Assembly: GCF_024171565.1 (NCBI RefSeq)
Contig: NZ_JALJZZ010000002.1
Coordinates: 248,001-312,000, forward strand
Reading direction: 5' to 3'
DNA: 64,000 bases
Origin: Okibacterium sp. HSC-33S16
GTDB lineage: Bacteria > Actinomycetota > Actinomycetes > Actinomycetales > Microbacteriaceae
Under the pieces are notes generated by a model. It was given only the letters and a program-made list of their open reading frames with translations, was not told the DNA's origin and ran no database searches. Positions 1 through 64,000 of this stretch are shown here, piece by piece. How positions within the stretch are numbered: the stretch's first letter is position 1; the number at the start of each line of letters is the position of its first letter. Position numbers and translations under genes: made by a program.

Positions 1-486
1 CCGGCCGGCGGGTGCACCGTGCAAGGCGGATCGCAATTGGCGGATGACGTCGCGAGCAGCGGCATCCGCTTCACCTTGATGAATTTCGCCGATGCAGAGA
101 ACCGGAGCAATGCCGTTGCGGAGGGCCGCCGTGGTTTTCGCCGCCACGATCTCCTCGGTCTCTGCGAAGATGCGTCGTCGTTCTGCGTGCCCGACTTCGA
201 CCACACCGACACCGAGCTCGGCGAGTTCGACTCCGCTGACCTCGCCGGTATACGCGCCGTTGTCGTCCCAGAACAGGTCTTGGGCTCCAACCACGACATC
301 GGTGCCGTCCAGGGTGTCGATCGCCGCGGGGATTGCGACAAAACTCGGGATGACGAAGAGTTCGACATCGCCGCTCTTCAGTGCTTCGCTGTCGCGAGCC
401 AGGTCAGCAATGCTCGAAAACCACTCCCGCGCGCGGGCGTACCCGAAGTACATCTTCAGGCTTACCCCGACGACGACGGGAGCCAT
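1..486 (-). CDS. Triose-phosphate isomerase family protein (EryH-like), 3' end missing
   Basis: The translation (162 codons, cut by the window edge) is a TIM-barrel isomerase. The N-terminal catalytic lysine is at residue 11 (VGVSLKMY), GAQD lies near residue 68, and the catalytic-histidine motif is VGHAERR at residues 99-105 with His100. Canonical enzymes read GHSERR; the Ala is typical of paralogues rather than of the glycolytic enzyme. The catalytic Glu region lies beyond the window. The start ATG shares one base with the rpiB stop (TGATG), so the two are translationally coupled. Next to RpiB and a DhaK-DhaL kinase, the likely role is isomerising a tetrulose phosphate (EryH/LerI type), by inference from known erythritol and threitol pathways. 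A glycolytic tpiA is less likely in this operon. Confidence 0.85.
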   Translation of the reverse strand, partial: MAPVVVGVSLKMYFGYARAREWFSSIADLARDSEALKSGDVELFVIPSFVAIPAAIDTLDGTDVVVGAQDLFWDDNGAYTGEVSGVELAELGVGVVEVGHAERRRIFAETEEIVAAKTTAALRNGIAPVLCIGEIHQGEADAAARDVIRQLRSALHGAPAGR

Positions 487-953
487 CAGCAGCTTCCGAA
501 CTCTTCGTACGCGTCGAGGACCGCAACCTTCTCGGCGCTCGCCGACGATTCGTCGAAACGGTAGGTGAGCCACTCGCGCACCAGGCGACGGGCAAGTTCA
601 ACACCGATCACGCGCTGACCCAACGCGAGCACCTGGGCGTTGTTGGACAGAACCAGCCGTTCGACGGAAAAGCTGTCGTGGGCGACGGATGCGCGGATGC
701 CTTTCACCTTGCCCGCTGCCATGGCGACGCCCATGCCGGTTCCGCAGATCAAGAGCCCGCGGTCCGCTTTGCCTGCAGCGATGGCCTCACCGACGGTAAC
801 GCCGACCTTGGGGTATGGGGTGTGTCCGTTCGCGTCGACGCCCACGTCGGTGACGCTTTCGACCAGATCGTGAGCGAGGAGGTCCTTCTTGAGGATCTCT
901 TTGTAATCGAAACCAGCGTCATCCGATCCGATGACGATGCGGAGCTTGTCCAT
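486..953 (-). CDS. rpiB: RpiB/LacA/LacB family sugar-phosphate isomerase (EryI-like)
   Basis: This is a 155-residue protein of usual RpiB length. It has the N-terminal GSDDAGFDYKE segment, ANGHTPYPKVG near residues 41-51, and the catalytic cysteine in CGTGMG at residue 70. The family interconverts aldose and ketose phosphates, classically ribose 5-P and ribulose 5-P. In erythritol operons a close paralogue, EryI, makes D-erythrose 4-phosphate. Its ATG overlaps the stop of the upstream kinase by one base (TAATG) and its own stop overlaps the next start, so three enzymes form one tightly coupled unit. The context favours an EryI-like role; housekeeping ribose-5-phosphate isomerase remains possible. 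Confidence 0.9.
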   Translation of the reverse strand: MDKLRIVIGSDDAGFDYKEILKKDLLAHDLVESVTDVGVDANGHTPYPKVGVTVGEAIAAGKADRGLLICGTGMGVAMAAGKVKGIRASVAHDSFSVERLVLSNNAQVLALGQRVIGVELARRLVREWLTYRFDESSASAEKVAVLDAYEEFGSC

Positions 954-2683
954 TAGTTGTCTCGTTTCTGTTCCGAAAGAACGATCGCGATGCGCTGCAC
1001 GATGAGCGCGAGGGAATGGGCGCCCGCGTCGGGCGTGCCGAGAGACTTCTCGGCATGCGGGCGCGCGCGGCCCATGAGGGGGAGGAGATCGGCCGTTGCG
1101 GCGGCGGCAGCGGTCGACGCGTTCGCGGCGGTGGCCCAGGCGTCCGCCAGCCGTGCTCCGGCAGCGACTTCGGTCGACAGGGTGTCGGCGAACGGCACCA
1201 GTGAATCCACCATGGTTTTGTCGCCGGGTACAGCGCCGAACTTCAGGACGCTGTCTTTAGCCGCGTGCACTCCGGCCACGACGGTTTCTCGAGTCGGCGC
1301 TGCGGTGTTGCCGAGTTCGGCGCCCACCGCGGTGAGGGCTGCGCCCCAGAGTGCACCCGAAGTGCCGCCGGCGCGGTCCGACCAGGCATCGGCGGCCAGG
1401 GTGAGGAGCGTCTGAGCGCCCGCGCCGCGGGTGAGGGCGTCGGCGGCTGCCGCTTGAGCGGCCTGCGCTCCACGGTTCATTCCGATGCCGTGGTCGCCGT
1501 CACCCGCGACGGCGTCGATGCGTCCGAGCTCGTCGGCGTTCTCGTTCACAACCGCGGCGATGGCCTCGATCACTTCAGCGGCGATTGCTGCCGCTGCCTT
1601 TGATTCCTCGCTGGCGTCGGGGATGTCGTCAATCGCGTCAGTGAGCTCGACGATCGGAGCCTGTTCCGCGGCAACGACAGAACCCTTGCGGTAAGCCGGA
1701 GTGTCGGCGGGAGCCCGCCAGAAGGTTTCAAGTTCGTCGTCCAGCCAGAAGAGGGTGAGCGAGGCGCCGGCCATGTCGAAGCTGGTCACGAGCTCGCCGA
1801 CCTCGGGGTCGACGACGGTCACTCCGGCCTCAGTGAGAAGCTCGGCGACCTTGCGGTAGACGACGAAGAGTTCTTCGTATTTCACGGACCCAAGGCCGTT
1901 GAGGATCAGCCCAACACGCTGGCCCTCTGCTGATTCCACTCCGTCGGGCAGTTCACCCAGGAGTGTGGAGACGAAGAGCTCTGCCAGGCCGTCGGCCGTG
2001 GGAATGTCGGTTTCGTCGATGCCCGGTTCGCCGTGAATGCCAATTCCGACGCCCATCCGGCCCTCCGGGACGGTGAAGAGCGGTTCGTCGGCACCGGGAA
2101 GAGTGCAGCCTGTGAACGCCACTCCGAAGGAGCGGGTGCGTTCGTTGGCGAGTGTCGCGACTCGCACAACATCGTCCAGCGAGTATCCGGCCTCGGCTGC
2201 CGCGGCGGCCGATTTGAAGACGGTGAGGTCACCCGCGATGCCTCGTCGTTTGTGCTTTTCGTCGACGGATGCACTGGCGATGTCGTCGGTGACAACGACG
2301 GTTCGGCACTCGATGCCATCGGCAGTTAGACGCTCTTGCGCCTGATTGAAGTGCAGGACGTCACCGGCGTAGTTGCCGTAGGTCAACAGGATGCCGCCAC
2401 CCAGGTGCGCGGCCGAACCAACCGAATACACCTGATGGGCCGACGGCGAAGCAAAGAGGTTGCCCATCGCCGCACCGTGAGCGAGGCCCTGGCCGACCAG
2501 TCCGCCGAAGGCGGGGTAGTGGCCCGAGCCGCCACCGGTCACGATGGCGACCGTGCCCGGTGTGGAAACGGTGCTTCGGATGACACCGCCTGTGACGCGA
2601 CGGACCTGCGACGCGTTGGCGGCGACGAATCCGTCGATCATTTCGTCAGCGAAAGCGACGGGATCATTGAACAGGCGAGTCAT
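953..2683 (-). CDS. DhaK-DhaL fusion, ATP-dependent dihydroxyacetone/erythrulose-type kinase
   Basis: This is a 576-residue single-chain kinase. The N-terminal DhaK domain has the phosphate loop GGGSGHYP at residues 50-57 and the substrate-binding histidine in GIGIHGEPG (His217), which forms a covalent hemiaminal with ketose substrates. The C-terminal DhaL domain (about 365-576) carries the metal and ATP motif GDGDHG at 394-399. ATP-using DAK enzymes of this layout phosphorylate dihydroxyacetone, and relatives named LerK/DerK phosphorylate L- or D-erythrulose. A Shine-Dalgarno GGAGA precedes the ATG. It sits between an MFS transporter and RpiB/TIM isomerases, which fits a tetrulose substrate: the isomerases would otherwise have no role in glycerone catabolism. 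The substrate is inferred, not shown. Confidence 0.85.
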   Translation of the reverse strand: MTRLFNDPVAFADEMIDGFVAANASQVRRVTGGVIRSTVSTPGTVAIVTGGGSGHYPAFGGLVGQGLAHGAAMGNLFASPSAHQVYSVGSAAHLGGGILLTYGNYAGDVLHFNQAQERLTADGIECRTVVVTDDIASASVDEKHKRRGIAGDLTVFKSAAAAAEAGYSLDDVVRVATLANERTRSFGVAFTGCTLPGADEPLFTVPEGRMGVGIGIHGEPGIDETDIPTADGLAELFVSTLLGELPDGVESAEGQRVGLILNGLGSVKYEELFVVYRKVAELLTEAGVTVVDPEVGELVTSFDMAGASLTLFWLDDELETFWRAPADTPAYRKGSVVAAEQAPIVELTDAIDDIPDASEESKAAAAIAAEVIEAIAAVVNENADELGRIDAVAGDGDHGIGMNRGAQAAQAAAADALTRGAGAQTLLTLAADAWSDRAGGTSGALWGAALTAVGAELGNTAAPTRETVVAGVHAAKDSVLKFGAVPGDKTMVDSLVPFADTLSTEVAAGARLADAWATAANASTAAAAATADLLPLMGRARPHAEKSLGTPDAGAHSLALIVQRIAIVLSEQKRDN

Positions 2684-2720
2684 GGGTGTTCTCCGAAAAC
2701 GATGGAAGGGGTGGGAGGAA

Positions 2721-2745
2721 GCGGGGCGGTTTGAGGCCGCCCCGC
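2721..2745 (-). other. GC-rich intercistronic hairpin between MFS and kinase genes
   Basis: This is a perfect 9-bp inverted repeat, GCGGGGCGG with CCGCCCCGC, around a 7-base loop. It lies just after the MFS stop and 38 bases before the kinase start. There is no T-tract on the transcribed strand, so it is more likely an mRNA-stabilising or attenuating hairpin than a full terminator. Confidence 0.5.
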
Positions 2746-2751
2746 TCGGGA

Positions 2752-4113
2752 CTACTGGGACAGCGCCTGAGCTTCGGTCTCATCGACCGCGCCGCGCTGG
2801 GTGCGGTTGGCCCGTGCCAGCAGCAGCATGATCACACCGGACACGGCCATGAAACCTCCGACAATGAACATCGGAATCTCAAAGTTTCCGGTCCAGTCGG
2901 CGACTGCTCCCGTGATGTACGGAGCGGAGAATCCGGCCAGGTTTCCGACGGTGTTGATCAGCGCGATACCTGCAGCCGCTGCGGCTCCGGTGAGGAACTG
3001 GGTCGGGAGAGTCCAGAAGTTGGGCAGCGCCGAGAAGATTGCCATGGCGGTGACCGCGATGATGGCGATCGTCGCGACGGGAGACCCGGAGAACAGCGCG
3101 AACGGGATGCTGAGCGCACCGACGAAGGCAGGGATCGCAATGTGCCACGTCTTCAAGCCGCGCTTTGTGGCATCCCGTGCCCAGAAGTGGAGTGCGATCG
3201 CAGCCGGGACGTACGGGATTGCGGTGATGAGTCCCTTCTGGAAGGTGTCGAACTCGGTACCGAACTGGGCCTGGAAACCCTCGATGATGGTCGGGAGGAA
3301 GAAACCAAGTGCGTAGAGGCCATAGATGAAGCCGAAGTAGATGAAGGACAGAGCCCAGACGCGCCCGCTCCCGAACGCGTCACGGATGCGACCGTGACCA
3401 CCGGTCTTCACCGTCTGTGCACGCTCGGTCTCGAGTGCGTTGGTCAGCCAGACCTTCTCATCGGCCGTGAGCCACTTGGCATCTGCGGGGCGGTCCTTGA
3501 GGTAGAACCAAGCGACGATTCCGATGATGATGGCGGGGATCGCGACACCCGCGAACATGAACCGCCAGCCCTCGAGGCCGAAGATTCCGTGCTGCTCGAT
3601 GAGGATCGCAGCGAGGGGGGCACCGATGACCGTTGTGAGCGGCTGTGCCAGGTAGAAGAGCGCGAGGATCTTTGAACGGTGTGCAGCGGGTACCCAGAGG
3701 CTCAGGAAGAGAATCGCACCCGGGAAGAACCCAGCTTCGGCGACACCGAGCAGGAACCGCAGGATCGCGAGGTGCTCGAAGCTACCCACCCAGGTGAAGA
3801 GCAGAGCGACGATTCCCCAGCTGACCATGATGCGCGCGAGCCACTTGCGTGCGCCGAATCGGTGCAGCGCGAGGTTCGAGGGCACCTCAAGCAGGATGTA
3901 GCCGATGAAGAACACACCGGAGGCGAAGCCGAACTGTGCGGCCGAGAGACCGAGGTCTTCATTCATGCCGTTCGGGGCGGCGAATCCGATCGCTGTGCGG
4001 TCGAGGTAGTTGATGAAGAACATCAATGCCACAAAAGGTACAAGTCGGAACGCGACTTTCCGGATGGCAGATTTTTCCACAGCTGACTGCGGTGTCGGTG
4101 TGGTTGAAGCCAC
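2752..4113 (-). CDS. MFS transporter, anion:cation symporter (ACS) family
   Basis: This is a 453-residue integral membrane protein of about 12 helices. The first helix region FVALMFFINYLDRTAIGFA is the signature of the ACS/phthalate-permease family (tartrate, galactonate and similar carboxylates). The start is set at GTG 4113 because AAGGAG lies seven bases upstream; the frame stays open further upstream but would run through the operator region. It heads the operon with the kinase and isomerases, divergent from the GntR gene. The family usually carries organic anions, which sits oddly with a neutral tetrose route, so a sugar acid or a neutral polyol is possible. The substrate is unknown. Confidence 0.87.
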   Translation of the reverse strand: MASTTPTPQSAVEKSAIRKVAFRLVPFVALMFFINYLDRTAIGFAAPNGMNEDLGLSAAQFGFASGVFFIGYILLEVPSNLALHRFGARKWLARIMVSWGIVALLFTWVGSFEHLAILRFLLGVAEAGFFPGAILFLSLWVPAAHRSKILALFYLAQPLTTVIGAPLAAILIEQHGIFGLEGWRFMFAGVAIPAIIIGIVAWFYLKDRPADAKWLTADEKVWLTNALETERAQTVKTGGHGRIRDAFGSGRVWALSFIYFGFIYGLYALGFFLPTIIEGFQAQFGTEFDTFQKGLITAIPYVPAAIALHFWARDATKRGLKTWHIAIPAFVGALSIPFALFSGSPVATIAIIAVTAMAIFSALPNFWTLPTQFLTGAAAAAGIALINTVGNLAGFSAPYITGAVADWTGNFEIPMFIVGGFMAVSGVIMLLLARANRTQRGAVDETEAQALSQ

Positions 4114-4179
4114 AGTAACTCCTTCGTTATTACGAGATGGCAACCCAAACCGACGTGAACGGCGATGGTCGCATAAATG

Positions 4180-4208
4180 AGTATTCGCTAAAGGAGCCAT
4201 CCTGTCAA
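4180..4208 (-). promoter_or_regulatory. Sigma-70-type promoter of the MFS-kinase-isomerase operon
   Basis: Read on the minus strand, TTGACA (4208-4203) and AATACT (4185-4180) are separated by exactly 17 bases. The predicted leader to the GTG at 4113 is about 60 bases. The -35 box is embedded in the palindrome at 4204-4217, which implies repression by a regulator bound there. Confidence 0.75.
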
Positions 4209-4239
4209 CCGGTTGACCAAAATCAGTCAACCGGTCGAC
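4204..4239. promoter_or_regulatory. Two tandem 14-bp palindromic operators, likely for the GntR regulator
   Basis: GTCAACCGGTTGAC (4204-4217) is a perfect palindrome and GTCAACCGGTCGAC (4226-4239) a near-perfect one. Their centres are 22 bp apart, about two helical turns, so two dimers would bind the same DNA face. The first covers the -35 of the minus-strand operon; the second lies just upstream of the promoter for the GntR gene. A matching half (GTCAACCGGTT) recurs at 9619 before the ABC operon. Confidence 0.75.
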
Positions 4240-4273
4240 TCGTTTTTCCGCCTTTCTCTTGTAGCTTTGACCC

Positions 4274-5011
4274 ATGCCTGCATATCCGAACGACGCCTCT
4301 TCGGGGATCGCCGCCTCCATCGGCTCCCTCGCTGAGGGCACGCCTGTCTCTGCAGTGGCCAAGCGACTTCTGGAAATTTTCACGACGGGCAGCATCGAAG
4401 CTGGAACCCGTCTTCCGCCTGAACGGCAGCTGGCGTCGACGCTCGGCGTTGGCCGGTCGGCCGTCCGTGAAGCTTTAGCCGCGCTCGAAATCCTCGGTGT
4501 TGTCGATGTGCGGCCGGGGTCCGGAACGTACCTTCGGGGCGCCACCAGCGAGCTCCTTCCCCAGACCCTCAGTTGGGGTCTCATGCTTGGCGAACCACGC
4601 ACCCTCGAGCTCATCGAGGTTCGCGGGGCGCTGGAAATTTACGCCGCCCGGCTTGCCGCCTCCCGCATCACTGACGATGCCCTCGAACGCCTCGGTGCAC
4701 ACGTCGAGGACATGCGAGCAAACGCTGGGAACCTGGCGGCGTTTGTCGAGGCGGACCTTCGTTTCCATTCGGAGCTTGCCCGCAGCATCAACAACACCGT
4801 GCTCCTCGACCTGCTGCAAAGCATTCGATCCCTCCTGCGCGTGTGGGTGGACCGTGCTGTGCAGCAGCCCGAAGAAGCGGCTGCTGCCATCGAGGAACAC
4901 GCGGCGGTGTACGCAGCCATTGCGACTCGGGATCCCGATGCGGCAGCCTCGGCCATGGCCGTTCACATGAATACGGCGGGAGCTCGGCTCTCGCGGTCGG
5001 TCACCCCTTAG
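4274..5011 (+). CDS. FadR-subfamily GntR transcriptional regulator
   Basis: This is a 245-residue protein. The N-terminal winged helix spans about residues 25-95, with the signature SRLPPERQLA-like stretch (here TRLPPERQLASTLGVGRSAVREAL). The C-terminal all-helical FCD ligand domain spans about 100-235, with a metal-site-like D-x-x-FH (EADLRFHSELA). The -10-like TAGCTT ends exactly six bases before the ATG and no Shine-Dalgarno is seen, so the transcript is probably leaderless. It is divergent from the MFS-kinase operon and separated by two palindromes, so it most likely represses that operon and itself. The ligand is unknown; FCD regulators usually sense small carboxylates or sugar derivatives. 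Confidence 0.9.
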   Translation: MPAYPNDASSGIAASIGSLAEGTPVSAVAKRLLEIFTTGSIEAGTRLPPERQLASTLGVGRSAVREALAALEILGVVDVRPGSGTYLRGATSELLPQTLSWGLMLGEPRTLELIEVRGALEIYAARLAASRITDDALERLGAHVEDMRANAGNLAAFVEADLRFHSELARSINNTVLLDLLQSIRSLLRVWVDRAVQQPEEAAAAIEEHAAVYAAIATRDPDAAASAMAVHMNTAGARLSRSVTP

Positions 5012-5052
5012 GTCCCTTCCTTCCGCCGACGCTCGCATCGAGCGCCAACAGC

Positions 5053-5095
5053 AATCGGCGGCCCTGCCGAAGCAGGACCGCCGATTATTGTTTGT
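5053..5095. terminator. Strong hairpin terminator between convergent genes
   Basis: AATCGGCGG then CCTGC pairs with GCAGG then CCGCCGATT around a CGAA loop, giving 14 bp with one mismatch. It is followed on the plus strand by ATTGTTTG. It ends the GntR transcript and may also serve the minus-strand ABC operon, whose last gene stops at 5105. Confidence 0.8.
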
Positions 5096-5104
5096 GCGTG
5101 AGTT

Positions 5105-6097
<993 letters not shown>

Positions 6098-6122
6098 TTA
6101 CAGCCTTTCGTTTCTTGGTGTG

Positions 6123-6142
6123 CCGCGGTGCGAGCACCGCGG
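6123..6142 (-). other. Intercistronic hairpin between permease and binding-protein genes
   Basis: CCGCGGTG pairs perfectly with CACCGCGG around a CGAG loop, in the 66-base gap before the binding-protein gene. There is no T-tract, so it probably protects or pauses the mRNA and does not end it. The Shine-Dalgarno AAAGG of the binding-protein gene lies downstream of it. Confidence 0.55.
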
Positions 6143-6160
6143 AGGGGGGAGGGGGGAAAT

Positions 6161-7291
6161 CTAGGACGTGCTTGGGGTCGTCGTCGGTTCGGAGTGACTG
6201 CTCGCTGCGAGCGCGGCGTTTTTCGACCGCTTGATTCGCTGCTGAGCCTGGTCGAGCATGACGGCCAGAATGATGACGGCGCCCTTGATAGCGATCTGCC
6301 AGAACGTGGAAACGCCAACGATGACGAGGCCGTCGCTGAGGAACCCGATCACGAAGGCACCGATGAGCACCCCTCGCACATTTCCTCGACCACCGGTCAG
6401 CGCCGCACCACCGATGACCACGGCCGCGATGGCATTGAGCTCGAAGGATTCGCCCAATTGAGGTGCCGCGCTCGTCAATTCGGACGAGATGATGAGGCCT
6501 GTGGTCGCGGCGCAGAAACCGCTGATCATGTAGACCCGAAGCTTCACGCGGCGGACCGGGACGCCCGACAGCTCGGCGGCTCGTTCATTACCGCCGGTGG
6601 AGTACACCCAGCGACCGAACGGCGTGTTCTTGAGGACAAAGGCCGCGACGAGCGCGAAGACAACCATGATCCAAATCGCGGTGGGGATACCAAAGAGGCG
6701 CCCGCCGCCGATGATTCCGAACCCGGTATTGCCCAGCTCCGGGTCGCCGCCCAGGCGCGGATAGGTTGAGCCGTTCGATATCAATAGAGCAGCACCGCGT
6801 GCGACGTACAACATGCCCAAGGTGGCGATGAATGGCGCAACGCTGAATTTTGTTACGAGCAGCCCGTTGACGTAACCCACCAGGGTGCCGACGGCCAAAG
6901 AGCAAAGCACAACCACCCACACCGGCGGGTAGATGACGACACCAAATGCATCGATCTGCCAGCCCTGAAGCAGGACACCGGCGATCACTCCCGACAGACC
7001 GACGGTCGACCCGACGGACAGGTCGATGCCGCCCTTGAGGATGACGAACAACATGCCGATAGCCAGGATGGCGTTGTAGGCGACGTGCTTCGTCATCGTC
7101 AGGAGGTTGTTGAAGGTGAGGAAGGAGTCCGACAGCAACGCGAAGATAATGATCAGCACGATCAACGCGATGAAGGCCCGGCCCTCAAGCAGGATGCCGA
7201 GGTAGTCGATCTCCCGCTTGGCGGTTCCGCCTTTGTCCCCTGGGCCTCGGCCGTTCGTTGACGGGCGGGCGCCCGTAGTCGTTGCAGTCAC
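6161..7291 (-). CDS. rbsC: Ribose-type ABC transporter permease
   Basis: This is a 376-residue membrane protein with a polar N-terminus of about 30 residues followed by 8-10 hydrophobic segments. The family motif region GGIDLSVGSTVGLSGVIAG and the cytoplasmic EAA-like loop around FGRWVYSTGGNERAAELSGV are both present, as in RbsC/BPD_transp_2 proteins. It forms the channel of the importer as a homodimer. The start is GTG, overlapping the ATPase stop by four bases (GTGA), so it is translationally coupled to the ATPase. Confidence 0.9.
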   Translation of the reverse strand: MTATTTGARPSTNGRGPGDKGGTAKREIDYLGILLEGRAFIALIVLIIIFALLSDSFLTFNNLLTMTKHVAYNAILAIGMLFVILKGGIDLSVGSTVGLSGVIAGVLLQGWQIDAFGVVIYPPVWVVVLCSLAVGTLVGYVNGLLVTKFSVAPFIATLGMLYVARGAALLISNGSTYPRLGGDPELGNTGFGIIGGGRLFGIPTAIWIMVVFALVAAFVLKNTPFGRWVYSTGGNERAAELSGVPVRRVKLRVYMISGFCAATTGLIISSELTSAAPQLGESFELNAIAAVVIGGAALTGGRGNVRGVLIGAFVIGFLSDGLVIVGVSTFWQIAIKGAVIILAVMLDQAQQRIKRSKNAALAASSHSEPTTTPSTS

Positions 7292-8847
7292 TTTCCGAGT
7301 CCATTCTCTGGTTCCGCAGCTTCAGTTGATTCACCGGAGGCGACCATGAGGCCCTCGCGGTCGGTGTGTTTAGGGTTGAACTCTCCGACGATGCGGCCTT
7401 TCGACAGCACGATCACCCGGTTCGAGACGCCGAGGGCCTCGCCGACCTCCGAGGTAGCGAAGAGCACCCCGAGCCCTCGTTTGGCTTCACGGGCCATGAG
7501 TCCGAAGATCTCTGCCTTCGCTCCGACGTCGATGCCGCGCGAGGGCTCGTCGAGGAGGATGACGTCCGGTTCGGTCATGAGGATTTTCGAGATCACGACC
7601 TTTTGCTGGTTTCCGCCGGAGAGCGAAGAAATCGCGGCTGTGGGCCCGGAGGTCTTCACTCGCACGTCCTTCACGGCCTTGTCGATGCTCGTTCGTTCCT
7701 GCCGTCGGTTGAGGACGATTCCCTTCACGAAGGCGAGGAGGTTGGCGAGCGACGCATTCTCTCCGACCGACATCGTCTGCACGAGCCCGTCGCGCTGTCG
7801 ATCTTCGGGAACCAGCGCGAGGCCCAGTGCGATGCGCTCAGCGACCGATTCCTTCGAGAGCTTGCGTCCCTTGAGCCGGACTGTTCCGGACTGGATTGAT
7901 GTGCGGCCGGCGAGCGCCTCGAGCAGTTCGGTTCGTCCCGCTCCCATCAAGCCATAGAGACAAACGATCTCACCGGCACGAACCTCCAGCGAGACCTCGT
8001 CGATCGCGAGGCGAGCGGGATTTGACGGGTCCGCGATGACGACGTTCTCAAGTGACAGTACGGGTTCACCGAACTCCTCAAGGAGGTCGGGTGAGAGGTC
8101 ACCGACGTCGCGGCCCACCATGTTTGAAATCACCCAGCCGAGGTCGATTTCGTTGCGATCGCCGATGGCGACGAGGTCACCGTCTCGGAAAACGACGGCA
8201 TGGTCGGCAATCTCCAGCGCTTCTTCAAGGTGGTGCGAGATGTAAACGATCGCGACGTTCTCAGCGGTGAGTTCGCGGATGAGCTTGAAGAGAACCTCGA
8301 CCTCGCTGCCACTCAGGGCGGAGGTCGGCTCATCCATGATGAGCACCCGCGCATTGCCAGCGAGCGCTCGGGCGATCTCAACGATTTGTTGTTGTCCGAG
8401 GCGGAGATCGCCGACAAGGGTTTTGGGGTCGAGTCGCTCTTCCAGCCGTTCCATCAAACGCACGGTGGTCGCGTTCTCGGAGCTGTAGTCGATAAGTACC
8501 CCGCCGCGCGCCCTCTCGCGACCCATGTAGATGTTGTCGCGGACGTTGAGGTTAGGAGCGAGGCTCAGCTCTTGGTGGATGATGGCGATTCCGCGATCGG
8601 CTGCATCCACCGTATTGCGGAGTTGGAGCGGCTCACCGTCGAGTTCCAGCGTGCCCGATGTCGGTGTCTCGACACCGCTGAGAATCTTCATGAGCGTGGA
8701 CTTGCCCGCGCCGTTCTCACCGAAGAGGACTGTGACGGTGCCCTTGCGGATGGAGAAGTCGACGCCTTTGAGGGCTCGCGTCGCACCGTACGTCTTCGTG
8801 ATCCCAATGGCGCGCATCACCACATCGTCGGTTGTGGCCTCGGTCAC
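7288..8847 (-). CDS. rbsA: Ribose-type ABC transporter ATPase with two nucleotide-binding domains
   Basis: This is a 519-residue tandem ATPase. Domain 1 has Walker A GENGAGKST at 43-51, signature LRLGQQQ and Walker B VLIMDEPTSAL. Domain 2 has the degenerate Walker A GLMGAGRTE normal for this family, signature LSGGNQQK and Walker B VILLDEPSRGID. The degenerate second site is typical of RbsA/MglA/XylG and is not a defect. The GTG start overlaps the DUF2291 stop (GTGA). It powers import by the permease and binding protein of the same operon. Confidence 0.92.
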   Translation of the reverse strand: MTEATTDDVVMRAIGITKTYGATRALKGVDFSIRKGTVTVLFGENGAGKSTLMKILSGVETPTSGTLELDGEPLQLRNTVDAADRGIAIIHQELSLAPNLNVRDNIYMGRERARGGVLIDYSSENATTVRLMERLEERLDPKTLVGDLRLGQQQIVEIARALAGNARVLIMDEPTSALSGSEVEVLFKLIRELTAENVAIVYISHHLEEALEIADHAVVFRDGDLVAIGDRNEIDLGWVISNMVGRDVGDLSPDLLEEFGEPVLSLENVVIADPSNPARLAIDEVSLEVRAGEIVCLYGLMGAGRTELLEALAGRTSIQSGTVRLKGRKLSKESVAERIALGLALVPEDRQRDGLVQTMSVGENASLANLLAFVKGIVLNRRQERTSIDKAVKDVRVKTSGPTAAISSLSGGNQQKVVISKILMTEPDVILLDEPSRGIDVGAKAEIFGLMAREAKRGLGVLFATSEVGEALGVSNRVIVLSKGRIVGEFNPKHTDREGLMVASGESTEAAEPENGLGK

Positions 8848-9494
8848 TGTGTGACCTCAAACTCCACCGGTACAACGGAGACGAGCGCGGGATTCACCCG
8901 GGTAAACGCTCCGGTGACCGTGATGGTCTTTCCTTCGAGAGTCGCCGGGTCCACGTCTGACAGCACCTGGTCCTTGACCAGGGTGTTGAACTCGGTGGCG
9001 ACTTCCTGGAATTCGAGCTGGTTGGTGAAGTCATTGAACTTTACGGTGCCGGTCGCGTCACGAATGGCTGTCCCATTGATCGCTGGGCCGATCTGCACTT
9101 GAACAACGGTGCCCTCGGGTAGTCCCTCGATCGTGACGGGCAGAATCGAACCATTTGGGGCTCCAGCGATTCCAGTCAGAGTGACCGGGAAGGAGTACGC
9201 GCTCGACGATCCCGCCGAGTTGCCGAAGTCGGCCTCCTCCGCCCCGCCCGCGAGGTCGGTCAGAAGTGTGACCAGATCGACGGCGTTGTCCGTGATCGCC
9301 GGAACGATGTCGTCCTCGAAGTGCTCAGCCGCGTAGTCCTTGGGTTCGAACGCGCCGGCCTGGGATGCTTCGGCCGCCTGCTCCACCGAGAGCACCTTGG
9401 TGCTGGCGATCGCCGTTCCGACCACGACGAGTGCGATGACAGCTCCCGCGAGTCGAACGTAAAGACGGCGTCGAGGGGGTGGTGACAGGGACAT
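8844..9494 (-). CDS. DUF2291 family membrane-anchored protein, first gene of the ABC operon
   Basis: This is a 216-residue protein with one N-terminal membrane helix (about residues 12-31) and an extracytoplasmic body. The body has a repeated beta-rich pattern, and KTITVTGAFTRVNPALVSVVPVEF ends the protein. DUF2291 proteins are recurrent partners of ribose-type ABC importers and have no assigned biochemical role. AAAGGAG six bases before the ATG supports the start. Being first and coupled to the ATPase by a four-base overlap implies stoichiometric production with the importer. It may scaffold the complex or help capture ligand; neither is shown. Confidence 0.75.
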   Translation of the reverse strand: MSLSPPPRRRLYVRLAGAVIALVVVGTAIASTKVLSVEQAAEASQAGAFEPKDYAAEHFEDDIVPAITDNAVDLVTLLTDLAGGAEEADFGNSAGSSSAYSFPVTLTGIAGAPNGSILPVTIEGLPEGTVVQVQIGPAINGTAIRDATGTVKFNDFTNQLEFQEVATEFNTLVKDQVLSDVDPATLEGKTITVTGAFTRVNPALVSVVPVEFEVTQ

Positions 9495-9594
9495 CTACCG
9501 CTCCTTTGCGGGTTGGGCCCGTCCAACCGCGAAGCGAGACGGGTCTCGCATCGGTCGGGCGGTGCGTTCGGTCGATTACTCGACGGGCGTGCCC

Positions 9595-9633
9595 ATCCTG
9601 TACCACGGGCACGCTTTGGTCAACCGGTTTGTC
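9595..9633 (-). promoter_or_regulatory. Promoter of the ABC operon with overlapping GntR-type operator
   Basis: On the minus strand TTGACC (9623-9618) and CAGGAT (9600-9595) are 17 bases apart. The -35 is part of GTCAACCGGTTTGTC (9619-9633 on the plus strand), which shares its first 11 bases with the palindrome at 4204. The arrangement is the same as at the MFS-kinase promoter, so the same regulator probably controls both operons. Confidence 0.7.
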
Positions 9634-9643
9634 ACTTTTGCTC

Positions 9644-9658
9644 GTAACGATTCGTTAC
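9644..9658. promoter_or_regulatory. Perfect 15-bp palindrome upstream of the ABC operon
   Basis: GTAACGA and TCGTTAC flank a single central T. It lies about 21 bp upstream of the ABC-operon -35 and about 66 bp before the -10 of the SMP-30 gene. It is a second, unrelated operator candidate; the protein that binds it is not evident in the window. Confidence 0.5.
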
Positions 9659-9735
9659 CGACCGAACCAAACGACCCACAGGAAGGCCTGTTGCCCATCC
9701 CGGGACGAAGTCGGCGGGCTTGCTAGATTGAACCC

Positions 9736-10641
9736 ATGCCGGACCTCATCGACGATGCCAACAGCGACTCTGGCGCCCTCCTCACGGGCGGACTCGAGAA
9801 GCTCTGGACCGGCGGTGAATGGCTCGAAGGGCCACTCTGGCTGCCCCACTCGCAGTCGGTGCGGTTCAGCGACATCCCGAACAACCGCATCCTCGAGTTT
9901 GATCGCGAGAGCGGCGAGACCCAAGTTCACCGCACCGACGTCGAGTACACCAACGGCCGCATTCTCGATCTCGACGGCCGTGTCGTGCAGTGCAGCCACG
10001 GCCGCCGGGCGATGGAACGCGAAGTTGACGGCGTCGTTGAGGTGCTTGTCGATCGGTGGACAGGCGGACGTTTCAACTCCCCGAATGACGTGGTTGTGGC
10101 ATCCGATTCGACAATTTGGTTCACCGATCCGCCCTACGGAATCCAGCCGAGTGGGCGCGAAGGGCACCCGGGTGAGCAGGAATACGGCGGATGTTTCGTC
10201 TTTCGCCTCGATGAGGCCAGTGGCGTCGCCACTCCGGTGATCACCGACATGGTGCACCCCAACGGGCTCGCGTTCTCGCCCGACGAGTCCCTTCTCTATG
10301 TCGCCGACACCGGCGGTGATGAGGTTCGGCACATCCGCGTGTACGACGTGGCGACCGGCGAGGGCCGTGAGTTCGTGCGCACCGCTGGCACCCCCGACGG
10401 TTTCCGCGTCGACACGGCCGGTCGCGTCTGGACCTCGTCGTCAAAAGCCGTCGAGGTCTTCGCGCCTACTGGCGAGCTACTGCTGACCCTCCCCGTTCCC
10501 GAGGTCGTGTCGAACGTCTGCTTCGGCGGCCCCAATGGCACCGAGCTTTACCTCACTGCATCGACGAGCCTCTATCGCATTTCGACAACGGTGACGGATG
10601 CCACGTGGCGGCGAGCCCCACGTGGCGAGCGTGCAGTCTGA
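9736..10641 (+). CDS. SMP-30/gluconolactonase/LRE family protein
   Basis: This is a 301-residue six-bladed beta-propeller hydrolase. Expected metal ligands are visible: Glu31 in WLEGPLW, Asn in FNSPNDVVV, Asn in HPNGLAFS, and Asp in YVADTGGDEV. The family opens sugar lactones or acts on other cyclic esters using a divalent metal. TAGATT ends six bases before the ATG without a Shine-Dalgarno, so it is probably leaderless. It is divergent from the sugar ABC operon, which suggests a substrate produced from the imported sugar, such as an aldonolactone. No oxidoreductase lies next to it in the window. Confidence 0.88.
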   Translation: MPDLIDDANSDSGALLTGGLEKLWTGGEWLEGPLWLPHSQSVRFSDIPNNRILEFDRESGETQVHRTDVEYTNGRILDLDGRVVQCSHGRRAMEREVDGVVEVLVDRWTGGRFNSPNDVVVASDSTIWFTDPPYGIQPSGREGHPGEQEYGGCFVFRLDEASGVATPVITDMVHPNGLAFSPDESLLYVADTGGDEVRHIRVYDVATGEGREFVRTAGTPDGFRVDTAGRVWTSSSKAVEVFAPTGELLLTLPVPEVVSNVCFGGPNGTELYLTASTSLYRISTTVTDATWRRAPRGERAV

Positions 10642-10812
10642 GATACGGAATTCGGCGCCGGATACGGTTGAAGGACTCGCTGGCACCCGTGTCTCGGCAT
10701 TGTTTCCTTATCTCAGACAAGTGAGGCGGAGCGCGGCGAACCTTTAGGCCGGGCACCGCTTCACGGAGGTGCACGCGAGCCTGGCTGACCTGGTCGCTGC
10801 CGAGCCGGTGCG

Positions 10813-11448
10813 TTAGTCGAGCGAACCCGCGACCCGAGAAGCACCAGCATGGGTCGCGGGTTCGGTCACTGCCACGGCGATCGGTGACCGTGCCAGCGGT
10901 ATGGAGCAGGCCCACGCCAGCACGGCGAGAAGCGAGACGATCAGAATGCCGACCCAGACCACGCGCGCGGTGAAGGGGATGCCGATGAGCACCGAGGCGA
11001 TCGCCCCGGCGGCGAAAAACGCCACCGCGAGCACTCCACACACGATCCGAGCCCACCGGCGGCGGCCAGCCAGCGCATAACCCCCAGCCATGCCGACGAG
11101 CGGTACGGCGAGGGCACCCCCTCCGATTCCGGTGGTGAGCAGCGCCCACAGTTGGCCCGGCAGCGAGAGCGTCGCCAGCGGAAAGGCCAGTGGCGCCAGA
11201 ATCAGAGCGGTGCTCGAGCGATTGCTGCGCCGGCGCACCTCGGCCCAACCCAGGAGCCCCCCGGCCACGAGCCCTGGCAGCAAAATGCCGACGAAGGTTT
11301 CGAGCCACGAGACGCTCGTTGCGAAGCCCGCGATCTCGACCATGAACCCCCGAAGGCTCGCAGCCCACGCCAACCCGCCCACCGCGCCGATGAGGATCGG
11401 ACTTCGTGCAATCCCGCCGCCAACAACGGGCACTGTCGTCGCAACCAT
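10813..11448 (-). CDS. Hypothetical integral membrane protein
   Basis: This is a 211-residue protein with about six hydrophobic segments, Gly/Ala-rich, and a short polar C-terminus. AAGGG upstream of the ATG supports the start. I do not recognise the family. It lies downstream of, and on the same strand as, the response regulator and sensor kinase (145-base gap), so it may be a target of that system. In related actinobacterial loci the neighbour is often an ABC exporter; here it is this single protein. Confidence 0.7.
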   Translation of the reverse strand: MVATTVPVVGGGIARSPILIGAVGGLAWAASLRGFMVEIAGFATSVSWLETFVGILLPGLVAGGLLGWAEVRRRSNRSSTALILAPLAFPLATLSLPGQLWALLTTGIGGGALAVPLVGMAGGYALAGRRRWARIVCGVLAVAFFAAGAIASVLIGIPFTARVVWVGILIVSLLAVLAWACSIPLARSPIAVAVTEPATHAGASRVAGSLD

Positions 11449-11592
11449 GAGCGTTCCCTTCTCCGAAGACCCGCACTGTCTTCTCGCGGTACGTCACGCG
11501 CCCGTGGGAATACGCATATCGAAGCACTCAGCGGTGCGTGCCACAAGTGGGTTGGTCGCTTTTCCGCCGAAACGGGAGAGGCCGAGTGCGGG

Positions 11593-12216
11593 CTAAATCC
11601 AGCCCTGCTGCCAGGCGATCTCGGCGGCCTCGTGCCGGGACCGCGCATCGAGCTTGGTCATCGCCGACGAGAGGTAGTTGCGCACGGTTCCTGCCGCGAG
11701 GTGCAACCGGTCGGCGATCTCCTGCACGCTCATCGTCGACCGGCTGAACCTCAACGCGTCAAGCTCGCGGTCGGTGAGCGGGCAACGCTCGGCCGTCAAC
11801 GCGGTCGCCGCGATCTCCGGATCGATGTACCGCTTCCCGGCCACCACGTCCCGAATGACATCGGCGAGCTCCTCGGCCGGCGTCGACTTCGGGACAAACC
11901 CCGACACGCGAGCTGCGAGCGCCCGCCGCAACACACCCGGCCGGGCATGCCGGGTCACGATCACCACCTTGGTCGCCACCGTGGAAAGGATCCGCGCCGC
12001 CGCCTCGATTCCATCGGCACCCGGCATCTCGAGGTCGAGCAGGCACACATCCGGCTTCGTCGCGAGCGCCTGCTCGGCGGCGGCTACACCGTTGTCGACG
12101 CTCGCCACCACCTCGATATCGGGCTCAAGGTTCAGCAGCGCACTGAGCGCACCGCGAATGAGATGTTCATCGTCAGCGATTAACAAACGGATGTGACGGG
12201 GCTCGGTCGTGGTCAT
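11593..12216 (-). CDS. NarL/LuxR-family response regulator (DesR-like)
   Basis: This is a 207-residue protein. The receiver domain (about 8-125) has acidic pocket DDE at 15-17, phospho-acceptor Asp61 in CLLDLEMPG, and the conserved Lys in FVPKST. The LuxR-type DNA-binding domain is at about 140-200 (LTDRELDALR, then SVQEIADRLHLAAGTVRNYLSS). The start ATG overlaps the kinase stop by four bases, so it is the cognate partner of that kinase. It probably controls the adjacent membrane-protein genes. Confidence 0.92.
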   Translation of the reverse strand: MTTTEPRHIRLLIADDEHLIRGALSALLNLEPDIEVVASVDNGVAAAEQALATKPDVCLLDLEMPGADGIEAAARILSTVATKVVIVTRHARPGVLRRALAARVSGFVPKSTPAEELADVIRDVVAGKRYIDPEIAATALTAERCPLTDRELDALRFSRSTMSVQEIADRLHLAAGTVRNYLSSAMTKLDARSRHEAAEIAWQQGWI

Positions 12217-13466
12217 CCCTCGCTCCGTCCAGGTACTCGCGCTCGCAGAACGAAGTGGCCGTCGCGGGAGCCGGTCTCGAGGGTGCCGTTCACGGCAGCC
12301 ACCCGGTCACGGAGACCGGCGAGACCGCTCGAGGTGGCGCGCGCCGACGCATCCGCTATCGAATTCGGTTCATTGTTTTCGATCTCGAGGGTGCTGACAC
12401 CGGCGGCGGTTTCCAGTCGGATGGCGGCCGTGCTGGCCGAACTGTGCCGGAGGATGTTGGTGGTCGCCTCGCGAACGACGAGGGCGAGCACGCGTCGCAC
12501 CTCGGGATTCGTGGGCATGGCGCCGACTTGCAGCTCGCAGTCGGCGCCGGCGGCAGTGAGTACCTCGCGAGCGTTCTCCAGCTCGGCGCCGAGGTCGACC
12601 TCACGCAGGCCGGCGACGAGTGAGCGGGTCTCCTCGAGCGCCTGCTTGGCGATCAGCCGGGTCTCGTGCACGTGTTCGCGGGCGGCATCGGGGTCGATCG
12701 CGAGCATGCGCTCGGCGAGCTCACTCTTGAGCGCGATCACCTGGAGGTGGTGGCCCTGAATGTCGTGCAGGTCACTGGCGAAGCGCAGCCGCTCCTGGGC
12801 AACGGCGAGTTCGGCGGCGACCGAGCGGTGCTTGTCGAGGGTCACGACGATTTCCCACCACCACAGGCTCGAGAGCACCATAAACGGCAGGCACAGGCCG
12901 TAGGTGAGCAGGAGCCATGCGCGGCCAGCGGCCTCGACGTCGAACGCGTTGTCGAATCCGACTGAAGCCCAGATCGGGTGCACAATCGTGACAGCGGCGC
13001 CAATGAGAATGAGCGTCCAGCGCTGGGCCTTCGGCAACAGCGGAGCCATTGCGTTGACGGCCATCCAGAGTGGGATCGCGGCGAACAAACCGGCACCACC
13101 GGCGAACAGACCAAGCACCCAGGCGACCAGCGCAGGAACGACGAGCGCCACCGTCCATGCGGTGCGTGGCATCCCGCCGCCTCGACCAACGCGCAGGAAG
13201 AAGCAATAGCGCACGTGAACCGCGGCCGACACGAGGATCAGGGCGACGAGCGCGGCATCGAGTAGCGACCGTGAGGACGAGTAGTTCGCCAGCGCGGTGA
13301 GCAGCAGAATCGCGTCGAGCACAACAAAGAAGAAAACGATCGCGCCCAGCGTGTACAACCAGGTGGTCTGCACACTGCGCGCCTGATCTGGCCGGTGGAC
13401 CGCGGTCACGACGGTCGTTTCGAGCAAGTTCGGTGGTGCATGCCTCCCAGCGTAGAGCAGTGACAT
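12213..13466 (-). CDS. Sensor histidine kinase, HisKA_3 type (DesK-like)
   Basis: This protein has up to 417 residues. Five or six transmembrane segments span roughly residues 35-210. They are followed by the HisKA_3 dimerisation helix with phospho-His234 in FASDLHDIQGHH, and a HATPase domain with N-box REATTNILRHS and GLAGLRDRV. The overall plan matches DesK, which senses membrane state. The start is uncertain: ATG 13466 has no Shine-Dalgarno and lies inside a palindrome, and GTG 13409 is an in-frame alternative that still precedes the first helix. Confidence 0.9.
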   Translation of the reverse strand: MSLLYAGRHAPPNLLETTVVTAVHRPDQARSVQTTWLYTLGAIVFFFVVLDAILLLTALANYSSSRSLLDAALVALILVSAAVHVRYCFFLRVGRGGGMPRTAWTVALVVPALVAWVLGLFAGGAGLFAAIPLWMAVNAMAPLLPKAQRWTLILIGAAVTIVHPIWASVGFDNAFDVEAAGRAWLLLTYGLCLPFMVLSSLWWWEIVVTLDKHRSVAAELAVAQERLRFASDLHDIQGHHLQVIALKSELAERMLAIDPDAAREHVHETRLIAKQALEETRSLVAGLREVDLGAELENAREVLTAAGADCELQVGAMPTNPEVRRVLALVVREATTNILRHSSASTAAIRLETAAGVSTLEIENNEPNSIADASARATSSGLAGLRDRVAAVNGTLETGSRDGHFVLRARVPGRSEG

Positions 13467-13473
13467 TTGTCAC
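13460..13473. promoter_or_regulatory. Perfect 14-bp palindrome at the 5' end of the kinase gene
   Basis: GTGACATTTGTCAC spans the putative kinase ATG (13466-13464). NarL-family regulators bind such palindromes, so this may be an autoregulatory site for the adjacent response regulator. If so, the kinase probably starts downstream at GTG 13409. Confidence 0.45.
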
Positions 13474-13588
13474 GATTTGACGTGCAGAAGCACAGCGGAT
13501 GCCATGACTCGGCGACACTACAACGTCACGTTCATCCTCGGAAGGATGGAGTTCTCCCGCTCTCCAGCACCACTCGAAAGGCACTCCC

Positions 13589-14062
13589 ATGATTGACACA
13601 CTGCGCGACTTCACCTCTTCCCTTCCCGACGTTCTGCAGTGGGTTGGCGTGATCCTGGCCGCGGCTATCCCGTTTGTGGAGTCCTACTTCGGTTCGGTCA
13701 TCGGCATCCTGGCCGGCATCCACCCGGCGGTGGCCATCGTCGCCGCGATCGTCGGCAACGTCGTGTCGATGCTCATTTTCGTGCTGAGCGCCCACGGCGT
13801 GCGCTCGAAGGTGCGTGAGGGTAAGGCGGTCAAGCCCGAGACGCCCCGCCGCGCGAAACTGCGCGAACGGTTCGACCGGTACGGCGTCGCCGGCGTGAGT
13901 CTGCTCGGCCAGACCCTGCTGCCCAGCCAGATCACCTCGGCCGCCATGGTGTCGTTCGGTGCGTCGAAGAACGCGGTCATCCTTTGGCAGACCATCTCGA
14001 TCATCATCTGGGGCACGGCGTTCGGCGTGTTTGCGGCGCTCGGGGTGTCGGTCCTTCGCTGA
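13589..14062 (+). CDS. Small multidrug export-like membrane protein (COG2426 type)
   Basis: This is a 157-residue protein with about four hydrophobic segments. The central acidic segment AAAIPFVESYFGSVIGI and the late TLLPSQITSAAMVSFGASK stretch recall the putative small multidrug export family. No transport function has been demonstrated for the family as a whole. AAAGG before the ATG supports the start. It is divergent from the sensor kinase, so the DesR-like regulator might control it. Confidence 0.7.
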   Translation: MIDTLRDFTSSLPDVLQWVGVILAAAIPFVESYFGSVIGILAGIHPAVAIVAAIVGNVVSMLIFVLSAHGVRSKVREGKAVKPETPRRAKLRERFDRYGVAGVSLLGQTLLPSQITSAAMVSFGASKNAVILWQTISIIIWGTAFGVFAALGVSVLR

Positions 14063-14094
14063 CCCGGCGTCGTGGCCGACGGATAAGGTGAAGC

Positions 14095-14772
14095 ATGAGC
14101 GTTGCGGTCAGGGCCATCCTCTTCGACATCGACGGGACCCTGGTCGACTCAACGCCCGCCGTCGAGCGAACCTGGCGAATCTGGTCCGACCGGTACGGGA
14201 TTGACCCCGACGCCGTGCTCGCCGTCTGCCACGGCCGCCGGTCCGAAGACACGGTCGGGGACCTCATCCCGACTGAGCCCCGCGCTCAGGCGGTGCGTGA
14301 TCTCGACGAGATCGAGTTAGGCGACCTTGACGACGTGATCGCCCTGCCCGGTGCACCTGATTTGCTGGCGTCGCTGCCGCAGGAGCGCTGGGCGGCCGTC
14401 ACGTCGGGCGGGCGGCAACTCATGACGGCACGGCTGAGAGCGGCCGGTCTCCCGATTCCCACGGTCTTCGTGACGGCCGGCGACGTGACGGTCGGCAAGC
14501 CCGATCCCGAGGGTTACCTGCTGGCCGCACGGGCCTTGGGCTTCACCCCGTCTGACTGCCTCGTGGTCGAGGACGCTCCGGCCGGGGCAGCTGCGGGCCG
14601 CAGGGCGGGCGCGCGCGTGCTCGGTCTCGAGACGAGCCATCGCCTGAGTGAACTTGGACACCTTGACCTGGCGGCAGCGGACCTCTCAGCTGTGTCCGTA
14701 TCTCGCAACGGTGACCTGCTTCAGGTCGATGTCCGGCACCGAGGTCCCGCGCGTTTTAGCACATTGCGCTAA
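14095..14772 (+). CDS. HAD-superfamily sugar phosphatase / beta-phosphoglucomutase-like
   Basis: This is a 225-residue protein. Motif I is FDIDGTLVDS (nucleophile Asp11, acid-base Asp13), motif II Thr is in AVTSGG, motif III Lys is in VGKPDPEGY, and motif IV acidic residues are in LVVEDAPAG. The cap inserted after motif I is of the small helical type seen in GPP-like glycerol-3-phosphate and 2-deoxyglucose-6-phosphate phosphatases. The substrate cannot be read from sequence. TAAGGT ends five bases before the ATG, so it may be leaderless. Confidence 0.85.
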   Translation: MSVAVRAILFDIDGTLVDSTPAVERTWRIWSDRYGIDPDAVLAVCHGRRSEDTVGDLIPTEPRAQAVRDLDEIELGDLDDVIALPGAPDLLASLPQERWAAVTSGGRQLMTARLRAAGLPIPTVFVTAGDVTVGKPDPEGYLLAARALGFTPSDCLVVEDAPAGAAAGRRAGARVLGLETSHRLSELGHLDLAAADLSAVSVSRNGDLLQVDVRHRGPARFSTLR

Positions 14773-14820
14773 GCCACGCCGCCCCTTTCGGCAGCCATGG
14801 GCGCGTCTTAGGCTGGCCGC

Positions 14821-16518
14821 ATGTCCAGTTCCACCGCTCCAACCAGCACGCCGAGCAAAACGCCCGAAGTCGCCCGGTGGGTGTTCTGGCCCGCCGCGAT
14901 CGTTGTGCTCCTCTTCGTCGCGTTTGCCATCATCTTCCCGGACGCTGCCGAGTCGCTTTTCGCAGGAATCCAAGCGGGCATCGTCAGCAACTTCAACTGG
15001 TACTACGTTCTGATCGCCGCGTTCTTCGTCATCTTCAGCCTGTGGGTCGGGTTCAGCCGGTTCGGAGACATCAAGCTTGGCAAGGACGACGACGAACCCG
15101 AGTTCTCGCTTGGCTCCTGGTTTTCTCTTCTGTTCGCGGCCGGGATGGGCATCGGCCTGGTCTTCTATGGTGTGGGGGAGCCGCTCAGCCACTTCGCCAA
15201 CCCGCGACCCGGTGTTGAAGGGACCCCGAGTCAACTAGCTCAACAGGCGCTGTCACAGACCTACTTGCACTGGGGCGTTCATGCCTGGGCGATCTATGTC
15301 GTTGTCGGTTTGGCGCTCGCCTACGCGATCCACCGGCGCGGCCGGCCGGTCTCCATTCGTTGGACGCTCGAGCCGCTACTCGGCAAGCGAGTGCGGGGCG
15401 GCTGGGGCAACCTCATCGACGTGGTCGCGCTCGTCGGCACGCTGTTCGGCGTTGCCACCTCGCTTGGCCTCGGGGTCGTGCAGATCAGCGCTGGTTTGGA
15501 GAGCGCCGGGATCATCGAGGCATCCGAGTTCCTGAATATCGTTCTGATCCTGATCATCACGGGAGCTGTGCTCTTCTCGGTGCTGTCGGGGGTAGCCAAG
15601 GGTATGAAGTGGCTCTCGAACATTAATCTCGTGCTGGCCGGGATGATTGTGCTGTTCATTCTCATCGTGGGACCCAGCCAGTTCCTGTTGCGCGACTTCG
15701 TGCAATCGATCGGTGCCTACCTCCAAAGCTTCATCGGCCTCTCGTTCAATACCGGTGCATTCAGCGGTGAGGCTGGCGAGACGTGGCAGGCAACATGGAC
15801 CACGTTCTACTGGGGCTGGTGGATCTCGTGGGCACCCTTCGTTGGCATCTTCATCGCACGCATCTCCCGCGGTCGCACGGTGCGGCAATTCGTCACAGGT
15901 GTCCTGCTCGTGCCGACGCTCATTACCTTCCTCTGGTTCAGCGTGCTGGGTGGAACGGCGCTCTACTCGCAGGTCAACGGACCGGGTGGACTCGTCGCCG
16001 ACGATGGATCAGTGAACGTCGAGGGTGCGCTGTTTGCCATGCTCGAGCAGTTGCCAGCGGGTTCCGTCCTCACGGTCGGCGCGATTCTCCTCATCGCCGT
16101 GTTCTTTGTCACGTCGGCGGACTCCGGGTCCCTCGTTATGAGCATGATCGCTAGTGGCGGACAAGTTGAGCCCAAACGCTGGATCCGCGCGTTCTTTGCC
16201 TGCGTCACCTCCGCCCTTGCAATCGCTCTGCTTCTCGCTGGCGGTCTTCAGGCTCTACAAACGGCGGCGATCATTATTGCTCTGCCATTCAGCGTCATCA
16301 TGCTTCTCATGTGCTGGGCGACAACTATCGCCTTCGGCCGAGAACATCGGGCCTATGAGAAGGCTCGGCGAGCCGCTTTTGTGGACCGCATCGGCTCGCA
16401 CTACGGACTGGAAACCGATGAGACGGATGAGTCGGTCATGCCAGCGGGGCGAATGGCGATCTTCCGGCGGCGTCGCCCTAAATCCAACTCGGGTGAGCAG
16501 CCCACCGAGGTCTTTTAG
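14821..16518 (+). CDS. BCCT family transporter (betaine/carnitine/choline type)
   Basis: This is a 565-residue membrane protein with about 12 helices. It has the BCCT hallmark tryptophan-rich segment TTFYWGWWISWAPFVGIFIARISRGRT, including the substrate-box Trp residues, and the early GMGIGLVFYGVGEPLSHF. Such proteins import quaternary ammonium compatible solutes with Na+ or H+, usually for osmoprotection. TAGGCT ends six bases before the ATG, so it is probably leaderless. A polar C-terminal tail of about 60 residues is present, as in osmosensing BetP, but that alone does not prove regulation. Confidence 0.93.
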   Translation: MSSSTAPTSTPSKTPEVARWVFWPAAIVVLLFVAFAIIFPDAAESLFAGIQAGIVSNFNWYYVLIAAFFVIFSLWVGFSRFGDIKLGKDDDEPEFSLGSWFSLLFAAGMGIGLVFYGVGEPLSHFANPRPGVEGTPSQLAQQALSQTYLHWGVHAWAIYVVVGLALAYAIHRRGRPVSIRWTLEPLLGKRVRGGWGNLIDVVALVGTLFGVATSLGLGVVQISAGLESAGIIEASEFLNIVLILIITGAVLFSVLSGVAKGMKWLSNINLVLAGMIVLFILIVGPSQFLLRDFVQSIGAYLQSFIGLSFNTGAFSGEAGETWQATWTTFYWGWWISWAPFVGIFIARISRGRTVRQFVTGVLLVPTLITFLWFSVLGGTALYSQVNGPGGLVADDGSVNVEGALFAMLEQLPAGSVLTVGAILLIAVFFVTSADSGSLVMSMIASGGQVEPKRWIRAFFACVTSALAIALLLAGGLQALQTAAIIIALPFSVIMLLMCWATTIAFGREHRAYEKARRAAFVDRIGSHYGLETDETDESVMPAGRMAIFRRRRPKSNSGEQPTEVF

Positions 16519-16542
16519 GCCCGCTCAGGACAGTGAGCGGGC
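16519..16542. terminator. Hairpin at the junction of two convergent genes
   Basis: GCCCGCTCA pairs perfectly with TGAGCGGGC around a six-base loop. It begins right after the BCCT stop and includes the stop codon of the opposing SGNH gene. Neither strand has a good T-tract, so its strength as a terminator is uncertain. Confidence 0.5.
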
Positions 16543-17697
16543 CCGGGCAGCGAGCCGGCCAACGAGGTTGCCGAGCGTCGCGGCTGCGTCGCTTGACTGG
16601 CCAACGAAGCGTCGTGCGATCAGGTTGTGCCCGGCCTGGTCCGGGTGCACGTTGTCGGTGAGGTGCGAAGCATCTCCCGGACCAAAGAGGGAGAGTCCGT
16701 CGACCACGTCGAGCATGTCGTCCTGTCGGGCGGCCGCCACTTCGGCGACCAGTTCCCGAGTGTCGGATAGAGTCAGCGATCCACGTTCGGTTGACGCCGC
16801 CCACAGTTCGGGCATGATCTCGTGCATGGGACCCGTTGCGTGCTCAACGATCGGGCAGGCAAACGCGGTAATGAGGGCGATCGGCGTATCGGGCTGACCG
16901 TCTCGAATCAGGTCGAGGAAGTTGTGCAGCGCCGGGATAAAGGTCCGTCGAGTCATTGCATCATCGGTAACGATATCCAGCCCGACCTTGATCGTGATGA
17001 GGTCGGCTGGGCGCTCGGCGATGACGCGGGCAACAAACGGATCCAGCATGGCGTTGCCCGCGAAGGAGAGGTTCGTCAGGTCCCAGCCCAATTGGCGAGA
17101 GGCCTCGACCGGCCAGGGGCCAATAGCGTTGTCGGCGACCCATCCGTGACTGATGGCGCTGCCGTAGTGAGCCCAGCGCACGGCGTCGGTCGGAGCAGTC
17201 GCCCGCACCGGAGCATCCGCTGCTCCACCGTGGATCGTCACCGATGCGGCCTGGGGGAGCCAGACGGTGATCTCTCGTTCGCGGGTGCCGTCCCCACCGA
17301 GATTCAGCAGGACCAAAGAAGGCCCCCCGGGCAGGGTCGTGGACATTTTGTCATCCGTCGTGACAATGACGGTTCCCTCGTCCGCCTCAACGTGCCCGAC
17401 GATTTGCCCGTCGACCTCGCACATGACGGATGCCGCTTGTGCGGGGCGCTGTCCTCGAATGGCCGTCCGGGCGAAGGTGATGTCGAGGCCGAGCACGGTC
17501 GCGGCGGTCACCAACCGAAGCGACACGCCTGAGGTGTGGCTCGCCATGCGCTCAATGTCAGAATCCGCGTGCTGTGAACGCGTCCACGAGGGAAGGCGGT
17601 GCAGGCTGAAGCCGCCAACGACCGGTTCGATCTCGAGGGCCCCGCGAACCGAATTCGCGAGCACGTCGAGATCAATGAGTATGGTTTCGGCCGACAT
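16525..17697 (-). CDS. SGNH/GDSL hydrolase family protein
   Basis: This is a 390-residue protein starting at ATG 17697, where GGAGG lies at good spacing. An N-terminal beta-rich domain (about 1-190) precedes a C-terminal SGNH fold. The nucleophile block is YGSAISHGW, the second block is LSFAGNAMLDPFVARVI, and the Asp-His block is DNVHPDQAGHN. The third block reads TIKVGLDI, with Asp where relatives often have Asn. The two-domain plan resembles carbohydrate or acyl esterases. The substrate is unknown. No signal peptide is seen, so it is probably cytoplasmic. Confidence 0.78.
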   Translation of the reverse strand: MSAETILIDLDVLANSVRGALEIEPVVGGFSLHRLPSWTRSQHADSDIERMASHTSGVSLRLVTAATVLGLDITFARTAIRGQRPAQAASVMCEVDGQIVGHVEADEGTVIVTTDDKMSTTLPGGPSLVLLNLGGDGTREREITVWLPQAASVTIHGGAADAPVRATAPTDAVRWAHYGSAISHGWVADNAIGPWPVEASRQLGWDLTNLSFAGNAMLDPFVARVIAERPADLITIKVGLDIVTDDAMTRRTFIPALHNFLDLIRDGQPDTPIALITAFACPIVEHATGPMHEIMPELWAASTERGSLTLSDTRELVAEVAAARQDDMLDVVDGLSLFGPGDASHLTDNVHPDQAGHNLIARRFVGQSSDAAATLGNLVGRLAARARSLS

Positions 17698-17840
17698 CCG
17701 ATCCTCCGGGCAGGTGTGGGGTGGGGGAGCCTGCGCCGTCAAAATAGGGGGTAAAAGCGCGAGCCCGAAGAGAAGGATACCGGCGAAAACGATGGGTGGA
17801 CTGTCGGACCTGAAACTCTCTCAGCACTCGACCAGACAGT

Positions 17841-18698
17841 TCACGCCTCGCGGCGCACTCCCCGGCTCATGATGGACGACATGAGAGCCTGCACGGGCTC
17901 TTTCGCGGCAGACGGATTCGCCATCAACACATAGTCGACATCCCCGAGTTCGGGCAGCGAGAAGCGATTACTCACCTTGACCAGGTCCGAGGGAATGAGG
18001 GAGTGCGGAAAGGCAGCGACCCCAATTCCCGCCCGCACCGCGGCCAGCATGCCGTTGACGTCACGGGTGTTGCAGGTGATCCGCCAGGTTCGCCCGGCTG
18101 CCTCCAGCGCGTCGATCGCGACCTGTCGGCTGAGGCTTGGCGCCTGGTAGGCGATGAGCGGAACCGGGCTATCCTCACCGAGAGTCAGCGTGTCTTGCGC
18201 CATCCACACCAGGGTGTCTTTAGCCACACGGGTGCTCGCGGTCGCCTCGCCGGCGGTCTGCTTGATGAAGATCAGGTCGAGGTGCCCGGCCTCAAGTCGC
18301 CGCCGCAATGGGCCGCTTTGGTTGACGGTCAACTCAAGGTTGATTTCGGGGTAGAGCTGCCGAAACTGTCGCAGCATCTTCGGTAACTGGGTGATGGCGA
18401 GGTCGTCGGCCGCGCCGAAACGCAGCCGCCCCTTCATGGCCGAGCCGTTGAAATAGCTCTCGGCTGCCGCGTGCGCGGCGAGGATGGTGCGGGCGAATCC
18501 GGCCATCGCATCGCCGTTGTCGGTGAGTCGCACCTCGCGGGTATCCCGCACCAGCAACATCCGGCCCGCAGCTTTCTCGAGCTTGTTCATCTGCTGGCTC
18601 ACCGTCGGCTGGCTGATGCCGAGCCGCAGTGCCGCGTTCGTGAAACTGTGCGTTTCCGCGACGACAAGAAATGTCTTCAGCAGTACAGGGTCGTACAC
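17841..18698 (-). CDS. LysR-family transcriptional regulator
   Basis: This is a 285-residue protein. The N-terminal winged helix-turn-helix (about 1-60, TNAALRLGISQPTVSQQMNKLEKAAG) is followed by a periplasmic-binding-like effector domain. The GTG start at 18698 is preferred because GGAAGG lies nine bases upstream and the protein then begins at the usual VYDPVLLKTFLVVAE segment. It is divergent from an MFS exporter gene (143-base gap), the usual layout of a LysR regulator and its target. The effector is unknown. Confidence 0.9.
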   Translation of the reverse strand: MYDPVLLKTFLVVAETHSFTNAALRLGISQPTVSQQMNKLEKAAGRMLLVRDTREVRLTDNGDAMAGFARTILAAHAAAESYFNGSAMKGRLRFGAADDLAITQLPKMLRQFRQLYPEINLELTVNQSGPLRRRLEAGHLDLIFIKQTAGEATASTRVAKDTLVWMAQDTLTLGEDSPVPLIAYQAPSLSRQVAIDALEAAGRTWRITCNTRDVNGMLAAVRAGIGVAAFPHSLIPSDLVKVSNRFSLPELGDVDYVLMANPSAAKEPVQALMSSIMSRGVRREA

Positions 18699-18840
18699 TT
18701 GCGACCTTCCTGAACGGTCCGACGCCGGCGTCGGTATTCGGATTACCAATGGCACTAATTCTAGGCATTGAGGGACCGAATGGAGGTGCTTTCTCTAACG
18801 TGATAAATGGCATCCGCTTTCCAACGTTCCAGGAGATTTT

Positions 18841-20166
18841 GTGGCTTCGGCGCACTCACCCGCATTCCCACCCACCGAACCCCTCTCCATGCACACCGGT
18901 CGCCTGCCCTGGCGCAAGACCTTCATTGCGCTCAGCGTGCCGAACTTCCGGTTGTGGACGGCCGGCAACCTGCTCGCGATGACCGCCGGCTGGACCCAGC
19001 GCATCGCCCAGGACTGGCTTGTCCTGCAGCTCACCGGCAGCCCGACGGCTGTCGGCATCACGGTGGCCATGCAGTTCGCACCGATGCTCTTTTTCGGTCT
19101 GTTTGGCGGCGTGATCGTCGATCGATACAGCAAGCGGATGCTCATGGTCATCACGCAATCGTTGTTTGCTGTCCTCAGCATCGGGCTCGCCGTGCTCACC
19201 TTGCTTGAGGTCGTCGAAGCGTGGCATGTGTTCGCTATTGCCTTCGCCACCGGTCTCGTCACGGTCATTGACAATCCGGCACGGCAAGTGATCGTCACGG
19301 AGCTCGTCGGGCAGCGCAATCTCCGCAACGCGATCAGCATCAACTCATCGGTCTTCCAACTGGCCGGCATGATCGGGCCGGCCATCGCCGGAGCACTGCT
19401 CTTGAGCGTGGGTGCCGGGCCGGCGTTCGTCATCAACGGTGTGGCCTGCGTTGTCGTGATCGGCATGCTCGGCCTCCTGCGCGCCGACCAGATGAGCCGG
19501 GTGGCACCGTCCCCGCGCGCCAAGGGGCAGCTGAAAGAGGGGCTCGCCTACGCCGTGGCGAAGCCCACCATCATCTACCCGGTCATCCTCATCGCCGTGT
19601 TCGCGGTCTTCGGGCTGACCATGCCCGTGCTCCTCGCGAGCTACGCCGACGACGTGTTCGACGTGGGGCCAGGCGGATATGGGCTCTTCAACTCGATGGT
19701 CGCGGTCGGCGCATTGACCGGGGCGCTGTTGTCCACCCGTCGGGCGTCGATTCGGTTGCGCACAATCGTGATCTGCGTGGGCGCCACCGGACTGCTGCAG
19801 GCCGCTGCCGGCCTCATGCCGTCGATCGCGCTGTTCGCCGCGTGCCTCGTCACCGTCGGCGTGGCTTCCCTGCTCTTCCTCACCGCGTCAAACTCGCTCG
19901 TGCAAATGTCGAGCAACATTGGCATTCGCGGTCGGGTGATGTCGCTCTACGTCCTCGTGCTGCTCGGCGGGCAGGCCATTGGTGGTCCACTCATGGGCGT
20001 GATCATCGAACAGTTCGGTGCACACGCCGGCATGGTGGTCTCCGGCGGTGTGCCGGCGCTCGCCGCGGCAATCGTTGCGGTCGTCCTTGCCCGGCGAGGT
20101 CAGTTGCGGTTGCAGGTGCAGCGCGGCCGGTTCGGCCCAGCCGTGCGTATTGCTCCGCGGCGCTAG
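18841..20166 (+). CDS. MFS transporter (EntS/MFS_3-like exporter)
   Basis: This is a 441-residue membrane protein with about 12 helices. NFRLWTAGNLLAMTAGWTQRIAQDWLVLQLTGS and FGLFGGVIVDRYSKRM (loop 2-3 motif GxxxDRxxKR) are typical of the MFS_3/enterobactin-exporter-like group. The GTG start has AGGAG six bases upstream. It is probably an efflux pump controlled by the divergent LysR gene; the cargo is unknown. The C-terminal 20 residues are basic and cytoplasmic. Confidence 0.87.
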   Translation: MASAHSPAFPPTEPLSMHTGRLPWRKTFIALSVPNFRLWTAGNLLAMTAGWTQRIAQDWLVLQLTGSPTAVGITVAMQFAPMLFFGLFGGVIVDRYSKRMLMVITQSLFAVLSIGLAVLTLLEVVEAWHVFAIAFATGLVTVIDNPARQVIVTELVGQRNLRNAISINSSVFQLAGMIGPAIAGALLLSVGAGPAFVINGVACVVVIGMLGLLRADQMSRVAPSPRAKGQLKEGLAYAVAKPTIIYPVILIAVFAVFGLTMPVLLASYADDVFDVGPGGYGLFNSMVAVGALTGALLSTRRASIRLRTIVICVGATGLLQAAAGLMPSIALFAACLVTVGVASLLFLTASNSLVQMSSNIGIRGRVMSLYVLVLLGGQAIGGPLMGVIIEQFGAHAGMVVSGGVPALAAAIVAVVLARRGQLRLQVQRGRFGPAVRIAPRR

Positions 20167-20172
20167 CGAGAC

Positions 20173-20982
20173 TCAGTTGCCCGGGCCCACCGGGAGCAGG
20201 TCGAGCCGGGTCACCTGTCGTGTCTCCAGGTCCACCATCGCAGCGGAATCGGGCGGAACGTGGGTCCACCCAGGTTCGTCGAGTCCACTCGAAATCACGT
20301 GGACCGCGTCGGGAGTGATGCGGTAGTCCATGGCGTAGTACTCGGTTGCATGCCGGGTTGGCATCTCCTCAGGAAACGCATACAACGCGCTGAGCGCGGT
20401 GGGCGGCGACGCGGCAAGGCTGTTGATGTGTATTGCGAACGTCGTGCTCGGGGTCAGCAATAAGGCGTTGAGGCTCGCCTCCGGGAACTCCTTCATGAGG
20501 ATACGCAGCGCCCGAGTGACACCGCTGGCCTCCGACTCAGCTTCCTCGATGCACTGCAGGACGAACCGAAAATATCGCTCGCTGTCGGTCGCTCCTCTCA
20601 GCTTTGCCGTCGACTCCGGCGTCAACAGGGCTTCGAGCTGTGGGATGGGCGCGATATTGCCGTTGTGGGCGAACGCGTAATTGCCGTCGGTGAACGGATG
20701 CGTGTTCTCCGGTGCCACCGCAAGTCCTCCTGTGGCCCAGCGCAAGTGCACCAGGCCGGCCGTTCCCAGTGGTTGCCGCGTTACCTCGGCGTACTGAGAG
20801 TCCCGGGCGGCTGATTCCGGGCTGGACACGGCATGCGTCGTGCCGTCTGCGTCGTGCCACGCCGCACCCCAGCCGTCGCCGTGCAGAGTGGCCAAAGAGG
20901 TGAAGGTGTCGAAGGCGGGTTCACCAAGGACATCGACCGGTGCGAGTGGGCGGGCGGCGACGTATCCGAGCAATCGGCACAT
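20173..20982 (-). CDS. Class II glutamine amidotransferase (EgtC/YafJ-like)
   Basis: This is a 269-residue N-terminal-nucleophile amidohydrolase. Cys2 directly follows the initiator Met (MCRLLGYVAARP), which fixes the start at ATG 20982. Further signature segments are LHGDGWGAAWHD, GLVHLRWATGG and NTHPFTDGNYAFAHNGNI. Family members remove gamma-glutamyl groups; EgtC does so in ergothioneine synthesis. It is divergent from a GCS2-type carboxylate-amine ligase, so a gamma-glutamyl addition and removal pair is suggested. No EgtB, EgtD or EgtE gene is in the window, so ergothioneine is only one option. Confidence 0.85.
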   Translation of the reverse strand: MCRLLGYVAARPLAPVDVLGEPAFDTFTSLATLHGDGWGAAWHDADGTTHAVSSPESAARDSQYAEVTRQPLGTAGLVHLRWATGGLAVAPENTHPFTDGNYAFAHNGNIAPIPQLEALLTPESTAKLRGATDSERYFRFVLQCIEEAESEASGVTRALRILMKEFPEASLNALLLTPSTTFAIHINSLAASPPTALSALYAFPEEMPTRHATEYYAMDYRITPDAVHVISSGLDEPGWTHVPPDSAAMVDLETRQVTRLDLLPVGPGN

Positions 20983-21065
20983 GGGCAGTGTCCCCTTTCT
21001 TCGATGCTCCAGCATTCCCCACTCTGGCTCTGGTGGCAACGGGTGGCGACTGCGACACTGGAGCC

Positions 21066-22184
21066 ATGCGCACGGTGGGGGTCGAAGAAGAGCTCTTGCT
21101 GGTCGATCCACAGAGCGGCACGACCCGCTCGGTCGCGACCAGGATTCTCAGGATCGCTGCGGGGGCGCCTGCGACCGCGCTGCCCGGGCATCTTGGGGGG
21201 TCCATCGCGCACGAGGTGCAGCAGCAAATGTTGGAAACGAATACAGCTCCGCACGCCGACCTTCGAGAGTTGGCCGATGACATCCGTCAGTGTCGTGATC
21301 GGGCGGTCGTGGCCGCCCGGGGAGTGGGTGCACGCGTTATCGCGTCAGGATCGTCGCCGCTCAAAGCGGAGCCGCGCCTGTTTCGCGACCCGCGGTATGA
21401 ACGGATCGCTGACGTCTTCGGAACAACGGCGAGTGAGCAGCTCACCTGCGCCTGTCACGTGCACGTCGCCGTGGAGTCCGACGACGAGGGTGTCGCGGTC
21501 ATCGACCGCATCCGCTGCTGGCTCCCGGTGCTCATTGCCCTGAGCGCGAACTCTCCGTTCTGGCACGGTCGTGACTCCCACTACGCGAGCTTCCGGTCAC
21601 AGGCGATTCTTCGCTGGCCGACCGCGGGACCGACCGATGTGTTCGGATCCGCAGAGCGCTACCACGCGATCGTCGCAGCAATGCTCGAGTCCGGCGTCAT
21701 GCTCGATAAGGGCATGGTCTACTTCGATGCGCGGTTGTCGCACCATGTCCCGACGGTCGAGATTCGGGTGGCCGATGTTTGTGTGGACGCCTCGCACACC
21801 GTGCTTCTCGCCGCTTTGGCTCGGGGACTCGTCGAGATGACGGCTCGCTCCTGGCGCGCTGGCGAGACTCCGCCACCGGTGACCGCGTCGATGCTGCGCC
21901 TGGCCAGTTGGCAAGCGGGGCGTTACGGCGTGACGGGGAACCTTCTCGATCCGTTCAGCCTCGTGCCGCGCCCGGTGGCGGACGTCGTCGGTGAACTCCA
22001 TGAGTTCGTGCGCCCGGCGCTCGTCGATACGGGTGACGACGAGCTCGTTGAGCGGGGGATCGCGGCTGTGCTCGCCCGTGGGAATGGTGCCGTGCGGCAG
22101 CGGGCGGTTTTCGCGCGTACCGGTTCGCTGCCCGACGTGGTGGCCGACCTTGCCCGCGTCACCTCGGGCCAGGATGCGTTGTAG
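21066..22184 (+). CDS. GCS2-type glutamate-cysteine ligase / carboxylate-amine ligase (YbdK-like)
   Basis: This is a 372-residue ligase. It has N-terminal VGVEEELLLVDP, central QLTCACHVHVAVES, PFWHGRDSHYASFRSQ and PTVEIRVADVCVD, the expected ATP-grasp-like glutamine-synthetase-fold motifs of the GCS2 family. Members join the gamma-carboxyl of glutamate to an amine such as cysteine. The start is ATG 21066: the weak -10 GACACT ends six bases earlier, and an upstream in-frame ATG would overlap the divergent amidotransferase gene. An EgtA-like role or a general YbdK role is possible. Confidence 0.85.
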   Translation: MRTVGVEEELLLVDPQSGTTRSVATRILRIAAGAPATALPGHLGGSIAHEVQQQMLETNTAPHADLRELADDIRQCRDRAVVAARGVGARVIASGSSPLKAEPRLFRDPRYERIADVFGTTASEQLTCACHVHVAVESDDEGVAVIDRIRCWLPVLIALSANSPFWHGRDSHYASFRSQAILRWPTAGPTDVFGSAERYHAIVAAMLESGVMLDKGMVYFDARLSHHVPTVEIRVADVCVDASHTVLLAALARGLVEMTARSWRAGETPPPVTASMLRLASWQAGRYGVTGNLLDPFSLVPRPVADVVGELHEFVRPALVDTGDDELVERGIAAVLARGNGAVRQRAVFARTGSLPDVVADLARVTSGQDAL

Positions 22185-22510
22185 TGATGCCGTTGCTCGG
22201 TCGGTATGGGTCGTTCGTGCTTCGGGTTGTGGTTGCTCGGCCGGTAAGGGTCAAGAAAACCGGAAAAACGTCGCCAAACATGACGGAGCAGAGCCGAGTC
22301 GCCGTTTCTGGCCGAGCAGGCCATAGGCATCCGTTCTCTTGCCAAACCCGACATCGCCGTGGAACACTAAGGCGTTCTTGTTTCCCAGTGTGAGGATCAC
22401 TCCGGTGAAGTTCTTCGACGGTTTCGCGCCGCAATCCGCGCGCTGACACTCGTCGATTGCCGTTTCCCGGCTCCGGTGTTCAGTGCGACCACTGAAACCT
22501 CGGGAGATGC
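22185..22510. other. 326-base intergenic region with a short direct repeat, no gene recognised
   Basis: The region before the ABC-F gene has no convincing coding frame. It contains a 19-base imperfect direct repeat, TGCTCGGTCGGTATGGGTC near 22194 and TGCTCGGCCGGTAAGGGTC about 39 bases later, and a small hairpin TGGCC-GAGCA-GGCCA at 22310-22324. ABC-F genes of the resistance type often have long attenuating leaders, but I see no clear leader peptide or alternative terminator pairing. Confidence 0.4.
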
Positions 22511-24109
22511 ATGTCTACGCTCAAGAACTCAACTATCACCCTGTCTGACGTTGGCCTGACGTGGCCTGACGGATCGGACGTTCTCACCGGCATCACCGGA
22601 ACCTTCGGCGCCGGGCGCACCGGCCTTGTTGGTGTTAATGGCTCCGGCAAGTCCACGCTGCTGCGCCTCATTGCCGGCCAGCTCTCGCCAACGGCCGGGC
22701 GAATCTCCACGGCCGGGGATGTCGACTACCTGCCTCAAACGCTCACGCTCGATGTCGGCATGACGGTCGCTGGCTTGCTCGGCATCGCCTCCAAAGTCGA
22801 CGCGCTCCGCGCTATCGAGGCTGGTGACGTGTCGGAGGAGCGATTCGACGCGCTCGGTGACGATTGGGACATCGAAACCGACGCCGCCGAGGCGCTGCGG
22901 TCCATCGGAATGGGTGCAATTGGCCTCGACCGCAGTGTCGCCGAGCTGTCGGGGGGTGAAGCGATGCTTGTCGCGATAGCGGGAATCCGGCTCCGCCGAG
23001 CACCGATTACGCTCCTCGACGAGCCAACCAACAACCTCTCCCGGCAGGCGAGGGCGCAACTCGCCACCCTTGTGCGCGGCTGGCCGGGCACCCTTGTCGT
23101 GGTCAGCCATGACACCGCTCTGCTCGAGCTCATGGACGATACGGCCGAGCTGCACGGCGGTGAGCTCAGCATCTTCGGTGGTCCGTACTCGGAGTGGAAG
23201 AACGCACTTGATGTCGAGCAGCACGCCGCCGTTCAGGCCGCGCGCACCGCCGCACAGGTTGTGAAAACCGAGAAGCGGCAGCGCATCGAAGCCGAGGTCA
23301 CACTCGCCGGTCGCGCGAGGACGGCGAGGAAAAACCGGGAGAACAAACGCGCGGCGCCCATCGTCATGAACGGGTGGGCGTCGAGCGCGCAGGTGTCGGC
23401 GGGCAAGTTGCGTTCTGAGGGCGAGGCGAAGGTACTCAGCGCCCAGGCCGCGCTCGACAGCGCCGACGCTCGGGTTCGTGACGATGCCCACATCGTCGTC
23501 GACCTGCCTGACCCCGATGTGTCGAATGCCCGTCGCATTGCAGAACTCGTCGGCACCAACCGCTCGTTCACGGTGCAGGGGCCCGAACGGATCGCGCTCG
23601 TCGGTCCGAACGGCGTCGGGAAGACGACGCTGCTCGAGAACCTGCTCGCTAACACGCCCGATCACCACGGTCGTGCTTCCGGCACCCTGCTGACCGACCG
23701 TGTCGGGTACCTGCCACAGCGCCTCGATGGCCTCGACGACGACGCATCCGTGCTCGAGAACGTGCAGGCGGTCGCCTCCACCGTGCCGGTTGGTACCATC
23801 CGCAACCGGCTTGCCCGCTTCCTCATCCGCGGCGCGACCGTTGAGCGGCCGGTGGGCACACTCTCTGGTGGTGAGCGGTTCCGTGTCGCTCTGGCGCGGC
23901 TGCTTCTCAGCGACCCGCCGCCGCAATTGCTCATTCTCGATGAACCCACGAACAATCTCGACCTTTCGAGTGTTGAGCAGCTGGTCGACGCCCTTCGGGC
24001 CTACCGTGGGGCCCTGCTTGTGGTGAGCCACGATGCCGCGTTCCTCGAGCGGCTCGGCCTCACTCGCACCCTTTACCTCGACGCCGAAGGAGGCCTGACC
24101 GAGCAGTAG
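22511..24109 (+). CDS. ABC-F family ribosome-associated ATPase
   Basis: This is a 532-residue soluble protein with two ABC domains and no membrane segment. NBD1 has Walker A GVNGSGKST (about 38-46), signature LSGGEAML and Walker B ITLLDEPTNNL. NBD2 has GPNGVGKTT, signature LSGGERFRV and LLILDEPTNNLD. The charged linker between them (about 235-310) contains KTEKRQRIEAEVTLAGRARTARK, the P-site tRNA-interaction region of ABC-F proteins. Members either protect ribosomes from antibiotics or act in translation. The long untranslated region upstream is compatible with a resistance-type gene, but the sequence does not decide it. Confidence 0.9.
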   Translation: MSTLKNSTITLSDVGLTWPDGSDVLTGITGTFGAGRTGLVGVNGSGKSTLLRLIAGQLSPTAGRISTAGDVDYLPQTLTLDVGMTVAGLLGIASKVDALRAIEAGDVSEERFDALGDDWDIETDAAEALRSIGMGAIGLDRSVAELSGGEAMLVAIAGIRLRRAPITLLDEPTNNLSRQARAQLATLVRGWPGTLVVVSHDTALLELMDDTAELHGGELSIFGGPYSEWKNALDVEQHAAVQAARTAAQVVKTEKRQRIEAEVTLAGRARTARKNRENKRAAPIVMNGWASSAQVSAGKLRSEGEAKVLSAQAALDSADARVRDDAHIVVDLPDPDVSNARRIAELVGTNRSFTVQGPERIALVGPNGVGKTTLLENLLANTPDHHGRASGTLLTDRVGYLPQRLDGLDDDASVLENVQAVASTVPVGTIRNRLARFLIRGATVERPVGTLSGGERFRVALARLLLSDPPPQLLILDEPTNNLDLSSVEQLVDALRAYRGALLVVSHDAAFLERLGLTRTLYLDAEGGLTEQ

Positions 24110-24191
24110 CCGCCGCATCGAGCGCGATGTCGGAGGGGCGACCTATACCTGAACTGTGCCGGATGACCTATCCATTTTCCTGGAGGACATC

Positions 24192-24569
24192 ATGAAGGTA
24201 CTTGTGGCACCACCCGTCATCGAACAGCCCGACGGCTCCATTAATTCATTAGCCATCGAAGGCGAACTGGTGCTCGACCCCGGCCCCTGTTCATGCGATG
24301 TCGACGACTGCATCGGCAGTTTCTCCTTCGTCGGTGCGGCCTCCGGGCGGCTGACTACGCAAGCGGTCGTGGCAGATCTGCCCTCCCTCGACCTCAATGA
24401 GTTTCGAACGATCGTGATGAGCGGATGCTGTCGCGAATGCGCGCGTGACGGTTACGCCGAACAGATGGTGCGTGATTCCCGTTACACGGCCAACCGGTGG
24501 CCGGTAGGTTCGATGATTGGCCGTCGCGACGGCTACGCGTTCCTGCAGGAGCGCGGCACCGGTTACTGA
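24192..24569 (+). CDS. Cysteine-containing hypothetical protein
   Basis: This is a 125-residue protein starting at ATG 24192, because GGAGG precedes it at good spacing; an upstream in-frame ATG has none. It contains PCSCDVDDC (three Cys within seven residues) near residue 35 and MSGCCRECARDGY (three Cys) near residue 80, so a metal site or disulphides are possible. No signal peptide or membrane segment is seen. Its stop overlaps the stop of the convergent DUF1801 gene by seven bases. I do not recognise the family. Confidence 0.7.
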   Translation: MKVLVAPPVIEQPDGSINSLAIEGELVLDPGPCSCDVDDCIGSFSFVGAASGRLTTQAVVADLPSLDLNEFRTIVMSGCCRECARDGYAEQMVRDSRYTANRWPVGSMIGRRDGYAFLQERGTGY

Positions 24570-24919
24570 GCCGATGCCCGCCGTCCGGCGATGGCGGCTG
24601 AGATCCGTTCGATGAGGTCGAGGGGAACGGGGTCGTTCCACGAGAACGTCACCGAGTCTTTCTCGGTGCGGTGTGGGGCGACCTCGCTCTCCAGTGGTTC
24701 GTCGAAACGGGGCACCGGGTAGAGGCCGATGTGCTTTTTCCAGCCGGCAAAGTGGATGGCGTAGCGTCCGCCAAGCATGATCGCCGGCATGCCGTAGCGG
24801 ATCTTCTCCTCGGCGTTGGGCACACCACGGTGAACGGCTTCGCGAATGCCCTGAAGCATTGCTCGGCGGTCGGACGGGAAGTCCGCGAGGTACTCGTCAA
24901 CAGTTCCCGGGCTAGCCAT
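24563..24919 (-). CDS. DUF1801 (YdhG/Fra-like) protein
   Basis: This is a 118-residue protein with the family pattern TVDEYLADFPSDRRAMLQGIREAV at the N-terminus, IRYGMPAIMLGGRYAIHFAGWKKHIGLYP in the middle, and FSWNDPVPLDLIERI near the end. The family includes the iron-chaperone-like YdhG; biochemical roles are mostly unproven. It overlaps the upstream SRPBCC gene by eight bases and is the third gene of the ArsR operon. Confidence 0.85.
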   Translation of the reverse strand: MASPGTVDEYLADFPSDRRAMLQGIREAVHRGVPNAEEKIRYGMPAIMLGGRYAIHFAGWKKHIGLYPVPRFDEPLESEVAPHRTEKDSVTFSWNDPVPLDLIERISAAIAGRRASAQ

Positions 24920-25376
24920 GGTGTGCTCGGAGGAACGCGTCGATGCGGGCGAACGCGCCGACCCACACGTCCGATGAGAAGAAGTCGCGCATCTCGGCGG
25001 TGGGGAAGCCGCTCTGCACGACAGTGACGAGGCAATTGTCGCCCTGCGCCTCGAAGGTGAGCTCGATACGGGTGGTCATGCTCTGGCCGTCCGGGCTGCT
25101 TCCCGTCGACTCGGTGACCAGTCGGTGGGGCCGGTCAATCTCGAGGAAGGTTTGGGTCTCGCGGAAGAGAGTGTCGGCATCAGGCCCCCACGTCGCCGTC
25201 TGCGTTCCGCCAACCCGGAGGTCGACGGTGATTTCGACGATTCCCGGGCTCTCCTCGAGAATGCTGAACCAAGTCTTCTGCTTCTCGGCGTCGGTGTACG
25301 CGTCAAAGACCTCATCGGGTGTTGCGGGCAGCAGACGCGTGATTCGAAGCGCCGTTGCGTCGGTGGTGTCACTCAT
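24912..25376 (-). CDS. SRPBCC (AHSA1-type) domain protein
   Basis: This is a 154-residue START-like protein: LRITRLLPATPDEVFDAYTDAEKQKTWF at the N-terminus, then VDLRVGGTQTATW and VTVVQSGFPTAEMRDFF. ATG 25376 is chosen because AAGGAAG lies nine bases upstream. It overlaps the ArsR gene before it and the DUF1801 gene after it by eight bases each, giving a compact ArsR-SRPBCC-DUF1801 operon. ArsR plus AHSA1 is a common actinobacterial pairing; the ligand of the hydrophobic cavity is unknown. Confidence 0.87.
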   Translation of the reverse strand: MSDTTDATALRITRLLPATPDEVFDAYTDAEKQKTWFSILEESPGIVEITVDLRVGGTQTATWGPDADTLFRETQTFLEIDRPHRLVTESTGSSPDGQSMTTRIELTFEAQGDNCLVTVVQSGFPTAEMRDFFSSDVWVGAFARIDAFLRAHHG

Positions 25377-25707
25377 TTTCTCTTCCTTTCTGCAGTGTGA
25401 AGAAGGCGTCCAGGCCGTCAAGGCGACGCTCCCAGAGCCGTTGATAGAAACTGATCCAGGTCATGGCGTCGTCCAGCCGCTCGGTTCCGAGGCGCACCTG
25501 TCGGCTCCGCCCCACTTTCTCGGTCACAACCAGTCCGGCGTTCTCGAGAACGAGAACGTGCTTTTTCATCCCGGTGAGTGTCATGCCCGCAGGCTCTGCC
25601 AGTTCTCCAATCGTCGCCGGTCCGTCGCCGAGTCGTGTCAGCACGGAGCGCCGCGTGGCATCGGACAGGGCCGAGAATGTTTGATCGAGAATCGCTTCAT
25701 GAACCAT
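25369..25707 (-). CDS. ArsR-family transcriptional regulator
   Basis: This is a 112-residue winged-helix repressor: DQTFSALSDATRRSVLTRLGDGPATIGELAEP, then the recognition region MTLTGMKKHVLVLENAGLV. It has no metal-binding Cys pair, so it is of the non-metal type that goes with AHSA1 genes. The start ATG 25707 is supported by an excellent promoter placing transcription at the start codon (leaderless). An in-frame ATG at 25734 would lie inside the promoter spacer. Two palindromes flank the promoter, so it almost certainly represses its own operon. Confidence 0.9.
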   Translation of the reverse strand: MVHEAILDQTFSALSDATRRSVLTRLGDGPATIGELAEPAGMTLTGMKKHVLVLENAGLVVTEKVGRSRQVRLGTERLDDAMTWISFYQRLWERRLDGLDAFFTLQKGRENE

Positions 25708-25743
25708 ATGGTTCACTTTACGACAGTGAACCATAAAGTTCAA
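25700..25743 (-). promoter_or_regulatory. Leaderless promoter of the ArsR operon with two 16-bp operators
   Basis: On the minus strand TTGAAC (25743-25738) and TAAAGT (25720-25715) are 17 bases apart, and the ATG follows the -10 by seven bases. Operator 1, TGAACCATATGGTTCA (25700-25715), is a perfect 16-bp palindrome over the start codon. Operator 2, TGAACCATAAAGTTCA (25727-25742), is the same site with two changes and lies over the -35 and spacer. Centres are 27 bp apart. Confidence 0.85.
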
Positions 25744-25857
25744 TGTTTTTTCGGTGAAGCACGACCGAGCTTTTCGGGCAAAGGGTTGACGCGTCTGGCT
25801 CGCCACGGTTGCGTGAGAAGACACGGCACGGCCGTTCAACGCAGCAGGAGGATATCG

Positions 25858-26385
25858 ATGAGCACCAGCTATGAACTTCACCGTGGATTCACCTTGCTGC
25901 GAACCTTCCCGGTTCCGCACGAAGTGGCTTTTCGGGCGTGGACCGACCCCGATCACCTCGGCTGGTTCTTCAACCCCGACCAGCCGACGCCGTCCGAGCC
26001 GATCGACGTCGATCTTCGAGTCGGCGGGGCCTGGCGCCAGCGAATGGTTCTCGACGAGTCGTCCAGCTATGTCACTGGAGGCATCTACCGTGAGATCTCA
26101 CCCGGCGAAAAGCTCGTCTTCTCCTGGGGCGCTGTCGGCGGCTGGCCGGAACTCGACATGCACCATCTCGACGACGTGCCCCTCATCACTGTGCTCTTCG
26201 ATGCGACGGACGCCGCCGAGGCGCGGGGCGACGCACGTCCAGCGACCGACCTCATCTTCACTCTCGCCTTTCCCGACCACCTCACGCCCGCGCAGGTGCG
26301 CGCATGGGAAGAGGTGGGTATTGAAGAGAACTGGGGAATCACGCTCGACCGACTCGGGGCCGCGCTCACCCGAACCCCTGGATAG
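25858..26385 (+). CDS. SRPBCC (AHSA1-type) domain protein
   Basis: This is a 175-residue START-like protein: LLRTFPVPHEVAFRAWTDPDHLGWFFNP, VDLRVGGAWRQRMVLDES, and FTLAFPDHLTPAQVRAWEEVGIEENW near the end. AGGAGG lies seven bases before the ATG, one of the strongest ribosome sites in the window. It is divergent from the ArsR operon (150-base gap) and is a distant paralogue of the SRPBCC gene there, so the two may act on related ligands. The ArsR operators lie too far upstream to overlap its promoter, but co-regulation is possible. Confidence 0.85.
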   Translation: MSTSYELHRGFTLLRTFPVPHEVAFRAWTDPDHLGWFFNPDQPTPSEPIDVDLRVGGAWRQRMVLDESSSYVTGGIYREISPGEKLVFSWGAVGGWPELDMHHLDDVPLITVLFDATDAAEARGDARPATDLIFTLAFPDHLTPAQVRAWEEVGIEENWGITLDRLGAALTRTPG

Positions 26386-26510
26386 GACGTGACGGGGACG
26401 CTGCACTATAACTTTGCCCGGAGCATCCGTCGAGCCTCTGGTTCCTTCTAAATTGCTCAGCGAACCTTGAATTGCCGGCGGTGAAAGCCGCCGATTCGAA
26501 GGGGCAACGA

Positions 26511-27641
26511 ATGAGTACCGAAGCGCAGCAAGGCCGTGAAGACAGCGTCGCGAAGGGGCGTCACGCTCCTCATCCGGACGACTCCCGCAAACCGGACGAC
26601 CCGACCGACGTCAAGAAACCGTCGTGGGGCTATGTTCTTAAACGCACGATTCGCGAGTTCGGCCGCGACAAGTGCACGACGCTCGCCGCAGCGCTCACCT
26701 ACTACGCCGTGCTCGCGATCTTCCCGGCACTGTTGGCCTTGATCTCGCTCGTCGGTCTCTTCGGTGAGGCCAAGGAGACGACGAATCTGCTGCTGCAGAT
26801 CATCGAGAGTGCAGGTTCGAAGTCGACCGCGGAAACACTGCGAGGTCCGATTGAACAACTCGCGACCGCGCCGGGTGCTGGGTTCGCGTTTGTCATTGGT
26901 CTCGTCGGTGCGATCTGGACGGCTTCCGGCTACGTCAACGCGTTCAGCCAGGCGATGAACCGCATTTACGAGGTCGACGAGGGCCGTCCGTTCTGGAAGC
27001 TACGCCCGGTGGTGCTGCTGATTACGGTGGTGCTGCTCATCATCGCGGTGCTGATCGTGCTGCTGCTCATCGTGTCTGGTCCAATCGCGGAAGCGATCGG
27101 TGGCGCCATCGGCCTCGGCGAGGTCGCCGTTACCGTCTGGAACGTTGCGAAGTGGCCGGTGATCCTGGTCCTCGCGATCCTGATGGTGGCGATTCTCTAC
27201 TACGGGACGCCGAACGTGAAGCAGCCGAAGTTCCGCTGGATGACCATGGGTGCGTTCATCGCGCTGCTGGTGATGGCCATCGCAACGGTGGCGTTCTTCT
27301 TCTACATCGCCAACTTCTCGAACTACCAGCGGACGTACGGCAGCATCGCGGGTGTCATCATCATGCTGCTGTGGATCTGGCTGATGAACCTCTCACTTCT
27401 CTTCGGCGCCGAGTTCGACGCCGAAATGGAGCGCGGTCGCCAGTTGCAGGGTGGGATTGAGGCGGAGGACGCGATTCAGCTTCCGCCGCGCGATACGAAG
27501 GCGAGTGAGAAGAAGCAACAGAAGGAGCAGGACGACATTGCGAGTGGTCGCAAACTCCGCGAGACGGAAGGTGAATCTCAGGACACATCGCGGCCGTCGT
27601 CGCGAGCCGAGTCGCGATCGCGGTCTGACCGGAGTTCCTAG
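26511..27641 (+). CDS. YihY/BrkB family inner membrane protein
   Basis: This is a 376-residue protein. The polar N-terminus of about 45 residues is followed by six membrane helices (about 65-320) with the family start REFGRDKCTTLAAALTYYAVLAIFPALLALIS and the late segment GSIAGVIIMLLWIWLMNLSLLFGAEFDAE. A highly charged, disordered tail of about 55 residues follows. The family was once called ribonuclease BN in error; its real function is unsettled. AAGGGG before the ATG supports the start. Confidence 0.88.
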   Translation: MSTEAQQGREDSVAKGRHAPHPDDSRKPDDPTDVKKPSWGYVLKRTIREFGRDKCTTLAAALTYYAVLAIFPALLALISLVGLFGEAKETTNLLLQIIESAGSKSTAETLRGPIEQLATAPGAGFAFVIGLVGAIWTASGYVNAFSQAMNRIYEVDEGRPFWKLRPVVLLITVVLLIIAVLIVLLLIVSGPIAEAIGGAIGLGEVAVTVWNVAKWPVILVLAILMVAILYYGTPNVKQPKFRWMTMGAFIALLVMAIATVAFFFYIANFSNYQRTYGSIAGVIIMLLWIWLMNLSLLFGAEFDAEMERGRQLQGGIEAEDAIQLPPRDTKASEKKQQKEQDDIASGRKLRETEGESQDTSRPSSRAESRSRSDRSS

Positions 27642-27654
27642 GTTTTAGATGATC

Positions 27655-27690
27655 GATGGCCCCGTCCCACTGAGGACGGGGTCATCGTCT
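27655..27690 (+). terminator. Hairpin terminator after the BrkB-like gene
   Basis: GATGGCCCCGTCC pairs with GGACGGGGTCATC (13 bp with one G-U) around a six-base loop, followed by a moderately T-rich GTCTCGTCT. It lies 14 bases after the stop and may also help end the convergent Dabb gene. Confidence 0.65.
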
Positions 27691-27737
27691 CGTCTGGCGG
27701 TGCTTCGCCGGTAAGTGACGATCAGCACGAAAGCGGG

Positions 27738-28043
27738 CTATACGTCGAAAACCACGACCGACTCGGAGTGCTGGCCTAGCTCCCTTGCCAGGGGCAGATG
27801 CGCTGGGTGAGGAAGGTAGTTGTCCCGAGCGTGGGAGTCCACGAAGTCAATGACAAGAGCGTAGTCGAACCCTTGCTCGAGGTTTTCCGGGCTGACGCTG
27901 GGCCCCTCGACGAGTCGGCTGATGCCGGGAATCTCTGTAGCCAGCGAGCGGGCAGTCGCCCGAATGGATTCGCGGACATTCGGAGGGGTCGTCGGTGCCC
28001 AGCGAACGAGGACAACGTGGGTGACTCCATGTGAAGCGCTCAT
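27738..28043 (-). CDS. Dabb-family stress-responsive alpha/beta-barrel protein
   Basis: This is a 101-residue small dimeric ferredoxin-like fold protein: THVVLVRWAPTTPP at the start, GISRLVEGPSVSPENLEQGFDYALVIDFVDSHARDNYLPHPAH in the middle. Dabb domains occur in stress proteins and some small cyclases or monooxygenases; no catalytic residues can be assigned. TAAACT ends exactly six bases before the ATG with no Shine-Dalgarno, so it is probably leaderless. It is divergent from the alpha/beta hydrolase, 32 bases apart. Confidence 0.85.
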   Translation of the reverse strand: MSASHGVTHVVLVRWAPTTPPNVRESIRATARSLATEIPGISRLVEGPSVSPENLEQGFDYALVIDFVDSHARDNYLPHPAHLPLARELGQHSESVVVFDV

Positions 28044-28075
28044 GCGGTGAGTTTACTGGCGTCGATAATAGGAGC

Positions 28076-28858
28076 ATGCCCTTGCTGCCGGAATCGCCCG
28101 ACCCTCGATTCGTTCTGTCGTCGGACAACGTCCGCATCGCAACCTACGAGTTCGGCGACCCGAGCGGAACCCCCGTCGTACTGGTGCATGGTTTCGCGTC
28201 GGGCGGTCTGCTCAACTGGCACCACGCCGGGTGGACTCGGGTACTGGGTCGCGCAGGGTTTCGGGTCATCGCGATCGACCAGCGCGGCCACGGCGCGAGC
28301 AGCAAACCGCACACCCCAGACGCTTACACAATGCCGTTGCTCGTGAGCGATCTACTTGACGTGCTCGACACCTTTCTGCTCGACGAAGCCCTGTTCGTCG
28401 GGTACTCACTCGGTGCCCGCGTCGGCTGGCAGGCCTGCCTCGACCTCCCCGACCGGATCACCCGCGCTGTGCTCGGTGGAATTCCGGACGGTGATCCGCT
28501 TACGCGGTTCCGCACCGACCAGGCGCGCGAGTGTCTCGAAACCGGAACCGCACCCACCGACAAACTGACGGCCGCCTACGTGAAGATGGCCAGCGGCATC
28601 CGCGGGAATGATTTGGAAGCGCTGATATCACTTGTCGAGGGGATGCGCGGAGGCGCGCAGCCCGACCCGGCGGATCCACCGCAGCAACCGGTGCTCTTCG
28701 CGACTGGGAGTGAGGACGCGATTCTGGAGAAATCTCGCACCCTCGCTACAGCAGCTCCGCACAGCAAGTTTTTCGAGATTCCGGGGCGTAATCACTTCAA
28801 CGCCCCGACCTCGAAGGACTTCCGCGACGCAGCGCTCGCGTTTCTCCGCGGGGCGTAA
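28076..28858 (+). CDS. Alpha/beta hydrolase
   Basis: This is a 260-residue protein. The oxyanion segment is VVLVHGFASGG, the strand-3 motif is IDQRGHGASS, the nucleophile elbow is VGYSLGARVGW (Ser), and the C-terminal histidine is in PGRNHFN. The acid is probably the Asp or Glu near GSEDAI. It is cytoplasmic, with no signal peptide. The near-consensus -10 GATAAT ends six bases before the ATG; an AGGAG also lies between them, so leaderless and short-leader readings are both possible. The substrate is unknown. Confidence 0.87.
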   Translation: MPLLPESPDPRFVLSSDNVRIATYEFGDPSGTPVVLVHGFASGGLLNWHHAGWTRVLGRAGFRVIAIDQRGHGASSKPHTPDAYTMPLLVSDLLDVLDTFLLDEALFVGYSLGARVGWQACLDLPDRITRAVLGGIPDGDPLTRFRTDQARECLETGTAPTDKLTAAYVKMASGIRGNDLEALISLVEGMRGGAQPDPADPPQQPVLFATGSEDAILEKSRTLATAAPHSKFFEIPGRNHFNAPTSKDFRDAALAFLRGA

Positions 28859-28945
28859 ACGGGACTTCTTTCAGACTGCGTCCTCCGAACGCAAGGGTTT
28901 CGCCGTTTCGGGCGCCGACTTCCTGCCGCGTCTAGGGTGACAGTC

Positions 28946-29761
28946 ATGTCTTCGCGCTCTGCAACTCCGTCTGCCCGCTCCGCCGCATCCCGTCTCGAGA
29001 ACAACCGGGCTCTGCAACTGGCAGCCCGCACGGGGTTCGCCGTCAATGGACTGCTGCACCTGCTCATTGGGGGAATCGCGCTCAGCGTGGCGTTTGGTTC
29101 CGGTGGGGAAGCGGACCAGAGTGGAGCACTCAGCGGTCTCGCCTCGACCCCGGGCGGAACGTTCCTGCTGTGGGTGGTGACCGTCGGACTGTGGGCACTC
29201 GGCTTGTTTCAGGTTCTGGAGACCGTTCTGGTTCACGGCACCGACAAAGACGCCTGGGCCGACCGCGCGAAAGAGGGCGGCAAGGCCGTCGCCTACCTGG
29301 CGATCGGCTTCTCGGCATTCAGCGTCGCCCGCGGTGGTGGCAGTGGCGGCTCCGGTCAGACCCAGAGCCTGACGGCAAAACTGCTCGCAACGCCGGGTGG
29401 CGTTCTTCTCGTCGTGCTGCTCGGCCTCGGTGTGCTTGCGGTCGGCGTCTACTTTGTTGTGAAGGGTGCTCGCAAAAAGTTCCTCAACGATATCTCGGTG
29501 CCCGCCGGCAAAACCGGCCGCTCGATCACCGTTCTGGGTCGAGTCGGCTACATCGCGAAGGGCATCGCGGTCGCCGTGGTCGGCGTGTTGTTCTGTATCG
29601 CCGGATTCACCTCGGATCCGAGTGAGGCGACCGGGCTGGATGGCGCTCTGAAGTCGTTGACCGACCTGCCATTTGGTGTTGTGCTGCTGGTTCTCGTTGC
29701 GCTCGGGCTCATCGCGTACGGTGTGTATTGCTTCGCCCGTGCACGATACGCGCGACTGTAG
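28946..29761 (+). CDS. DUF1206 domain-containing membrane protein
   Basis: This is a 271-residue protein built from three related two-helix repeats. Each begins with an aromatic/glycine pattern: ARTGFAVNGLLHLLIGGIAL (repeat 1), KAVAYLAIGFSAFSVA (repeat 2) and GRVGYIAKGIAVAVVGVLF (repeat 3), with Gly-rich loops between. DUF1206 is an actinobacteria-rich family of unknown role. TAGGGT ends seven bases before the ATG, suggesting a leaderless transcript. Confidence 0.87.
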   Translation: MSSRSATPSARSAASRLENNRALQLAARTGFAVNGLLHLLIGGIALSVAFGSGGEADQSGALSGLASTPGGTFLLWVVTVGLWALGLFQVLETVLVHGTDKDAWADRAKEGGKAVAYLAIGFSAFSVARGGGSGGSGQTQSLTAKLLATPGGVLLVVLLGLGVLAVGVYFVVKGARKKFLNDISVPAGKTGRSITVLGRVGYIAKGIAVAVVGVLFCIAGFTSDPSEATGLDGALKSLTDLPFGVVLLVLVALGLIAYGVYCFARARYARL

Positions 29762-29834
29762 TCGCGCTCGCTGAGCGAACAGTTTCGCCCGTCGTGTCTG
29801 CGGAGTAGGCTCTCGCCCATCGGGGAGGGATGAC

Positions 29835-30191
29835 ATGGCCAATAGTGAGGGCATCGACCCGAGCGCCGCACCACCTGCAACCATCTGTCTCGACTGCGAG
29901 GCGATCGACGGGTGGTGGCTGCACCTTCGGCGCTGCGCCCAGTGCGCCCACATCGGCTGTTGCGACAACTCGCCAGCCCAACACGCGCGGCTGTATTTTG
30001 CTGAAACCGGGCACCCGATCATGCAGACTTTCGAGCCGGGCGAGTACTGGTTTTGGAACTACTCCACCGAGAAATTCCTGCACGGCCCTGCGCTCGCCGA
30101 ACCGACCAGTCGTCCCGAGGATCAGCCCGCACCCGGTCCGAGAGCGCGGGTGCCCGACAACTGGCGAAGCCTGCTGAGGTCATCGTCGTGA
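29835..30191 (+). CDS. UBP-type zinc finger protein
   Basis: This is a 118-residue protein with a ZnF-UBP module at about residues 15-75. The ordered Cys and His ligands are CLDC, CAQC, the CC of IGCCD, H of AQHARLYF, and H of TGHPIMQTFEPGEYWFW. In eukaryotes this fold binds the ubiquitin C-terminus; bacterial copies have no known partner. A GGGAGG site precedes the ATG, and a TAGGCT -10 lies upstream at 29806. Its stop overlaps the next gene by four bases (GTGA), so it is translated with the NAD(P)HX epimerase. Confidence 0.87.
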   Translation: MANSEGIDPSAAPPATICLDCEAIDGWWLHLRRCAQCAHIGCCDNSPAQHARLYFAETGHPIMQTFEPGEYWFWNYSTEKFLHGPALAEPTSRPEDQPAPGPRARVPDNWRSLLRSSS

Positions 30192-30874
30192 CCGCCGAGC
30201 CGCTCGTGGCGTACTCCGCCGCTGAGATCCGCGCGGCCGAGGCGCCCCTGCTCGCCGCCGGCGAACCGCTCATGCAGCGGGCGGCTGCCGCGCTCGCCCG
30301 CGAACTCTGGCTGCTGCTTCCGCCCGATCGACCGGGCTCCGTCCTCCTCCTCGTTGGCTCCGGCAACAATGGCGGCGACGCCCTCTTCGCGGGCGCGGAG
30401 CTCGCGGCAGCCGGCGTCGACGTCACCGTCCTGCCTACGGCCGACCGGATGCACGAGGACGGTCGAGCGGCGATTGAAAGATCAGGGGCACGGATGCTGT
30501 CGGCTGGCACGGATCCGCAGGCCGCGGCATCCATCGCTTCAGACTGCGACGTGATCGTCGACGGCATTCTCGGCACAGGAACGAGTGCAAGCCCGGCGCT
30601 CCGCGGCCGAGCTCGGGACATCGTGGCCGCCATCCTGCCGGTGCTATCGCGCAAAAAGTCTCCGCTCGTGGTTGCGGTGGACCTGCCGAGCGGCGTGCAC
30701 CCGGATGATGGCTCGGTGCCCGATCCGACCGCGCTCGCCGCCGATCTCACGGTCACCTTCGGCGCCTGCAAAACCGGGCTTCTCCTCGCTCCCGCTTCGC
30801 ACTACGTTGGCCGCATCGCCGTGGTCGATATCGGTATCGGCCCCGAGCTGGCACGCCTGACCTCGAGCGGCTGA
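30188..30874 (+). CDS. nnrE: NAD(P)H-hydrate epimerase (YjeF N-terminal domain)
   Basis: This is a 228-residue stand-alone YjeF_N protein: LMQRAAAALARE, LLLVGSGNNGGDALFAGAELAAAG, IVDGILGTG and VAVDLPSGVHPDDG. It interconverts R- and S-NAD(P)HX so that the S-form can be repaired by the ATP/ADP-dependent dehydratase. That dehydratase is a separate gene in this window at 58.4-59.2 kb; many bacteria fuse the two. The GTG start overlaps the zinc-finger gene stop. Confidence 0.88.
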   Translation: MTAEPLVAYSAAEIRAAEAPLLAAGEPLMQRAAAALARELWLLLPPDRPGSVLLLVGSGNNGGDALFAGAELAAAGVDVTVLPTADRMHEDGRAAIERSGARMLSAGTDPQAAASIASDCDVIVDGILGTGTSASPALRGRARDIVAAILPVLSRKKSPLVVAVDLPSGVHPDDGSVPDPTALAADLTVTFGACKTGLLLAPASHYVGRIAVVDIGIGPELARLTSSG

Positions 30875-30954
30875 GCTGCACGCGGCTGCGGTGATAATGG
30901 AACGTGCCCCGTCGCGCATCCGGTGCGGTGGAGCATCCGTTCGGAGTTTCATAC

Positions 30955-31722
30955 ATGACCGCACAGTTCTCGCGATACGTCGCGCTCGGCGACAGCTTCA
31001 CCGAAGGCGTCGGTGACGAACTTCCCGACGGGCGAGTGCGCGGCTGGGCCGACTTCGTGGCGCTCGGCCTGCAGGCGGTCGCGGACGAGCCGATCGGCTA
31101 CGCAAACCTCGCCATCCGGGGCCGCAAGCTCGGCCCGATCATCGCGGAACAGCTGGAGCCGGCACTCGCTCTGAAACCCGACCTGATGACCTTCAACGGT
31201 GGCGGGAACGACATCATGCGTCCCCGCGTCACAATCAGCTGGGTCGTCGACGAGACGCTCAAGGTGGTCGACCGAGCGCTGCAACAGGACGGACTCCATG
31301 TCGTCGTGCTCGCCGGGGCGAACCCGTCCAGGCACCTGCCGCTCGGTGGCCTCATGCAGCGGCGGGGCGACCAGTTGGCCGACGCGGTGCTCGGTGCCCT
31401 GCACGCCAAGCCGGTCACCCTCGTTAACAACTGGGCGGACGAGACGCTCACCGACAGCCGCTACTGGTCGGTCGACAAGCTTCACCTCAACGCCCTGGGC
31501 CACGCGCGCGTCGCCGCGAACGTGCTCACCGCGCTCGACGTTCCGGTGCCCGCCGAATGGGGCGTCGAGGAGGTCGCCGACGCGGGCTCAGGCGCCCGTT
31601 CGCGCAACACGGCCCGGTACTACCGCGAGTACGTGTTGCCGTGGATCGGCCGCCGGGTCACCGGTCGCTCCTCCGGCGACGGACGCGAGCCGAAGCGCGC
31701 CACCCTGCTGCCCGTCGACTGA
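30955..31722 (+). CDS. SGNH/GDSL esterase
   Basis: This is a 255-residue protein. Block I is VALGDSFTEGVGDE (Ser in GDS), block II is the Gly of IRGRKLGPI, block III is TFNGGGNDIM (Asn), and block V is DKLHLNALGHARV (Asp, His). It has no signal peptide. ATG 30955 is chosen because GGAG lies upstream; a GTG at 30904 with GATAAT just before it is a less likely leaderless start. The substrate is not predictable. Confidence 0.87.
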   Translation: MTAQFSRYVALGDSFTEGVGDELPDGRVRGWADFVALGLQAVADEPIGYANLAIRGRKLGPIIAEQLEPALALKPDLMTFNGGGNDIMRPRVTISWVVDETLKVVDRALQQDGLHVVVLAGANPSRHLPLGGLMQRRGDQLADAVLGALHAKPVTLVNNWADETLTDSRYWSVDKLHLNALGHARVAANVLTALDVPVPAEWGVEEVADAGSGARSRNTARYYREYVLPWIGRRVTGRSSGDGREPKRATLLPVD

Positions 31723-31753
31723 CTCTGGCTGCGGGTGCACGCCCATTTCTAAA

Positions 31754-31774
31754 CTTGAGCGGGCACGGCTCAGG
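31754..31774. promoter_or_regulatory. Second, weaker HAIR-like inverted repeat
   Basis: CTTGAGC, a seven-base spacer and GCTCAGG (arms with one mismatch) share the exact geometry of the HAIR element 62 bp downstream. It may be an upstream HspR site permitting looping, or chance. Confidence 0.45.
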
Positions 31775-31815
31775 TTTTTCCCAGCCCGGGAATAGAACAA
31801 TATCTCCAGCGTTAA

Positions 31816-31836
31816 GTTGAGTCGTAGGCACTCAAG
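31816..31836. promoter_or_regulatory. HAIR element (HspR-associated inverted repeat)
   Basis: GTTGAGT, a seven-base spacer and ACTCAAG match the HAIR consensus CTTGAGT-N7-ACTCAAG at 13 of 14 positions. It ends 15 bases before the TTG start, just ahead of the GGAGG ribosome site. HspR represses chaperone operons such as dnaK and clpB at such sites. Confidence 0.85.
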
Positions 31837-31851
31837 TACCTGGAGGTCCCA

Positions 31852-34410
31852 TTGCCAACATTTTTCGGCCCCGCCGGCTCCGGCAGCGAATCGTTCGACG
31901 AGTTCCTTGCCCGCTACCTGCAGGGACAGCGTGCCGCCCAGTCGGGACGCACCATCGACATGACCAAGCTGCTCAGTCGCCGCACCCACGCGGTGCTTGC
32001 TGACGCAGCCCGCTTCGCTATTGAGCACGGCCACACCGAAGTTGACGCGCTGCACATCCTGCGCGTTCTCGTCGGCACCGACATGGTCGCCAACGCACTC
32101 CGTGCCAGTGGCACAGACCCGGAGGAGATCGCAGACGCCGCCGAGCAGCGACTTCCCGGAAAATCCGACGACGAGGCGGTCACATCGCCCGGACTCACCT
32201 CGGCTGCCCAACGCGCCCTGCTCGACGCACACCAAGTGGCCCGCGCGTTCGGCTCCACCTACATCGACCCTGAGCACCTCTTCTTCGCCTTCGTGGTGAA
32301 CCAGGAGGCGACCGTCGGTCAGCTGCTGGCGTCGTTTGGCGTCACTCCGCAATCCCTGCAGGCCGGACACGAGGCTGCGCGCAAGGAGCAAGCATCCGCT
32401 GGGCAAAACGGTGGGCAGGCAAGCGAGACTCCGATGCTCGACCAGTTCGGCACCGACCTCACTGAGCTCGCTCGCGAGGGCAAGCTCGACCCGGTCATCG
32501 GTCGCGCCGACGAGATTGCGCAGACGCTCGAGATTCTCTCGCGTCGTACCAAGAACAACCCCGTCCTGATCGGTGAAGCCGGCGTCGGAAAGACCGCGGT
32601 CGTTGAGGGCATTGCCCGGGCGATCGTCGAGCGCGAGGTGCCGAGCCTGCTCGAGGACAAGCGCGTCATCTCGCTCGACCTGGCCTCGATGGTCGGTGGG
32701 ACGCGATACCGCGGTGACTTCGAGGAACGGCTGACCAAGCTTGTCGACGAAATCACCACGCACAAGGGCGAACTGCTCATCTTCATCGACGAGCTGCACA
32801 CCGTTGTGGGTGCTGGCGGCGGTGGAGAAAGCGGCGGAATGGATGCCGGGAACATCCTCAAGCCGCGCCTCGCCCGTGGCGACCTGCACATCATCGGCGC
32901 AACAACGCTCAAGGAGTACCGCCGGATCGAGAAGGACGCCGCGCTCGAACGCCGGTTCCAGCCGGTGCAGGTGGACGAGCCGAGCGTCGACGACGCCGAA
33001 CTGATCCTGCAGGGGCTGCGCGGAAGCTACGAAGAGTTCCACGGAGTCACCTACACCGACGAGGCCATCCGTGCCGCGGTTGACCTCTCGGCTCGATACG
33101 TGACCGATCGGTTCCTGCCCGACAAGGCGATCGACCTCATCGACCAGGCCGGTGCGCGCATGCGCCTGCACCGTGGTCCTGTCGTCGACACGAGTGAACT
33201 GCACGCGCAGCTTGCGGTGCTCGAGGCCGAGAAGAACACGGCTGTAGCCGCCGAAAAGTACGAGGATGCGTCGCGCATTCGGGATGAGATTGAAGAGTTG
33301 AGCGCACGGATTGCGACTGCAGAGTCGCAAGCGACAGCATCCGTTTCGCAGACCGTGATTGATGAGAGTCACATCGCGGAGATCATCTCGCGGGCAACCG
33401 GAATTCCGGCGAACCGGATCACCCAGAGTGACCGGCAGCGACTCGCGCACCTTGAGGCCGACCTGCACACCCGGGTCATCGGCCAGGAGGACGCGGTGAC
33501 GTCGATCGCGAAGGCGGTTCGCCGCAACCGCACAGGGATGGGCGACCCCAGCCGTCCGGTGGGCAGCTTCCTGTTCCTCGGACCGACCGGTGTTGGTAAG
33601 ACCGAGCTGGCTAAGGCCCTCGCGTTCTCGCTGTTCGGCGACGAGTCGGCGATGCTGCGCTTCGACATGAGCGAGTTCGGTGAACGGCACACGGTCTCGC
33701 GACTCGTCGGTGCTCCTCCCGGGTACGTCGGTTACGACGAGGCCGGGCAGCTCACCGAGCGTGTGCGCCGCAACCCGTACTCGGTGATTCTGCTCGACGA
33801 GATCGAGAAGGCACACCCCGACGTGTTCAACCTGCTGCTGCAGGTGCTCGACGACGGACGCCTCACCGATGGACAGGGTCGCACGGTCGACTTCCGCAAC
33901 ACGGTGATCATCATGACGTCCAACATCGGCTCGGAATTCCTGGCCAGCCGCAGCGGAGCCCTCGGCTTCATTGCAGACGCCGCGAACGACAGCACCGGCT
34001 TCGGCTCGGAGAAGGCGCTGCGCGACCGCGTCATGGGCAAGCTGCGTGAGGCCATGCCACCCGAGTTCCTCAACCGGATCGACGAGGTTGTGCTCTTCCG
34101 CAAGCTTGCCGCGGAGCAGCTGCACGAGATCGTGCGCCTGATGCTGCGGCAGACCACCGGTCGGCTCGCGGCCCAGTCGCTGTCGTTGTCGGTGAGTGAC
34201 GAGGCCGTCGACTGGATCGCCACACACGGCTACGAGCCCGAGTTTGGTGCTCGCCCGTTGCGTCGCCTCATTCAGCGTGAGGTCGACGACCGCATCGCCG
34301 GTCTGATGGTCGACAGTGAACTCGCTGCCGGATCGACCATCGAGGTCGGTGTGGTGGGCGACGAGCTCCTGGTCAGCTCGCTCGCAGTGGAGCCGTCGCT
34401 GGTCGCGTAG
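31852..34410 (+). CDS. ClpC-type AAA+ unfoldase / Clp ATP-binding subunit
   Basis: This is an 852-residue two-ring AAA+ protein. An N-terminal Clp domain (about 30-150) is followed by AAA-1 with Walker A GEAGVGKT and Walker [11 protein letters not shown] short middle region with a UVR-like helix (about 460-480) comes next, then AAA-2 with GPTGVGKTE and [11 protein letters not shown], and the D2-small domain. An LGF tripeptide near residue 703 resembles the ClpP-docking loop, and the middle domain is far shorter than in ClpB, so a ClpC/ClpP-type protein is favoured over a disaggregase. The start is TTG with GGAGG eight bases upstream. HAIR elements upstream imply HspR control. Confidence 0.88.
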
Positions 34411-34422
34411 TTTCCCGAGTCG

Positions 34423-34457
34423 AAAGGCCGTCACCCGATTGAGGTGGCGGCCTTTTT
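34423..34457 (+). terminator. Rho-independent terminator of the Clp gene
   Basis: AAAGGCCGTCACC pairs with GGTGGCGGCCTTT (13 bp, one G-T) around a seven-base loop, and the T-run continues for five bases. It lies 13 bases after the stop codon. Confidence 0.88.
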
Positions 34458-34567
34458 CGTGCCTGGAGCATTGTGGGCTGGGATCTCGCGTGCCGGGTGT
34501 TGTGGTGGAGGCGACGAGCTGCCTCAATCGATCACCCGGTGATGCACAAGCGAGCGGATGCCTCGGG

Positions 34568-34987
34568 TCAGGCGGTCTGCGCGCTCAGCACTCCCAAAAC
34601 GGCGAGGGCGTACGCGTCGGGCACCGTCGGTGCGTCGAAGCGCAGCTTCTCTCCCGCACGGTCGATCTCCACGACGTACATATCGTCGACACGAAGCAGG
34701 AAACTGAAGGTCGTGCCGAGCAGCTCGCGCAGCTGATCTTCGCGCGGAAGCCAGAGCGTGTTCTCGAGCGCCACGGAGTCGAGCGCCCACTCGGTAGTGC
34801 CGTTGAAGCCGAGGATGGTGCCCGTGTCGTAGTCGTGCGGCTCGATGGTCATGTCGCTGACCGTGAACACTTCACCCTCGAACTCCGATGTGTCGAGGCA
34901 GAACTGGTCGCCGGACTCGGGAATCCAGCCCAGACCGGCCTCGCGAAGCTGCTGCGCGAGTGGTTTGGATGTCGTCGTCACCGTCAT
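34568..34987 (-). CDS. Hypothetical protein, conserved actinobacterial type
   Basis: This is a 139-residue soluble acidic protein beginning with LAQQLREAGLGWIPESGDQFCLD, then a beta-rich middle and a C-terminal helix with DAYALAVLGVLSAQTA. Similar proteins are sometimes labelled pilus assembly protein CpaE in databases, which I regard as a transferred misannotation. It lies convergent to the Clp gene behind its terminator. No function can be assigned. Confidence 0.7.
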   Translation of the reverse strand: MTVTTTSKPLAQQLREAGLGWIPESGDQFCLDTSEFEGEVFTVSDMTIEPHDYDTGTILGFNGTTEWALDSVALENTLWLPREDQLRELLGTTFSFLLRVDDMYVVEIDRAGEKLRFDAPTVPDAYALAVLGVLSAQTA

Positions 34988-35071
34988 GAGTGCATCGTGG
35001 CACCCGAGGGTGAGTATTCGGTGAAAATCGTCACATCCGGAACGCCGATTTCAGCCACGCCGTGCGCTTCG

Positions 35072-35128
35072 GATGCCGCAAACACGCGGTATGACGCCGG
35101 TTTACCGCGGTCTTGTGACATTCGAACG
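35072..35128. repeat. Copy B of a 57-bp structured intergenic repeat
   Basis: This copy aligns without gaps to 49722-49778 with 41 of 57 bases identical; the divergence is concentrated in the loop. It contains the inner stem CGCGGTA (35085-35091) with TACCGCG (35103-35109). It lies 43 bases downstream of the minus-strand DUF5107 gene stop. Confidence 0.6.
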
Positions 35129-35170
35129 ACGGATGCCGCGGGGCGAGCTGGGCGAAGCGGCCCGCGTGGC

Positions 35171-37123
35171 TCACATCCGGAAGTCGTACTGCGGCGGCAG
35201 CGGCTCACCCGGTGACCCCGCCGCGGCCGCGTACTCGTTCCACAGGGTCTCGAGCAGCGAGTCACCCTCGCGCAGGTCGACCAGGGTGAGGTCATCCTCG
35301 AGGATGCCCCGGCACCGCTCGACGTCGCCGGTAGCGAGGGACGCCCGCGCCTCGGCGACCCGCACTCGGCCGTCGGCGCGAGCCTCGCTCTCGAGCGCGT
35401 CGATCAGTTCGAGGACCTCGGAGTGCAGCCCGGACCGGGCGAGGACGGCGAGGAATTCCCGCGTGAGCGGTAGCAGGTCTGGCGCCAGGTCGTGGGCCGC
35501 ACGGTAGAACTCGACGGCGGAGGTGTGAGTTCCGCGGTCGTCGGCGAGCGCACCGAGGTTGCGGAGTGCCCACGCGTTCGGCACCTGAGCGGTTGAGGTA
35601 TGCCAGAGTCGCTCGGCCTCGGTGAACGAGCCACCCGCTGCCGCGATGACCCCGAGGTGCAGCTGAGCCAGCCAGTCGGTGCGCTGCTCGAGCAGCGGCA
35701 CCCAACGCGGGTCGATCTGGTAGGAGAGCGGTGGCTTGCTCGGGTCGAGCCCGTCGGGCGTTGCGGGCTCGCCACGCAACAGACGCAGCCAGAATTGTGT
35801 GTCGTCGCCAGAGGCATCCGTGGGGAAAGGGTAGCTGTGGGCGGGAAGCGGATCGCGCCCGGAGTGCTCGCGGAGCGCGTTCTCGACCGCGCCCCAGCCG
35901 CTGCCGTTCGGGAGAACCTCGACGATGAGCTCATCGGACGCGTCGCGGCCGGCCAGTTCGGCGAGCCGCTGCTCGAGCTGACGGGCGGCCAGGCTCTCGG
36001 CGACAGCGTCCGTGGCGGCGGCCCAGTCGTCGGACTGCGCGCTGGCAGGGTCGAGTTGCAGGGCGCCGTACGCCTCGACCCAGGACCACTCGGTGGCAGC
36101 GGGCATCTTCAGGTATTCGAGTTGGGTTCGGGCGAGCCCCGCCTGGATCTCGCAGTACGAGTCATCGCCCGAGACCCACTCCTGCCAGTGCCTGCCGCCG
36201 GAATCCTGACCCCAGACGAAGAGTTTGCGGCCGCGCATCGTTGCGGTGGACGTCTGGACGGGGCCGAAACCGGAGCCGTCCAGCGCGGTGACCCATGGCA
36301 TCCGCTCGCCGGTGGTGTCGAAAAAATAGTCGACGGTTTCATTCGTGCGCCCGGGCCAGGTCACGTCGACGCCGTCGACCTCGGGGATCGGCACGACGCT
36401 GAGCACCCGTTCGGAACCGTACTTCCAGGCGGCGGTCGCCGGGGCGAGCACGCGAGTGTCCGGGTGCTGGCGGACGGCCATGTTCGACCACCAGTACATC
36501 GGCGTCGCGACGGGCTGGTCGTTGAGGATCGTGCCGCGGACGAAGAGTTCACGGGAGTCGTCTGGCAGCCACGCGTCGACGCGAAAACTCACGTTGCGGA
36601 TGCGCTCGTACTCGAAGAAGCGCAGGCCAACCTCGCCGTTCGGGCCGCTCAGCGCCGCGGTGTGCATCGGCGAGCAGGTGAAGGGCGAGTGGCCGATCAT
36701 GCCGATGTTCCACTCGACGCCGCCGGCGAACCAGGCGTTGCGGAGAGCGAGGTTGCGCAACCGGATGGCGTCGTTTTGGTGCAGAAGCTCCCGGCCGGTG
36801 CCGCGGTCGACGAGCGACCAGAGCCGCCCGCCGAGGTTGGGAAGGAAGGTGGCGGTGATGTGCGCGTTCTCGAGCACGAGTGTGGCGTGCTCGCGCGGTT
36901 CTTCGGTGGCCGAATAGCCGTCCTGGTCGAGGTACGGCATCGCGGTCTGGCCGCGGCTCGGCCGGGCGTCTTCGGCGAGTTCGCCGGTCGGTCCCTCGGC
37001 CGCCGCATCCTCAAAGCCCGACGCCGCGTGGATGTCGCCCGTGCCGAAGAGATTGGGCAGCGGGTTCGACGGGCCGTTGACGGACGTCGGCAGGGTGAGG
37101 GTTCCTCGGCGCAGTTCGGTCAC
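35171..37123 (-). CDS. DUF5107 domain protein with C-terminal TPR-like repeats
   Basis: This is a 650-residue protein. The N-terminal half is a DUF5107/galactose-mutarotase-like beta-sandwich (about 55-330; ATFLPNLGGRLWSLVDRGTGRELLHQND and NIGMIGHSPFTCSPMHTAAL). The C-terminal part (about 440-640) is helical with TPR features (ALRNLGALADDRGTHTSAVEFYRAAHDLAPDLLPL). GTG 37123 is chosen because AGAGGA precedes it and an earlier start would overlap the oxidoreductase gene. Only 40 bases separate it from that Gfo/Idh gene, so they form an operon. A carbohydrate-binding or glycoside-processing role is likely, but no catalytic residues are assignable. Confidence 0.85.
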   Translation of the reverse strand: MTELRRGTLTLPTSVNGPSNPLPNLFGTGDIHAASGFEDAAAEGPTGELAEDARPSRGQTAMPYLDQDGYSATEEPREHATLVLENAHITATFLPNLGGRLWSLVDRGTGRELLHQNDAIRLRNLALRNAWFAGGVEWNIGMIGHSPFTCSPMHTAALSGPNGEVGLRFFEYERIRNVSFRVDAWLPDDSRELFVRGTILNDQPVATPMYWWSNMAVRQHPDTRVLAPATAAWKYGSERVLSVVPIPEVDGVDVTWPGRTNETVDYFFDTTGERMPWVTALDGSGFGPVQTSTATMRGRKLFVWGQDSGGRHWQEWVSGDDSYCEIQAGLARTQLEYLKMPAATEWSWVEAYGALQLDPASAQSDDWAAATDAVAESLAARQLEQRLAELAGRDASDELIVEVLPNGSGWGAVENALREHSGRDPLPAHSYPFPTDASGDDTQFWLRLLRGEPATPDGLDPSKPPLSYQIDPRWVPLLEQRTDWLAQLHLGVIAAAGGSFTEAERLWHTSTAQVPNAWALRNLGALADDRGTHTSAVEFYRAAHDLAPDLLPLTREFLAVLARSGLHSEVLELIDALESEARADGRVRVAEARASLATGDVERCRGILEDDLTLVDLREGDSLLETLWNEYAAAAGSPGEPLPPQYDFRM

Positions 37124-37163
37124 GGTGTCCTCTCGGGGCGGGGCGGGGCAGGTCGGGGCGTCC

Positions 37164-38150
37164 TCAAGCTCGTTCTTCGAGCAGCACGGTTTCTCCGCTG
37201 AGAAGCGACTGTCGAGCGGCCAGTGCCACATCAAGAGCGAGAACAGCGGATGCCGTCGGGCAATAATCGGGATCGGTCGCGTCGCGCAGGCACTCCAGGA
37301 AGTACGCAGCCTGCCGCACGTAGGCGTCGACGCTCGGCAGCGTCTCACTCGAGCTGCCGGTCGCGGTCGCACGTCGGTAGGAGTTCACTCCGGCACCCGG
37401 TTCGGTCGCCGTCGGGCCAGCGGCCGAGAAGTCGTAGTCGATGAGTCCGTCGGTACCGATGAGCTCGAGCGAGGTCGTGAACGGGGCCCCTTCAGGGAGA
37501 TCGGCGAAGGTGAGCACCGTGCCGAGCGCGCCGGACTCATAGTCGACGGTTGTCTCGATCGGGCCGAGGGCGCTCGCTGCGCGGCTGGTCACGGCGACCG
37601 GTGTGCCGAGGAAGAGGTTGAGCTGGTCGAAGTCGTGGATGCCCACGTCGACCACGGCGCCGCCCGATGCCGCCGGGTCGTACCACCATTGTGTGTCCGG
37701 TTTGGTGATCAGCCGCCTGGCGCGGGCCGACAGGACGGTGCCGATCCGGCCGGCCTCGACGTCGGCACGGGCGCGCCGGTACCCCTCAAAAAATCGGACG
37801 ACGTGCGCCACCATCAAGATCCGGCTGCTTGCCTGGGCGGCCGCGGAGATCGCGAGAGCGTCGGCCACGGACAGGGCGATGGGCTTCTCCAGCAGCACGT
37901 GTTTGCCGGCGGCCAGCGATCGAACCGCGAACTCGCGGTGGGTCGGTGTCGGGGTGCAGATGGAGACGATGTCAACGCTCGGGTCGGCGAGGACCTCGGC
38001 AAGCTCGGTCACCGTCTGTGCGCCTGGCGCTTCGGCGAGGGCCGTGCCCGACGGGCTGCAGACGTAGGCGATGTCGCAACCCAGCTCCGTCCAGGCCGCC
38101 GCGTGGGTGTGACCCATCGACCCGGCGCCGAGAATCGCGATGGTGGTCAT
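37164..38150 (-). CDS. Gfo/Idh/MocA family oxidoreductase
   Basis: This is a 328-residue NAD(P)-dependent sugar dehydrogenase-like protein. The Rossmann motif is AILGAGSMGHTHAAAW (about 5-20), the EKP motif is VLLEKPIAL (Lys essential in the family), and the substrate loop GGAVVDVGIHDFDQLNLF carries the Asp/His pair. AGGAG before the ATG supports the start, and a -10 TAGGGT lies at 38183-38178. Substrates of relatives include inositols and other sugars. Operon partnership with DUF5107 suggests a carbohydrate pathway; the exact sugar is unknown. Confidence 0.9.
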   Translation of the reverse strand: MTTIAILGAGSMGHTHAAAWTELGCDIAYVCSPSGTALAEAPGAQTVTELAEVLADPSVDIVSICTPTPTHREFAVRSLAAGKHVLLEKPIALSVADALAISAAAQASSRILMVAHVVRFFEGYRRARADVEAGRIGTVLSARARRLITKPDTQWWYDPAASGGAVVDVGIHDFDQLNLFLGTPVAVTSRAASALGPIETTVDYESGALGTVLTFADLPEGAPFTTSLELIGTDGLIDYDFSAAGPTATEPGAGVNSYRRATATGSSSETLPSVDAYVRQAAYFLECLRDATDPDYCPTASAVLALDVALAARQSLLSGETVLLEERA

Positions 38151-38220
38151 GGGTCTCCTCGGCGAGTGGGCAGTTCACCCTATTGTGTCGGGCAGCGCCC
38201 ACTCGCGGAAGAGTGCCCGG

Positions 38221-39102
38221 TTAGTTCGCCGGGTTCGGCGGCGCAGCGTGCCTGGGTGGCTGCGGCTTCTGCACCGACAACTCACCGCCGACCCGTCCAC
38301 CAAACGGTCGACCGTGATCGGCGAACTCCTCGCGGAAGAACGCCATGCGCCACGGCCCGAGCTCGACACGTGCCCCGGTGCGGAGGATTTGCCCGTCAGT
38401 TCTCCGGCCACTCGACGTCGATGCGCCTGCTCGAACCGACGGGTAGAAGACGTACTCGTCGTTCTTGTCGTGAACGATCTCGGCGTGCGCGTCGAGGAGC
38501 CCATCCAGCCGCAGGTCGGCGGACTCGCCCGATCCGATTCGCGTCACCGTGGGAAGGAGATCGAACTCGCGCGGCCGCTGGCCGCGCCAGTTCTCGGAGC
38601 CCACCGTGAAGATCAACCGCGGCCGCCCAGCGCTGGGTGTGTAGTGGGTCGTGGTGACCCGCCGACGCACCCGGCGATCGAAGGTCGGCGCGAACGGGAA
38701 CAACGTCGGCGGAGGCGGCTCGAGAGCCGCGACCGCACCGGCACTGCGGCGCTTCGCGGTGAGTAACGGCGCGAGTGCCGCTGGAGCCCCGAGCTCGATG
38801 TGCGGCGAGCGTGTAATCACCCGTTGTGCCACCGGACTCGTGACCGCCCCAATCCGCGCGATCATTCCGTTCGGGCCGCTGAGCGCGACCGTCAAGCCGC
38901 GCTGCGCCAACTCGTCCGCGACACCGCGCAGGGTCCTGAACGTCGGCCGACGGCCCGCAAACAGGACTTCGGGGTTGCTCGTGTACACGTCAACATCGGT
39001 GCCGTTCGCCCGCATTGTGCCCTGCATTCGCGGTGGCGAATCGTCCGATTCGGGCTCATCGAGCGAGAACACCATGTCGATGTTCAGGAACGTGGTAGCC
39101 AT
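38221..39102 (-). CDS. FHA domain-containing protein
   Basis: This is a 293-residue protein. The C-terminal FHA fold (about 185-270) has VTRIGSGESADLRLDGLLDAHAEIVHDKNDEYVFYP, including the Arg-Ile-Gly and Ser/His pocket pattern that binds phosphothreonine. The N-terminal region (about 1-110) is beta-rich and unassigned, and a proline-rich linker precedes the FHA part. The ATG at 39102 follows the stop of the 86-residue gene upstream by one base, so the two are coupled. A partner Ser/Thr kinase is not in the window. Confidence 0.82.
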   Translation of the reverse strand: MATTFLNIDMVFSLDEPESDDSPPRMQGTMRANGTDVDVYTSNPEVLFAGRRPTFRTLRGVADELAQRGLTVALSGPNGMIARIGAVTSPVAQRVITRSPHIELGAPAALAPLLTAKRRSAGAVAALEPPPPTLFPFAPTFDRRVRRRVTTTHYTPSAGRPRLIFTVGSENWRGQRPREFDLLPTVTRIGSGESADLRLDGLLDAHAEIVHDKNDEYVFYPSVRAGASTSSGRRTDGQILRTGARVELGPWRMAFFREEFADHGRPFGGRVGGELSVQKPQPPRHAAPPNPAN

Positions 39103-39103
39103 G

Positions 39104-39364
39104 TCACGCGCCAGGCGCGGTGCCGCTGCTTGAGTTGTCGCTCGTGGTGATTCGGACTGTCCCATTGAACTTCCACGTGGCCCGTGGCGCGTCAGGGCCG
39201 ATGTCGCGCGGGACCTCCACGGTCATGTCGATGACGTTGTAGTCGATCACCGCGCTGCGGCCGGTCAGATACGACCACATCTCCTGCCCGAGGTCCGCCC
39301 AGTCCCGGATGCTGTGTTCGTTCGCCGCATCCTCGGTGTTCAGTGTGCCGATGTTGTCGCTCAT
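39104..39364 (-). CDS. Hypothetical 86-residue protein coupled to the FHA gene
   Basis: This small acidic protein has a helical N-terminus (EHSIRDWADLGQEMWSYLTG) and a beta-rich C-terminus (VIDYNVIDMTVEVPRDIGPDAPRATWKFNGTVRITTS). The stretch IDM to NGT weakly resembles IDM to NGT at the N-terminus of the FHA protein that follows, so both may share a small domain. AAGGTGGG precedes the ATG and a TAGGGT -10 lies further upstream. I do not recognise the family. Confidence 0.7.
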   Translation of the reverse strand: MSDNIGTLNTEDAANEHSIRDWADLGQEMWSYLTGRSAVIDYNVIDMTVEVPRDIGPDAPRATWKFNGTVRITTSDNSSSGTAPGA

Positions 39365-39463
39365 GAGAGTCCCACCTTCTGGCCGCTCCGTCGCGGCTCG
39401 TGGCGTTCACCCTAAGTCGGCGATTTTGGCTCCGAGCGGATTCTCGAATAATGCTCAGGTAAC

Positions 39464-39504
39464 GCGGTGTGGGGTCACAGGTTTCGCGAGCGACCCCACG
39501 CCGC
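39464..39504 (-). terminator. Hairpin downstream of the lipoprotein gene
   Basis: GCGGTGTGGGGTC pairs with GACCCCACGCCGC (13 bp, one G-T) around a 15-base loop. It starts 10 bases after the lipoprotein stop on the minus strand. The T-tract is weak. Confidence 0.6.
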
Positions 39505-39513
39505 GGGACGGTA

Positions 39514-39975
39514 TTAGGTGCGTGCCAGGCTGACCGTCGTTGTCATCCCGAGTGCGCTGACGGGGTAGCTGATCTCCTCGCCCTCGAAAGTGAACTCCTT
39601 CGTGTCATCGGTGGATGCCATCAGCGCGGAGTCCGTTGCCGCTGCATCCCTCTGCGACGTCCACACGTACGGTTCGTTGGCGTCAGTCGGTGCCTGGAAC
39701 GTGCCGACCCAGTAAATCGCGGTGGTCGCTCCGCCGTCTGCGACCCACTCGATGGTGATGGTGTCGGCCGTGATCGTTGCCTGCTGGAACGAGTCCTCGC
39801 TGGCCGCGTTGTTCTGTTTCCATGAGCCGACCAGATCGGCCGGTTTCGGCGCCTCAACCACGGGGGCTTTCTCGGCGGGTGCCGAATCGGCGGCGGGCGG
39901 TGGAGTCTGGGTCCCGCTACACGCGGTCAACGTGAGCGCCAGAGCAAGAACGAGGGGTGCAACTAATTTCTTCAT
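39514..39975 (-). CDS. Small secreted lipoprotein
   Basis: This is a 153-residue protein with a signal peptide MKKLVAPLVLALALTLTAC (lipobox LTAC), then a Pro/Ala/Glu-rich spacer. The compact beta-rich domain is LVGSWKQNNAASEDSFQQATITADTITIEWVADGG, ending in a repeat of strands. ATG 39975 has a GAGGG site upstream. A lipid-anchored surface protein is certain in kind; its role is unknown. Similar small domains are widespread in Gram-positive lipoproteins. Confidence 0.8.
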   Translation of the reverse strand: MKKLVAPLVLALALTLTACSGTQTPPPAADSAPAEKAPVVEAPKPADLVGSWKQNNAASEDSFQQATITADTITIEWVADGGATTAIYWVGTFQAPTDANEPYVWTSQRDAAATDSALMASTDDTKEFTFEGEEISYPVSALGMTTTVSLART

Positions 39976-40094
39976 ACTTTCACCCTCACACACCCTTTCA
40001 GGCGGGCAGGACGCGGTGGTGTACCCCATTCGGTGGGCGAACGGATGCTTCGGGGCGCGTTCCTGCGTCGCGTCTCTCGGCCCTGGCCAGGGGT

Positions 40095-40853
40095 TTATCG
40101 GTAGTAGAAGCCGATCCGCTCGCCGTCGACCTCACGCACGTCGATCGGCAGATCGTAGATCGAGCCGAGCACCTCAGACTGCATCACGGCGTCCGACGGG
40201 CCATGCACCACAACGCGGCCGTCGCGCATCGCCACGATCTCATCGGAGTAGACCGAGGCGAAGTTGATGTCATGCATGACCAGTACGATCCGCTTGCCGG
40301 TGTCGTCGGCCGCGGCGCGCAGCAGCTTCATGATCTCGACCGCGTGCCGCAGATCGAGGTTGTTGAGCGGTTCGTCGAGCAGCACGTAGTCGGTGTCCTG
40401 GGCGAGCACCATGGCGATGAACGCGCGTTGCCTCTGCCCGCCCGACAGTTCATCGAGGAACCGGTCGGCGAACGGCGCAAGGTCGAGGTAGCCGATGGCC
40501 CGGTCAATGGCCTCCCGGTCGGTGGCGTTGAGCCGCCCCTTCGAGTACGGGTAGCGCCCGAACGACACGAGGTCCTGCACGGTGAGCCGGGCGGCCAGGT
40601 GGTTGTCCTGCCGCAGCACGGCGACCTTGGTGGCCAGCACCGAGCCCGGGGTTGACCTGACGTCGAGCCCGTCGATCGAGATCGAGCCGCCATCGAGCGG
40701 AAGTAGCCGGGCCACCATCGACAGGAGCGTCGACTTGCCGGCGCCGTTGGGCCCGATGATCGAAGTGACGCCGCATCCGCCCAGCTCAAGCGTCACGTCG
40801 TCGACGACCGCGTGCCGCCCGTATCGCTTGGTTACTTGCGTGATCGAGATCAT
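40095..40853 (-). CDS. Iron-siderophore ABC transporter ATPase
   Basis: This is a 252-residue FecE/FepC-type ATPase: Walker A GPNGAGKST (about 34-42), signature LSGGQRQRAF, Walker B YVLLDEPLNNLD, and H-loop VLVMHDINFAS. ATG 40853 follows GAGGGG and overlaps the permease stop by four bases. It is the last gene of the four-gene uptake operon (binding protein, two permeases, ATPase). Confidence 0.92.
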   Translation of the reverse strand: MISITQVTKRYGRHAVVDDVTLELGGCGVTSIIGPNGAGKSTLLSMVARLLPLDGGSISIDGLDVRSTPGSVLATKVAVLRQDNHLAARLTVQDLVSFGRYPYSKGRLNATDREAIDRAIGYLDLAPFADRFLDELSGGQRQRAFIAMVLAQDTDYVLLDEPLNNLDLRHAVEIMKLLRAAADDTGKRIVLVMHDINFASVYSDEIVAMRDGRVVVHGPSDAVMQSEVLGSIYDLPIDVREVDGERIGFYYR

Positions 40854-41851
40854 CGCACCCCTCTTTTCAGCAGCAGAACAATGAACAGGATGCCGCCGAC
40901 AAACTCGATCACGACGCTGAGTGCAGTGTCCAGTGCGAACACGTGCTCGAGAATGAACTGGCCGCCGACGAGGCAAATCACCCCGAGCAGCACGGTGGCG
41001 GGCAGCACGAGCAGGTGCCGCGACGAGCCGAGCAGCGCGTAGGCGAGGTTCGACACGATCAGCCCGAAGAACGTGATCGGCCCGACCAGCGCTGTCGACA
41101 CCGACACCAGTACCGCGATCAGCACGAGCATGACGGTCACCACGCGCCGGTGGTTCACGCCGAGCCCGATTGCATGGCTCTCGCCGAGCCCAATCACGTC
41201 GAACACCCGCAGCATCCGCAGTCCCACGACGCTGACACCGAGCACCGCGATCGCGGCCAGCAGCATCAGTTCCTCGTCGACGGCATTGAAACTGGCGAAT
41301 GAAGCGTCAGTGAGCACCGCGAACGACGCTGGGTCAAGCATCCGCTGCATCATCGACGACAGGCTGCGAAAGAGCGTTCCAAAGACGATGCCGACGAGCA
41401 CAAGCAGGTAGATGCTGCGCTTCGCACCCGCGAAGATCCAGCGGAACAGCACGGTCGAGAACGCCACCATGACGGCAACCTCGACCAGCCATTTTACCCG
41501 GTCGTCGGCCGTAGCCAGCGCGCTCGCACCAAACACGAAGACCACGAGCGTCTGGATGAGCAGGTAGAGCGAATCGAACCCCATGATCGACGGAGTGAGA
41601 ATGCGGTTGTCGGTGATGGTCTGGAACAGCACGGTCGACACACCGATCGCGAACGCGACGAGCACCATGGCGTACACCTTGCGGGCACGGAACGGCACCG
41701 CGAAATCCCAACTGCCGGTGATGTTTGCCGTGAGAAAGAGGAGTACGGATGCCGCAGCCAGCGCGGCAAGGATCGCCAGTCGCCCGCCCGGTCGACGGGT
41801 CGCGGCGAGAATCGAGTCGACGCGGGAGCGGGCCAGGGTGTCAGTGGGCAC
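40850..41851 (-). CDS. Iron-siderophore ABC transporter permease 2 (FecCD family)
   Basis: This is a 333-residue membrane protein with about nine helices. The FecCD cytoplasmic segment is VFDVIGLGESHAIGLGVNHRRV, with the later GPITFFGLIVSNLAYALLGSSRHLLVLP. The start is GTG 41851, overlapping the first permease by 11 bases. With the other permease it forms a heterodimeric channel, as in the YclNOPQ/CeuBCDE group. Confidence 0.9.
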   Translation of the reverse strand: MPTDTLARSRVDSILAATRRPGGRLAILAALAAASVLLFLTANITGSWDFAVPFRARKVYAMVLVAFAIGVSTVLFQTITDNRILTPSIMGFDSLYLLIQTLVVFVFGASALATADDRVKWLVEVAVMVAFSTVLFRWIFAGAKRSIYLLVLVGIVFGTLFRSLSSMMQRMLDPASFAVLTDASFASFNAVDEELMLLAAIAVLGVSVVGLRMLRVFDVIGLGESHAIGLGVNHRRVVTVMLVLIAVLVSVSTALVGPITFFGLIVSNLAYALLGSSRHLLVLPATVLLGVICLVGGQFILEHVFALDTALSVVIEFVGGILFIVLLLKRGVR

Positions 41852-42848
41852 GTGCCGGCCTCCTCAGCAACAGGTACAGGAAGAGCACAGAGCCGATCAC
41901 ACCGACGACGATGCCGAGCGGGATCTCATAGGGGAAGCGAAGGACGCGGCCGATGATGTCGCAGATCAGCACGAATCCCGCCCCAAGGACGGCGACCCAG
42001 GGGATCGAGCGTCTGACGTTGTCGCCTCTCGCGATGCTGACGATGTTCGGCACGATGAGGCCGAGGAACGGAATGACTCCTGCGGTGACGACGACAATGG
42101 CGGTGACGACGGCGACGATGGTGAGGCCGAGCGCGAGTACCCGGCCGTAGTGCAGGCCGAGGTTGGTGGTGAACTCCTGGCCGAGGCCGACAACGGTGAA
42201 CCGGTCGGCGGCGATCCAGGCCACCACGGTCATCGCGAGGGCGATCCAGAGCAGTTCGTACCGGCCGCGGAGGATGCCGGAGAAGTCGCCGGTCATCCAG
42301 GTGCCCAGGGTCTGCAGCAGGTCGAGCCGGTAGGCGAAGAAGGTCGTGACCGCGCCGATGACGCCGCCGAGCATGATGCCGACGAGGGGAACTAGCACGA
42401 TCGAGCGCACCGGGATGCGGCGGAGGATGAGCAGGAAGAGCCCGGTGCCGGCCAGGGCGAAGAGCGCGGCAACGAGCATCTTGCCGAAGAGCGGCAGCGT
42501 CGGCGCGACGATGGTGACCACGAGCAGGCCCAGGGCGGCGGACTCAGCGGTGCCGGTCGTCGACGGCTCGACGAATTTGTTGCGCACGAGCATCTGCATG
42601 ATGAGGCCGACGATCGACATGGCCACACCGGTGAGCACGAGGGCGAGGGTGCGGGGGAGTCGGCTGACCACGAGCAGCTGGGCCGCTTTACCGTCTGGTC
42701 CCTGCTCGAGAAGGCTCATCGGTGACACGTCACTCACGCCGATGAATGTACTGGCGACGGCGAGGAGGACGACGACGACCCCGGCGCTGGTCAGCCAGAA
42801 GGCCGAGCGGCGCCGGGGTTTCGGGTGCGCCGAAGCGTCCTCGGTCAC
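41841..42848 (-). CDS. Iron-siderophore ABC transporter permease 1 (FecCD family)
   Basis: This is a 335-residue membrane protein with about nine helices. It has LVLTGVAMSIVGLIMQMLVRNKFVEPSTTGTAESAALG and the late segment AGVIPFLGLIVPNIVSIARG, typical of FecCD permeases. GTG 42848 is the best start after the binding-protein stop at 42881, though its ribosome site is weak; coupling to the upstream gene is likely. The N-terminus before the first helix is polar. Confidence 0.87.
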   Translation of the reverse strand: MTEDASAHPKPRRRSAFWLTSAGVVVVLLAVASTFIGVSDVSPMSLLEQGPDGKAAQLLVVSRLPRTLALVLTGVAMSIVGLIMQMLVRNKFVEPSTTGTAESAALGLLVVTIVAPTLPLFGKMLVAALFALAGTGLFLLILRRIPVRSIVLVPLVGIMLGGVIGAVTTFFAYRLDLLQTLGTWMTGDFSGILRGRYELLWIALAMTVVAWIAADRFTVVGLGQEFTTNLGLHYGRVLALGLTIVAVVTAIVVVTAGVIPFLGLIVPNIVSIARGDNVRRSIPWVAVLGAGFVLICDIIGRVLRFPYEIPLGIVVGVIGSVLFLYLLLRRPARAH

Positions 42849-42880
42849 GGAGGGCGCTTCGAGAGAGGGTGCAGCGGAAA

Positions 42881-43834
42881 TTAGCCCAGGCCGTCCGTGA
42901 TCTGGTCGACCATCTGGTTGACGGCACTGAGGCCGCTCATGACGACGTAGAACGGAACGCTGTCGAGGTACATGACCTGGTCGTTCTGCCACGCGGTGCT
43001 TCCGGCGATGACCTCGTTGTCGAGCACCTGCTCGGCGGTTGAGCCGCTTTCGCCGACGGCGGCGTCCCGGTCGATGACGAGCAGCCAGTCGGGGTTGGTC
43101 TCGAGAATGAACTCGGCCGAGACGGGGTCACCGTGAGTGGCCGCGTCAACGTCGTCAATCGCGGGGAGGAGGCCAAGCTCATCGTGCAGCCAGCCGAAGC
43201 GGCTTCCGCTGCCGAACGCGTTAATCTCGCCGGCATTGGTCATGATGATCAGGCCGGTACCGGCATCCGTCGTCAATTTTTTCGCTGCCGCGATCTTGTT
43301 CTCGATCTCATCGAGTGCCGTTGCGGCTTCGTCGTCCTTCTCGAAGATCTCGCCGAGCGTCTCGACGTTGGTGCGGAAACTCGGCAGGTAGTTCTCCCAG
43401 TCGAGGGTGAGGTCGATGGTCGGAGCGATCTTGCTGAGCTCGTCATAGGCCTCCGCGGAGCGGTTCGCCACGATGATGAGGTCGGGCTCGGCCGCGTTGA
43501 CGGCCTCGTAGTCGGGCTCGAACAGGGTGCCCGCGTTGAGGTACTTGTCGTCGGCGTACTCACTGAGGTACTCCGGGACGTTCTGCTGCGGCAGACCGGC
43601 GACCTCGACGCCGAGTGCGTCAAGCGTGTCGAGCGAAGCCATGTCGAAGGTGATGACCTTGTCCGGGTTCACCGGCACCTCGGTCGTTCCCTGTGCGTGC
43701 GTCACCTCAATCTCGGTGGCGGCAGCCGTCGCCGGGGCTGACTCAGCGGGAGTCGACGCACAACCGGAAACGGCGAGGGCGCTGGCCAGCGCGAGTGCGC
43801 TGAGCGAGAGGACGCGAGTGCGGGCAGGGGTCAT
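42881..43834 (-). CDS. Siderophore ABC transporter substrate-binding lipoprotein
   Basis: This is a 317-residue class III binding protein with signal peptide and lipobox VSGC (Cys25). The first lobe has VPVNPDKVITFDMASLDTLDALGVEVAGLP and the second has FGWLHDELGLLPAIDD and ETNPDWLLVIDRDAAVG. The pattern is closest to the YclQ/CeuE/FatB group that binds catecholate-type siderophores, though the siderophore cannot be read from sequence. GGAGAT before the ATG supports the start. It leads the operon, with an IdeR box about 75 bases upstream. Confidence 0.9.
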   Translation of the reverse strand: MTPARTRVLSLSALALASALAVSGCASTPAESAPATAAATEIEVTHAQGTTEVPVNPDKVITFDMASLDTLDALGVEVAGLPQQNVPEYLSEYADDKYLNAGTLFEPDYEAVNAAEPDLIIVANRSAEAYDELSKIAPTIDLTLDWENYLPSFRTNVETLGEIFEKDDEAATALDEIENKIAAAKKLTTDAGTGLIIMTNAGEINAFGSGSRFGWLHDELGLLPAIDDVDAATHGDPVSAEFILETNPDWLLVIDRDAAVGESGSTAEQVLDNEVIAGSTAWQNDQVMYLDSVPFYVVMSGLSAVNQMVDQITDGLG

Positions 43835-43906
43835 CGGAAGATCTCCAGTTCACAGGGATTGATGGCCGAACGGCCGGTGCGGCACCCCCCAAGGGGGCGA
43901 GGCAGT

Positions 43907-43925
43907 GAAGGTTAGGCTAACCTAA
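43907..43925. promoter_or_regulatory. DtxR/IdeR iron box between divergent iron genes
   Basis: The 19-mer matches the consensus TTAGGTTAGGCTAACCTAA at 17 positions, and its core AGGTTAGGCTAACCT (43909-43923) is a perfect palindrome. It contains TAGGCT on the plus strand and TAGCCT on the minus strand, so one repressor dimer pair can block the -10 of both directions. Confidence 0.93.
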
Positions 43926-43956
43926 AAGTAAACACTTTGTCGAACTCGGAGTTTTC

Positions 43957-44733
43957 GTGGCCTTCTCGCTCACCCGTACCCCGCGGGAGCTCGTCTTCCG
44001 CTCCGCGACCCTCACTCGGCGTGACTGGATCACGCCGACCTACGCCCGATTGCGGTTCGAAGGGCATGACCTGCGCGGCTTCGGGTCGCTCGGTTCCGAC
44101 GACCACATTCGGGTCTTCTTCCGCAATCCGGACGGTGAGCCGAGCACCGACCCGGCTGTTCTGCGCACGGGGGTCAGCCGCGAGTACACGCCGTTCGCCT
44201 GGGACGCCGACGCCGGCATCCTCGACCTCGAATTCGTCATCCACGGCGATGCTGGGGTGGCCGGCCCGTGGGCCGCCACCGCACCGCTCGGCTCAACGGT
44301 CGGCATCGGCGGCCCTCGCGGCTCACTCGTCATGAACGGGCAGCCCGACGGCTGGTTCCTCGCCGGCGACGAAACCGCCCTGCCCGCGATCAAACGATTC
44401 CTGTCGATCATGAGAGCGGATGCCATCGGCACCGTTTTCGTCGAAGTGACGGATGCTGCCTTCGAGCAGGCTCTCGACGCGCCGGCTGGGATCACGGTGC
44501 GCTGGGTGCATCGGGGGAACGCCCCGGAGAGCTCGATCCTCGGCTCAGCGCTCGACAGCCTCGGTGCGGCTGACCGCCCCGCCGGGGACGTGTTCGCGTT
44601 CATCGCCGCCGAGCAGTCGATTGTGCGATCGGGTCGCGCGCTGGTTTTCGACCGGTGGCAACTCGACCCGGCGACCGCCATCGTCAAGGGGTACTGGAAG
44701 CGCGGCGAAGCCGAGTACCACGCCCCGCACTAA
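43957..44733 (+). CDS. Siderophore-interacting FAD protein (ViuB/SIP family)
   Basis: This is a 258-residue flavoprotein: FRSATLTRRDWITPTYARLRFEG, then the FAD-binding VSREYTPFAWDADAGILDLEFVIHGDAGVAGPWAA and the C-terminal nucleotide-binding WFLAGDETALPAIKRFLS. The KGYWKRGEAEYH ending is diagnostic of the family. Members release iron from ferric siderophores by reduction in the cytoplasm. The start is GTG 43957. It is divergent from the uptake operon and shares its IdeR box, so import and release are induced together by iron limitation. Confidence 0.92.
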   Translation: MAFSLTRTPRELVFRSATLTRRDWITPTYARLRFEGHDLRGFGSLGSDDHIRVFFRNPDGEPSTDPAVLRTGVSREYTPFAWDADAGILDLEFVIHGDAGVAGPWAATAPLGSTVGIGGPRGSLVMNGQPDGWFLAGDETALPAIKRFLSIMRADAIGTVFVEVTDAAFEQALDAPAGITVRWVHRGNAPESSILGSALDSLGAADRPAGDVFAFIAAEQSIVRSGRALVFDRWQLDPATAIVKGYWKRGEAEYHAPH

Positions 44734-44798
44734 CCCCTTGTGCTCGCGTCGCCTAAGTATCAGCCTGAGCGGTGAGCCTCACTGACGACGGGAGCACC

Positions 44799-45227
44799 AT
44801 GAGCGACTACATCGCGCGCGCCGAACGCGACATCGCGGCACCACCGGAAACTGTGTGGGACGTACTCACCGAGCCGGGCCCCAATCCCGAGATCATGTTC
44901 GGCGCCCGGGTGAACTCGACCTGGCGCGTCGGTGATCCGATTACCTGGTCGGGCGAGTGGAAGGGCACGCCATACGAGGACCACGGGCATATCCTCGAGA
45001 TCGAGCCGGGTCGTGTGCTGAGAATGACGCACTTCAGCCCGCTGACCGGGCAGGACGATGTGCCGGAGAATTACCACGAGCTCAGCTACCGGCTCACGCC
45101 GATCGACTCAGGCACGCACGTTGAGTTAAGCCAGGACAACAACCCGAGCGCCGAGGCCGCCGAGCACTCGGCCGCGAACTGGCGGATCATGCTCGACGGG
45201 CTTGCTGCAGTGGCTGAGCGCGCCTAA
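44799..45227 (+). CDS. SRPBCC family protein
   Basis: This is a 142-residue START-like protein: ARAERDIAAPPETVWDVLTEPGPNPEIMFGARV, HILEIEPGRVLRMTHFSPLTG and THVELSQDNNPSAEAAEHSAANWRIMLDGL, typical of the AHSA1/polyketide cyclase-like group. GGGAG before ATG 44799 supports the start. The ligand is unknown. It is transcribed after the siderophore gene, 65 bases apart, but is probably a separate unit. Confidence 0.85.
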   Translation: MSDYIARAERDIAAPPETVWDVLTEPGPNPEIMFGARVNSTWRVGDPITWSGEWKGTPYEDHGHILEIEPGRVLRMTHFSPLTGQDDVPENYHELSYRLTPIDSGTHVELSQDNNPSAEAAEHSAANWRIMLDGLAAVAERA

Positions 45228-45240
45228 ACCCTTTGCGGAG

Positions 45241-45278
45241 CTCGAGTGCGCCAGCCGTGTGGACGGCTACGACTCGAG
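45241..45278. terminator. Two-part hairpin between convergent genes
   Basis: CTCGAGT (45241-45247) pairs with ACTCGAG (45272-45278), enclosing an inner stem AGCCGT/ACGGCT. It lies between the SRPBCC and TetR stops and has no T-tract, so it is a weak bidirectional terminator at best. Confidence 0.45.
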
Positions 45279-45296
45279 ACTCAGTGGCGGCCGGGC

Positions 45297-46007
45297 TCAG
45301 TGGTAGTCGTCGAACGACAGGCTGGAATCGACGTTCGGCCGCCGCCCGGTGACGGCGTCGTCGATGTCCCAGTCGATGTCGTCGTAGATTGCGGGATCAC
45401 GGTCCGACGCCGGCGCAGTCACCGGTGAGAACCGATCGATGAGGTCACGAGCCATCGCGCGGGCCCGTCTCGCTGCTCCCGCGTCGCCCTCGGCGGCACT
45501 GATGATCGCGCCCTTCATGAGGATGTGCCATGACCAGCCGAAGTCGTCGATGTCGATGAGGCCCGCCTCGAGTGCAAGGCTCTCGACGAAGTGTCGGATG
45601 TAGTGGAGATGCACGATGCTTGCCTGGCCGAGCGGATGCTCCCGCCCCATCTCCAGGAGAACGTTCACGAAGGTGCACGCTTCGTAGTCATCGCGGTGGA
45701 ACCACTCGTCGAAGACGTCGAAGATAGCGAGGAGCCGGGTCTCGGGGGTTGTACCGCGGGCGAGGGCTCCCGCCGCCACAATCCCGACGGTCCAGTCGCG
45801 CTCGCGCTTATCCAGAGCGGCGACACCCAGGTCATCGCGTGATGCGAACTCGCGATTGAACTCTTCGGCCGTGACACCGGCCGCCAGTTGTACTTTCTCG
45901 GGGGTCACATCGCGAATTCCCGATCGAATGAACATCGGATAAGACGCATCAACGATGCGCTCACGAACGGTCTTCGAGACCGTCTCTATTCGGGTCGGGT
46001 CCAGCAT
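45297..46007 (-). CDS. TetR-family transcriptional regulator
   Basis: This is a 236-residue protein. The N-terminal helix-turn-helix is at about 12-60 (RERIVDASYPMFIRSGIRDVTPEKVQLAAGVTAEEFNREFASRDDLG), with an all-helical ligand domain after it. An acidic C-terminal tail of about 35 residues (IYDDIDWDIDDAV) is unusual. TAGACT ends six bases before the ATG, so it is probably leaderless. No obvious target is next to it, so it may act elsewhere. Confidence 0.87.
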   Translation of the reverse strand: MLDPTRIETVSKTVRERIVDASYPMFIRSGIRDVTPEKVQLAAGVTAEEFNREFASRDDLGVAALDKRERDWTVGIVAAGALARGTTPETRLLAIFDVFDEWFHRDDYEACTFVNVLLEMGREHPLGQASIVHLHYIRHFVESLALEAGLIDIDDFGWSWHILMKGAIISAAEGDAGAARRARAMARDLIDRFSPVTAPASDRDPAIYDDIDWDIDDAVTGRRPNVDSSLSFDDYH

Positions 46008-46100
46008 TGGCCAAGTCTAAGAACCGATCGAGGTGACGTATATCCCCCGAGCGGGTGCCACCCGTGGTCACGAGGTTCCGGTCACCGTGGCTCCGATGCG

Positions 46101-49100
46101 TCAGTCGACGGCCACCCAGCGTGAGCGGCGCTCGGCGTCGGCCACCGCGAAGTCTTCAGCAGCCCGCTCCAGCGCGGTCGGTGGTGACTCGGGCTCCTCG
46201 AGCAGGCCTCGGATGTCATCGGCGGTGAGCGCCGAGCTGAACACGGCGTCATCGTCCATCACCGAGCTGAACAGCTTGGCCTTCTGCTCCTTCAGCTTCA
46301 TCACCTTCTCCTCGATGGTGCCGTTGGCGACCATGCGGTAGACCATGACGTTCTTGGTCTGACCGATGCGGTGGGTGCGGTCGACCGCCTGCGCCTCGCT
46401 GGCCGGGTTCCACCACGGGTCGAGCAGGAACACGTAATCGGCTTCGGTGAGGTTGAGCCCAAAACCACCCGCCTTCAAGCTGATGAGGAAGACCGGCGCT
46501 TCTCCGTTTTTGAAGCGATTAATGACATCCGCTCGCTTGATGGTTGAACCGTCGAGGTACGCGTACGGGATGCCCTGGGCGTCGAGACGTGCGGCAGCCT
46601 TTTGCAGGAACGAGGTGAACTGGCTGAAGACGAGGGTGCGGTGGCCCTCGGCGAGCACGTCTTCGAGCTGTTCAAACAGGGCGTCGAGCTTCGACGACGG
46701 CACATTCGCGTACTGCTCGTCGACGAGTGAAGCGTCGAGCGAGAGCATGCGCAGCAGGGTGAGCGAGCGGAACACGATGAACCGGTTCTTGTCCATGTCG
46801 CCGAGCAGACCGAGCAGCTTCTGCCGCTCGCGTTGCAGGAACGTGTCGTAGAGCTTGCGGTGCTTGGGGTTGAGGTCGATGGCGAGCACCTGTTCCTGCT
46901 TCGCGGGCAGGTCGCTTGCGACGAGTTCTTTCGTCCGGCGCATCATGAGGGGGCGGATGCGGCGGCGCAAGCGAGGCAGGAGGTCGTCGTTCGATCCGCT
47001 CTCGATGGGCTTCGCGTAGGAATCGGTGAACTTTTTCGCCGAGGGGAACAGGCCAGGTGCGACGATCGCGAACAGGCTCCAGAGTTCGAGGAGGTTGTTC
47101 TCCATCGGTGTGCCGGTGATCGCCAGTTTGAATGGGGCGCGCAGGTCGCGGGCGGCCTGGTGCACCCGGGAGGTGCGGTTCTTGAGGAACTGCGCCTCGT
47201 CGAAGATGAGGCCGGCCCAGTCGTGCTCGGCGTATGCCTCAAAGTCGAGACGCATGAGCGTGTACGAGGTGAGCACGATGTCAACGTCGGCAAAGCGGGT
47301 GACCCGGCGGTGCTTGGCCCGGGTCGCCGTGACCGTCGCGACCGTGAGACCTGGAGCAAAGCGCTGGGCTTCGGCGTGCCAGTTCGACACGACGCTCGTC
47401 GGCGCGACAACGAGGAACGGGCGGTGCTCACCCGGCGCCGCGGTCTCTTTCGCGTGGGCGATGAGCGCGAGGGCCTGCAAGGTTTTTCCGAGACCCATGT
47501 CGTCGGCGAGAACGCCGCCGAGCGAGTGCTTCCAGAGGAACGCGAGCCAGTTGAACCCGTCGTGCTGGTACGGCCGCAGGGTCGCGTTCAAGCCGGCGGG
47601 CAGCGGGGTCTGCTCGACGCTGGTGAGCTCGCGTAGCCCGGTGACCGACGCCTTCCACGACGCGGCCTGCTCGCTCTCGTCGGCGAGTTCCTCGAGGTCT
47701 TCCCAGAGGCTCGACTGGTAGCGGCTGATCCGAAGGCCGGTGTCCCATTCGGCCAGTGACCGAGCCTCCTCGATCAGCTCGTGCAGCTGCGCGAACTCGG
47801 GCTGTTCGAGCGAGAGGTAACTGTTGTCGATGAGCAGAAGTTTCTTCTGGCCCTTTGACAGGGCCTTGAACAGTGGCCCGAACGGAATGTTCTTGCCGTC
47901 GATCGTCACGACAACCCCGAGGTCGAACCAGTCGCGCTGGTCGGTCTCGACAGTGGTGACCTTGAGCTGCGGGGTGTCGGTCAGCTCACGGTAATCGGGG
48001 CGCTCGCCGATCACATCCACCCGGATACCGTCGGTCGCCTCAATCTCGGGTAGCACCTTGTCGGTGAACTCCGCGGCATCGAGCCCCTGCAGGGCTACCG
48101 GTGCGAGCGGAGCCGGCCGCAGGATTCGGGTGGCCGCCTGGGCCACCGCCCATTCGGTCTCCGTATCGCGCAGGTGAGCGTCAGCGGGCGACGCCGCCAG
48201 GGGCATCCGTCTCACTGAACTGCCCTCCGCGTACTCCCAGCCCCAGTCCAGACTGAGGGTGTGCTTCGCACCGAAGCTGGCGGTGAGCACGAGGGTCGGC
48301 GGCAGAACTTCGGGGAAGGCGACGGTGTCGTTCGACGAGGTGATCGCGATGGAACGGCGGAGCTTCGGGTAGAACTCGGTGAGGAACTCACCGATGTCGT
48401 CGTGCGGAACGACCACCGTCGATGGGCGGCCGATCAGCCGGCGTTGCTCATCGGTGAGTGGCGCGGCTGTCGGTGCGAGCGTGAATGTTGGCACCGGGTC
48501 TAGCGCGTAGCTGTAGATGCCGTGGTTGCCGATGGTGCCGGCGTTGGCTGCCGGGTGCTCAGTGCCGTCGATGACGAGGGTGGTGTCGAGCCTGAGGTCG
48601 TCGCTGTCGGTGCGTGCGTCGAGGGTCACCCGGGCCTCGCTGCCAATGGTGACGGTGGCGTCTTTCTTCGACCCGAGGAACTCGATGTTCAACCGTCTGC
48701 CCTCGGCCAGCAGGGTCCAGAGCAGCGGGCTGTGGAACTCGTCGAGGTAGAGCCAGTCGAGCTCCTGCCCGCCGACGTAAACCTCGCGGGTAGCGCGGTG
48801 CAGCGCCGAGAACTGACCAAACCAGCGGTGCTGGTCGGGGTGAAGGCCGAGGCGGTTGACCTGGTAGCTGAAGGTGTTCCAGCCGACGTTGGTGCGTACC
48901 CAGTTGCCCTTGGCGTTGCGGATGACAGGGCGAACGCCCAACCGGTACTCACTGAGCTCGCTCGTTGATTTCGCTGTGCGTGCGGTCGGGCCGTTCCACC
49001 GGTGCTTCGTTCGTGGCGTCTGCTCGCGCAGCTCGAACTGCAGGCCCATCAGCGTGTGGGTCAGTGGAGCGGATGCTGACCCGTCGCCGGTCAGGGCACT

Positions 49101-49610
49101 GACGGCGGTCTTCCACGCCGGCTGCGGCGGACCGGCGGGTTCCGTCTGCTTCGGTTTGAGCGGTCGGTGTTCAATGCCCGCCCACTCGTCGGCCTGTCGC
49201 ATCTGGCGTTCCAGCCAGGGATCATCGACCGCGGTGGACTCGTCGGCCCAGCCCTCGTCACTCGTGCGCGCGCTCGCCGCAGAGCCGGCATTGAGTTGCT
49301 TCACCCGGGCCGCGTTGCTGGCAAGCAGGGTGGCGGCTACGTGTTTGCAGGCCCCGCCGAGTGGACAGGTGCAAGTGCTCGACGTCGGGCGGCTGTAGTT
49401 CTTCGCCCCGGTCGACAGGTTGACCTTGCACACGTACGGCTCGAAGTCGGTGCCCTGCACGGTGCCCGTCAGGCGGTTCGTGTCAGAGTTCCAGTTGACC
49501 TTGAGCACGGCGCCGTTGCGGGCGTACACGGCAGCGCGGTTGAACGCCGAGTTGCCGACGAGCCGGATGATGTCGGTCACATCGACCAGGGGAGTTGCGC
49601 TCGACGACAT
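46101..49610 (-). CDS. SWIM zinc-finger SNF2-family DNA helicase/ATPase
   Basis: This is an 1,169-residue protein. The N-terminal SWIM finger is at about 75-95 (CTCPLGGACKHVAA, pattern C-x-C-x-C-x-H). A long beta-rich middle region (about 150-690) follows, then the SNF2 ATPase: motif I LADDMGLGKT, motif II DEAQFLKN (DEAQ form), and helicase C-terminal motifs HRTLVFSQFTSFLQ, LISLKAGGFGLNLT and DRTHRIGQTKNV. SWIM-SNF2 proteins translocate on duplex DNA; bacterial members are linked to transcription or repair but are poorly defined. It stands alone. Confidence 0.92.
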   Translation of the reverse strand: MSSSATPLVDVTDIIRLVGNSAFNRAAVYARNGAVLKVNWNSDTNRLTGTVQGTDFEPYVCKVNLSTGAKNYSRPTSSTCTCPLGGACKHVAATLLASNAARVKQLNAGSAASARTSDEGWADESTAVDDPWLERQMRQADEWAGIEHRPLKPKQTEPAGPPQPAWKTAVSALTGDGSASAPLTHTLMGLQFELREQTPRTKHRWNGPTARTAKSTSELSEYRLGVRPVIRNAKGNWVRTNVGWNTFSYQVNRLGLHPDQHRWFGQFSALHRATREVYVGGQELDWLYLDEFHSPLLWTLLAEGRRLNIEFLGSKKDATVTIGSEARVTLDARTDSDDLRLDTTLVIDGTEHPAANAGTIGNHGIYSYALDPVPTFTLAPTAAPLTDEQRRLIGRPSTVVVPHDDIGEFLTEFYPKLRRSIAITSSNDTVAFPEVLPPTLVLTASFGAKHTLSLDWGWEYAEGSSVRRMPLAASPADAHLRDTETEWAVAQAATRILRPAPLAPVALQGLDAAEFTDKVLPEIEATDGIRVDVIGERPDYRELTDTPQLKVTTVETDQRDWFDLGVVVTIDGKNIPFGPLFKALSKGQKKLLLIDNSYLSLEQPEFAQLHELIEEARSLAEWDTGLRISRYQSSLWEDLEELADESEQAASWKASVTGLRELTSVEQTPLPAGLNATLRPYQHDGFNWLAFLWKHSLGGVLADDMGLGKTLQALALIAHAKETAAPGEHRPFLVVAPTSVVSNWHAEAQRFAPGLTVATVTATRAKHRRVTRFADVDIVLTSYTLMRLDFEAYAEHDWAGLIFDEAQFLKNRTSRVHQAARDLRAPFKLAITGTPMENNLLELWSLFAIVAPGLFPSAKKFTDSYAKPIESGSNDDLLPRLRRRIRPLMMRRTKELVASDLPAKQEQVLAIDLNPKHRKLYDTFLQRERQKLLGLLGDMDKNRFIVFRSLTLLRMLSLDASLVDEQYANVPSSKLDALFEQLEDVLAEGHRTLVFSQFTSFLQKAAARLDAQGIPYAYLDGSTIKRADVINRFKNGEAPVFLISLKAGGFGLNLTEADYVFLLDPWWNPASEAQAVDRTHRIGQTKNVMVYRMVANGTIEEKVMKLKEQKAKLFSSVMDDDAVFSSALTADDIRGLLEEPESPPTALERAAEDFAVADAERRSRWVAVD

Positions 49611-49721
49611 CCTCTAATGCTCTCACGCGCCACTGACAGCGAGCCGCCCGGGAAGCTGCCCCACAGCATCCGTTCGCTGAGGGCGCGTGCGTCCGGCGGC
49701 AGCACCGGGTTCGTGTTTTCA

Positions 49722-49778
49722 GATGCCGCTAATCCGCGTTATGGCTGAACCAAACCGCGGTCTTGCGGCATCCGAACG
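49722..49778. repeat. Copy A of a 57-bp structured intergenic repeat
   Basis: This copy has perfect outer arms GATGCCGC (49722-49729) and GCGGCATC (49765-49772) and an inner pair CCGCG/CGCGG (49734-49738, 49756-49760). It matches 35072-35128 at 41 of 57 positions. It lies 10 bases downstream of the minus-strand 53-residue gene. Confidence 0.6.
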
Positions 49779-49787
49779 GGCTCGTGC

Positions 49788-49949
49788 TTAGTCTGCAGGG
49801 CCGCCCGACACGGTGTCGCGGTCGGTGTCGCCCTTGTTCGGGTTGTCGGAACCCGAACCGTCAGGCAGGTTTTCCGCGGGCTGGCTCGCCGTGTCTTCGG
49901 TACTCGAGTCGGTGCCGTTCTCGGATGTGGTGTTCTCGGAATCAGTCAT
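49788..49949 (-). CDS. 53-residue acidic, disordered small protein
   Basis: The translated protein starts MTDSENTTSENGTDSS and ends GDTDRDTVSGGPAD. It is nearly all Asp, Glu, Ser, Thr, Gly and Asn with no hydrophobic core, so it is intrinsically disordered. The conserved-looking C-terminal stretch GxTDRDTVSGGPAD resembles small proteins I recall in other Microbacteriaceae, which I cannot verify here. Codon third positions are GC-rich as in real genes, which supports coding. No clear Shine-Dalgarno is visible. Confidence 0.6.
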   Translation of the reverse strand: MTDSENTTSENGTDSSTEDTASQPAENLPDGSGSDNPNKGDTDRDTVSGGPAD

Positions 49950-50038
49950 GCACCCACGCTAACGCGCAGGCTCGAGGGGTGAAAGGGCGAGACAAACCGG
50001 CACCCGGACTGGTATGGAGTGCCAGAGCGCTGCGGCGG

Positions 50039-50629
50039 CTACTGCTCCCGCGGCTTGGTCACCACGCCCGCGACGAACGGCACCGAAACGCCGAGCGCGC
50101 CCGGGAGGTCGTAGTGCTCCATCTCGGTGACCTCGAGTTGCGAGGCGCGGATGCGTGACTCGGTGTCGCGCACCGGGTCGCAACCACCAGCGGCCAGCCG
50201 CATGAACGGGGCCGCGATTCGCTGGGCGGCCCGCCGCCACGAGCCGCGCGGGGCGCCGACGTGCTCGACAAACACGTATGAGCCGCCGGGCTTGAGTACC
50301 CGCGCCACCTCGGCGAGCACTCGCTCGGTGTCACGAACCGAGCAGAGCACCATGGTGCCCAGTACAGCGTCGACGCTCGCGTCCGGGAGCGGAATGTTCT
50401 CGGCCTGAGCAGCGAGCGGTGGCGTCGGGTGCCCGTTCCGTTCGGCCTCATACGCGAGCTCGTCGAGTCGTTTCGGGTTGGGCTCAAGCCCGATGTAGTC
50501 GATATCTCCCGGCAGGATGTCGAAGTTTTCGCCGTAGCCAGCGCCGATCTCGAGCACCCGCCCGCGCAGCGCGCCGACGAGCCGACGGGTCTGGTCGTCG
50601 AGCGCTTGGTGCGAATGTTCGGCAGTCAT
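50039..50629 (-). CDS. Class I SAM-dependent methyltransferase
   Basis: This is a 196-residue protein with Rossmann motif I LEIGAGYGENFD (about 26-37), acidic loop IGLEPNP, and motif IV region ASVDAVLGTMVLCSVRDTERVLAEVARVLKPGGSYVFVEH. It is the Methyltransf_11 type, acting on unknown small molecules, lipids or menaquinone-like quinones. TAGGCT lies 10 bases before the ATG. It is divergent from the Ppx/GppA gene (165-base gap). Confidence 0.87.
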   Translation of the reverse strand: MTAEHSHQALDDQTRRLVGALRGRVLEIGAGYGENFDILPGDIDYIGLEPNPKRLDELAYEAERNGHPTPPLAAQAENIPLPDASVDAVLGTMVLCSVRDTERVLAEVARVLKPGGSYVFVEHVGAPRGSWRRAAQRIAAPFMRLAAGGCDPVRDTESRIRASQLEVTEMEHYDLPGALGVSVPFVAGVVTKPREQ

Positions 50630-50704
50630 GGGTGCGCCCAGCCTAGTTCGCACGGTGCGCGAGCGCTCGGGGCGGCCGCACACCCACCGCCCGCTACAGT
50701 TCCA

Positions 50705-50740
50705 TGCGAGGGCTGCAGATACTTCTGCGGCGCTCGCATA
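50705..50740. other. Long imperfect hairpin in the Ppx/GppA upstream region
   Basis: ATGCGAG (50705-50711) pairs with CTCGCAT (50734-50740), and inside it GCAGA pairs with TCTGC around a TACT loop. It lies between the two divergent genes and could be in the 5' leader of the plus-strand gene, about 55 bases before its start. It may equally be an operator. Confidence 0.4.
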
Positions 50741-50794
50741 CACCTGCAGCGCTCGCCGAGGAGGCGGCCGCGCACCACGTTCCAGGAGCTGCCC

Positions 50795-51742
50795 ATGACC
50801 CGAGTCGCCGCCATCGATTGCGGAACCAACTCGATCCGCCTGCTCATCGCCGACGTGAGCGATGGGCAGCTGACCGATGTCGTGCGCACGCTCGAGGTCG
50901 TTCGGCTCGGCCAGGGCGTCGACCGCACGGGCCGCTTCGCCGACGACGCGCTCGCCCGCACCCTGGCCGCGACCCGGCGGTACGCCGACCTCTGTGCACT
51001 GCACGGCGTAGAGCGGTTGCGGTTCGTCGCCACCAGTGCGACCCGTGATGCCTCGAATCGGGACGCCTTTCTTGGCCCGGTCCGCGAGCTGCTCGGGGTC
51101 GAACCCGAGGTGCTCGACGGTCGCGACGAAGCCGAACTGTCGTTCCGCGGTGCGCTGAGTGTGCTCGACACGAGCGGCTCCGCTGCCGCAACGCGCCTCG
51201 TGGTCGACCTCGGCGGCGGCTCGACCGAACTGGTGCTCGGCGACACGAGCCCGATCTCGGCGTTCTCGATGGATGTCGGTTGCGTCCGCCTCACCGAGCG
51301 ACACGTCACCAGCGACCCAATGACGCCAGCCGATCGGGACGCACTGGCCCGCGACGTGCGCTCCGCCCTCGAGGAGGCGGGGCGAGTGGTCGACGTGTCG
51401 GAGGCATCCGCCGTTCTGGGTGTTGCCGGAACGGTGACGACGATCACCGCGCACGCGCTGGGCTTGCCGGGCTACGACCCGGTCGCGATTAACGGGGCGC
51501 GGTTGCCACTTGAGACCGTCCTGGCCGCGTGCGATGACCTCGCCACTCTGCCGCGCGACGCACGTGCCTCCCTGCCGTACATGCACGAGGGCCGGGTTGA
51601 CGTGATCGCCGCCGGCGCGGCGATTTGGGCCGAAGTGCTGACGTTCGTGCGCGAGGCGACGGCGGGTACCGACCACCCGCTGACCGAAGTGATCACGAGC
51701 GAGCACGACATTCTCGATGGAGTGGCACTGTCCATCGCATAA
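50795..51742 (+). CDS. Ppx/GppA family phosphatase (exopolyphosphatase)
   Basis: This is a 315-residue protein of the ASKHA fold: phosphate-1 AIDCGTNSIRLLIAD (about 6-20), GVERLRFVATSATRDASN, phosphate-2 VVDLGGGSTELVLG, and C-terminal VLGVAGTVTTITAHAL. The family degrades polyphosphate or pppGpp. Its size is that of the short two-domain actinobacterial Ppx. AGGAG seven bases before the ATG supports the start. It ends 71 bases before the nuclease-helicase gene and may be cotranscribed. Confidence 0.9.
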   Translation: MTRVAAIDCGTNSIRLLIADVSDGQLTDVVRTLEVVRLGQGVDRTGRFADDALARTLAATRRYADLCALHGVERLRFVATSATRDASNRDAFLGPVRELLGVEPEVLDGRDEAELSFRGALSVLDTSGSAAATRLVVDLGGGSTELVLGDTSPISAFSMDVGCVRLTERHVTSDPMTPADRDALARDVRSALEEAGRVVDVSEASAVLGVAGTVTTITAHALGLPGYDPVAINGARLPLETVLAACDDLATLPRDARASLPYMHEGRVDVIAAGAAIWAEVLTFVREATAGTDHPLTEVITSEHDILDGVALSIA

Positions 51743-51813
51743 CGGATGCTTGTGGGCACCTCAGTGTCAGGACCTCGCGCTAGCCTCGGAACGACCCGAT
51801 CCCCGGAGGTTCC

Positions 51814-54800
51814 GTGTTCTTTCTTGACGACACACTTGTGACCAGTGCGAGCGACCTGACCGCTGCGTCGAAGTGTGAGTTCGCCTTCCTCCGCAAGCTT
51901 GACGCGAAGCTCGGTCGCATTGACCGGGTGGACGAGAAAGCCGACGCCATGCTGGCCCGCACCGGCCGGCTCGGAGACGAGCACGAGGCGCGGGTGCTTG
52001 AGCTGTATCGAGCCGAGTTCGGCGAGGGTGTGAGCGAGATCCACCGCCCAGACAAGATGACTCGCGACGCTCTTGAGGCTGCGGTCGCCGCGACCGACCG
52101 GGCCTTCGCGAGTGAGGCCGATGTCGTTTTTCAGGCCACCTTCTTTGACGGGGTGTTCGTCGGGTTCGCCGACTTCATCGTGCGGCTGCCGGATGGTCGC
52201 TACCTCGTGCAGGACACCAAACTGGCGCGTTCGGCCAAGGTCACCGCGCTGCTGCAGCTGGCGGCCTACGTCGAACAGCTCGAGCGCCGAGGGGTGGTCG
52301 CCGCTGACACGGTGGAACTGTTGCTCGGAAACGGCACCACGAGTGAACACCGGGTGAGCGACATCCTGCCGGTGTACCGCAAACGCAAGCAGCGACTCGC
52401 ACAGATCATCGCCGAGCGGTTGGCCGACACCGAGTTTGTGGCGTGGGGTGATGAGCGGTACACGATCTGTGGGCGCTGCGAGACCTGCGAGCTTGAAATT
52501 CAGGCCAGTCGAGATGTCTTGCTCGTCGCAGGCATGCGGGTGACCCAGCGCGCGCGCTTGGCGAAGGCCGGCATCACCACGATCGAAGAACTCGCTGCAT
52601 ACCCGGGCTCGAGCATTGAGGGGATGGGTGACTCAACTTTTGCGGGGCTCCGGCTGCAGGCTGACCTGCAGTTGCACGGGCCGACGAGCCCTGACGACCA
52701 CACCCCGCCGCCGGTTCGGGTGTTCAATCCCGGGGCACTCGCCGCGTTGCCCGAGCCTGACGCCGGTGACATCTTCTTCGACTTCGAGGGCGACCCGCTG
52801 TACACCGAGGGTGACGGTCACTCGTGGGGGCTCGACTACCTGTTTGGACTCATCGACAACGATGAGCAGTTCACGGCGTTCTGGGCGCACAGTTTCGCCG
52901 AGGAGCGGGTCGCACTCCGCCAGTTCCTTGACTTCGTCGCCGAGCGTCGGGCCCGGTTCCCTAACCTGCACATCTACCATTACGCCTCGTACGAGCGCAC
53001 GCACCTGTCGTCCATCGCCGCGCGCCACGGCGTCGGCGAAGAACAGGTCGACGCGCTGCTGCGCGAGAACGTGCTTGTTGACCTGTACCCGATGGTGAAG
53101 AAGAGCATCCGGGTCGGGTCGCGGTCGTATTCGATCAAGAAGCTTGAGCCGCTCTACATGGGTGACGAGTTGCGCAATCAAGAAGGCGTCACGAACGCTG
53201 CCGACTCGATCACCGAGTACGCCGATGCGATGGAACTGATCGCACACGGCTCCACTGAGGAGGGGCAGCACAAGCTCGACGAGATCGGTGAGTACAACAA
53301 GTACGACTGCGTGTCGACGTTGCGGCTCCGCGACTGGCTGCTCGCGCGTGGACGCGAAAATGGTGTCCTGCCGGGAACACTGCACGAAGCTCGAGACGCC
53401 GTCCCTGACATCGAGCCATCGCCGCTGCGCTACGCACTGCTTGGGCTGGCCGGCGACCGACTGGCAGCCGGCCGCACCGTCGACGAGACAGCCGCCGCCT
53501 TTGCCGCAGCAGCTCTCGATTACCACCAACGCGAGCAGAAGAGCTTCTGGTGGGGCCACTTCGCCCGGCTCGTCCAGGACGTCGGCGACTGGGCCGATAC
53601 TCGCGACGTGCTCGTGGTAACACCAGGGGGAGTCACTGTAGAGAAGCCGTGGTTTCGTGAGGGCAAACAGAAGAACGAGAGGCGGTGGCTGCGGCTCACC
53701 GGCTCGTGGGGCCCGGGCAGCAGCATGAAGCCTGGCGAGCAGACCGGTCCGCACCTTATCTATGAGTACGAGGGTCGTCCATTCGACGCGAAGGTCGGCG
53801 ACCCGGGTGCCCGCGTGCCCAAAACCGTTCGCGTACTCGAGGTCGACGATCGGGGTGCGCTCGTCGAAGAGACGACGCCGACCGGGGTCGACCCCTATGA
53901 CGCTGTTCCCATCGCGCTCACTCCTGCTGCCCCGCCTCCTGCCGGGCAGCAGAAACCCGCGATCGAGGAGTGGGCACAAGCCATCGTCGACTCTCAGCCG
54001 GCGTGGCCGAAGGATCCGGTGGTCGACATTCTCCGTCGCACGCCCCCACGGACCCGCAGCGGCTCTCTCGCGGGCGTCACGGGGGACCGGATCGATGCGG
54101 TCACCGCCTCAATCCTCGACCTCGACGCGTCCTACCTCGCTGTGCAGGGTCCTCCGGGCACCGGAAAGACCTATCTCGGCGCCCACGTCATCACCGCACT
54201 CGTTCAGAAGCACGGCTGGAAGGTCGGCGTGGTCGCTCAGTCCCACGCCGTAGTGGAGAACCTGCTCGCGGCCGTGGTCAAAGCAGGACTCTCCGCGGAT
54301 CTCGTCGGCAAGGTGCAAAAGAACGGTGCCGACGCCGCACCTGTTCCATACACAGAGCTGCCGAAGGACGGACACTTGATGTTCGCGGCGGAACGCGAGC
54401 AGAGCGGCTTCGTTCTCGGTGGCACGGCATGGGACTTCAGCAACAAGGCCCGGTTTCCGCGACAGTCGCTCGACCTTCTTGTCATCGACGAGGCGGGCCA
54501 GTACTCCCTGGCCTTCACCATCGCGGCGAGCGTCGCGGCACGCAATCTGCTCCTCCTCGGCGACCCCCAGCAGTTACCCCAGGTGAGCCAGGGTTTGCAC
54601 CCCGAGCCGATCGACACCTCAGCTCTGGGCTGGGTGAGCGACGGTCACGACGTCTTGCCACCCGAACTCGGCTACTTCCTTGCGGAGTCGCGCCGCATGC
54701 ACCCGGATGTCACCGCACCGGTCTCGAGACTGTCCTACGAGGGCGAACTCCATGCTCACGAGGTCTCCTCAACCCGGCTGCTGGACGGTATCGAGCCCGG

Positions 54801-55290
54801 ACTGCACATTGAGCGAGTCGAGCACGTCGGCAACGCCACCTACTCGGTCGAAGAAGCGGCCCGCGTGGTCGGAATCGTCCGCTCGGTACTTGGACGTGCG
54901 TGGACCGACCCGACCGAGAACCGTGCGGCCGAACCGTTGGGGCAGGACGACGTGATCGTGGTGTCGCCATACAACGCGCAGGTCGCTGAAGTCCGTGATG
55001 CGCTCGCCGCGGAAGGCTTTGGCGACGTCCGAGTCGGCACCGTTGACAAGTTCCAAGGCCAAGAAGCTGCGGTGGCGATCATGACGCTCGCGGCTTCGTC
55101 GGCCGCGGAGGTTCCGCGCGGCATGGGGTTCCTCATCCTCAAGAACCGGCTCAACGTCGCGATCTCTCGAGCGAAGTGGGCCGCCTGGCTGGTGTACTCA
55201 CCAGCGCTCACCGACTACCTGCCGGTTACGGCGAAAGAGGTCGCCGAGCTGAGCGCGTTCATTACTCTGGCTGAACCCACGGAAAGCTAG
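51814..55290 (+). CDS. TM0106-type RecB-like nuclease fused to a superfamily 1 helicase
   Basis: This is a 1,158-residue protein. The N-terminal region (about 10-330) has the RecB-type nuclease pattern: Asp in GFADFIVRLPDGRYLVQDTKLAR, then ICGRCETC as a Cys cluster. A middle RNase H-like domain (about 310-520) has DIFFDFEGDPL, YHYASYERTHL and EYNKYDCVSTLRL. The C-terminal SF1 helicase has Walker A GPPGTGKT (about 780), DEAG in LLVIDEAGQYSL, and the late VGTVDKFQGQEAAVAI and LNVAISRAK. The start is GTG with GGAGG upstream. It is probably a DNA-repair or defence-like nuclease-helicase; no partner gene is adjacent. Confidence 0.88.
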   Translation: MFFLDDTLVTSASDLTAASKCEFAFLRKLDAKLGRIDRVDEKADAMLARTGRLGDEHEARVLELYRAEFGEGVSEIHRPDKMTRDALEAAVAATDRAFASEADVVFQATFFDGVFVGFADFIVRLPDGRYLVQDTKLARSAKVTALLQLAAYVEQLERRGVVAADTVELLLGNGTTSEHRVSDILPVYRKRKQRLAQIIAERLADTEFVAWGDERYTICGRCETCELEIQASRDVLLVAGMRVTQRARLAKAGITTIEELAAYPGSSIEGMGDSTFAGLRLQADLQLHGPTSPDDHTPPPVRVFNPGALAALPEPDAGDIFFDFEGDPLYTEGDGHSWGLDYLFGLIDNDEQFTAFWAHSFAEERVALRQFLDFVAERRARFPNLHIYHYASYERTHLSSIAARHGVGEEQVDALLRENVLVDLYPMVKKSIRVGSRSYSIKKLEPLYMGDELRNQEGVTNAADSITEYADAMELIAHGSTEEGQHKLDEIGEYNKYDCVSTLRLRDWLLARGRENGVLPGTLHEARDAVPDIEPSPLRYALLGLAGDRLAAGRTVDETAAAFAAAALDYHQREQKSFWWGHFARLVQDVGDWADTRDVLVVTPGGVTVEKPWFREGKQKNERRWLRLTGSWGPGSSMKPGEQTGPHLIYEYEGRPFDAKVGDPGARVPKTVRVLEVDDRGALVEETTPTGVDPYDAVPIALTPAAPPPAGQQKPAIEEWAQAIVDSQPAWPKDPVVDILRRTPPRTRSGSLAGVTGDRIDAVTASILDLDASYLAVQGPPGTGKTYLGAHVITALVQKHGWKVGVVAQSHAVVENLLAAVVKAGLSADLVGKVQKNGADAAPVPYTELPKDGHLMFAAEREQSGFVLGGTAWDFSNKARFPRQSLDLLVIDEAGQYSLAFTIAASVAARNLLLLGDPQQLPQVSQGLHPEPIDTSALGWVSDGHDVLPPELGYFLAESRRMHPDVTAPVSRLSYEGELHAHEVSSTRLLDGIEPGLHIERVEHVGNATYSVEEAARVVGIVRSVLGRAWTDPTENRAAEPLGQDDVIVVSPYNAQVAEVRDALAAEGFGDVRVGTVDKFQGQEAAVAIMTLAASSAAEVPRGMGFLILKNRLNVAISRAKWAAWLVYSPALTDYLPVTAKEVAELSAFITLAEPTES

Positions 55291-55571
55291 CGGGTCAGCA
55301 GGTCCCGACGCTCCGGGTGGGCATTGAACCAGTCGACGACGAACGAGCAGACCGGCACCACGCGGTCGGTGGTGCGTGATTCGACATCGTTCATCGCGAA
55401 CTCGACGAGGCGAGCGGCCAGGCCGGTCCCGCGCTCCGAGGGCTTCGTGTAAGTGTGGGTGAAGTACAGCGCGCCGGGCCGAGCCGAATAGTCGGCGACA
55501 CAGATAAGTTCGTCGCCAAACCGCAGGGTGTACCGGTTGGCGTCCGGTTCGTGAGCGAGAAAAGTGGCCAT
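55287..55571 (-). CDS. Small GNAT-family N-acetyltransferase (COG2388 type)
   Basis: This is a 94-residue compact acetyltransferase: DELICVADYSARPGALYFTHTYTKPSERGTGLAARLVEFAMNDVE, with the acetyl-CoA loop RGTGLA (about 47-52), and VPVCSFVVDWFNAHPE. The substrate is unknown. TAGCCT ends six bases before the ATG, so it is probably leaderless. Its stop overlaps the convergent helicase stop by three bases. Confidence 0.87.
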   Translation of the reverse strand: MATFLAHEPDANRYTLRFGDELICVADYSARPGALYFTHTYTKPSERGTGLAARLVEFAMNDVESRTTDRVVPVCSFVVDWFNAHPERRDLLTR

Positions 55572-55634
55572 GCGTTCAGGCTAGTCCGCAGAGCTGAGCC
55601 TTGACTCCCTGAGTCAGCAATGCTGGCATGGGAC

Positions 55635-56000
55635 ATGATCTCTTCACTGTCGGGTATCGCTGCCCTCGCCATCGACTCAGAAAATCCCGCCGCGCTCGCC
55701 GAGTTCTGGCAAAAGATCCTCGGCGGCGAGGTCGTCGTTGACGACGACGGTGACGCCGAGCTGCGGTCCCCCGAGGGAAAGGGCGTTCGCCTCGACTTCC
55801 TTCGTGTTCCCGAGAAGAAATCGGTGAAGAACCGACTGCACCTCGACCTGCGTGCGCGTGACTTCGGAACGGCCGTCGCCGAAGCTGTGCGGCTCGGGGC
55901 GAGCTACGCCAACGACGTGTACGACGGTGATGAGTGGCAGGTTCTTCGTGATCCTGAGGGCAACGAGTTCTGCATTCTCCGGCCACGGTCAAACGCGTAG
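55635..56000 (+). CDS. VOC-family (glyoxalase-like) domain protein
   Basis: This is a 121-residue protein with two beta-alpha-beta-beta-beta halves: IAALAIDSENPAALAEFWQKILGGEVV, then RLHLDLRARDFGTAVAEAVRLGASY and VLRDPEGNEFCIL. The possible metal residues His and Glu are HLDL and the Glu of EFCIL. TTGACT and TGGCAT (17 apart) end five bases before ATG 55635, so it may be leaderless there. An earlier in-frame ATG at 55620 lacks support. No function can be assigned beyond the fold. Confidence 0.82.
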   Translation: MISSLSGIAALAIDSENPAALAEFWQKILGGEVVVDDDGDAELRSPEGKGVRLDFLRVPEKKSVKNRLHLDLRARDFGTAVAEAVRLGASYANDVYDGDEWQVLRDPEGNEFCILRPRSNA

Positions 56001-56044
56001 AAAGCGAAAACTTCGATGTCGGATGCTCTCGGTAGCGTTTTCGC

Positions 56045-56602
56045 ATGAACGCACGATTGAAGAAAAATGGCCTCGTGGCATCCGCTTTTCTGGCGACAAG
56101 CGTTGATGGCTTTATTGCGCGCGAGGATGGTGGTCTCGACTGGCTGGTCGGACGCGGCGAAACACTCGGCGACACCGGCTACGACGACTTCTTTGCCTCG
56201 GTCGACGCGCTGGTGATGGGGCGCGGAACCCACGACATCGTGAAGGACTTCGACGAGTATCCGTATGCCGGTAAGCGCATGTTGCTTCTCAGCACATCGC
56301 TCGAGACGACCGACTGGCCTGATGCCACTCTGCACCGATCGCTTGAGGACGTGTTGGACACGCTCGAACGCGAGGGAATCACCCGGGTGTATGTCGACGG
56401 CGGGAAAACCGTGTCGACCTTCTTGCGGGAAGGGCTGCTGAGCGAAATCACGATCAGCGTGGCGCCTGTGTTGATTGGCCACGGAATTCGCCTGTTCGAT
56501 CAGTTCGAGTCCGACATCGAACTCGAGGTGATCGCCACACGCGAGCTGGGCTCGGGCTTCACTCAGTCGACGTACCGAGTGGTGCCGCAGCCCGAGGAGT
56601 AA
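56045..56602 (+). CDS. Dihydrofolate reductase/RibD C-terminal-like family protein
   Basis: This is a 185-residue reductase fold: ASAFLATSVDGFIAREDGGLDWL, ALVMGRGTHDIVKDFDEYPYAGKRMLLLSTS and VYVDGGKTVSTFLREGLLSEITISVAPVLIGHGIRLFD. The Gly-Gly in VDGGKT is the NADPH-binding turn. Stand-alone members of this group have unknown substrates and are not known to make tetrahydrofolate. TAGCGT ends six bases before the ATG. Confidence 0.88.
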   Translation: MNARLKKNGLVASAFLATSVDGFIAREDGGLDWLVGRGETLGDTGYDDFFASVDALVMGRGTHDIVKDFDEYPYAGKRMLLLSTSLETTDWPDATLHRSLEDVLDTLEREGITRVYVDGGKTVSTFLREGLLSEITISVAPVLIGHGIRLFDQFESDIELEVIATRELGSGFTQSTYRVVPQPEE

Positions 56603-56639
56603 GCGCTAGTGCCCGATCGCCATCCCTTCGGGGATGATG

Positions 56640-58157
56640 TCAGTGGACCGTGGGGATGCCTTCGCCGTGGACGGGCTCCGCGGGTTTGCGAACGAAGAGT
56701 GCCAGCACAACTGCGGCAGACGCAACGATGGCGCCGACGAAGAACGCAGCGTGCACACCGTTGGCGGTCGCCGTCACCTGGTCAGCGCCCGCGCTCAGCG
56801 ACGACGCGAGGGTGACGGACATAAGGGTGACAAAGAGCGCCGTGCCGGCAGCGCCAGCAACCTGCTGAACCGTCCCGACAACAGCGGAGCCGTGGGGGTA
56901 CAGGTGCGAGGGGAGCGACCCGAGCGCGGACGTCATCAGCGGGGTGAAGACGAACCCGAGCCCGAGATTCAGCGCGAGGTGAACGGCGATGATCCAGATG
57001 ACGCTCGTGGTCTGGTCGAAGGTTGCCATACCCCACAGAGCGCCGGCGGCGATGACCATGCCAGGGATGACCAGCGGCGTCGGACCGTACTTGTCGAAGA
57101 GGTTGCCGACGACGGGGGCGATGGCACCCATGAGCACACCGCCAGGGAGCAGCATGAGCCCGACGCCGAGAGTGTCGAGCCCGAGCACCTGCTGCAGATA
57201 GATGGGGAGCAGGATGAGCGAACCGAACAGCGCGCTCATCACGATGACGACGAGGGCGACGGCGAGGCTGAAGGACTTGCTTTGGAACACCCGGAGGTCG
57301 AGCAGTGCGCCATCGACCTTCTGCAGCTGGAGCTGTCGAAGCACGAACACGGTGAGCGCGACGGCACCGACGACGATTGGGATCCACACGGGGACCGGTG
57401 CGTGTCCCGATGCTGCTTCGCCGATGCTGCTCAGACCGTAGATGAGGCCGCCGAAACCGAGAGCCGAAAGCACCACCGACAGCACATCGAAGCGTGCGTG
57501 GGGATTCGTGTCCGTGACGTTGCGCACCCAAATCAGACCGAGTCCGATGGCGAGTAGGGCAATGGGGAGCATGATCCAGAAGATTGCGTGCCACGTCAGA
57601 CTCTGAAGGATGAGGCCGGACACTGTCGGGCCGACTGCGGGCGCGACAGCGATAACGATCGTGATGACGCCCATCATGCGTCCGCGGTGGCTTGCTGGCA
57701 CGATGGTGAGGACCGTGGTGAAGAGCAGTGGCATCATCACGCCGGTGCCGAGCGCCTGCACGATGCGTCCAGCCAGAAGGAGCTCGAAGCCGGGCGCCAG
57801 CGCGGCGATGAGCGTGCCCACTGCGAAAAGACTCATCGCGGAGAAGTAAACCTGGCGGATGGTAAATCTACTGAGGAGGAAACCGGTGAGCGGGATGACC
57901 ACGGCCATCGTTAAGAGAAAGCCTGTGGTGAGCCACTGACCCAACCCGGTGGTGATGCCGAGATCCTTCATGATGTCGGTAAGCGCAACGCCCATCGTCG
58001 TTTCGTTAAGGATGACAACGAAGGCGCTGACGACCAGCAGCGCGATGACGGGGCCGGGCTTTGCAACGGTCTGCGCCGGGACGGAACTGGTCTGAGGCGA
58101 GGAGTCTTGGAGGGTCAAGGTTGGATCCTCGTCAAGTAGAGGGGCGCGTTCGTTCAC
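56640..58157 (-). CDS. DHA2-family MFS drug exporter
   Basis: This is a 505-residue membrane protein with 14 predicted helices. The motif C-like GVMMPLLFTTVLTIVPASHRGRMMGVITIVIAVAPAVGPTVSG is typical of H+-antiporter exporters of the LmrB/QacA group, and the first helix carries FVVILNETTMGVAL, the DHA2 pattern. GTG 58157 is used as start; its ribosome site is weak. A palindrome upstream suggests a repressor, but no regulator gene is adjacent. Substrates are unknown. Confidence 0.87.
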   Translation of the reverse strand: MNERAPLLDEDPTLTLQDSSPQTSSVPAQTVAKPGPVIALLVVSAFVVILNETTMGVALTDIMKDLGITTGLGQWLTTGFLLTMAVVIPLTGFLLSRFTIRQVYFSAMSLFAVGTLIAALAPGFELLLAGRIVQALGTGVMMPLLFTTVLTIVPASHRGRMMGVITIVIAVAPAVGPTVSGLILQSLTWHAIFWIMLPIALLAIGLGLIWVRNVTDTNPHARFDVLSVVLSALGFGGLIYGLSSIGEAASGHAPVPVWIPIVVGAVALTVFVLRQLQLQKVDGALLDLRVFQSKSFSLAVALVVIVMSALFGSLILLPIYLQQVLGLDTLGVGLMLLPGGVLMGAIAPVVGNLFDKYGPTPLVIPGMVIAAGALWGMATFDQTTSVIWIIAVHLALNLGLGFVFTPLMTSALGSLPSHLYPHGSAVVGTVQQVAGAAGTALFVTLMSVTLASSLSAGADQVTATANGVHAAFFVGAIVASAAVVLALFVRKPAEPVHGEGIPTVH

Positions 58158-58174
58158 GAAAGTCCTATTGTTCA

Positions 58175-58188
58175 GTCGACATGTCGAC
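58175..58188. promoter_or_regulatory. Perfect 14-bp palindrome upstream of the DHA2 exporter
   Basis: GTCGACATGTCGAC lies 18 bases upstream of the exporter start, the position of a TetR- or MarR-type operator. Such exporters are often repressed by a TetR protein. The regulator is not next to it. Confidence 0.5.
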
Positions 58189-58367
58189 GGGCTGTCAGCC
58201 GCTGTCGCGGAGGGCAGGGGACACAAAGCAGGCGAGCGGATGCCACGCGGAGCGTTCGAATCTTCCTCACGGCGTGCAGAACAATCCGCTCACCGCCGTA
58301 GCCGCAACGACCATCGGTCGTGCGCTATTCCCAGCGGCGGAAAGTTTACTCAGCCGACGACACAACG

Positions 58368-59243
58368 TTACCCGTTGATCTCGACGAGCACCCGGGGGAG
58401 TTCGTCGAGCAGTTCCCGGGCAAGGAAACCGAGTGGTCCGACCTGAACGGCGAGCCGGTCTCCGGCGGCCGCGTGCGCGTGGGTTGCCCACACCGCAGCC
58501 TGCTCGAGTGACGCGCCCCGGGCACAGAGCCCGATGATCTCACCGGCCAGCACGTCGCCGCTGCCCGAGGTTCCGAGACCACCGGCTCCCGTTCCTGTGC
58601 GCCAAACGCGTCCGTCGGGATGTGCGATCACGTCATAACAGGTGACGACGGCACCGTAGGTCTGGGCGACCTCCGTCACATCCGCCACTAGATCATCACT
58701 CAGGTCCCGCTCGAGTAACCGCGAAGCCTCGCCCTTGTTCGGTGTGAGGATGAGCCGGCCAGCCAACGCAGAGACCACGTCCGGCAGTTCCGGGAGCACG
58801 CCGAGTGCGAACGCATCAAGCACGACCACAGCCTCGTCGCCGAGCAACGACGGCAACGCTGCGAGCATCAGCTTCAGTTCCTCCGGGTCATCGAGGCCCG
58901 GACCGACGAGGACAGCGTCCGTGCTGGCGAGGTCCTTCTCCGCGGCGTCGAGTCCGCCGCCAGCGACAGCACCGTCGGCGGTTTCGGCCAGCGAGACGAT
59001 GCCGGATTCAGGTACTGCGACGGCGACGGGGCCGGCGACCGACTCGCCCACCGCCAGCGTCAACCGGCCAGCACCGACACGCAATGCGGCCATCCCCGCC
59101 AGCATTGCCGCACCGGGGGAGCGGCGGGCGCCACCAACGATGAGCACGGATCCGCGCCCATACTTCGAGTCTCCGACCTCGGGCAATGCCCACTCGCGCA
59201 GCAGGTTGGGTGTGACGACGGCGGGGTTATCGGGGTTGGACAT
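58368..59243 (-). CDS. nnrD: ADP/ATP-dependent (S)-NAD(P)H-hydrate dehydratase
   Basis: This is a 291-residue ribokinase-fold enzyme: LIVGGARRSPGAAMLAGMAALRVGAGRLTLA, VLVGPGLDD, LTPNKGEASRLL and the anion hole plus base in GTSGSGDVLAGEIIGLCARG. It uses ADP or ATP to dehydrate the S-form of NADHX and NADPHX. Its epimerase partner is the separate gene at 30.2-30.9 kb. GTG 59246 and ATG 59243 are both possible starts; GGAAG lies upstream of both. It overlaps the histidine phosphatase gene upstream by 17 to 20 bases. Confidence 0.9.
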   Translation of the reverse strand: MSNPDNPAVVTPNLLREWALPEVGDSKYGRGSVLIVGGARRSPGAAMLAGMAALRVGAGRLTLAVGESVAGPVAVAVPESGIVSLAETADGAVAGGGLDAAEKDLASTDAVLVGPGLDDPEELKLMLAALPSLLGDEAVVVLDAFALGVLPELPDVVSALAGRLILTPNKGEASRLLERDLSDDLVADVTEVAQTYGAVVTCYDVIAHPDGRVWRTGTGAGGLGTSGSGDVLAGEIIGLCARGASLEQAAVWATHAHAAAGDRLAVQVGPLGFLARELLDELPRVLVEING

Positions 59244-59961
59244 CACTATCGCTTCCGTGTCGGGTCACTGGGGCTCCCAGGTTTTCCAGGTGATCATCGT
59301 GCGCGAACACTTCGAGTGTCCACCGCGAGGATTCGAGGTCGCGCGAGAGACGAGTCACCGATGCGTTGAGCACCGTGTGGGTGGAAATGAAGTCGAGCAG
59401 TTCCTGTTCCGACCAGCCCAGGCAGACGTAGAGGAACACCATCACAACGGCGTCGTGCGCCGCGATGAGAATCGGGCCATCGCCGCTCACCGAATCGGCG
59501 TCGCGCAGGAATGACCGCACACGCAACACGACATCGGTCCACGATTCGCCTCCGGGCGGACGGTAGTAAAACTTCCCGAGCCAGCGCCGACGCGCTGCTT
59601 CATCGGGAAGTCGAACGTCGACGCCGTGCGAGGTCAGGGTATCGAGAATGCCAAGTTCACGGTCGCGCAGCCGTTCGTCGACGAAAATCGGGCGTTCCAA
59701 CCCAGACCCGTCGAGCGCCATCGCGATGGTTTGCCGAGCCCGGAGGTAAGGCGAACTCCACACCGTCTCCGGTGCGGTCCCGGCCGAGCTGAGCCAATGC
59801 CCGAGTGCCTCCGCCTGCCGCATTCCGGCCTCAGACAGCGGCACATCCGCATCGCGATGCTCGACGGCGATCACTTCGAGACCGGCTCGTTGCGCCTCGG
59901 TCGCGAGCACATTCGCCGTGCTTTCCCCGTGTCGCACCAGCCACAGTTGGGTTGCAGTCAT
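59227..59961 (-). CDS. Histidine phosphatase family protein (phosphoglycerate mutase-like)
   Basis: This is a 244-residue protein with the phospho-His motif LVRHGESTAN (His11), Arg in SSPYLRARQT, and the second catalytic His in LIAAHDAVV. Substrates of the superfamily vary widely and this one is not assigned. TAGTCT ends exactly six bases before the ATG, so it is probably leaderless. Its end overlaps the start of nnrD, which suggests a shared transcript. Confidence 0.9.
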   Translation of the reverse strand: MTATQLWLVRHGESTANVLATEAQRAGLEVIAVEHRDADVPLSEAGMRQAEALGHWLSSAGTAPETVWSSPYLRARQTIAMALDGSGLERPIFVDERLRDRELGILDTLTSHGVDVRLPDEAARRRWLGKFYYRPPGGESWTDVVLRVRSFLRDADSVSGDGPILIAAHDAVVMVFLYVCLGWSEQELLDFISTHTVLNASVTRLSRDLESSRWTLEVFAHDDHLENLGAPVTRHGSDSDVQPR

Positions 59962-60131
59962 GTCGCAAGACTAAAACAGCCGGCATTCGTGGGCTCAAGT
60001 TCGCCGTGGGGGTTGATTAAGCGAACGGATGCCGTCAGTCACCGTCCTGAAACGCCCCCTGTCCGCTCCCAGAAGTTCACACATCGGCGTCGCGGCCGGG
60101 CGATGTCAGTGCACCGGGTTAGCGTGAAGGT

Positions 60132-61352
60132 ATGAGAATCCTGCACACCTCCGACTGGCACATCGGTCGCACGTTCCATGGTCACTCGACCATCGAGAAC
60201 CTGCGCACGGTGCTCGCCGCGCTCGCCGGAGAAGTGCGCGAACGCTCGGTCGACGTTGTGGTCGTCGCCGGAGACATCTTTGACTCCGCCACTCCCTCTG
60301 CTGAGGCTTACACCGTGCTTGAAGCCGCGGTCGTTGCGCTGCGTGAGGCAGGAGCATCCGTCATCCTCACCAGCGGTAACCACGACTCAGCCACCCGGCT
60401 CGGCTTCATGTCGCGGTTCTCGGGTCTCGCCGGCGTGCACGTCATCACGCGCCAGGAGCAGCACAACTCACCCGTCACCATCACCGACGATTCGGGGCCT
60501 GTTCACTTCTACGGCATTCCCTACCTCGAGCCGGCGCTGCTCCGTCACCACTACCCCGATGTGCCCCTCAAGAACCACGAGCAGGTACTCGCTTTCGTGA
60601 TGGACCGGATCCGCGCCGACTGTGCCGAGCGGGGCGGACGCAGCGTTGTGCTGTCCCATTGCTTCGCCGTTGGGGTCGAGCAGAGCGACGTTGAACGCGA
60701 TATCACCTCGGGTGGCATCGACTACGTGCCGCTCAGCATCTTCGACGGGCCCGACTACGTTGCGCTCGGCCACATCCACGGTCGCTCGATCCTGAGCGAA
60801 CGGGTGCGGTACTCCGGCGCCCCGCTGCACTACTCCTTCTCCGAGGCGGCCAAGCCCCGTGGCGGCTGGCTCGTCGAGCTCGACGCCGACGGGCTCGCGA
60901 ACGTGGACTGGGTCGACCTTCCGGTTCCCCGGCCGCTATCCGTGCTGACCGGCACCCTCGACGAGATCCTGACCGACGCCGCACACGCGGCTGTTGAGGG
61001 TCACTGGCTCTCGGTTGTGCTCACTGACCAGGTGCGCCCGCTCGACGGAATGCGCAAGCTGCAGTCCCGATTCGCCCACTGTGTCACGCTCGAGCACCGC
61101 CCAGACGTCACGGCGACTCCCAGCGAAACGACATACGCCGAGCGCGTGCACGCGCGCACCGATACCGAGATCGTATCGGGGTTTCTCGAGTTTGTCCGCA
61201 ACGGCGTCGGGCCTAGCGAACTCGAGGCTGACATCCTGACCTCCGTGCTCACCGAGGTCGCACTCGGTGAGAGCGACGAGCCCGTCACGCCCACGGTGCC
61301 GAAGGCTCCCGCACGTCGATCAGCCCCGACGCTCGCTGAGGTCGACGCATGA
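60132..61352 (+). CDS. sbcD: Exonuclease subunit SbcD (Mre11-like)
   Basis: This is a 406-residue metallophosphoesterase: motif 1 DWHIGR (DxH), motif 2 GDIFDS, motif 3 GNHDSATR, then SHCF and GHIHGRS. It forms the nuclease core of the SbcCD complex, which opens hairpins and trims ends. TAGCGT ends six bases before the ATG, so it is probably leaderless. Its stop overlaps the sbcC start by four bases (ATGA). Confidence 0.95.
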   Translation: MRILHTSDWHIGRTFHGHSTIENLRTVLAALAGEVRERSVDVVVVAGDIFDSATPSAEAYTVLEAAVVALREAGASVILTSGNHDSATRLGFMSRFSGLAGVHVITRQEQHNSPVTITDDSGPVHFYGIPYLEPALLRHHYPDVPLKNHEQVLAFVMDRIRADCAERGGRSVVLSHCFAVGVEQSDVERDITSGGIDYVPLSIFDGPDYVALGHIHGRSILSERVRYSGAPLHYSFSEAAKPRGGWLVELDADGLANVDWVDLPVPRPLSVLTGTLDEILTDAAHAAVEGHWLSVVLTDQVRPLDGMRKLQSRFAHCVTLEHRPDVTATPSETTYAERVHARTDTEIVSGFLEFVRNGVGPSELEADILTSVLTEVALGESDEPVTPTVPKAPARRSAPTLAEVDA

Positions 61353-64000
61353 AGATCCAGCGCCTGAAGATCGCCGGTTTCGGTCCGTATAAAGACGAAC
61401 AGAGCATCGACTTTGAACGATTCGACGACGATGGCATCTTCCTGATCACCGGCAAGACGGGCGCGGGCAAATCGAGCCTGCTCGATGCCGTGTGCTTTGC
61501 TCTGTACAGCAGTGTTCCGAGATACGACAAGACCGAAGCCAGGTTGCGCAGTGATTACTGCGAACCAGGCGACCCCACCTTCGTTGAACTTGAGTTCACG
61601 GTGAACGGCACGAGCTACCGGGTGCGCCGCTCGCCGGAGTACGAGAGGCCGAAGGCGCGCGGCACCGGCACGACTCCGCAAAAAGCGACGGCTGAACTGT
61701 CCCGCCTCACCGTCGGCGTGTGGGAAGGGATCGCAGCCCGACCGGTCGACGTTGCAACCGAACTTGACGTCATCCTCGGCCTGACGAAAGACCAGTTCCT
61801 GCAGGTCATTTTGCTTGCTCAGAACCGGTTCCAGCAGTTCCTGCTCGCGAAGAACGACGAACGGCAGGCCGTCCTGCGCACACTGTTCGGAACCAAACGG
61901 TTTGAACAGATGGAACTCGCGCTCGTTGCGCGAAGCAAGGGGCTCGCCGCCCAACTGGAGTCCTCCGCGGGCAGTCTGACAAGCCAGGCCGCGGTGGCTG
62001 CGGGGCTCGTGCAGCGTGACGCTCCCGCCGAGCCCGCTCTGGCCTGGTTCGACGAGATTCTTGAGACCCTCGCAGATGCTCATGCTGCTGCTGCCGAGGC
62101 AGCCACCGTCGCCGACGCCGAGTTCTCCACCGCTGATGCCGAGCATCGGGCGCAGCAGGATCTCCGTCGCCGCCAACTTCGGCGAGACAGCGCGCGCTCC
62201 ACGCTCGAGACATTCGAAGCGCAGACCGACGCGATCGCCGTTGACCGCGACACTCTCGCGCAGGCTCGACGAGCATCATCGGTGTGGGCGCACGTCGCCA
62301 GCCGCCGAGGGGCCGAAGCCGCGTACCGCACTGCCGTCGAGGAAGAGATCGATAAGACGCAGGCATACCTCGCGGTGGTCGGCGACACAGTGGGCATTGA
62401 CTCCGAGAGCCTGAGTTCCACCGTTGACGAACTGACCCGTTCCCTCGGCACACTCCGGGGCGTTCTCGACGACGAACGCTCGCTCGCCCGGTTGGCCGCA
62501 GAGGTCCAGCGCGCCACCGACGTGCACGCGCAGTGTGAGGCCCAGGTCACTGACGCGACCGCTCGGCTCTCTGACATTCCGGCTCAACTCGACGCCATCG
62601 CCGAGCAGCTCAGCGCCGCGAAGGTCATCGCAGCCAGCCTGCCGGAAGCCAAGGCCAAAGTCGCGCGCCTCGAAACCGCGCGAACCGCTGCCCAACGGGC
62701 GGCAACGCTTGACCGCAAACTGACCGAAGCGCGCTTCACCGAGAAAGACGCCAGTGCGGCGCACCTCGCGGCTCTGTCGCGACTCGACGAACTCTTCACC
62801 GCTCGGTTGAACGGGCACGCAGCCGAGCTCGCCGGATCGCTCGAACCCGGTGACGCCTGTGCAGTGTGCGGCTCGACCGAACACCCCAAGCTCGCTGTGT
62901 GGGACGGCGACGAGGTCACCGAGGCGGATATCACCGCTGCTCGGGCGGTTGTGGCACAACGCCGCGCCGACTTCGATGATGCGTCAATGGTCGCGTCAGA
63001 CCTCGCCACTCAACTGGCGAGCGAACACGCCCGCGCCGAGTCCAAGCCACTCGACGAGATCGACGCCGAGCTTGCCGAAGCGACGCTGACGTTGATCGAC
63101 CTGGAACCAGCTGCCGAGCAGGTCGACGTCTTCGAAGCCCGGCAGTCCGCACTGCGCATCGAACTCGAGGCGGCTCGCGACGCCGTCACCCTGCTGCGCG
63201 GCGAGCTCGAGGCCTCGGCAACTGCTGTGGCCGAGGCGAAGACTCGGCTCGCCGAAGCAACCGCCCGCGTAGCCGAGCACCGAGCCGGTTTCGACTCCGT
63301 CGCAGCCCACGCCGCTGAGCTGGAGCGACGCCTGGGTGCGGCCCGCGACCTGCATGAGGCCCTCGCGACGACCCGCACTCGCGAGGCCGCAGTCGCCTCG
63401 GCCAGCGAGACGCTCACCGCACAACTCGCGGAGAATGACTTCGCCGACGAAGCGGCCGTGGACGATGCTCGTCGTGGTGCCGCCGAAATTGCGGCTCTCG
63501 ACGCGCGCATTCGCGAGTTCGATACGGCGATAGCGTCTGCCCGGTCCACCCTCGCCGAGCCCGAGCTTGCGGATCTCCCGGTTGAACTCATCGACCTCGC
63601 TCCGGCCGAAGCACTCGTCGCGGACACTCGTGCCTCACGTGATGCGGCTCTCCAGACGGCCAGCTCACTCGCCGAACGTGTCGACCAGTTGACGCTGCTG
63701 GTGACGCGCGTGCGTGCCGAGCAGGAAGCATCCGCTCAGCTGCGCGAAGAATACGATCAGGTCCGAGCCCTCGCCAACGCCGTGCAGGGGAACGAGCCGA
63801 ACACCAAGCGGATGCGCCTGGAGACCTATGTGCTGGCCGCTCAGCTCGAGGAGATCGTAACGGCGGCCAACGCCCGCCTGTCGACGATGACGAGCGGCAG
63901 GTACACGCTGCAGCACGACGATTCGGTGCAGTACCGCAACACCCGATCGGGGCTTGGCCTCGCCATTCTCGATGAGCACACCGGTCGCGCCCGGCCGACG
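61349..64000 (+). CDS. sbcC: Exonuclease subunit SbcC (Rad50-like), 3' end missing
   Basis: 884 codons are visible and the frame is open to the window end. The start MKIQRLKIAGFGPYKDEQ is followed by Walker A GKTGAGKSS (about 35-43) and the Q-loop region ILLAQNRFQQFL. Two long Ala/Glu/Arg-rich coiled-coil arms flank a zinc hook near residue 510 (CAVCGSTEHPKL, Cys-x-x-Cys). The second arm ends in MRLETYVLAAQLEEIVTAANARLSTMTSGRYTL, leading to the C-terminal ABC half that lies outside. It is the ATPase and tether of SbcCD, transcribed with sbcD. Confidence 0.95.
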   Translation, partial: MKIQRLKIAGFGPYKDEQSIDFERFDDDGIFLITGKTGAGKSSLLDAVCFALYSSVPRYDKTEARLRSDYCEPGDPTFVELEFTVNGTSYRVRRSPEYERPKARGTGTTPQKATAELSRLTVGVWEGIAARPVDVATELDVILGLTKDQFLQVILLAQNRFQQFLLAKNDERQAVLRTLFGTKRFEQMELALVARSKGLAAQLESSAGSLTSQAAVAAGLVQRDAPAEPALAWFDEILETLADAHAAAAEAATVADAEFSTADAEHRAQQDLRRRQLRRDSARSTLETFEAQTDAIAVDRDTLAQARRASSVWAHVASRRGAEAAYRTAVEEEIDKTQAYLAVVGDTVGIDSESLSSTVDELTRSLGTLRGVLDDERSLARLAAEVQRATDVHAQCEAQVTDATARLSDIPAQLDAIAEQLSAAKVIAASLPEAKAKVARLETARTAAQRAATLDRKLTEARFTEKDASAAHLAALSRLDELFTARLNGHAAELAGSLEPGDACAVCGSTEHPKLAVWDGDEVTEADITAARAVVAQRRADFDDASMVASDLATQLASEHARAESKPLDEIDAELAEATLTLIDLEPAAEQVDVFEARQSALRIELEAARDAVTLLRGELEASATAVAEAKTRLAEATARVAEHRAGFDSVAAHAAELERRLGAARDLHEALATTRTREAAVASASETLTAQLAENDFADEAAVDDARRGAAEIAALDARIREFDTAIASARSTLAEPELADLPVELIDLAPAEALVADTRASRDAALQTASSLAERVDQLTLLVTRVRAEQEASAQLREEYDQVRALANAVQGNEPNTKRMRLETYVLAAQLEEIVTAANARLSTMTSGRYTLQHDDSVQYRNTRSGLGLAILDEHTGRARPT

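Follow-up and report, generated by a model that had tools for sequence, protein, structure and literature searches.

Our analyses indicate that a gene cluster at the left end of the window (the whole 64,000-nucleotide stretch of DNA analysed), together with genes beyond that end, is likely to constitute a D-apiose/D-apionate utilisation regulon governed by a local FadR-type GntR protein. The sharing of one operator by the MFS/kinase operon, the gntR gene and a CUT2 importer is strongly supported by sequence comparison, and the CUT2 system is probably a D-apiose importer. Apiose, a branched sugar, occurs in plant cell walls as part of rhamnogalacturonan II and in numerous plant glycosides, as given in the excerpts of PMC11747546. 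The cluster yields a prediction, open to direct testing, of an apiose regulon and its named operator in Microbacteriaceae, suggests D-apiose as the substrate of importers annotated as ribose transporters, and reveals one importer family that keeps company with two catabolic routes, the operator lying beside one of them; a nucleoside-hydrolase-like (NH) gene is a candidate for the preceding step, the release of apiose from glycosides. In the CC-licensed literature, searches pairing apiose with GntR, with nucleoside hydrolase, or with ABC transporter and solute binding protein, and a search for apulose, returned no papers, which is weak evidence of absence in print.

Gene organization of the cluster

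Profile searches recovered the genes called in a preliminary description of this DNA (RpiB, DhaK-DhaL, MFS, GntR-FCD, SBP, permease, ATPase, DUF2291 and TIM). On the minus strand, a first operon begins with an MFS transporter gene (2752-4113, GTG start assigned by eye), a candidate D-apionate importer whose best subfamily is the D-galactonate transporter (271 bits versus a cut-off of 395), and continues with a fused DhaK-DhaL kinase (953-2683), a candidate L-erythrulose 1-kinase (LerK-like), and an RpiB-type isomerase (486-953) that passes the ribose-5-phosphate isomerase cut-off (184 versus 168.2) and does not reach that of DerI. The next gene, encoding a TIM-family candidate L-erythrulose-1-phosphate isomerase (1-573, minus strand), crosses the left end of the window and was delimited by a profile search beyond it (9716-10573 of locus L005). 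The operon then extends into OiaC-like and ApnO-like genes, and ApnL-like and SDR genes are found further on. Also to the left, the NH-like gene (3902-4942 of L005) was observed in 20 sampled genomes, every one of them with apiose genes.

The FadR-type regulator gene, encoding GntR and FCD domains (4274-5011, plus strand) and a candidate repressor of the regulon, is located to the right of both nearby palindromes and between the two operons, and not between the first two sites as had been described. The second operon, on the minus strand, comprises a DUF2291 gene (8844-9494, gene 1 of the operon), a CUT2 double ATPase (7288-8847), a CUT2 permease (6161-7291) and a substrate-binding protein (SBP, 5105-6094), with the double ATPase, BPD_transp_2 and Peripla_BP_4 domains of a CUT2 ABC importer. 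Divergent from it lies an SMP-30/gluconolactonase-like gene (9736-10641, plus strand), a candidate apionolactonase.

Recurrence of the operator

The palindrome GTCAACCGGTTGAC occurs without mismatches at 4204-4217, where it overlaps the -35 of a promoter-like TTGACA-17-AATACT on the minus strand (4208-4180) preceding the MFS operon, and a second copy with one mismatch lies on the gntR side at 4226-4239, both as initially described. The third site (9619-9632), in the gap separating the SMP-30 gene from the DUF2291-CUT2 operon, has one perfect arm and three mismatches; the exact 11-mer reported there was recovered (9619-9629), whereas its placement on a -35 in the same position was not, since the promoter scan near 9619 found no promoter and the -35-like TTGACC was seen by eye only. 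Matches with up to three mismatches numbered 13 in the window versus 3.8 expected, and the 11-mer was found three times versus 0.03 expected, two of the three being both strands of the 4204 palindrome.

The genome search proposed in the preliminary description yielded eight matches of the 11-mer at seven places in 3.23 Mb, compared with one for the reversed pattern; three of the seven places fall inside the cluster, one of these to the left of the window. A further operator pair, with three mismatches each yet containing the exact 11-mer, lies upstream of NH-ApnL-SDR, left of the window. The operator core is also found at genes for sugar and uronate isomerases in other parts of the genome, so another regulator could use it. 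One core site elsewhere adjoins, as judged by eye, the apparent end of a LacI-type regulator gene.

Fifty relatives were fetched, of which 43 with GntR and pathway genes were counted and seven without pathway genes were kept apart; a site was counted when it had up to three mismatches and stood no more than about 320 bp ahead of one or more pathway genes. Such a site was found in 43/43 relatives, while five control patterns gave 8, 4, 4, 3 and 2 of 43. It precedes the MFS gene in 28/28 cases (reversed control 2/28) and gntR in 37/43 (control 4/43), the core AACCGGTT being invariant in all 37 gntR-side sites; three of the six relatives in which gntR has no site belong to one genus. Among the seven GntR relatives without pathway genes, only two had a site. 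In strand-aware counts, the site lies upstream of DUF2291 genes in 8/10 cases at identities of at least 55% and in 0/14 homologues below 55% (Fisher p 6e-5). SMP-30 homologues in two loci (L092 and L093) likewise have the site upstream. Three genomes carry the importer and gntR on different contigs and were counted in support of the shared operator.

The two exceptions among the ten closer DUF2291 genes are informative: G132 is a genome with the transketolase route in which a GntR orthologue is missing, and in G077 the importer stands behind SDR-ApnL, which has a three-mismatch site. Against the shared operator, G148 (L084) has pathway genes beside a CUT2 operon that is more remote (DUF2291 43%) and is without a site. 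None of 41 transketolase plus isomerase loci has a site (up to two mismatches) before DUF2291, and none of 20 NH loci of 3.9-4.0 kb, this genome included, has the operator within two mismatches before NH. Taken across genomes, the shared operator supports the earlier proposal of one regulated system with two transporters.

The winged helix-turn-helix and FCD domains of the regulator score above their cut-offs (60.7 and 100.9 bits), and no NCBIfam model exceeds its cut-off on the protein. Its recognition stretch GRSAVREAL is unchanged in 40/43 relatives, with single changes in L084, L090 and L109. The tie between GntR and operator is the co-occurrence of gene and site across genomes. A reading by another regulator, for instance of LacI type, with GntR as a bystander, would be consistent with the core sites at uronate and sugar isomerase genes, with the six of 43 gntR genes without a site, and with a presumed resemblance of AACCGGTT to LacI-type operators. 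It appears improbable given the sites at 37/43 gntR genes, the conservation of GRSAVREAL in 40/43, and the importer of G132, which lacks the site in a genome without a GntR orthologue.

Identity of the sugar

The ApnL-like protein matches NF049900 with E 1.4e-62 over most of its length (212 bits versus a cut-off of 750) and has 28% identity to an R. etli protein scoring above that cut-off. The ApnO-like protein has a PGDH_C domain, matches 5t57, which we take to be ApnO, with E 4e-65, and shares 41% identity with a protein encoded at the R. etli locus; no ApnO model matched, either here or in the scan of that locus. The OiaC-like protein, a xylose-isomerase-like TIM barrel that adjoins ApnO in relatives and is presumably the 3-oxo-isoapionate decarboxylase OiaC, had no NCBIfam match at E 0.001. 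An OiaX branch in place of OiaC was rejected because OiaX had no match in this genome; in the 100 family genomes searched, ten had matches, up to 442 bits and none over the cut-off of 700, including OiaX-like genes in genomes with this GntR (G040, G057 and G068). Similarly, a search of this genome for AptB at E 1e-60 found no match, so the transketolase route is not the route here. The ApnL-, ApnO- and OiaC-like genes, together with the kinase and isomerases, fit oxidative D-apiose/D-apionate catabolism with L-erythrulose as an intermediate.

The closest solved relative of the SBP is the Rhizobium etli protein RHE_PF00037 (5ibq, 4ry0; E 3e-106 to 5ibq), with similar pocket motifs to 5ibq, whose ligand we take to be D-apiose. 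The SBP family adjoins recognised D-apiose genes in other phyla: among 80 named SBP loci, 25 contain oxidative apiose genes, 44 the split transketolase AptA+AptB and two both. The SBP of the E. coli SE15 apiose cluster shows only 40% identity and differs at pocket positions, and therefore supports the CUT2-DUF2291 association and not the ligand.

Two other substrates were weighed against D-apiose. Import of ribose released by the NH-like protein would agree with the title of 4ry0 (ribose transporter SBP), with RbsB as top NCBIfam match of the SBP, below cut-off, with the IU_nuc_hydro domain of the NH protein, and with the PfkB/ribokinase-like gene that L173 carries close to the importer. This is nevertheless unlikely: no ribokinase was found among the scanned cluster genes, ApnL, ApnO and OiaC do not belong to ribose metabolism, and the NH protein keeps the Asp cluster and has Gly at what we take to be the catalytic His position of IU-type hydrolases. 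It may instead be, as a tentative suggestion from sequence, a nucleoside-hydrolase-fold apiosidase that frees apiofuranose from plant glycosides, and not ribose from nucleosides, feeding two D-apiose routes.

The preliminary description had favoured a tetrose (erythritol/threitol) substrate. Import of erythritol, threitol or erythrulose and conversion to erythrose 4-phosphate, as in Mycobacterium smegmatis, would account for the joint presence of the kinase and two isomerases, noted from the outset, which match the LerK, LerI and DerI steps in the portion of PMC10733421 consulted, and for the GolD/DthD match of the SDR (155 bits versus a cut-off of 286). That reading leaves unexplained why operons carrying the same operator contain ApnO-, OiaC- and ApnL-like genes, and why the SBP family is found beside D-apiose genes in other phyla; moreover, no tetritol dehydrogenase was found in the cluster, its only SDR being below threshold for GolD/DthD. 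It was dropped in view of these genes and is very unlikely; the shared switch of the original proposal stood, apiose being more probable than tetrose as its sugar.

Proposed regulon and comparison with known systems

We infer the following scheme from the gene order, operator recurrence and gene company observed above. GntR would bind palindromes with the common core and, in the absence of pathway sugar acids and erythrulose, exert repression on MFS-DhaKL-RpiB-TIM-OiaC-ApnO, on its own gene, on DUF2291-ATPase-permease-SBP with the divergent SMP-30 lactonase, and on NH-ApnL-SDR, perhaps with a divergent GH78. D-apiose would enter via CUT2 and D-apionate probably via the MFS transporter. The SDR would convert apiose to the lactone, ApnL or SMP-30 the lactone to apionate, and ApnO apionate to 3-oxo-isoapionate, which OiaC would decarboxylate to L-erythrulose; DhaKL would phosphorylate the latter, and the TIM- and RpiB-type isomerases would lead to erythrose 4-phosphate.

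FadR/FCD repressors of the NanR, LldR and PdhR types likewise combine GntR and FCD domains with a palindrome that lies on the -35 of a divergently transcribed operon, and differ from the present system in its core, AACCGGTT. Oxidative D-apiose/D-apionate catabolism was reportedly described by Carter et al. in 2018 (Nat Chem Biol 14:696). The importer locus of R. etli CIAT 652 contains the SBP and DUF2291, OiaX, DerI and ApnL above cut-off, and also DhaK, and shares with our cluster ApnL-/ApnO-like proteins, erythrulose-phosphate-type isomerases and CUT2 with DUF2291. In contrast, our cluster has an SDR that is not of the Gfo/Idh type of that locus, a divergent ApnL as well as an SMP-30 protein, an OiaC-like TIM barrel with no OiaX match, an added MFS transporter, a DhaKL fusion and a gntR gene with a recurrent operator. 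The oxidative apiose enzymes are listed with EC numbers in sections of PMC11747546, and the D-apiose transketolase route (aptA/aptB/aplK/apsI), described in extracts of PMC13001218, is accompanied by the same SBP-CUT2 family in the 44/80 loci with AptA+AptB. Finally, the LerK-LerI-DerI tetritol pathway, as outlined in parts of PMC10733421 and PMC12780249, employs a kinase and two isomerases to reach erythrose 4-phosphate as here, whereas in the present cluster this set would follow a decarboxylation, with erythrulose as an intermediate.

An operator shared across the cluster

In the window, the palindrome GTCAACCGGTTGAC occurs without mismatch at 4204-4217, over the -35 of the promoter TTGACA-17-AATACT of the MFS-DhaKL-RpiB-TIM operon, and again with one mismatch at 4226-4239; the preliminary description had named both places. 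Its further proposal, an 11-base match on a -35 at 9619, before the importer operon that begins with the DUF2291 gene, holds for the exact 11-mer GTCAACCGGTT, which starts a site with three mismatches; the promoter scanner found no promoter there. The palindrome with at most three mismatches has 13 matches in the window against 3.8 expected, and the exact 11-mer three against 0.03, two of these being both strands of one palindrome. The genome search for operator-like sites that had been suggested (3.23 Mb) yielded eight matches to the 11-mer at seven places, and one to the reversed pattern. An overlapping operator-like pair, with three mismatches each and containing the exact 11-mer, lies left of the window at L005:4981-5002, between a GH78 gene and a nucleoside-hydrolase-like gene (NH); with the 4204 and 9619 sites, three of the seven core places therefore fall in what we read as an apiose cluster. 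The other four, beside genes named by eye from their translations, lie 5' of a sugar-phosphate-isomerase-like gene, between sugar isomerase and uronate isomerase genes, near an aldose-epimerase-like gene and within a hisD-like gene. In this genome, G000:C1:335174, C1:346085 and C4:135949 (stretches L002, L003 and L242) hold operator-like sites with one mismatch, next to genes of the sugar-phosphate isomerase, uronate isomerase and aldose-epimerase-like kinds.

The GntR protein, a FadR-type regulator encoded between the two operons, was searched against 199 family genomes, and the stretches of the 50 best non-self relatives were retrieved together with two side stretches of one genome (G106). 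These 52 stretches (934,722 bases) contain 67 sites with at most two mismatches, the reversed control giving one. Seven relatives without ApnL-, ApnO- or OiaC-like genes, which are candidates for oxidative D-apiose/D-apionate catabolism, were set apart (L096, L098, L104, L107, L108, L110 and L111); two of them have a site with at most three mismatches. The remaining 43 comprise 42 with such genes and one short contig (L090) with MFS and DhaKL only. Allowing three mismatches in about 320 bp before gene starts estimated from tblastn, a site precedes at least one pathway gene in all 43 relatives, five control patterns giving 8, 4, 4, 3 and 2 of 43. It stands before MFS in 28/28 cases (reversed control 2), GntR in 37/43 (4), SDR in 16/24 (2), SMP-30 in 2/2 (0) and, in the stretches around GntR relatives, DUF2291 in 4/5 (0); the values for DhaKL (5/33, control 4), OiaC (9/41, control 0) and ApnL (4/25, control 3) concern genes that are mostly operon-internal in the locus maps. 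Across the 37 gntR sites AACCGGTT is invariant, and the flanks tend to lengthen the palindrome, with A four bases out on one side in 33 and T on the other in 28. The recognition stretch GRSAVREAL of GntR is identical in 40 of the 43 relatives.

The importer and its operator

A DUF2291 search gave 26 matches in 25 of the 199 genomes, two of them (L029, L030) too weak for clear homologues. Within the 800 bp examined, a site with at most three mismatches was present in 8/10 homologues of at least 55% identity, 91-240 bp before the matched start, vs 0/14 of the remaining homologues (Fisher p 6e-5). The link first claimed between the MFS-kinase and importer operons is real and extends further than proposed. 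Importer and gntR lie on separate contigs in G187, G134 and G116. One exception, G132, lacks a GntR orthologue (best E 1.3e-16), and transketolase and isomerase genes adjoin its importer; in another, G077, the importer lies behind SDR-ApnL, with a three-mismatch site about 60 bp 5' of that pair. In the lower-identity group, G048 has a transketolase gene near the importer and no site, several genomes carry GntR and pathway genes together with remote, site-less DUF2291 genes, and in G148 (L084) such an importer adjoins pathway genes. Split by pathway at an identity of at least 50%, the site occurs in 8/9 vs 0/2, small numbers (Fisher p 0.055).

Contigs of named organisms yielded 181 relatives of the importer's substrate-binding protein (SBP), of which the best 80 were analysed, at least six duplicating loci of the family sample. 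By score thresholds, 25 of these 80 loci carry oxidative apiose genes (ApnL, OiaC or OiaX) and 44 the split transketolase AptA+AptB, two of the latter also being oxidative; two have an isomerase alone, and 11 have none within the flank. Of the 15 counted as Microbacteriaceae from titles and taxonomy, 11 bear, in the locus map, a site with at most two mismatches immediately before DUF2291. L135, like L007, has a site with three mismatches, the importer of L146 and L141 follows ApnO within a large operon (the L141 stretch having no site), and L145 (Cryobacterium) has no site and carries the transketolase set. Where transketolase and isomerase genes occur together (41 loci), no site with at most two mismatches precedes DUF2291. 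On the DUF2291 side of L193, which has the isomerase alone, lies GTCAACCCGTTGAG, a sequence without the core. Kineococcus rubinsiae (L176) encodes GntR, ApnL, SDR and ApnO, with a perfect site before a remoter DUF2291 (41%). Close importer relatives in L145 and L233 are joined to the transketolase route with no operator before DUF2291; the importer is common to two apiose routes.

The genes to the left and the nucleoside-hydrolase-like protein

The first base of the window is G000:C2:248001. To the left of it, the MFS-DhaKL-RpiB-TIM operon goes on into two more genes, one for a xylose-isomerase-like TIM barrel and one for a PGDH_C protein. Beyond these lies a GH78 rhamnosidase gene on the opposite strand (L005:5101-8007). 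NH (L005:3902-4942) comes next, on the strand of the MFS operon, and after it a 616-aa gene with a match to the D-apionate lactonase model, then an SDR gene; the stretch ends with a TetR gene (L005:659-1264) on the opposite strand. GH78 genes are recurrent neighbours of NH or of apiose genes (L005, L073, L085, L113, L221, L225-L229). TetR relatives recur near NH (L005, L216-L218, L220-L222, L224, L230-L232); two genes for ABC ATPases often lie beyond them, and together these may form a separate module importing apiose glycosides.

The NH protein is remote from solved nucleoside hydrolases (best E 4e-8), retaining the Asp-rich motif and EYN, with Gly before the late Asp at a position that we take to be that of His in inosine-uridine hydrolases. 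Relatives of at least 52% identity occur in 20 of the 199 genomes, all within the 50 genomes counted as having an apiose route (44 with the GntR set, seven with close AptB, one in both); the p of 3e-14 assumes independent genomes, which these are not. Within the stretches examined, NH lies no more than about 10 kb from apiose genes in seven of the 20 and not in 13, and among the best 80 named loci L149, L172, L173, L177, L181 and L203 have it close to the importer or to apiose genes. No operator site was seen before NH in the NH loci of other genomes. We propose that the NH protein may be an apiosidase. A second paralogue, with an NTDAKNEADD-type Asp motif, lies near similar clusters (L149:13815-14687, L219:5114-6013, L099, L093, L169).

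Probable substrate and mechanism, and known apiose systems

The tetrose-type reading in the preliminary description gives way to apiose/apionate, the more probable substrate to judge from the ApnL-, ApnO- and OiaC-like genes of the cluster and from the loci of SBP relatives. The best solved relatives of the SBP by sequence (E ~1e-106) are 5ibq, which we take to be a D-apiose complex, and 4ry0, titled RHE_PF00037 of Rhizobium etli, "ribose transporter" (search with an SBP model of mean pLDDT 80). The homologous importer of R. etli CIAT 652 lies in a locus that encodes OiaX (785 bits, cut-off 700), DerI (255, cut-off 240), ApnL (1064, cut-off 750) and an OiaK-like kinase (467, cut-off 700), plus DhaK, DhaL, TIM and DUF2291. 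Pocket motifs, picked at the positions of ribose contacts in the E. coli ribose-binding protein, differ little across the compared loci, so the pocket alone cannot tell apiose from ribose: NWSQ is common to the window SBP and R. etli, and NWDQ to most of the transketolase group and a few apiose-oxidative loci.

On the simplest reading, GntR would repress at the -35 under the 4204 site, and its FCD domain suggests release by a pathway sugar acid; the protein families point to a putative chain from apiose to erythrose 4-phosphate. OiaX has no match in this genome, so OiaC, presumably a direct decarboxylase, with the kinase and isomerases forms the consistent branch. The names of that kinase and of the isomerases follow PMC10733421.

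The pathway kind is already known; the regulon, operator and variant enzymes have no description in the literature searched, which omits most subscription papers. PMC11747546 reports growth on D-apiose; its enzyme list names apionolactonase, D-apiose dehydrogenase and apionate oxidoisomerase besides the OiaK/OiaX steps. According to PMC13001218, E. coli strains with a cluster including aptA, aptB and aplK grow on D-apiose; the SE15 apiose cluster named there has a CUT2 importer with DUF2291, like that of the window, although its SBP is only 40% identical.
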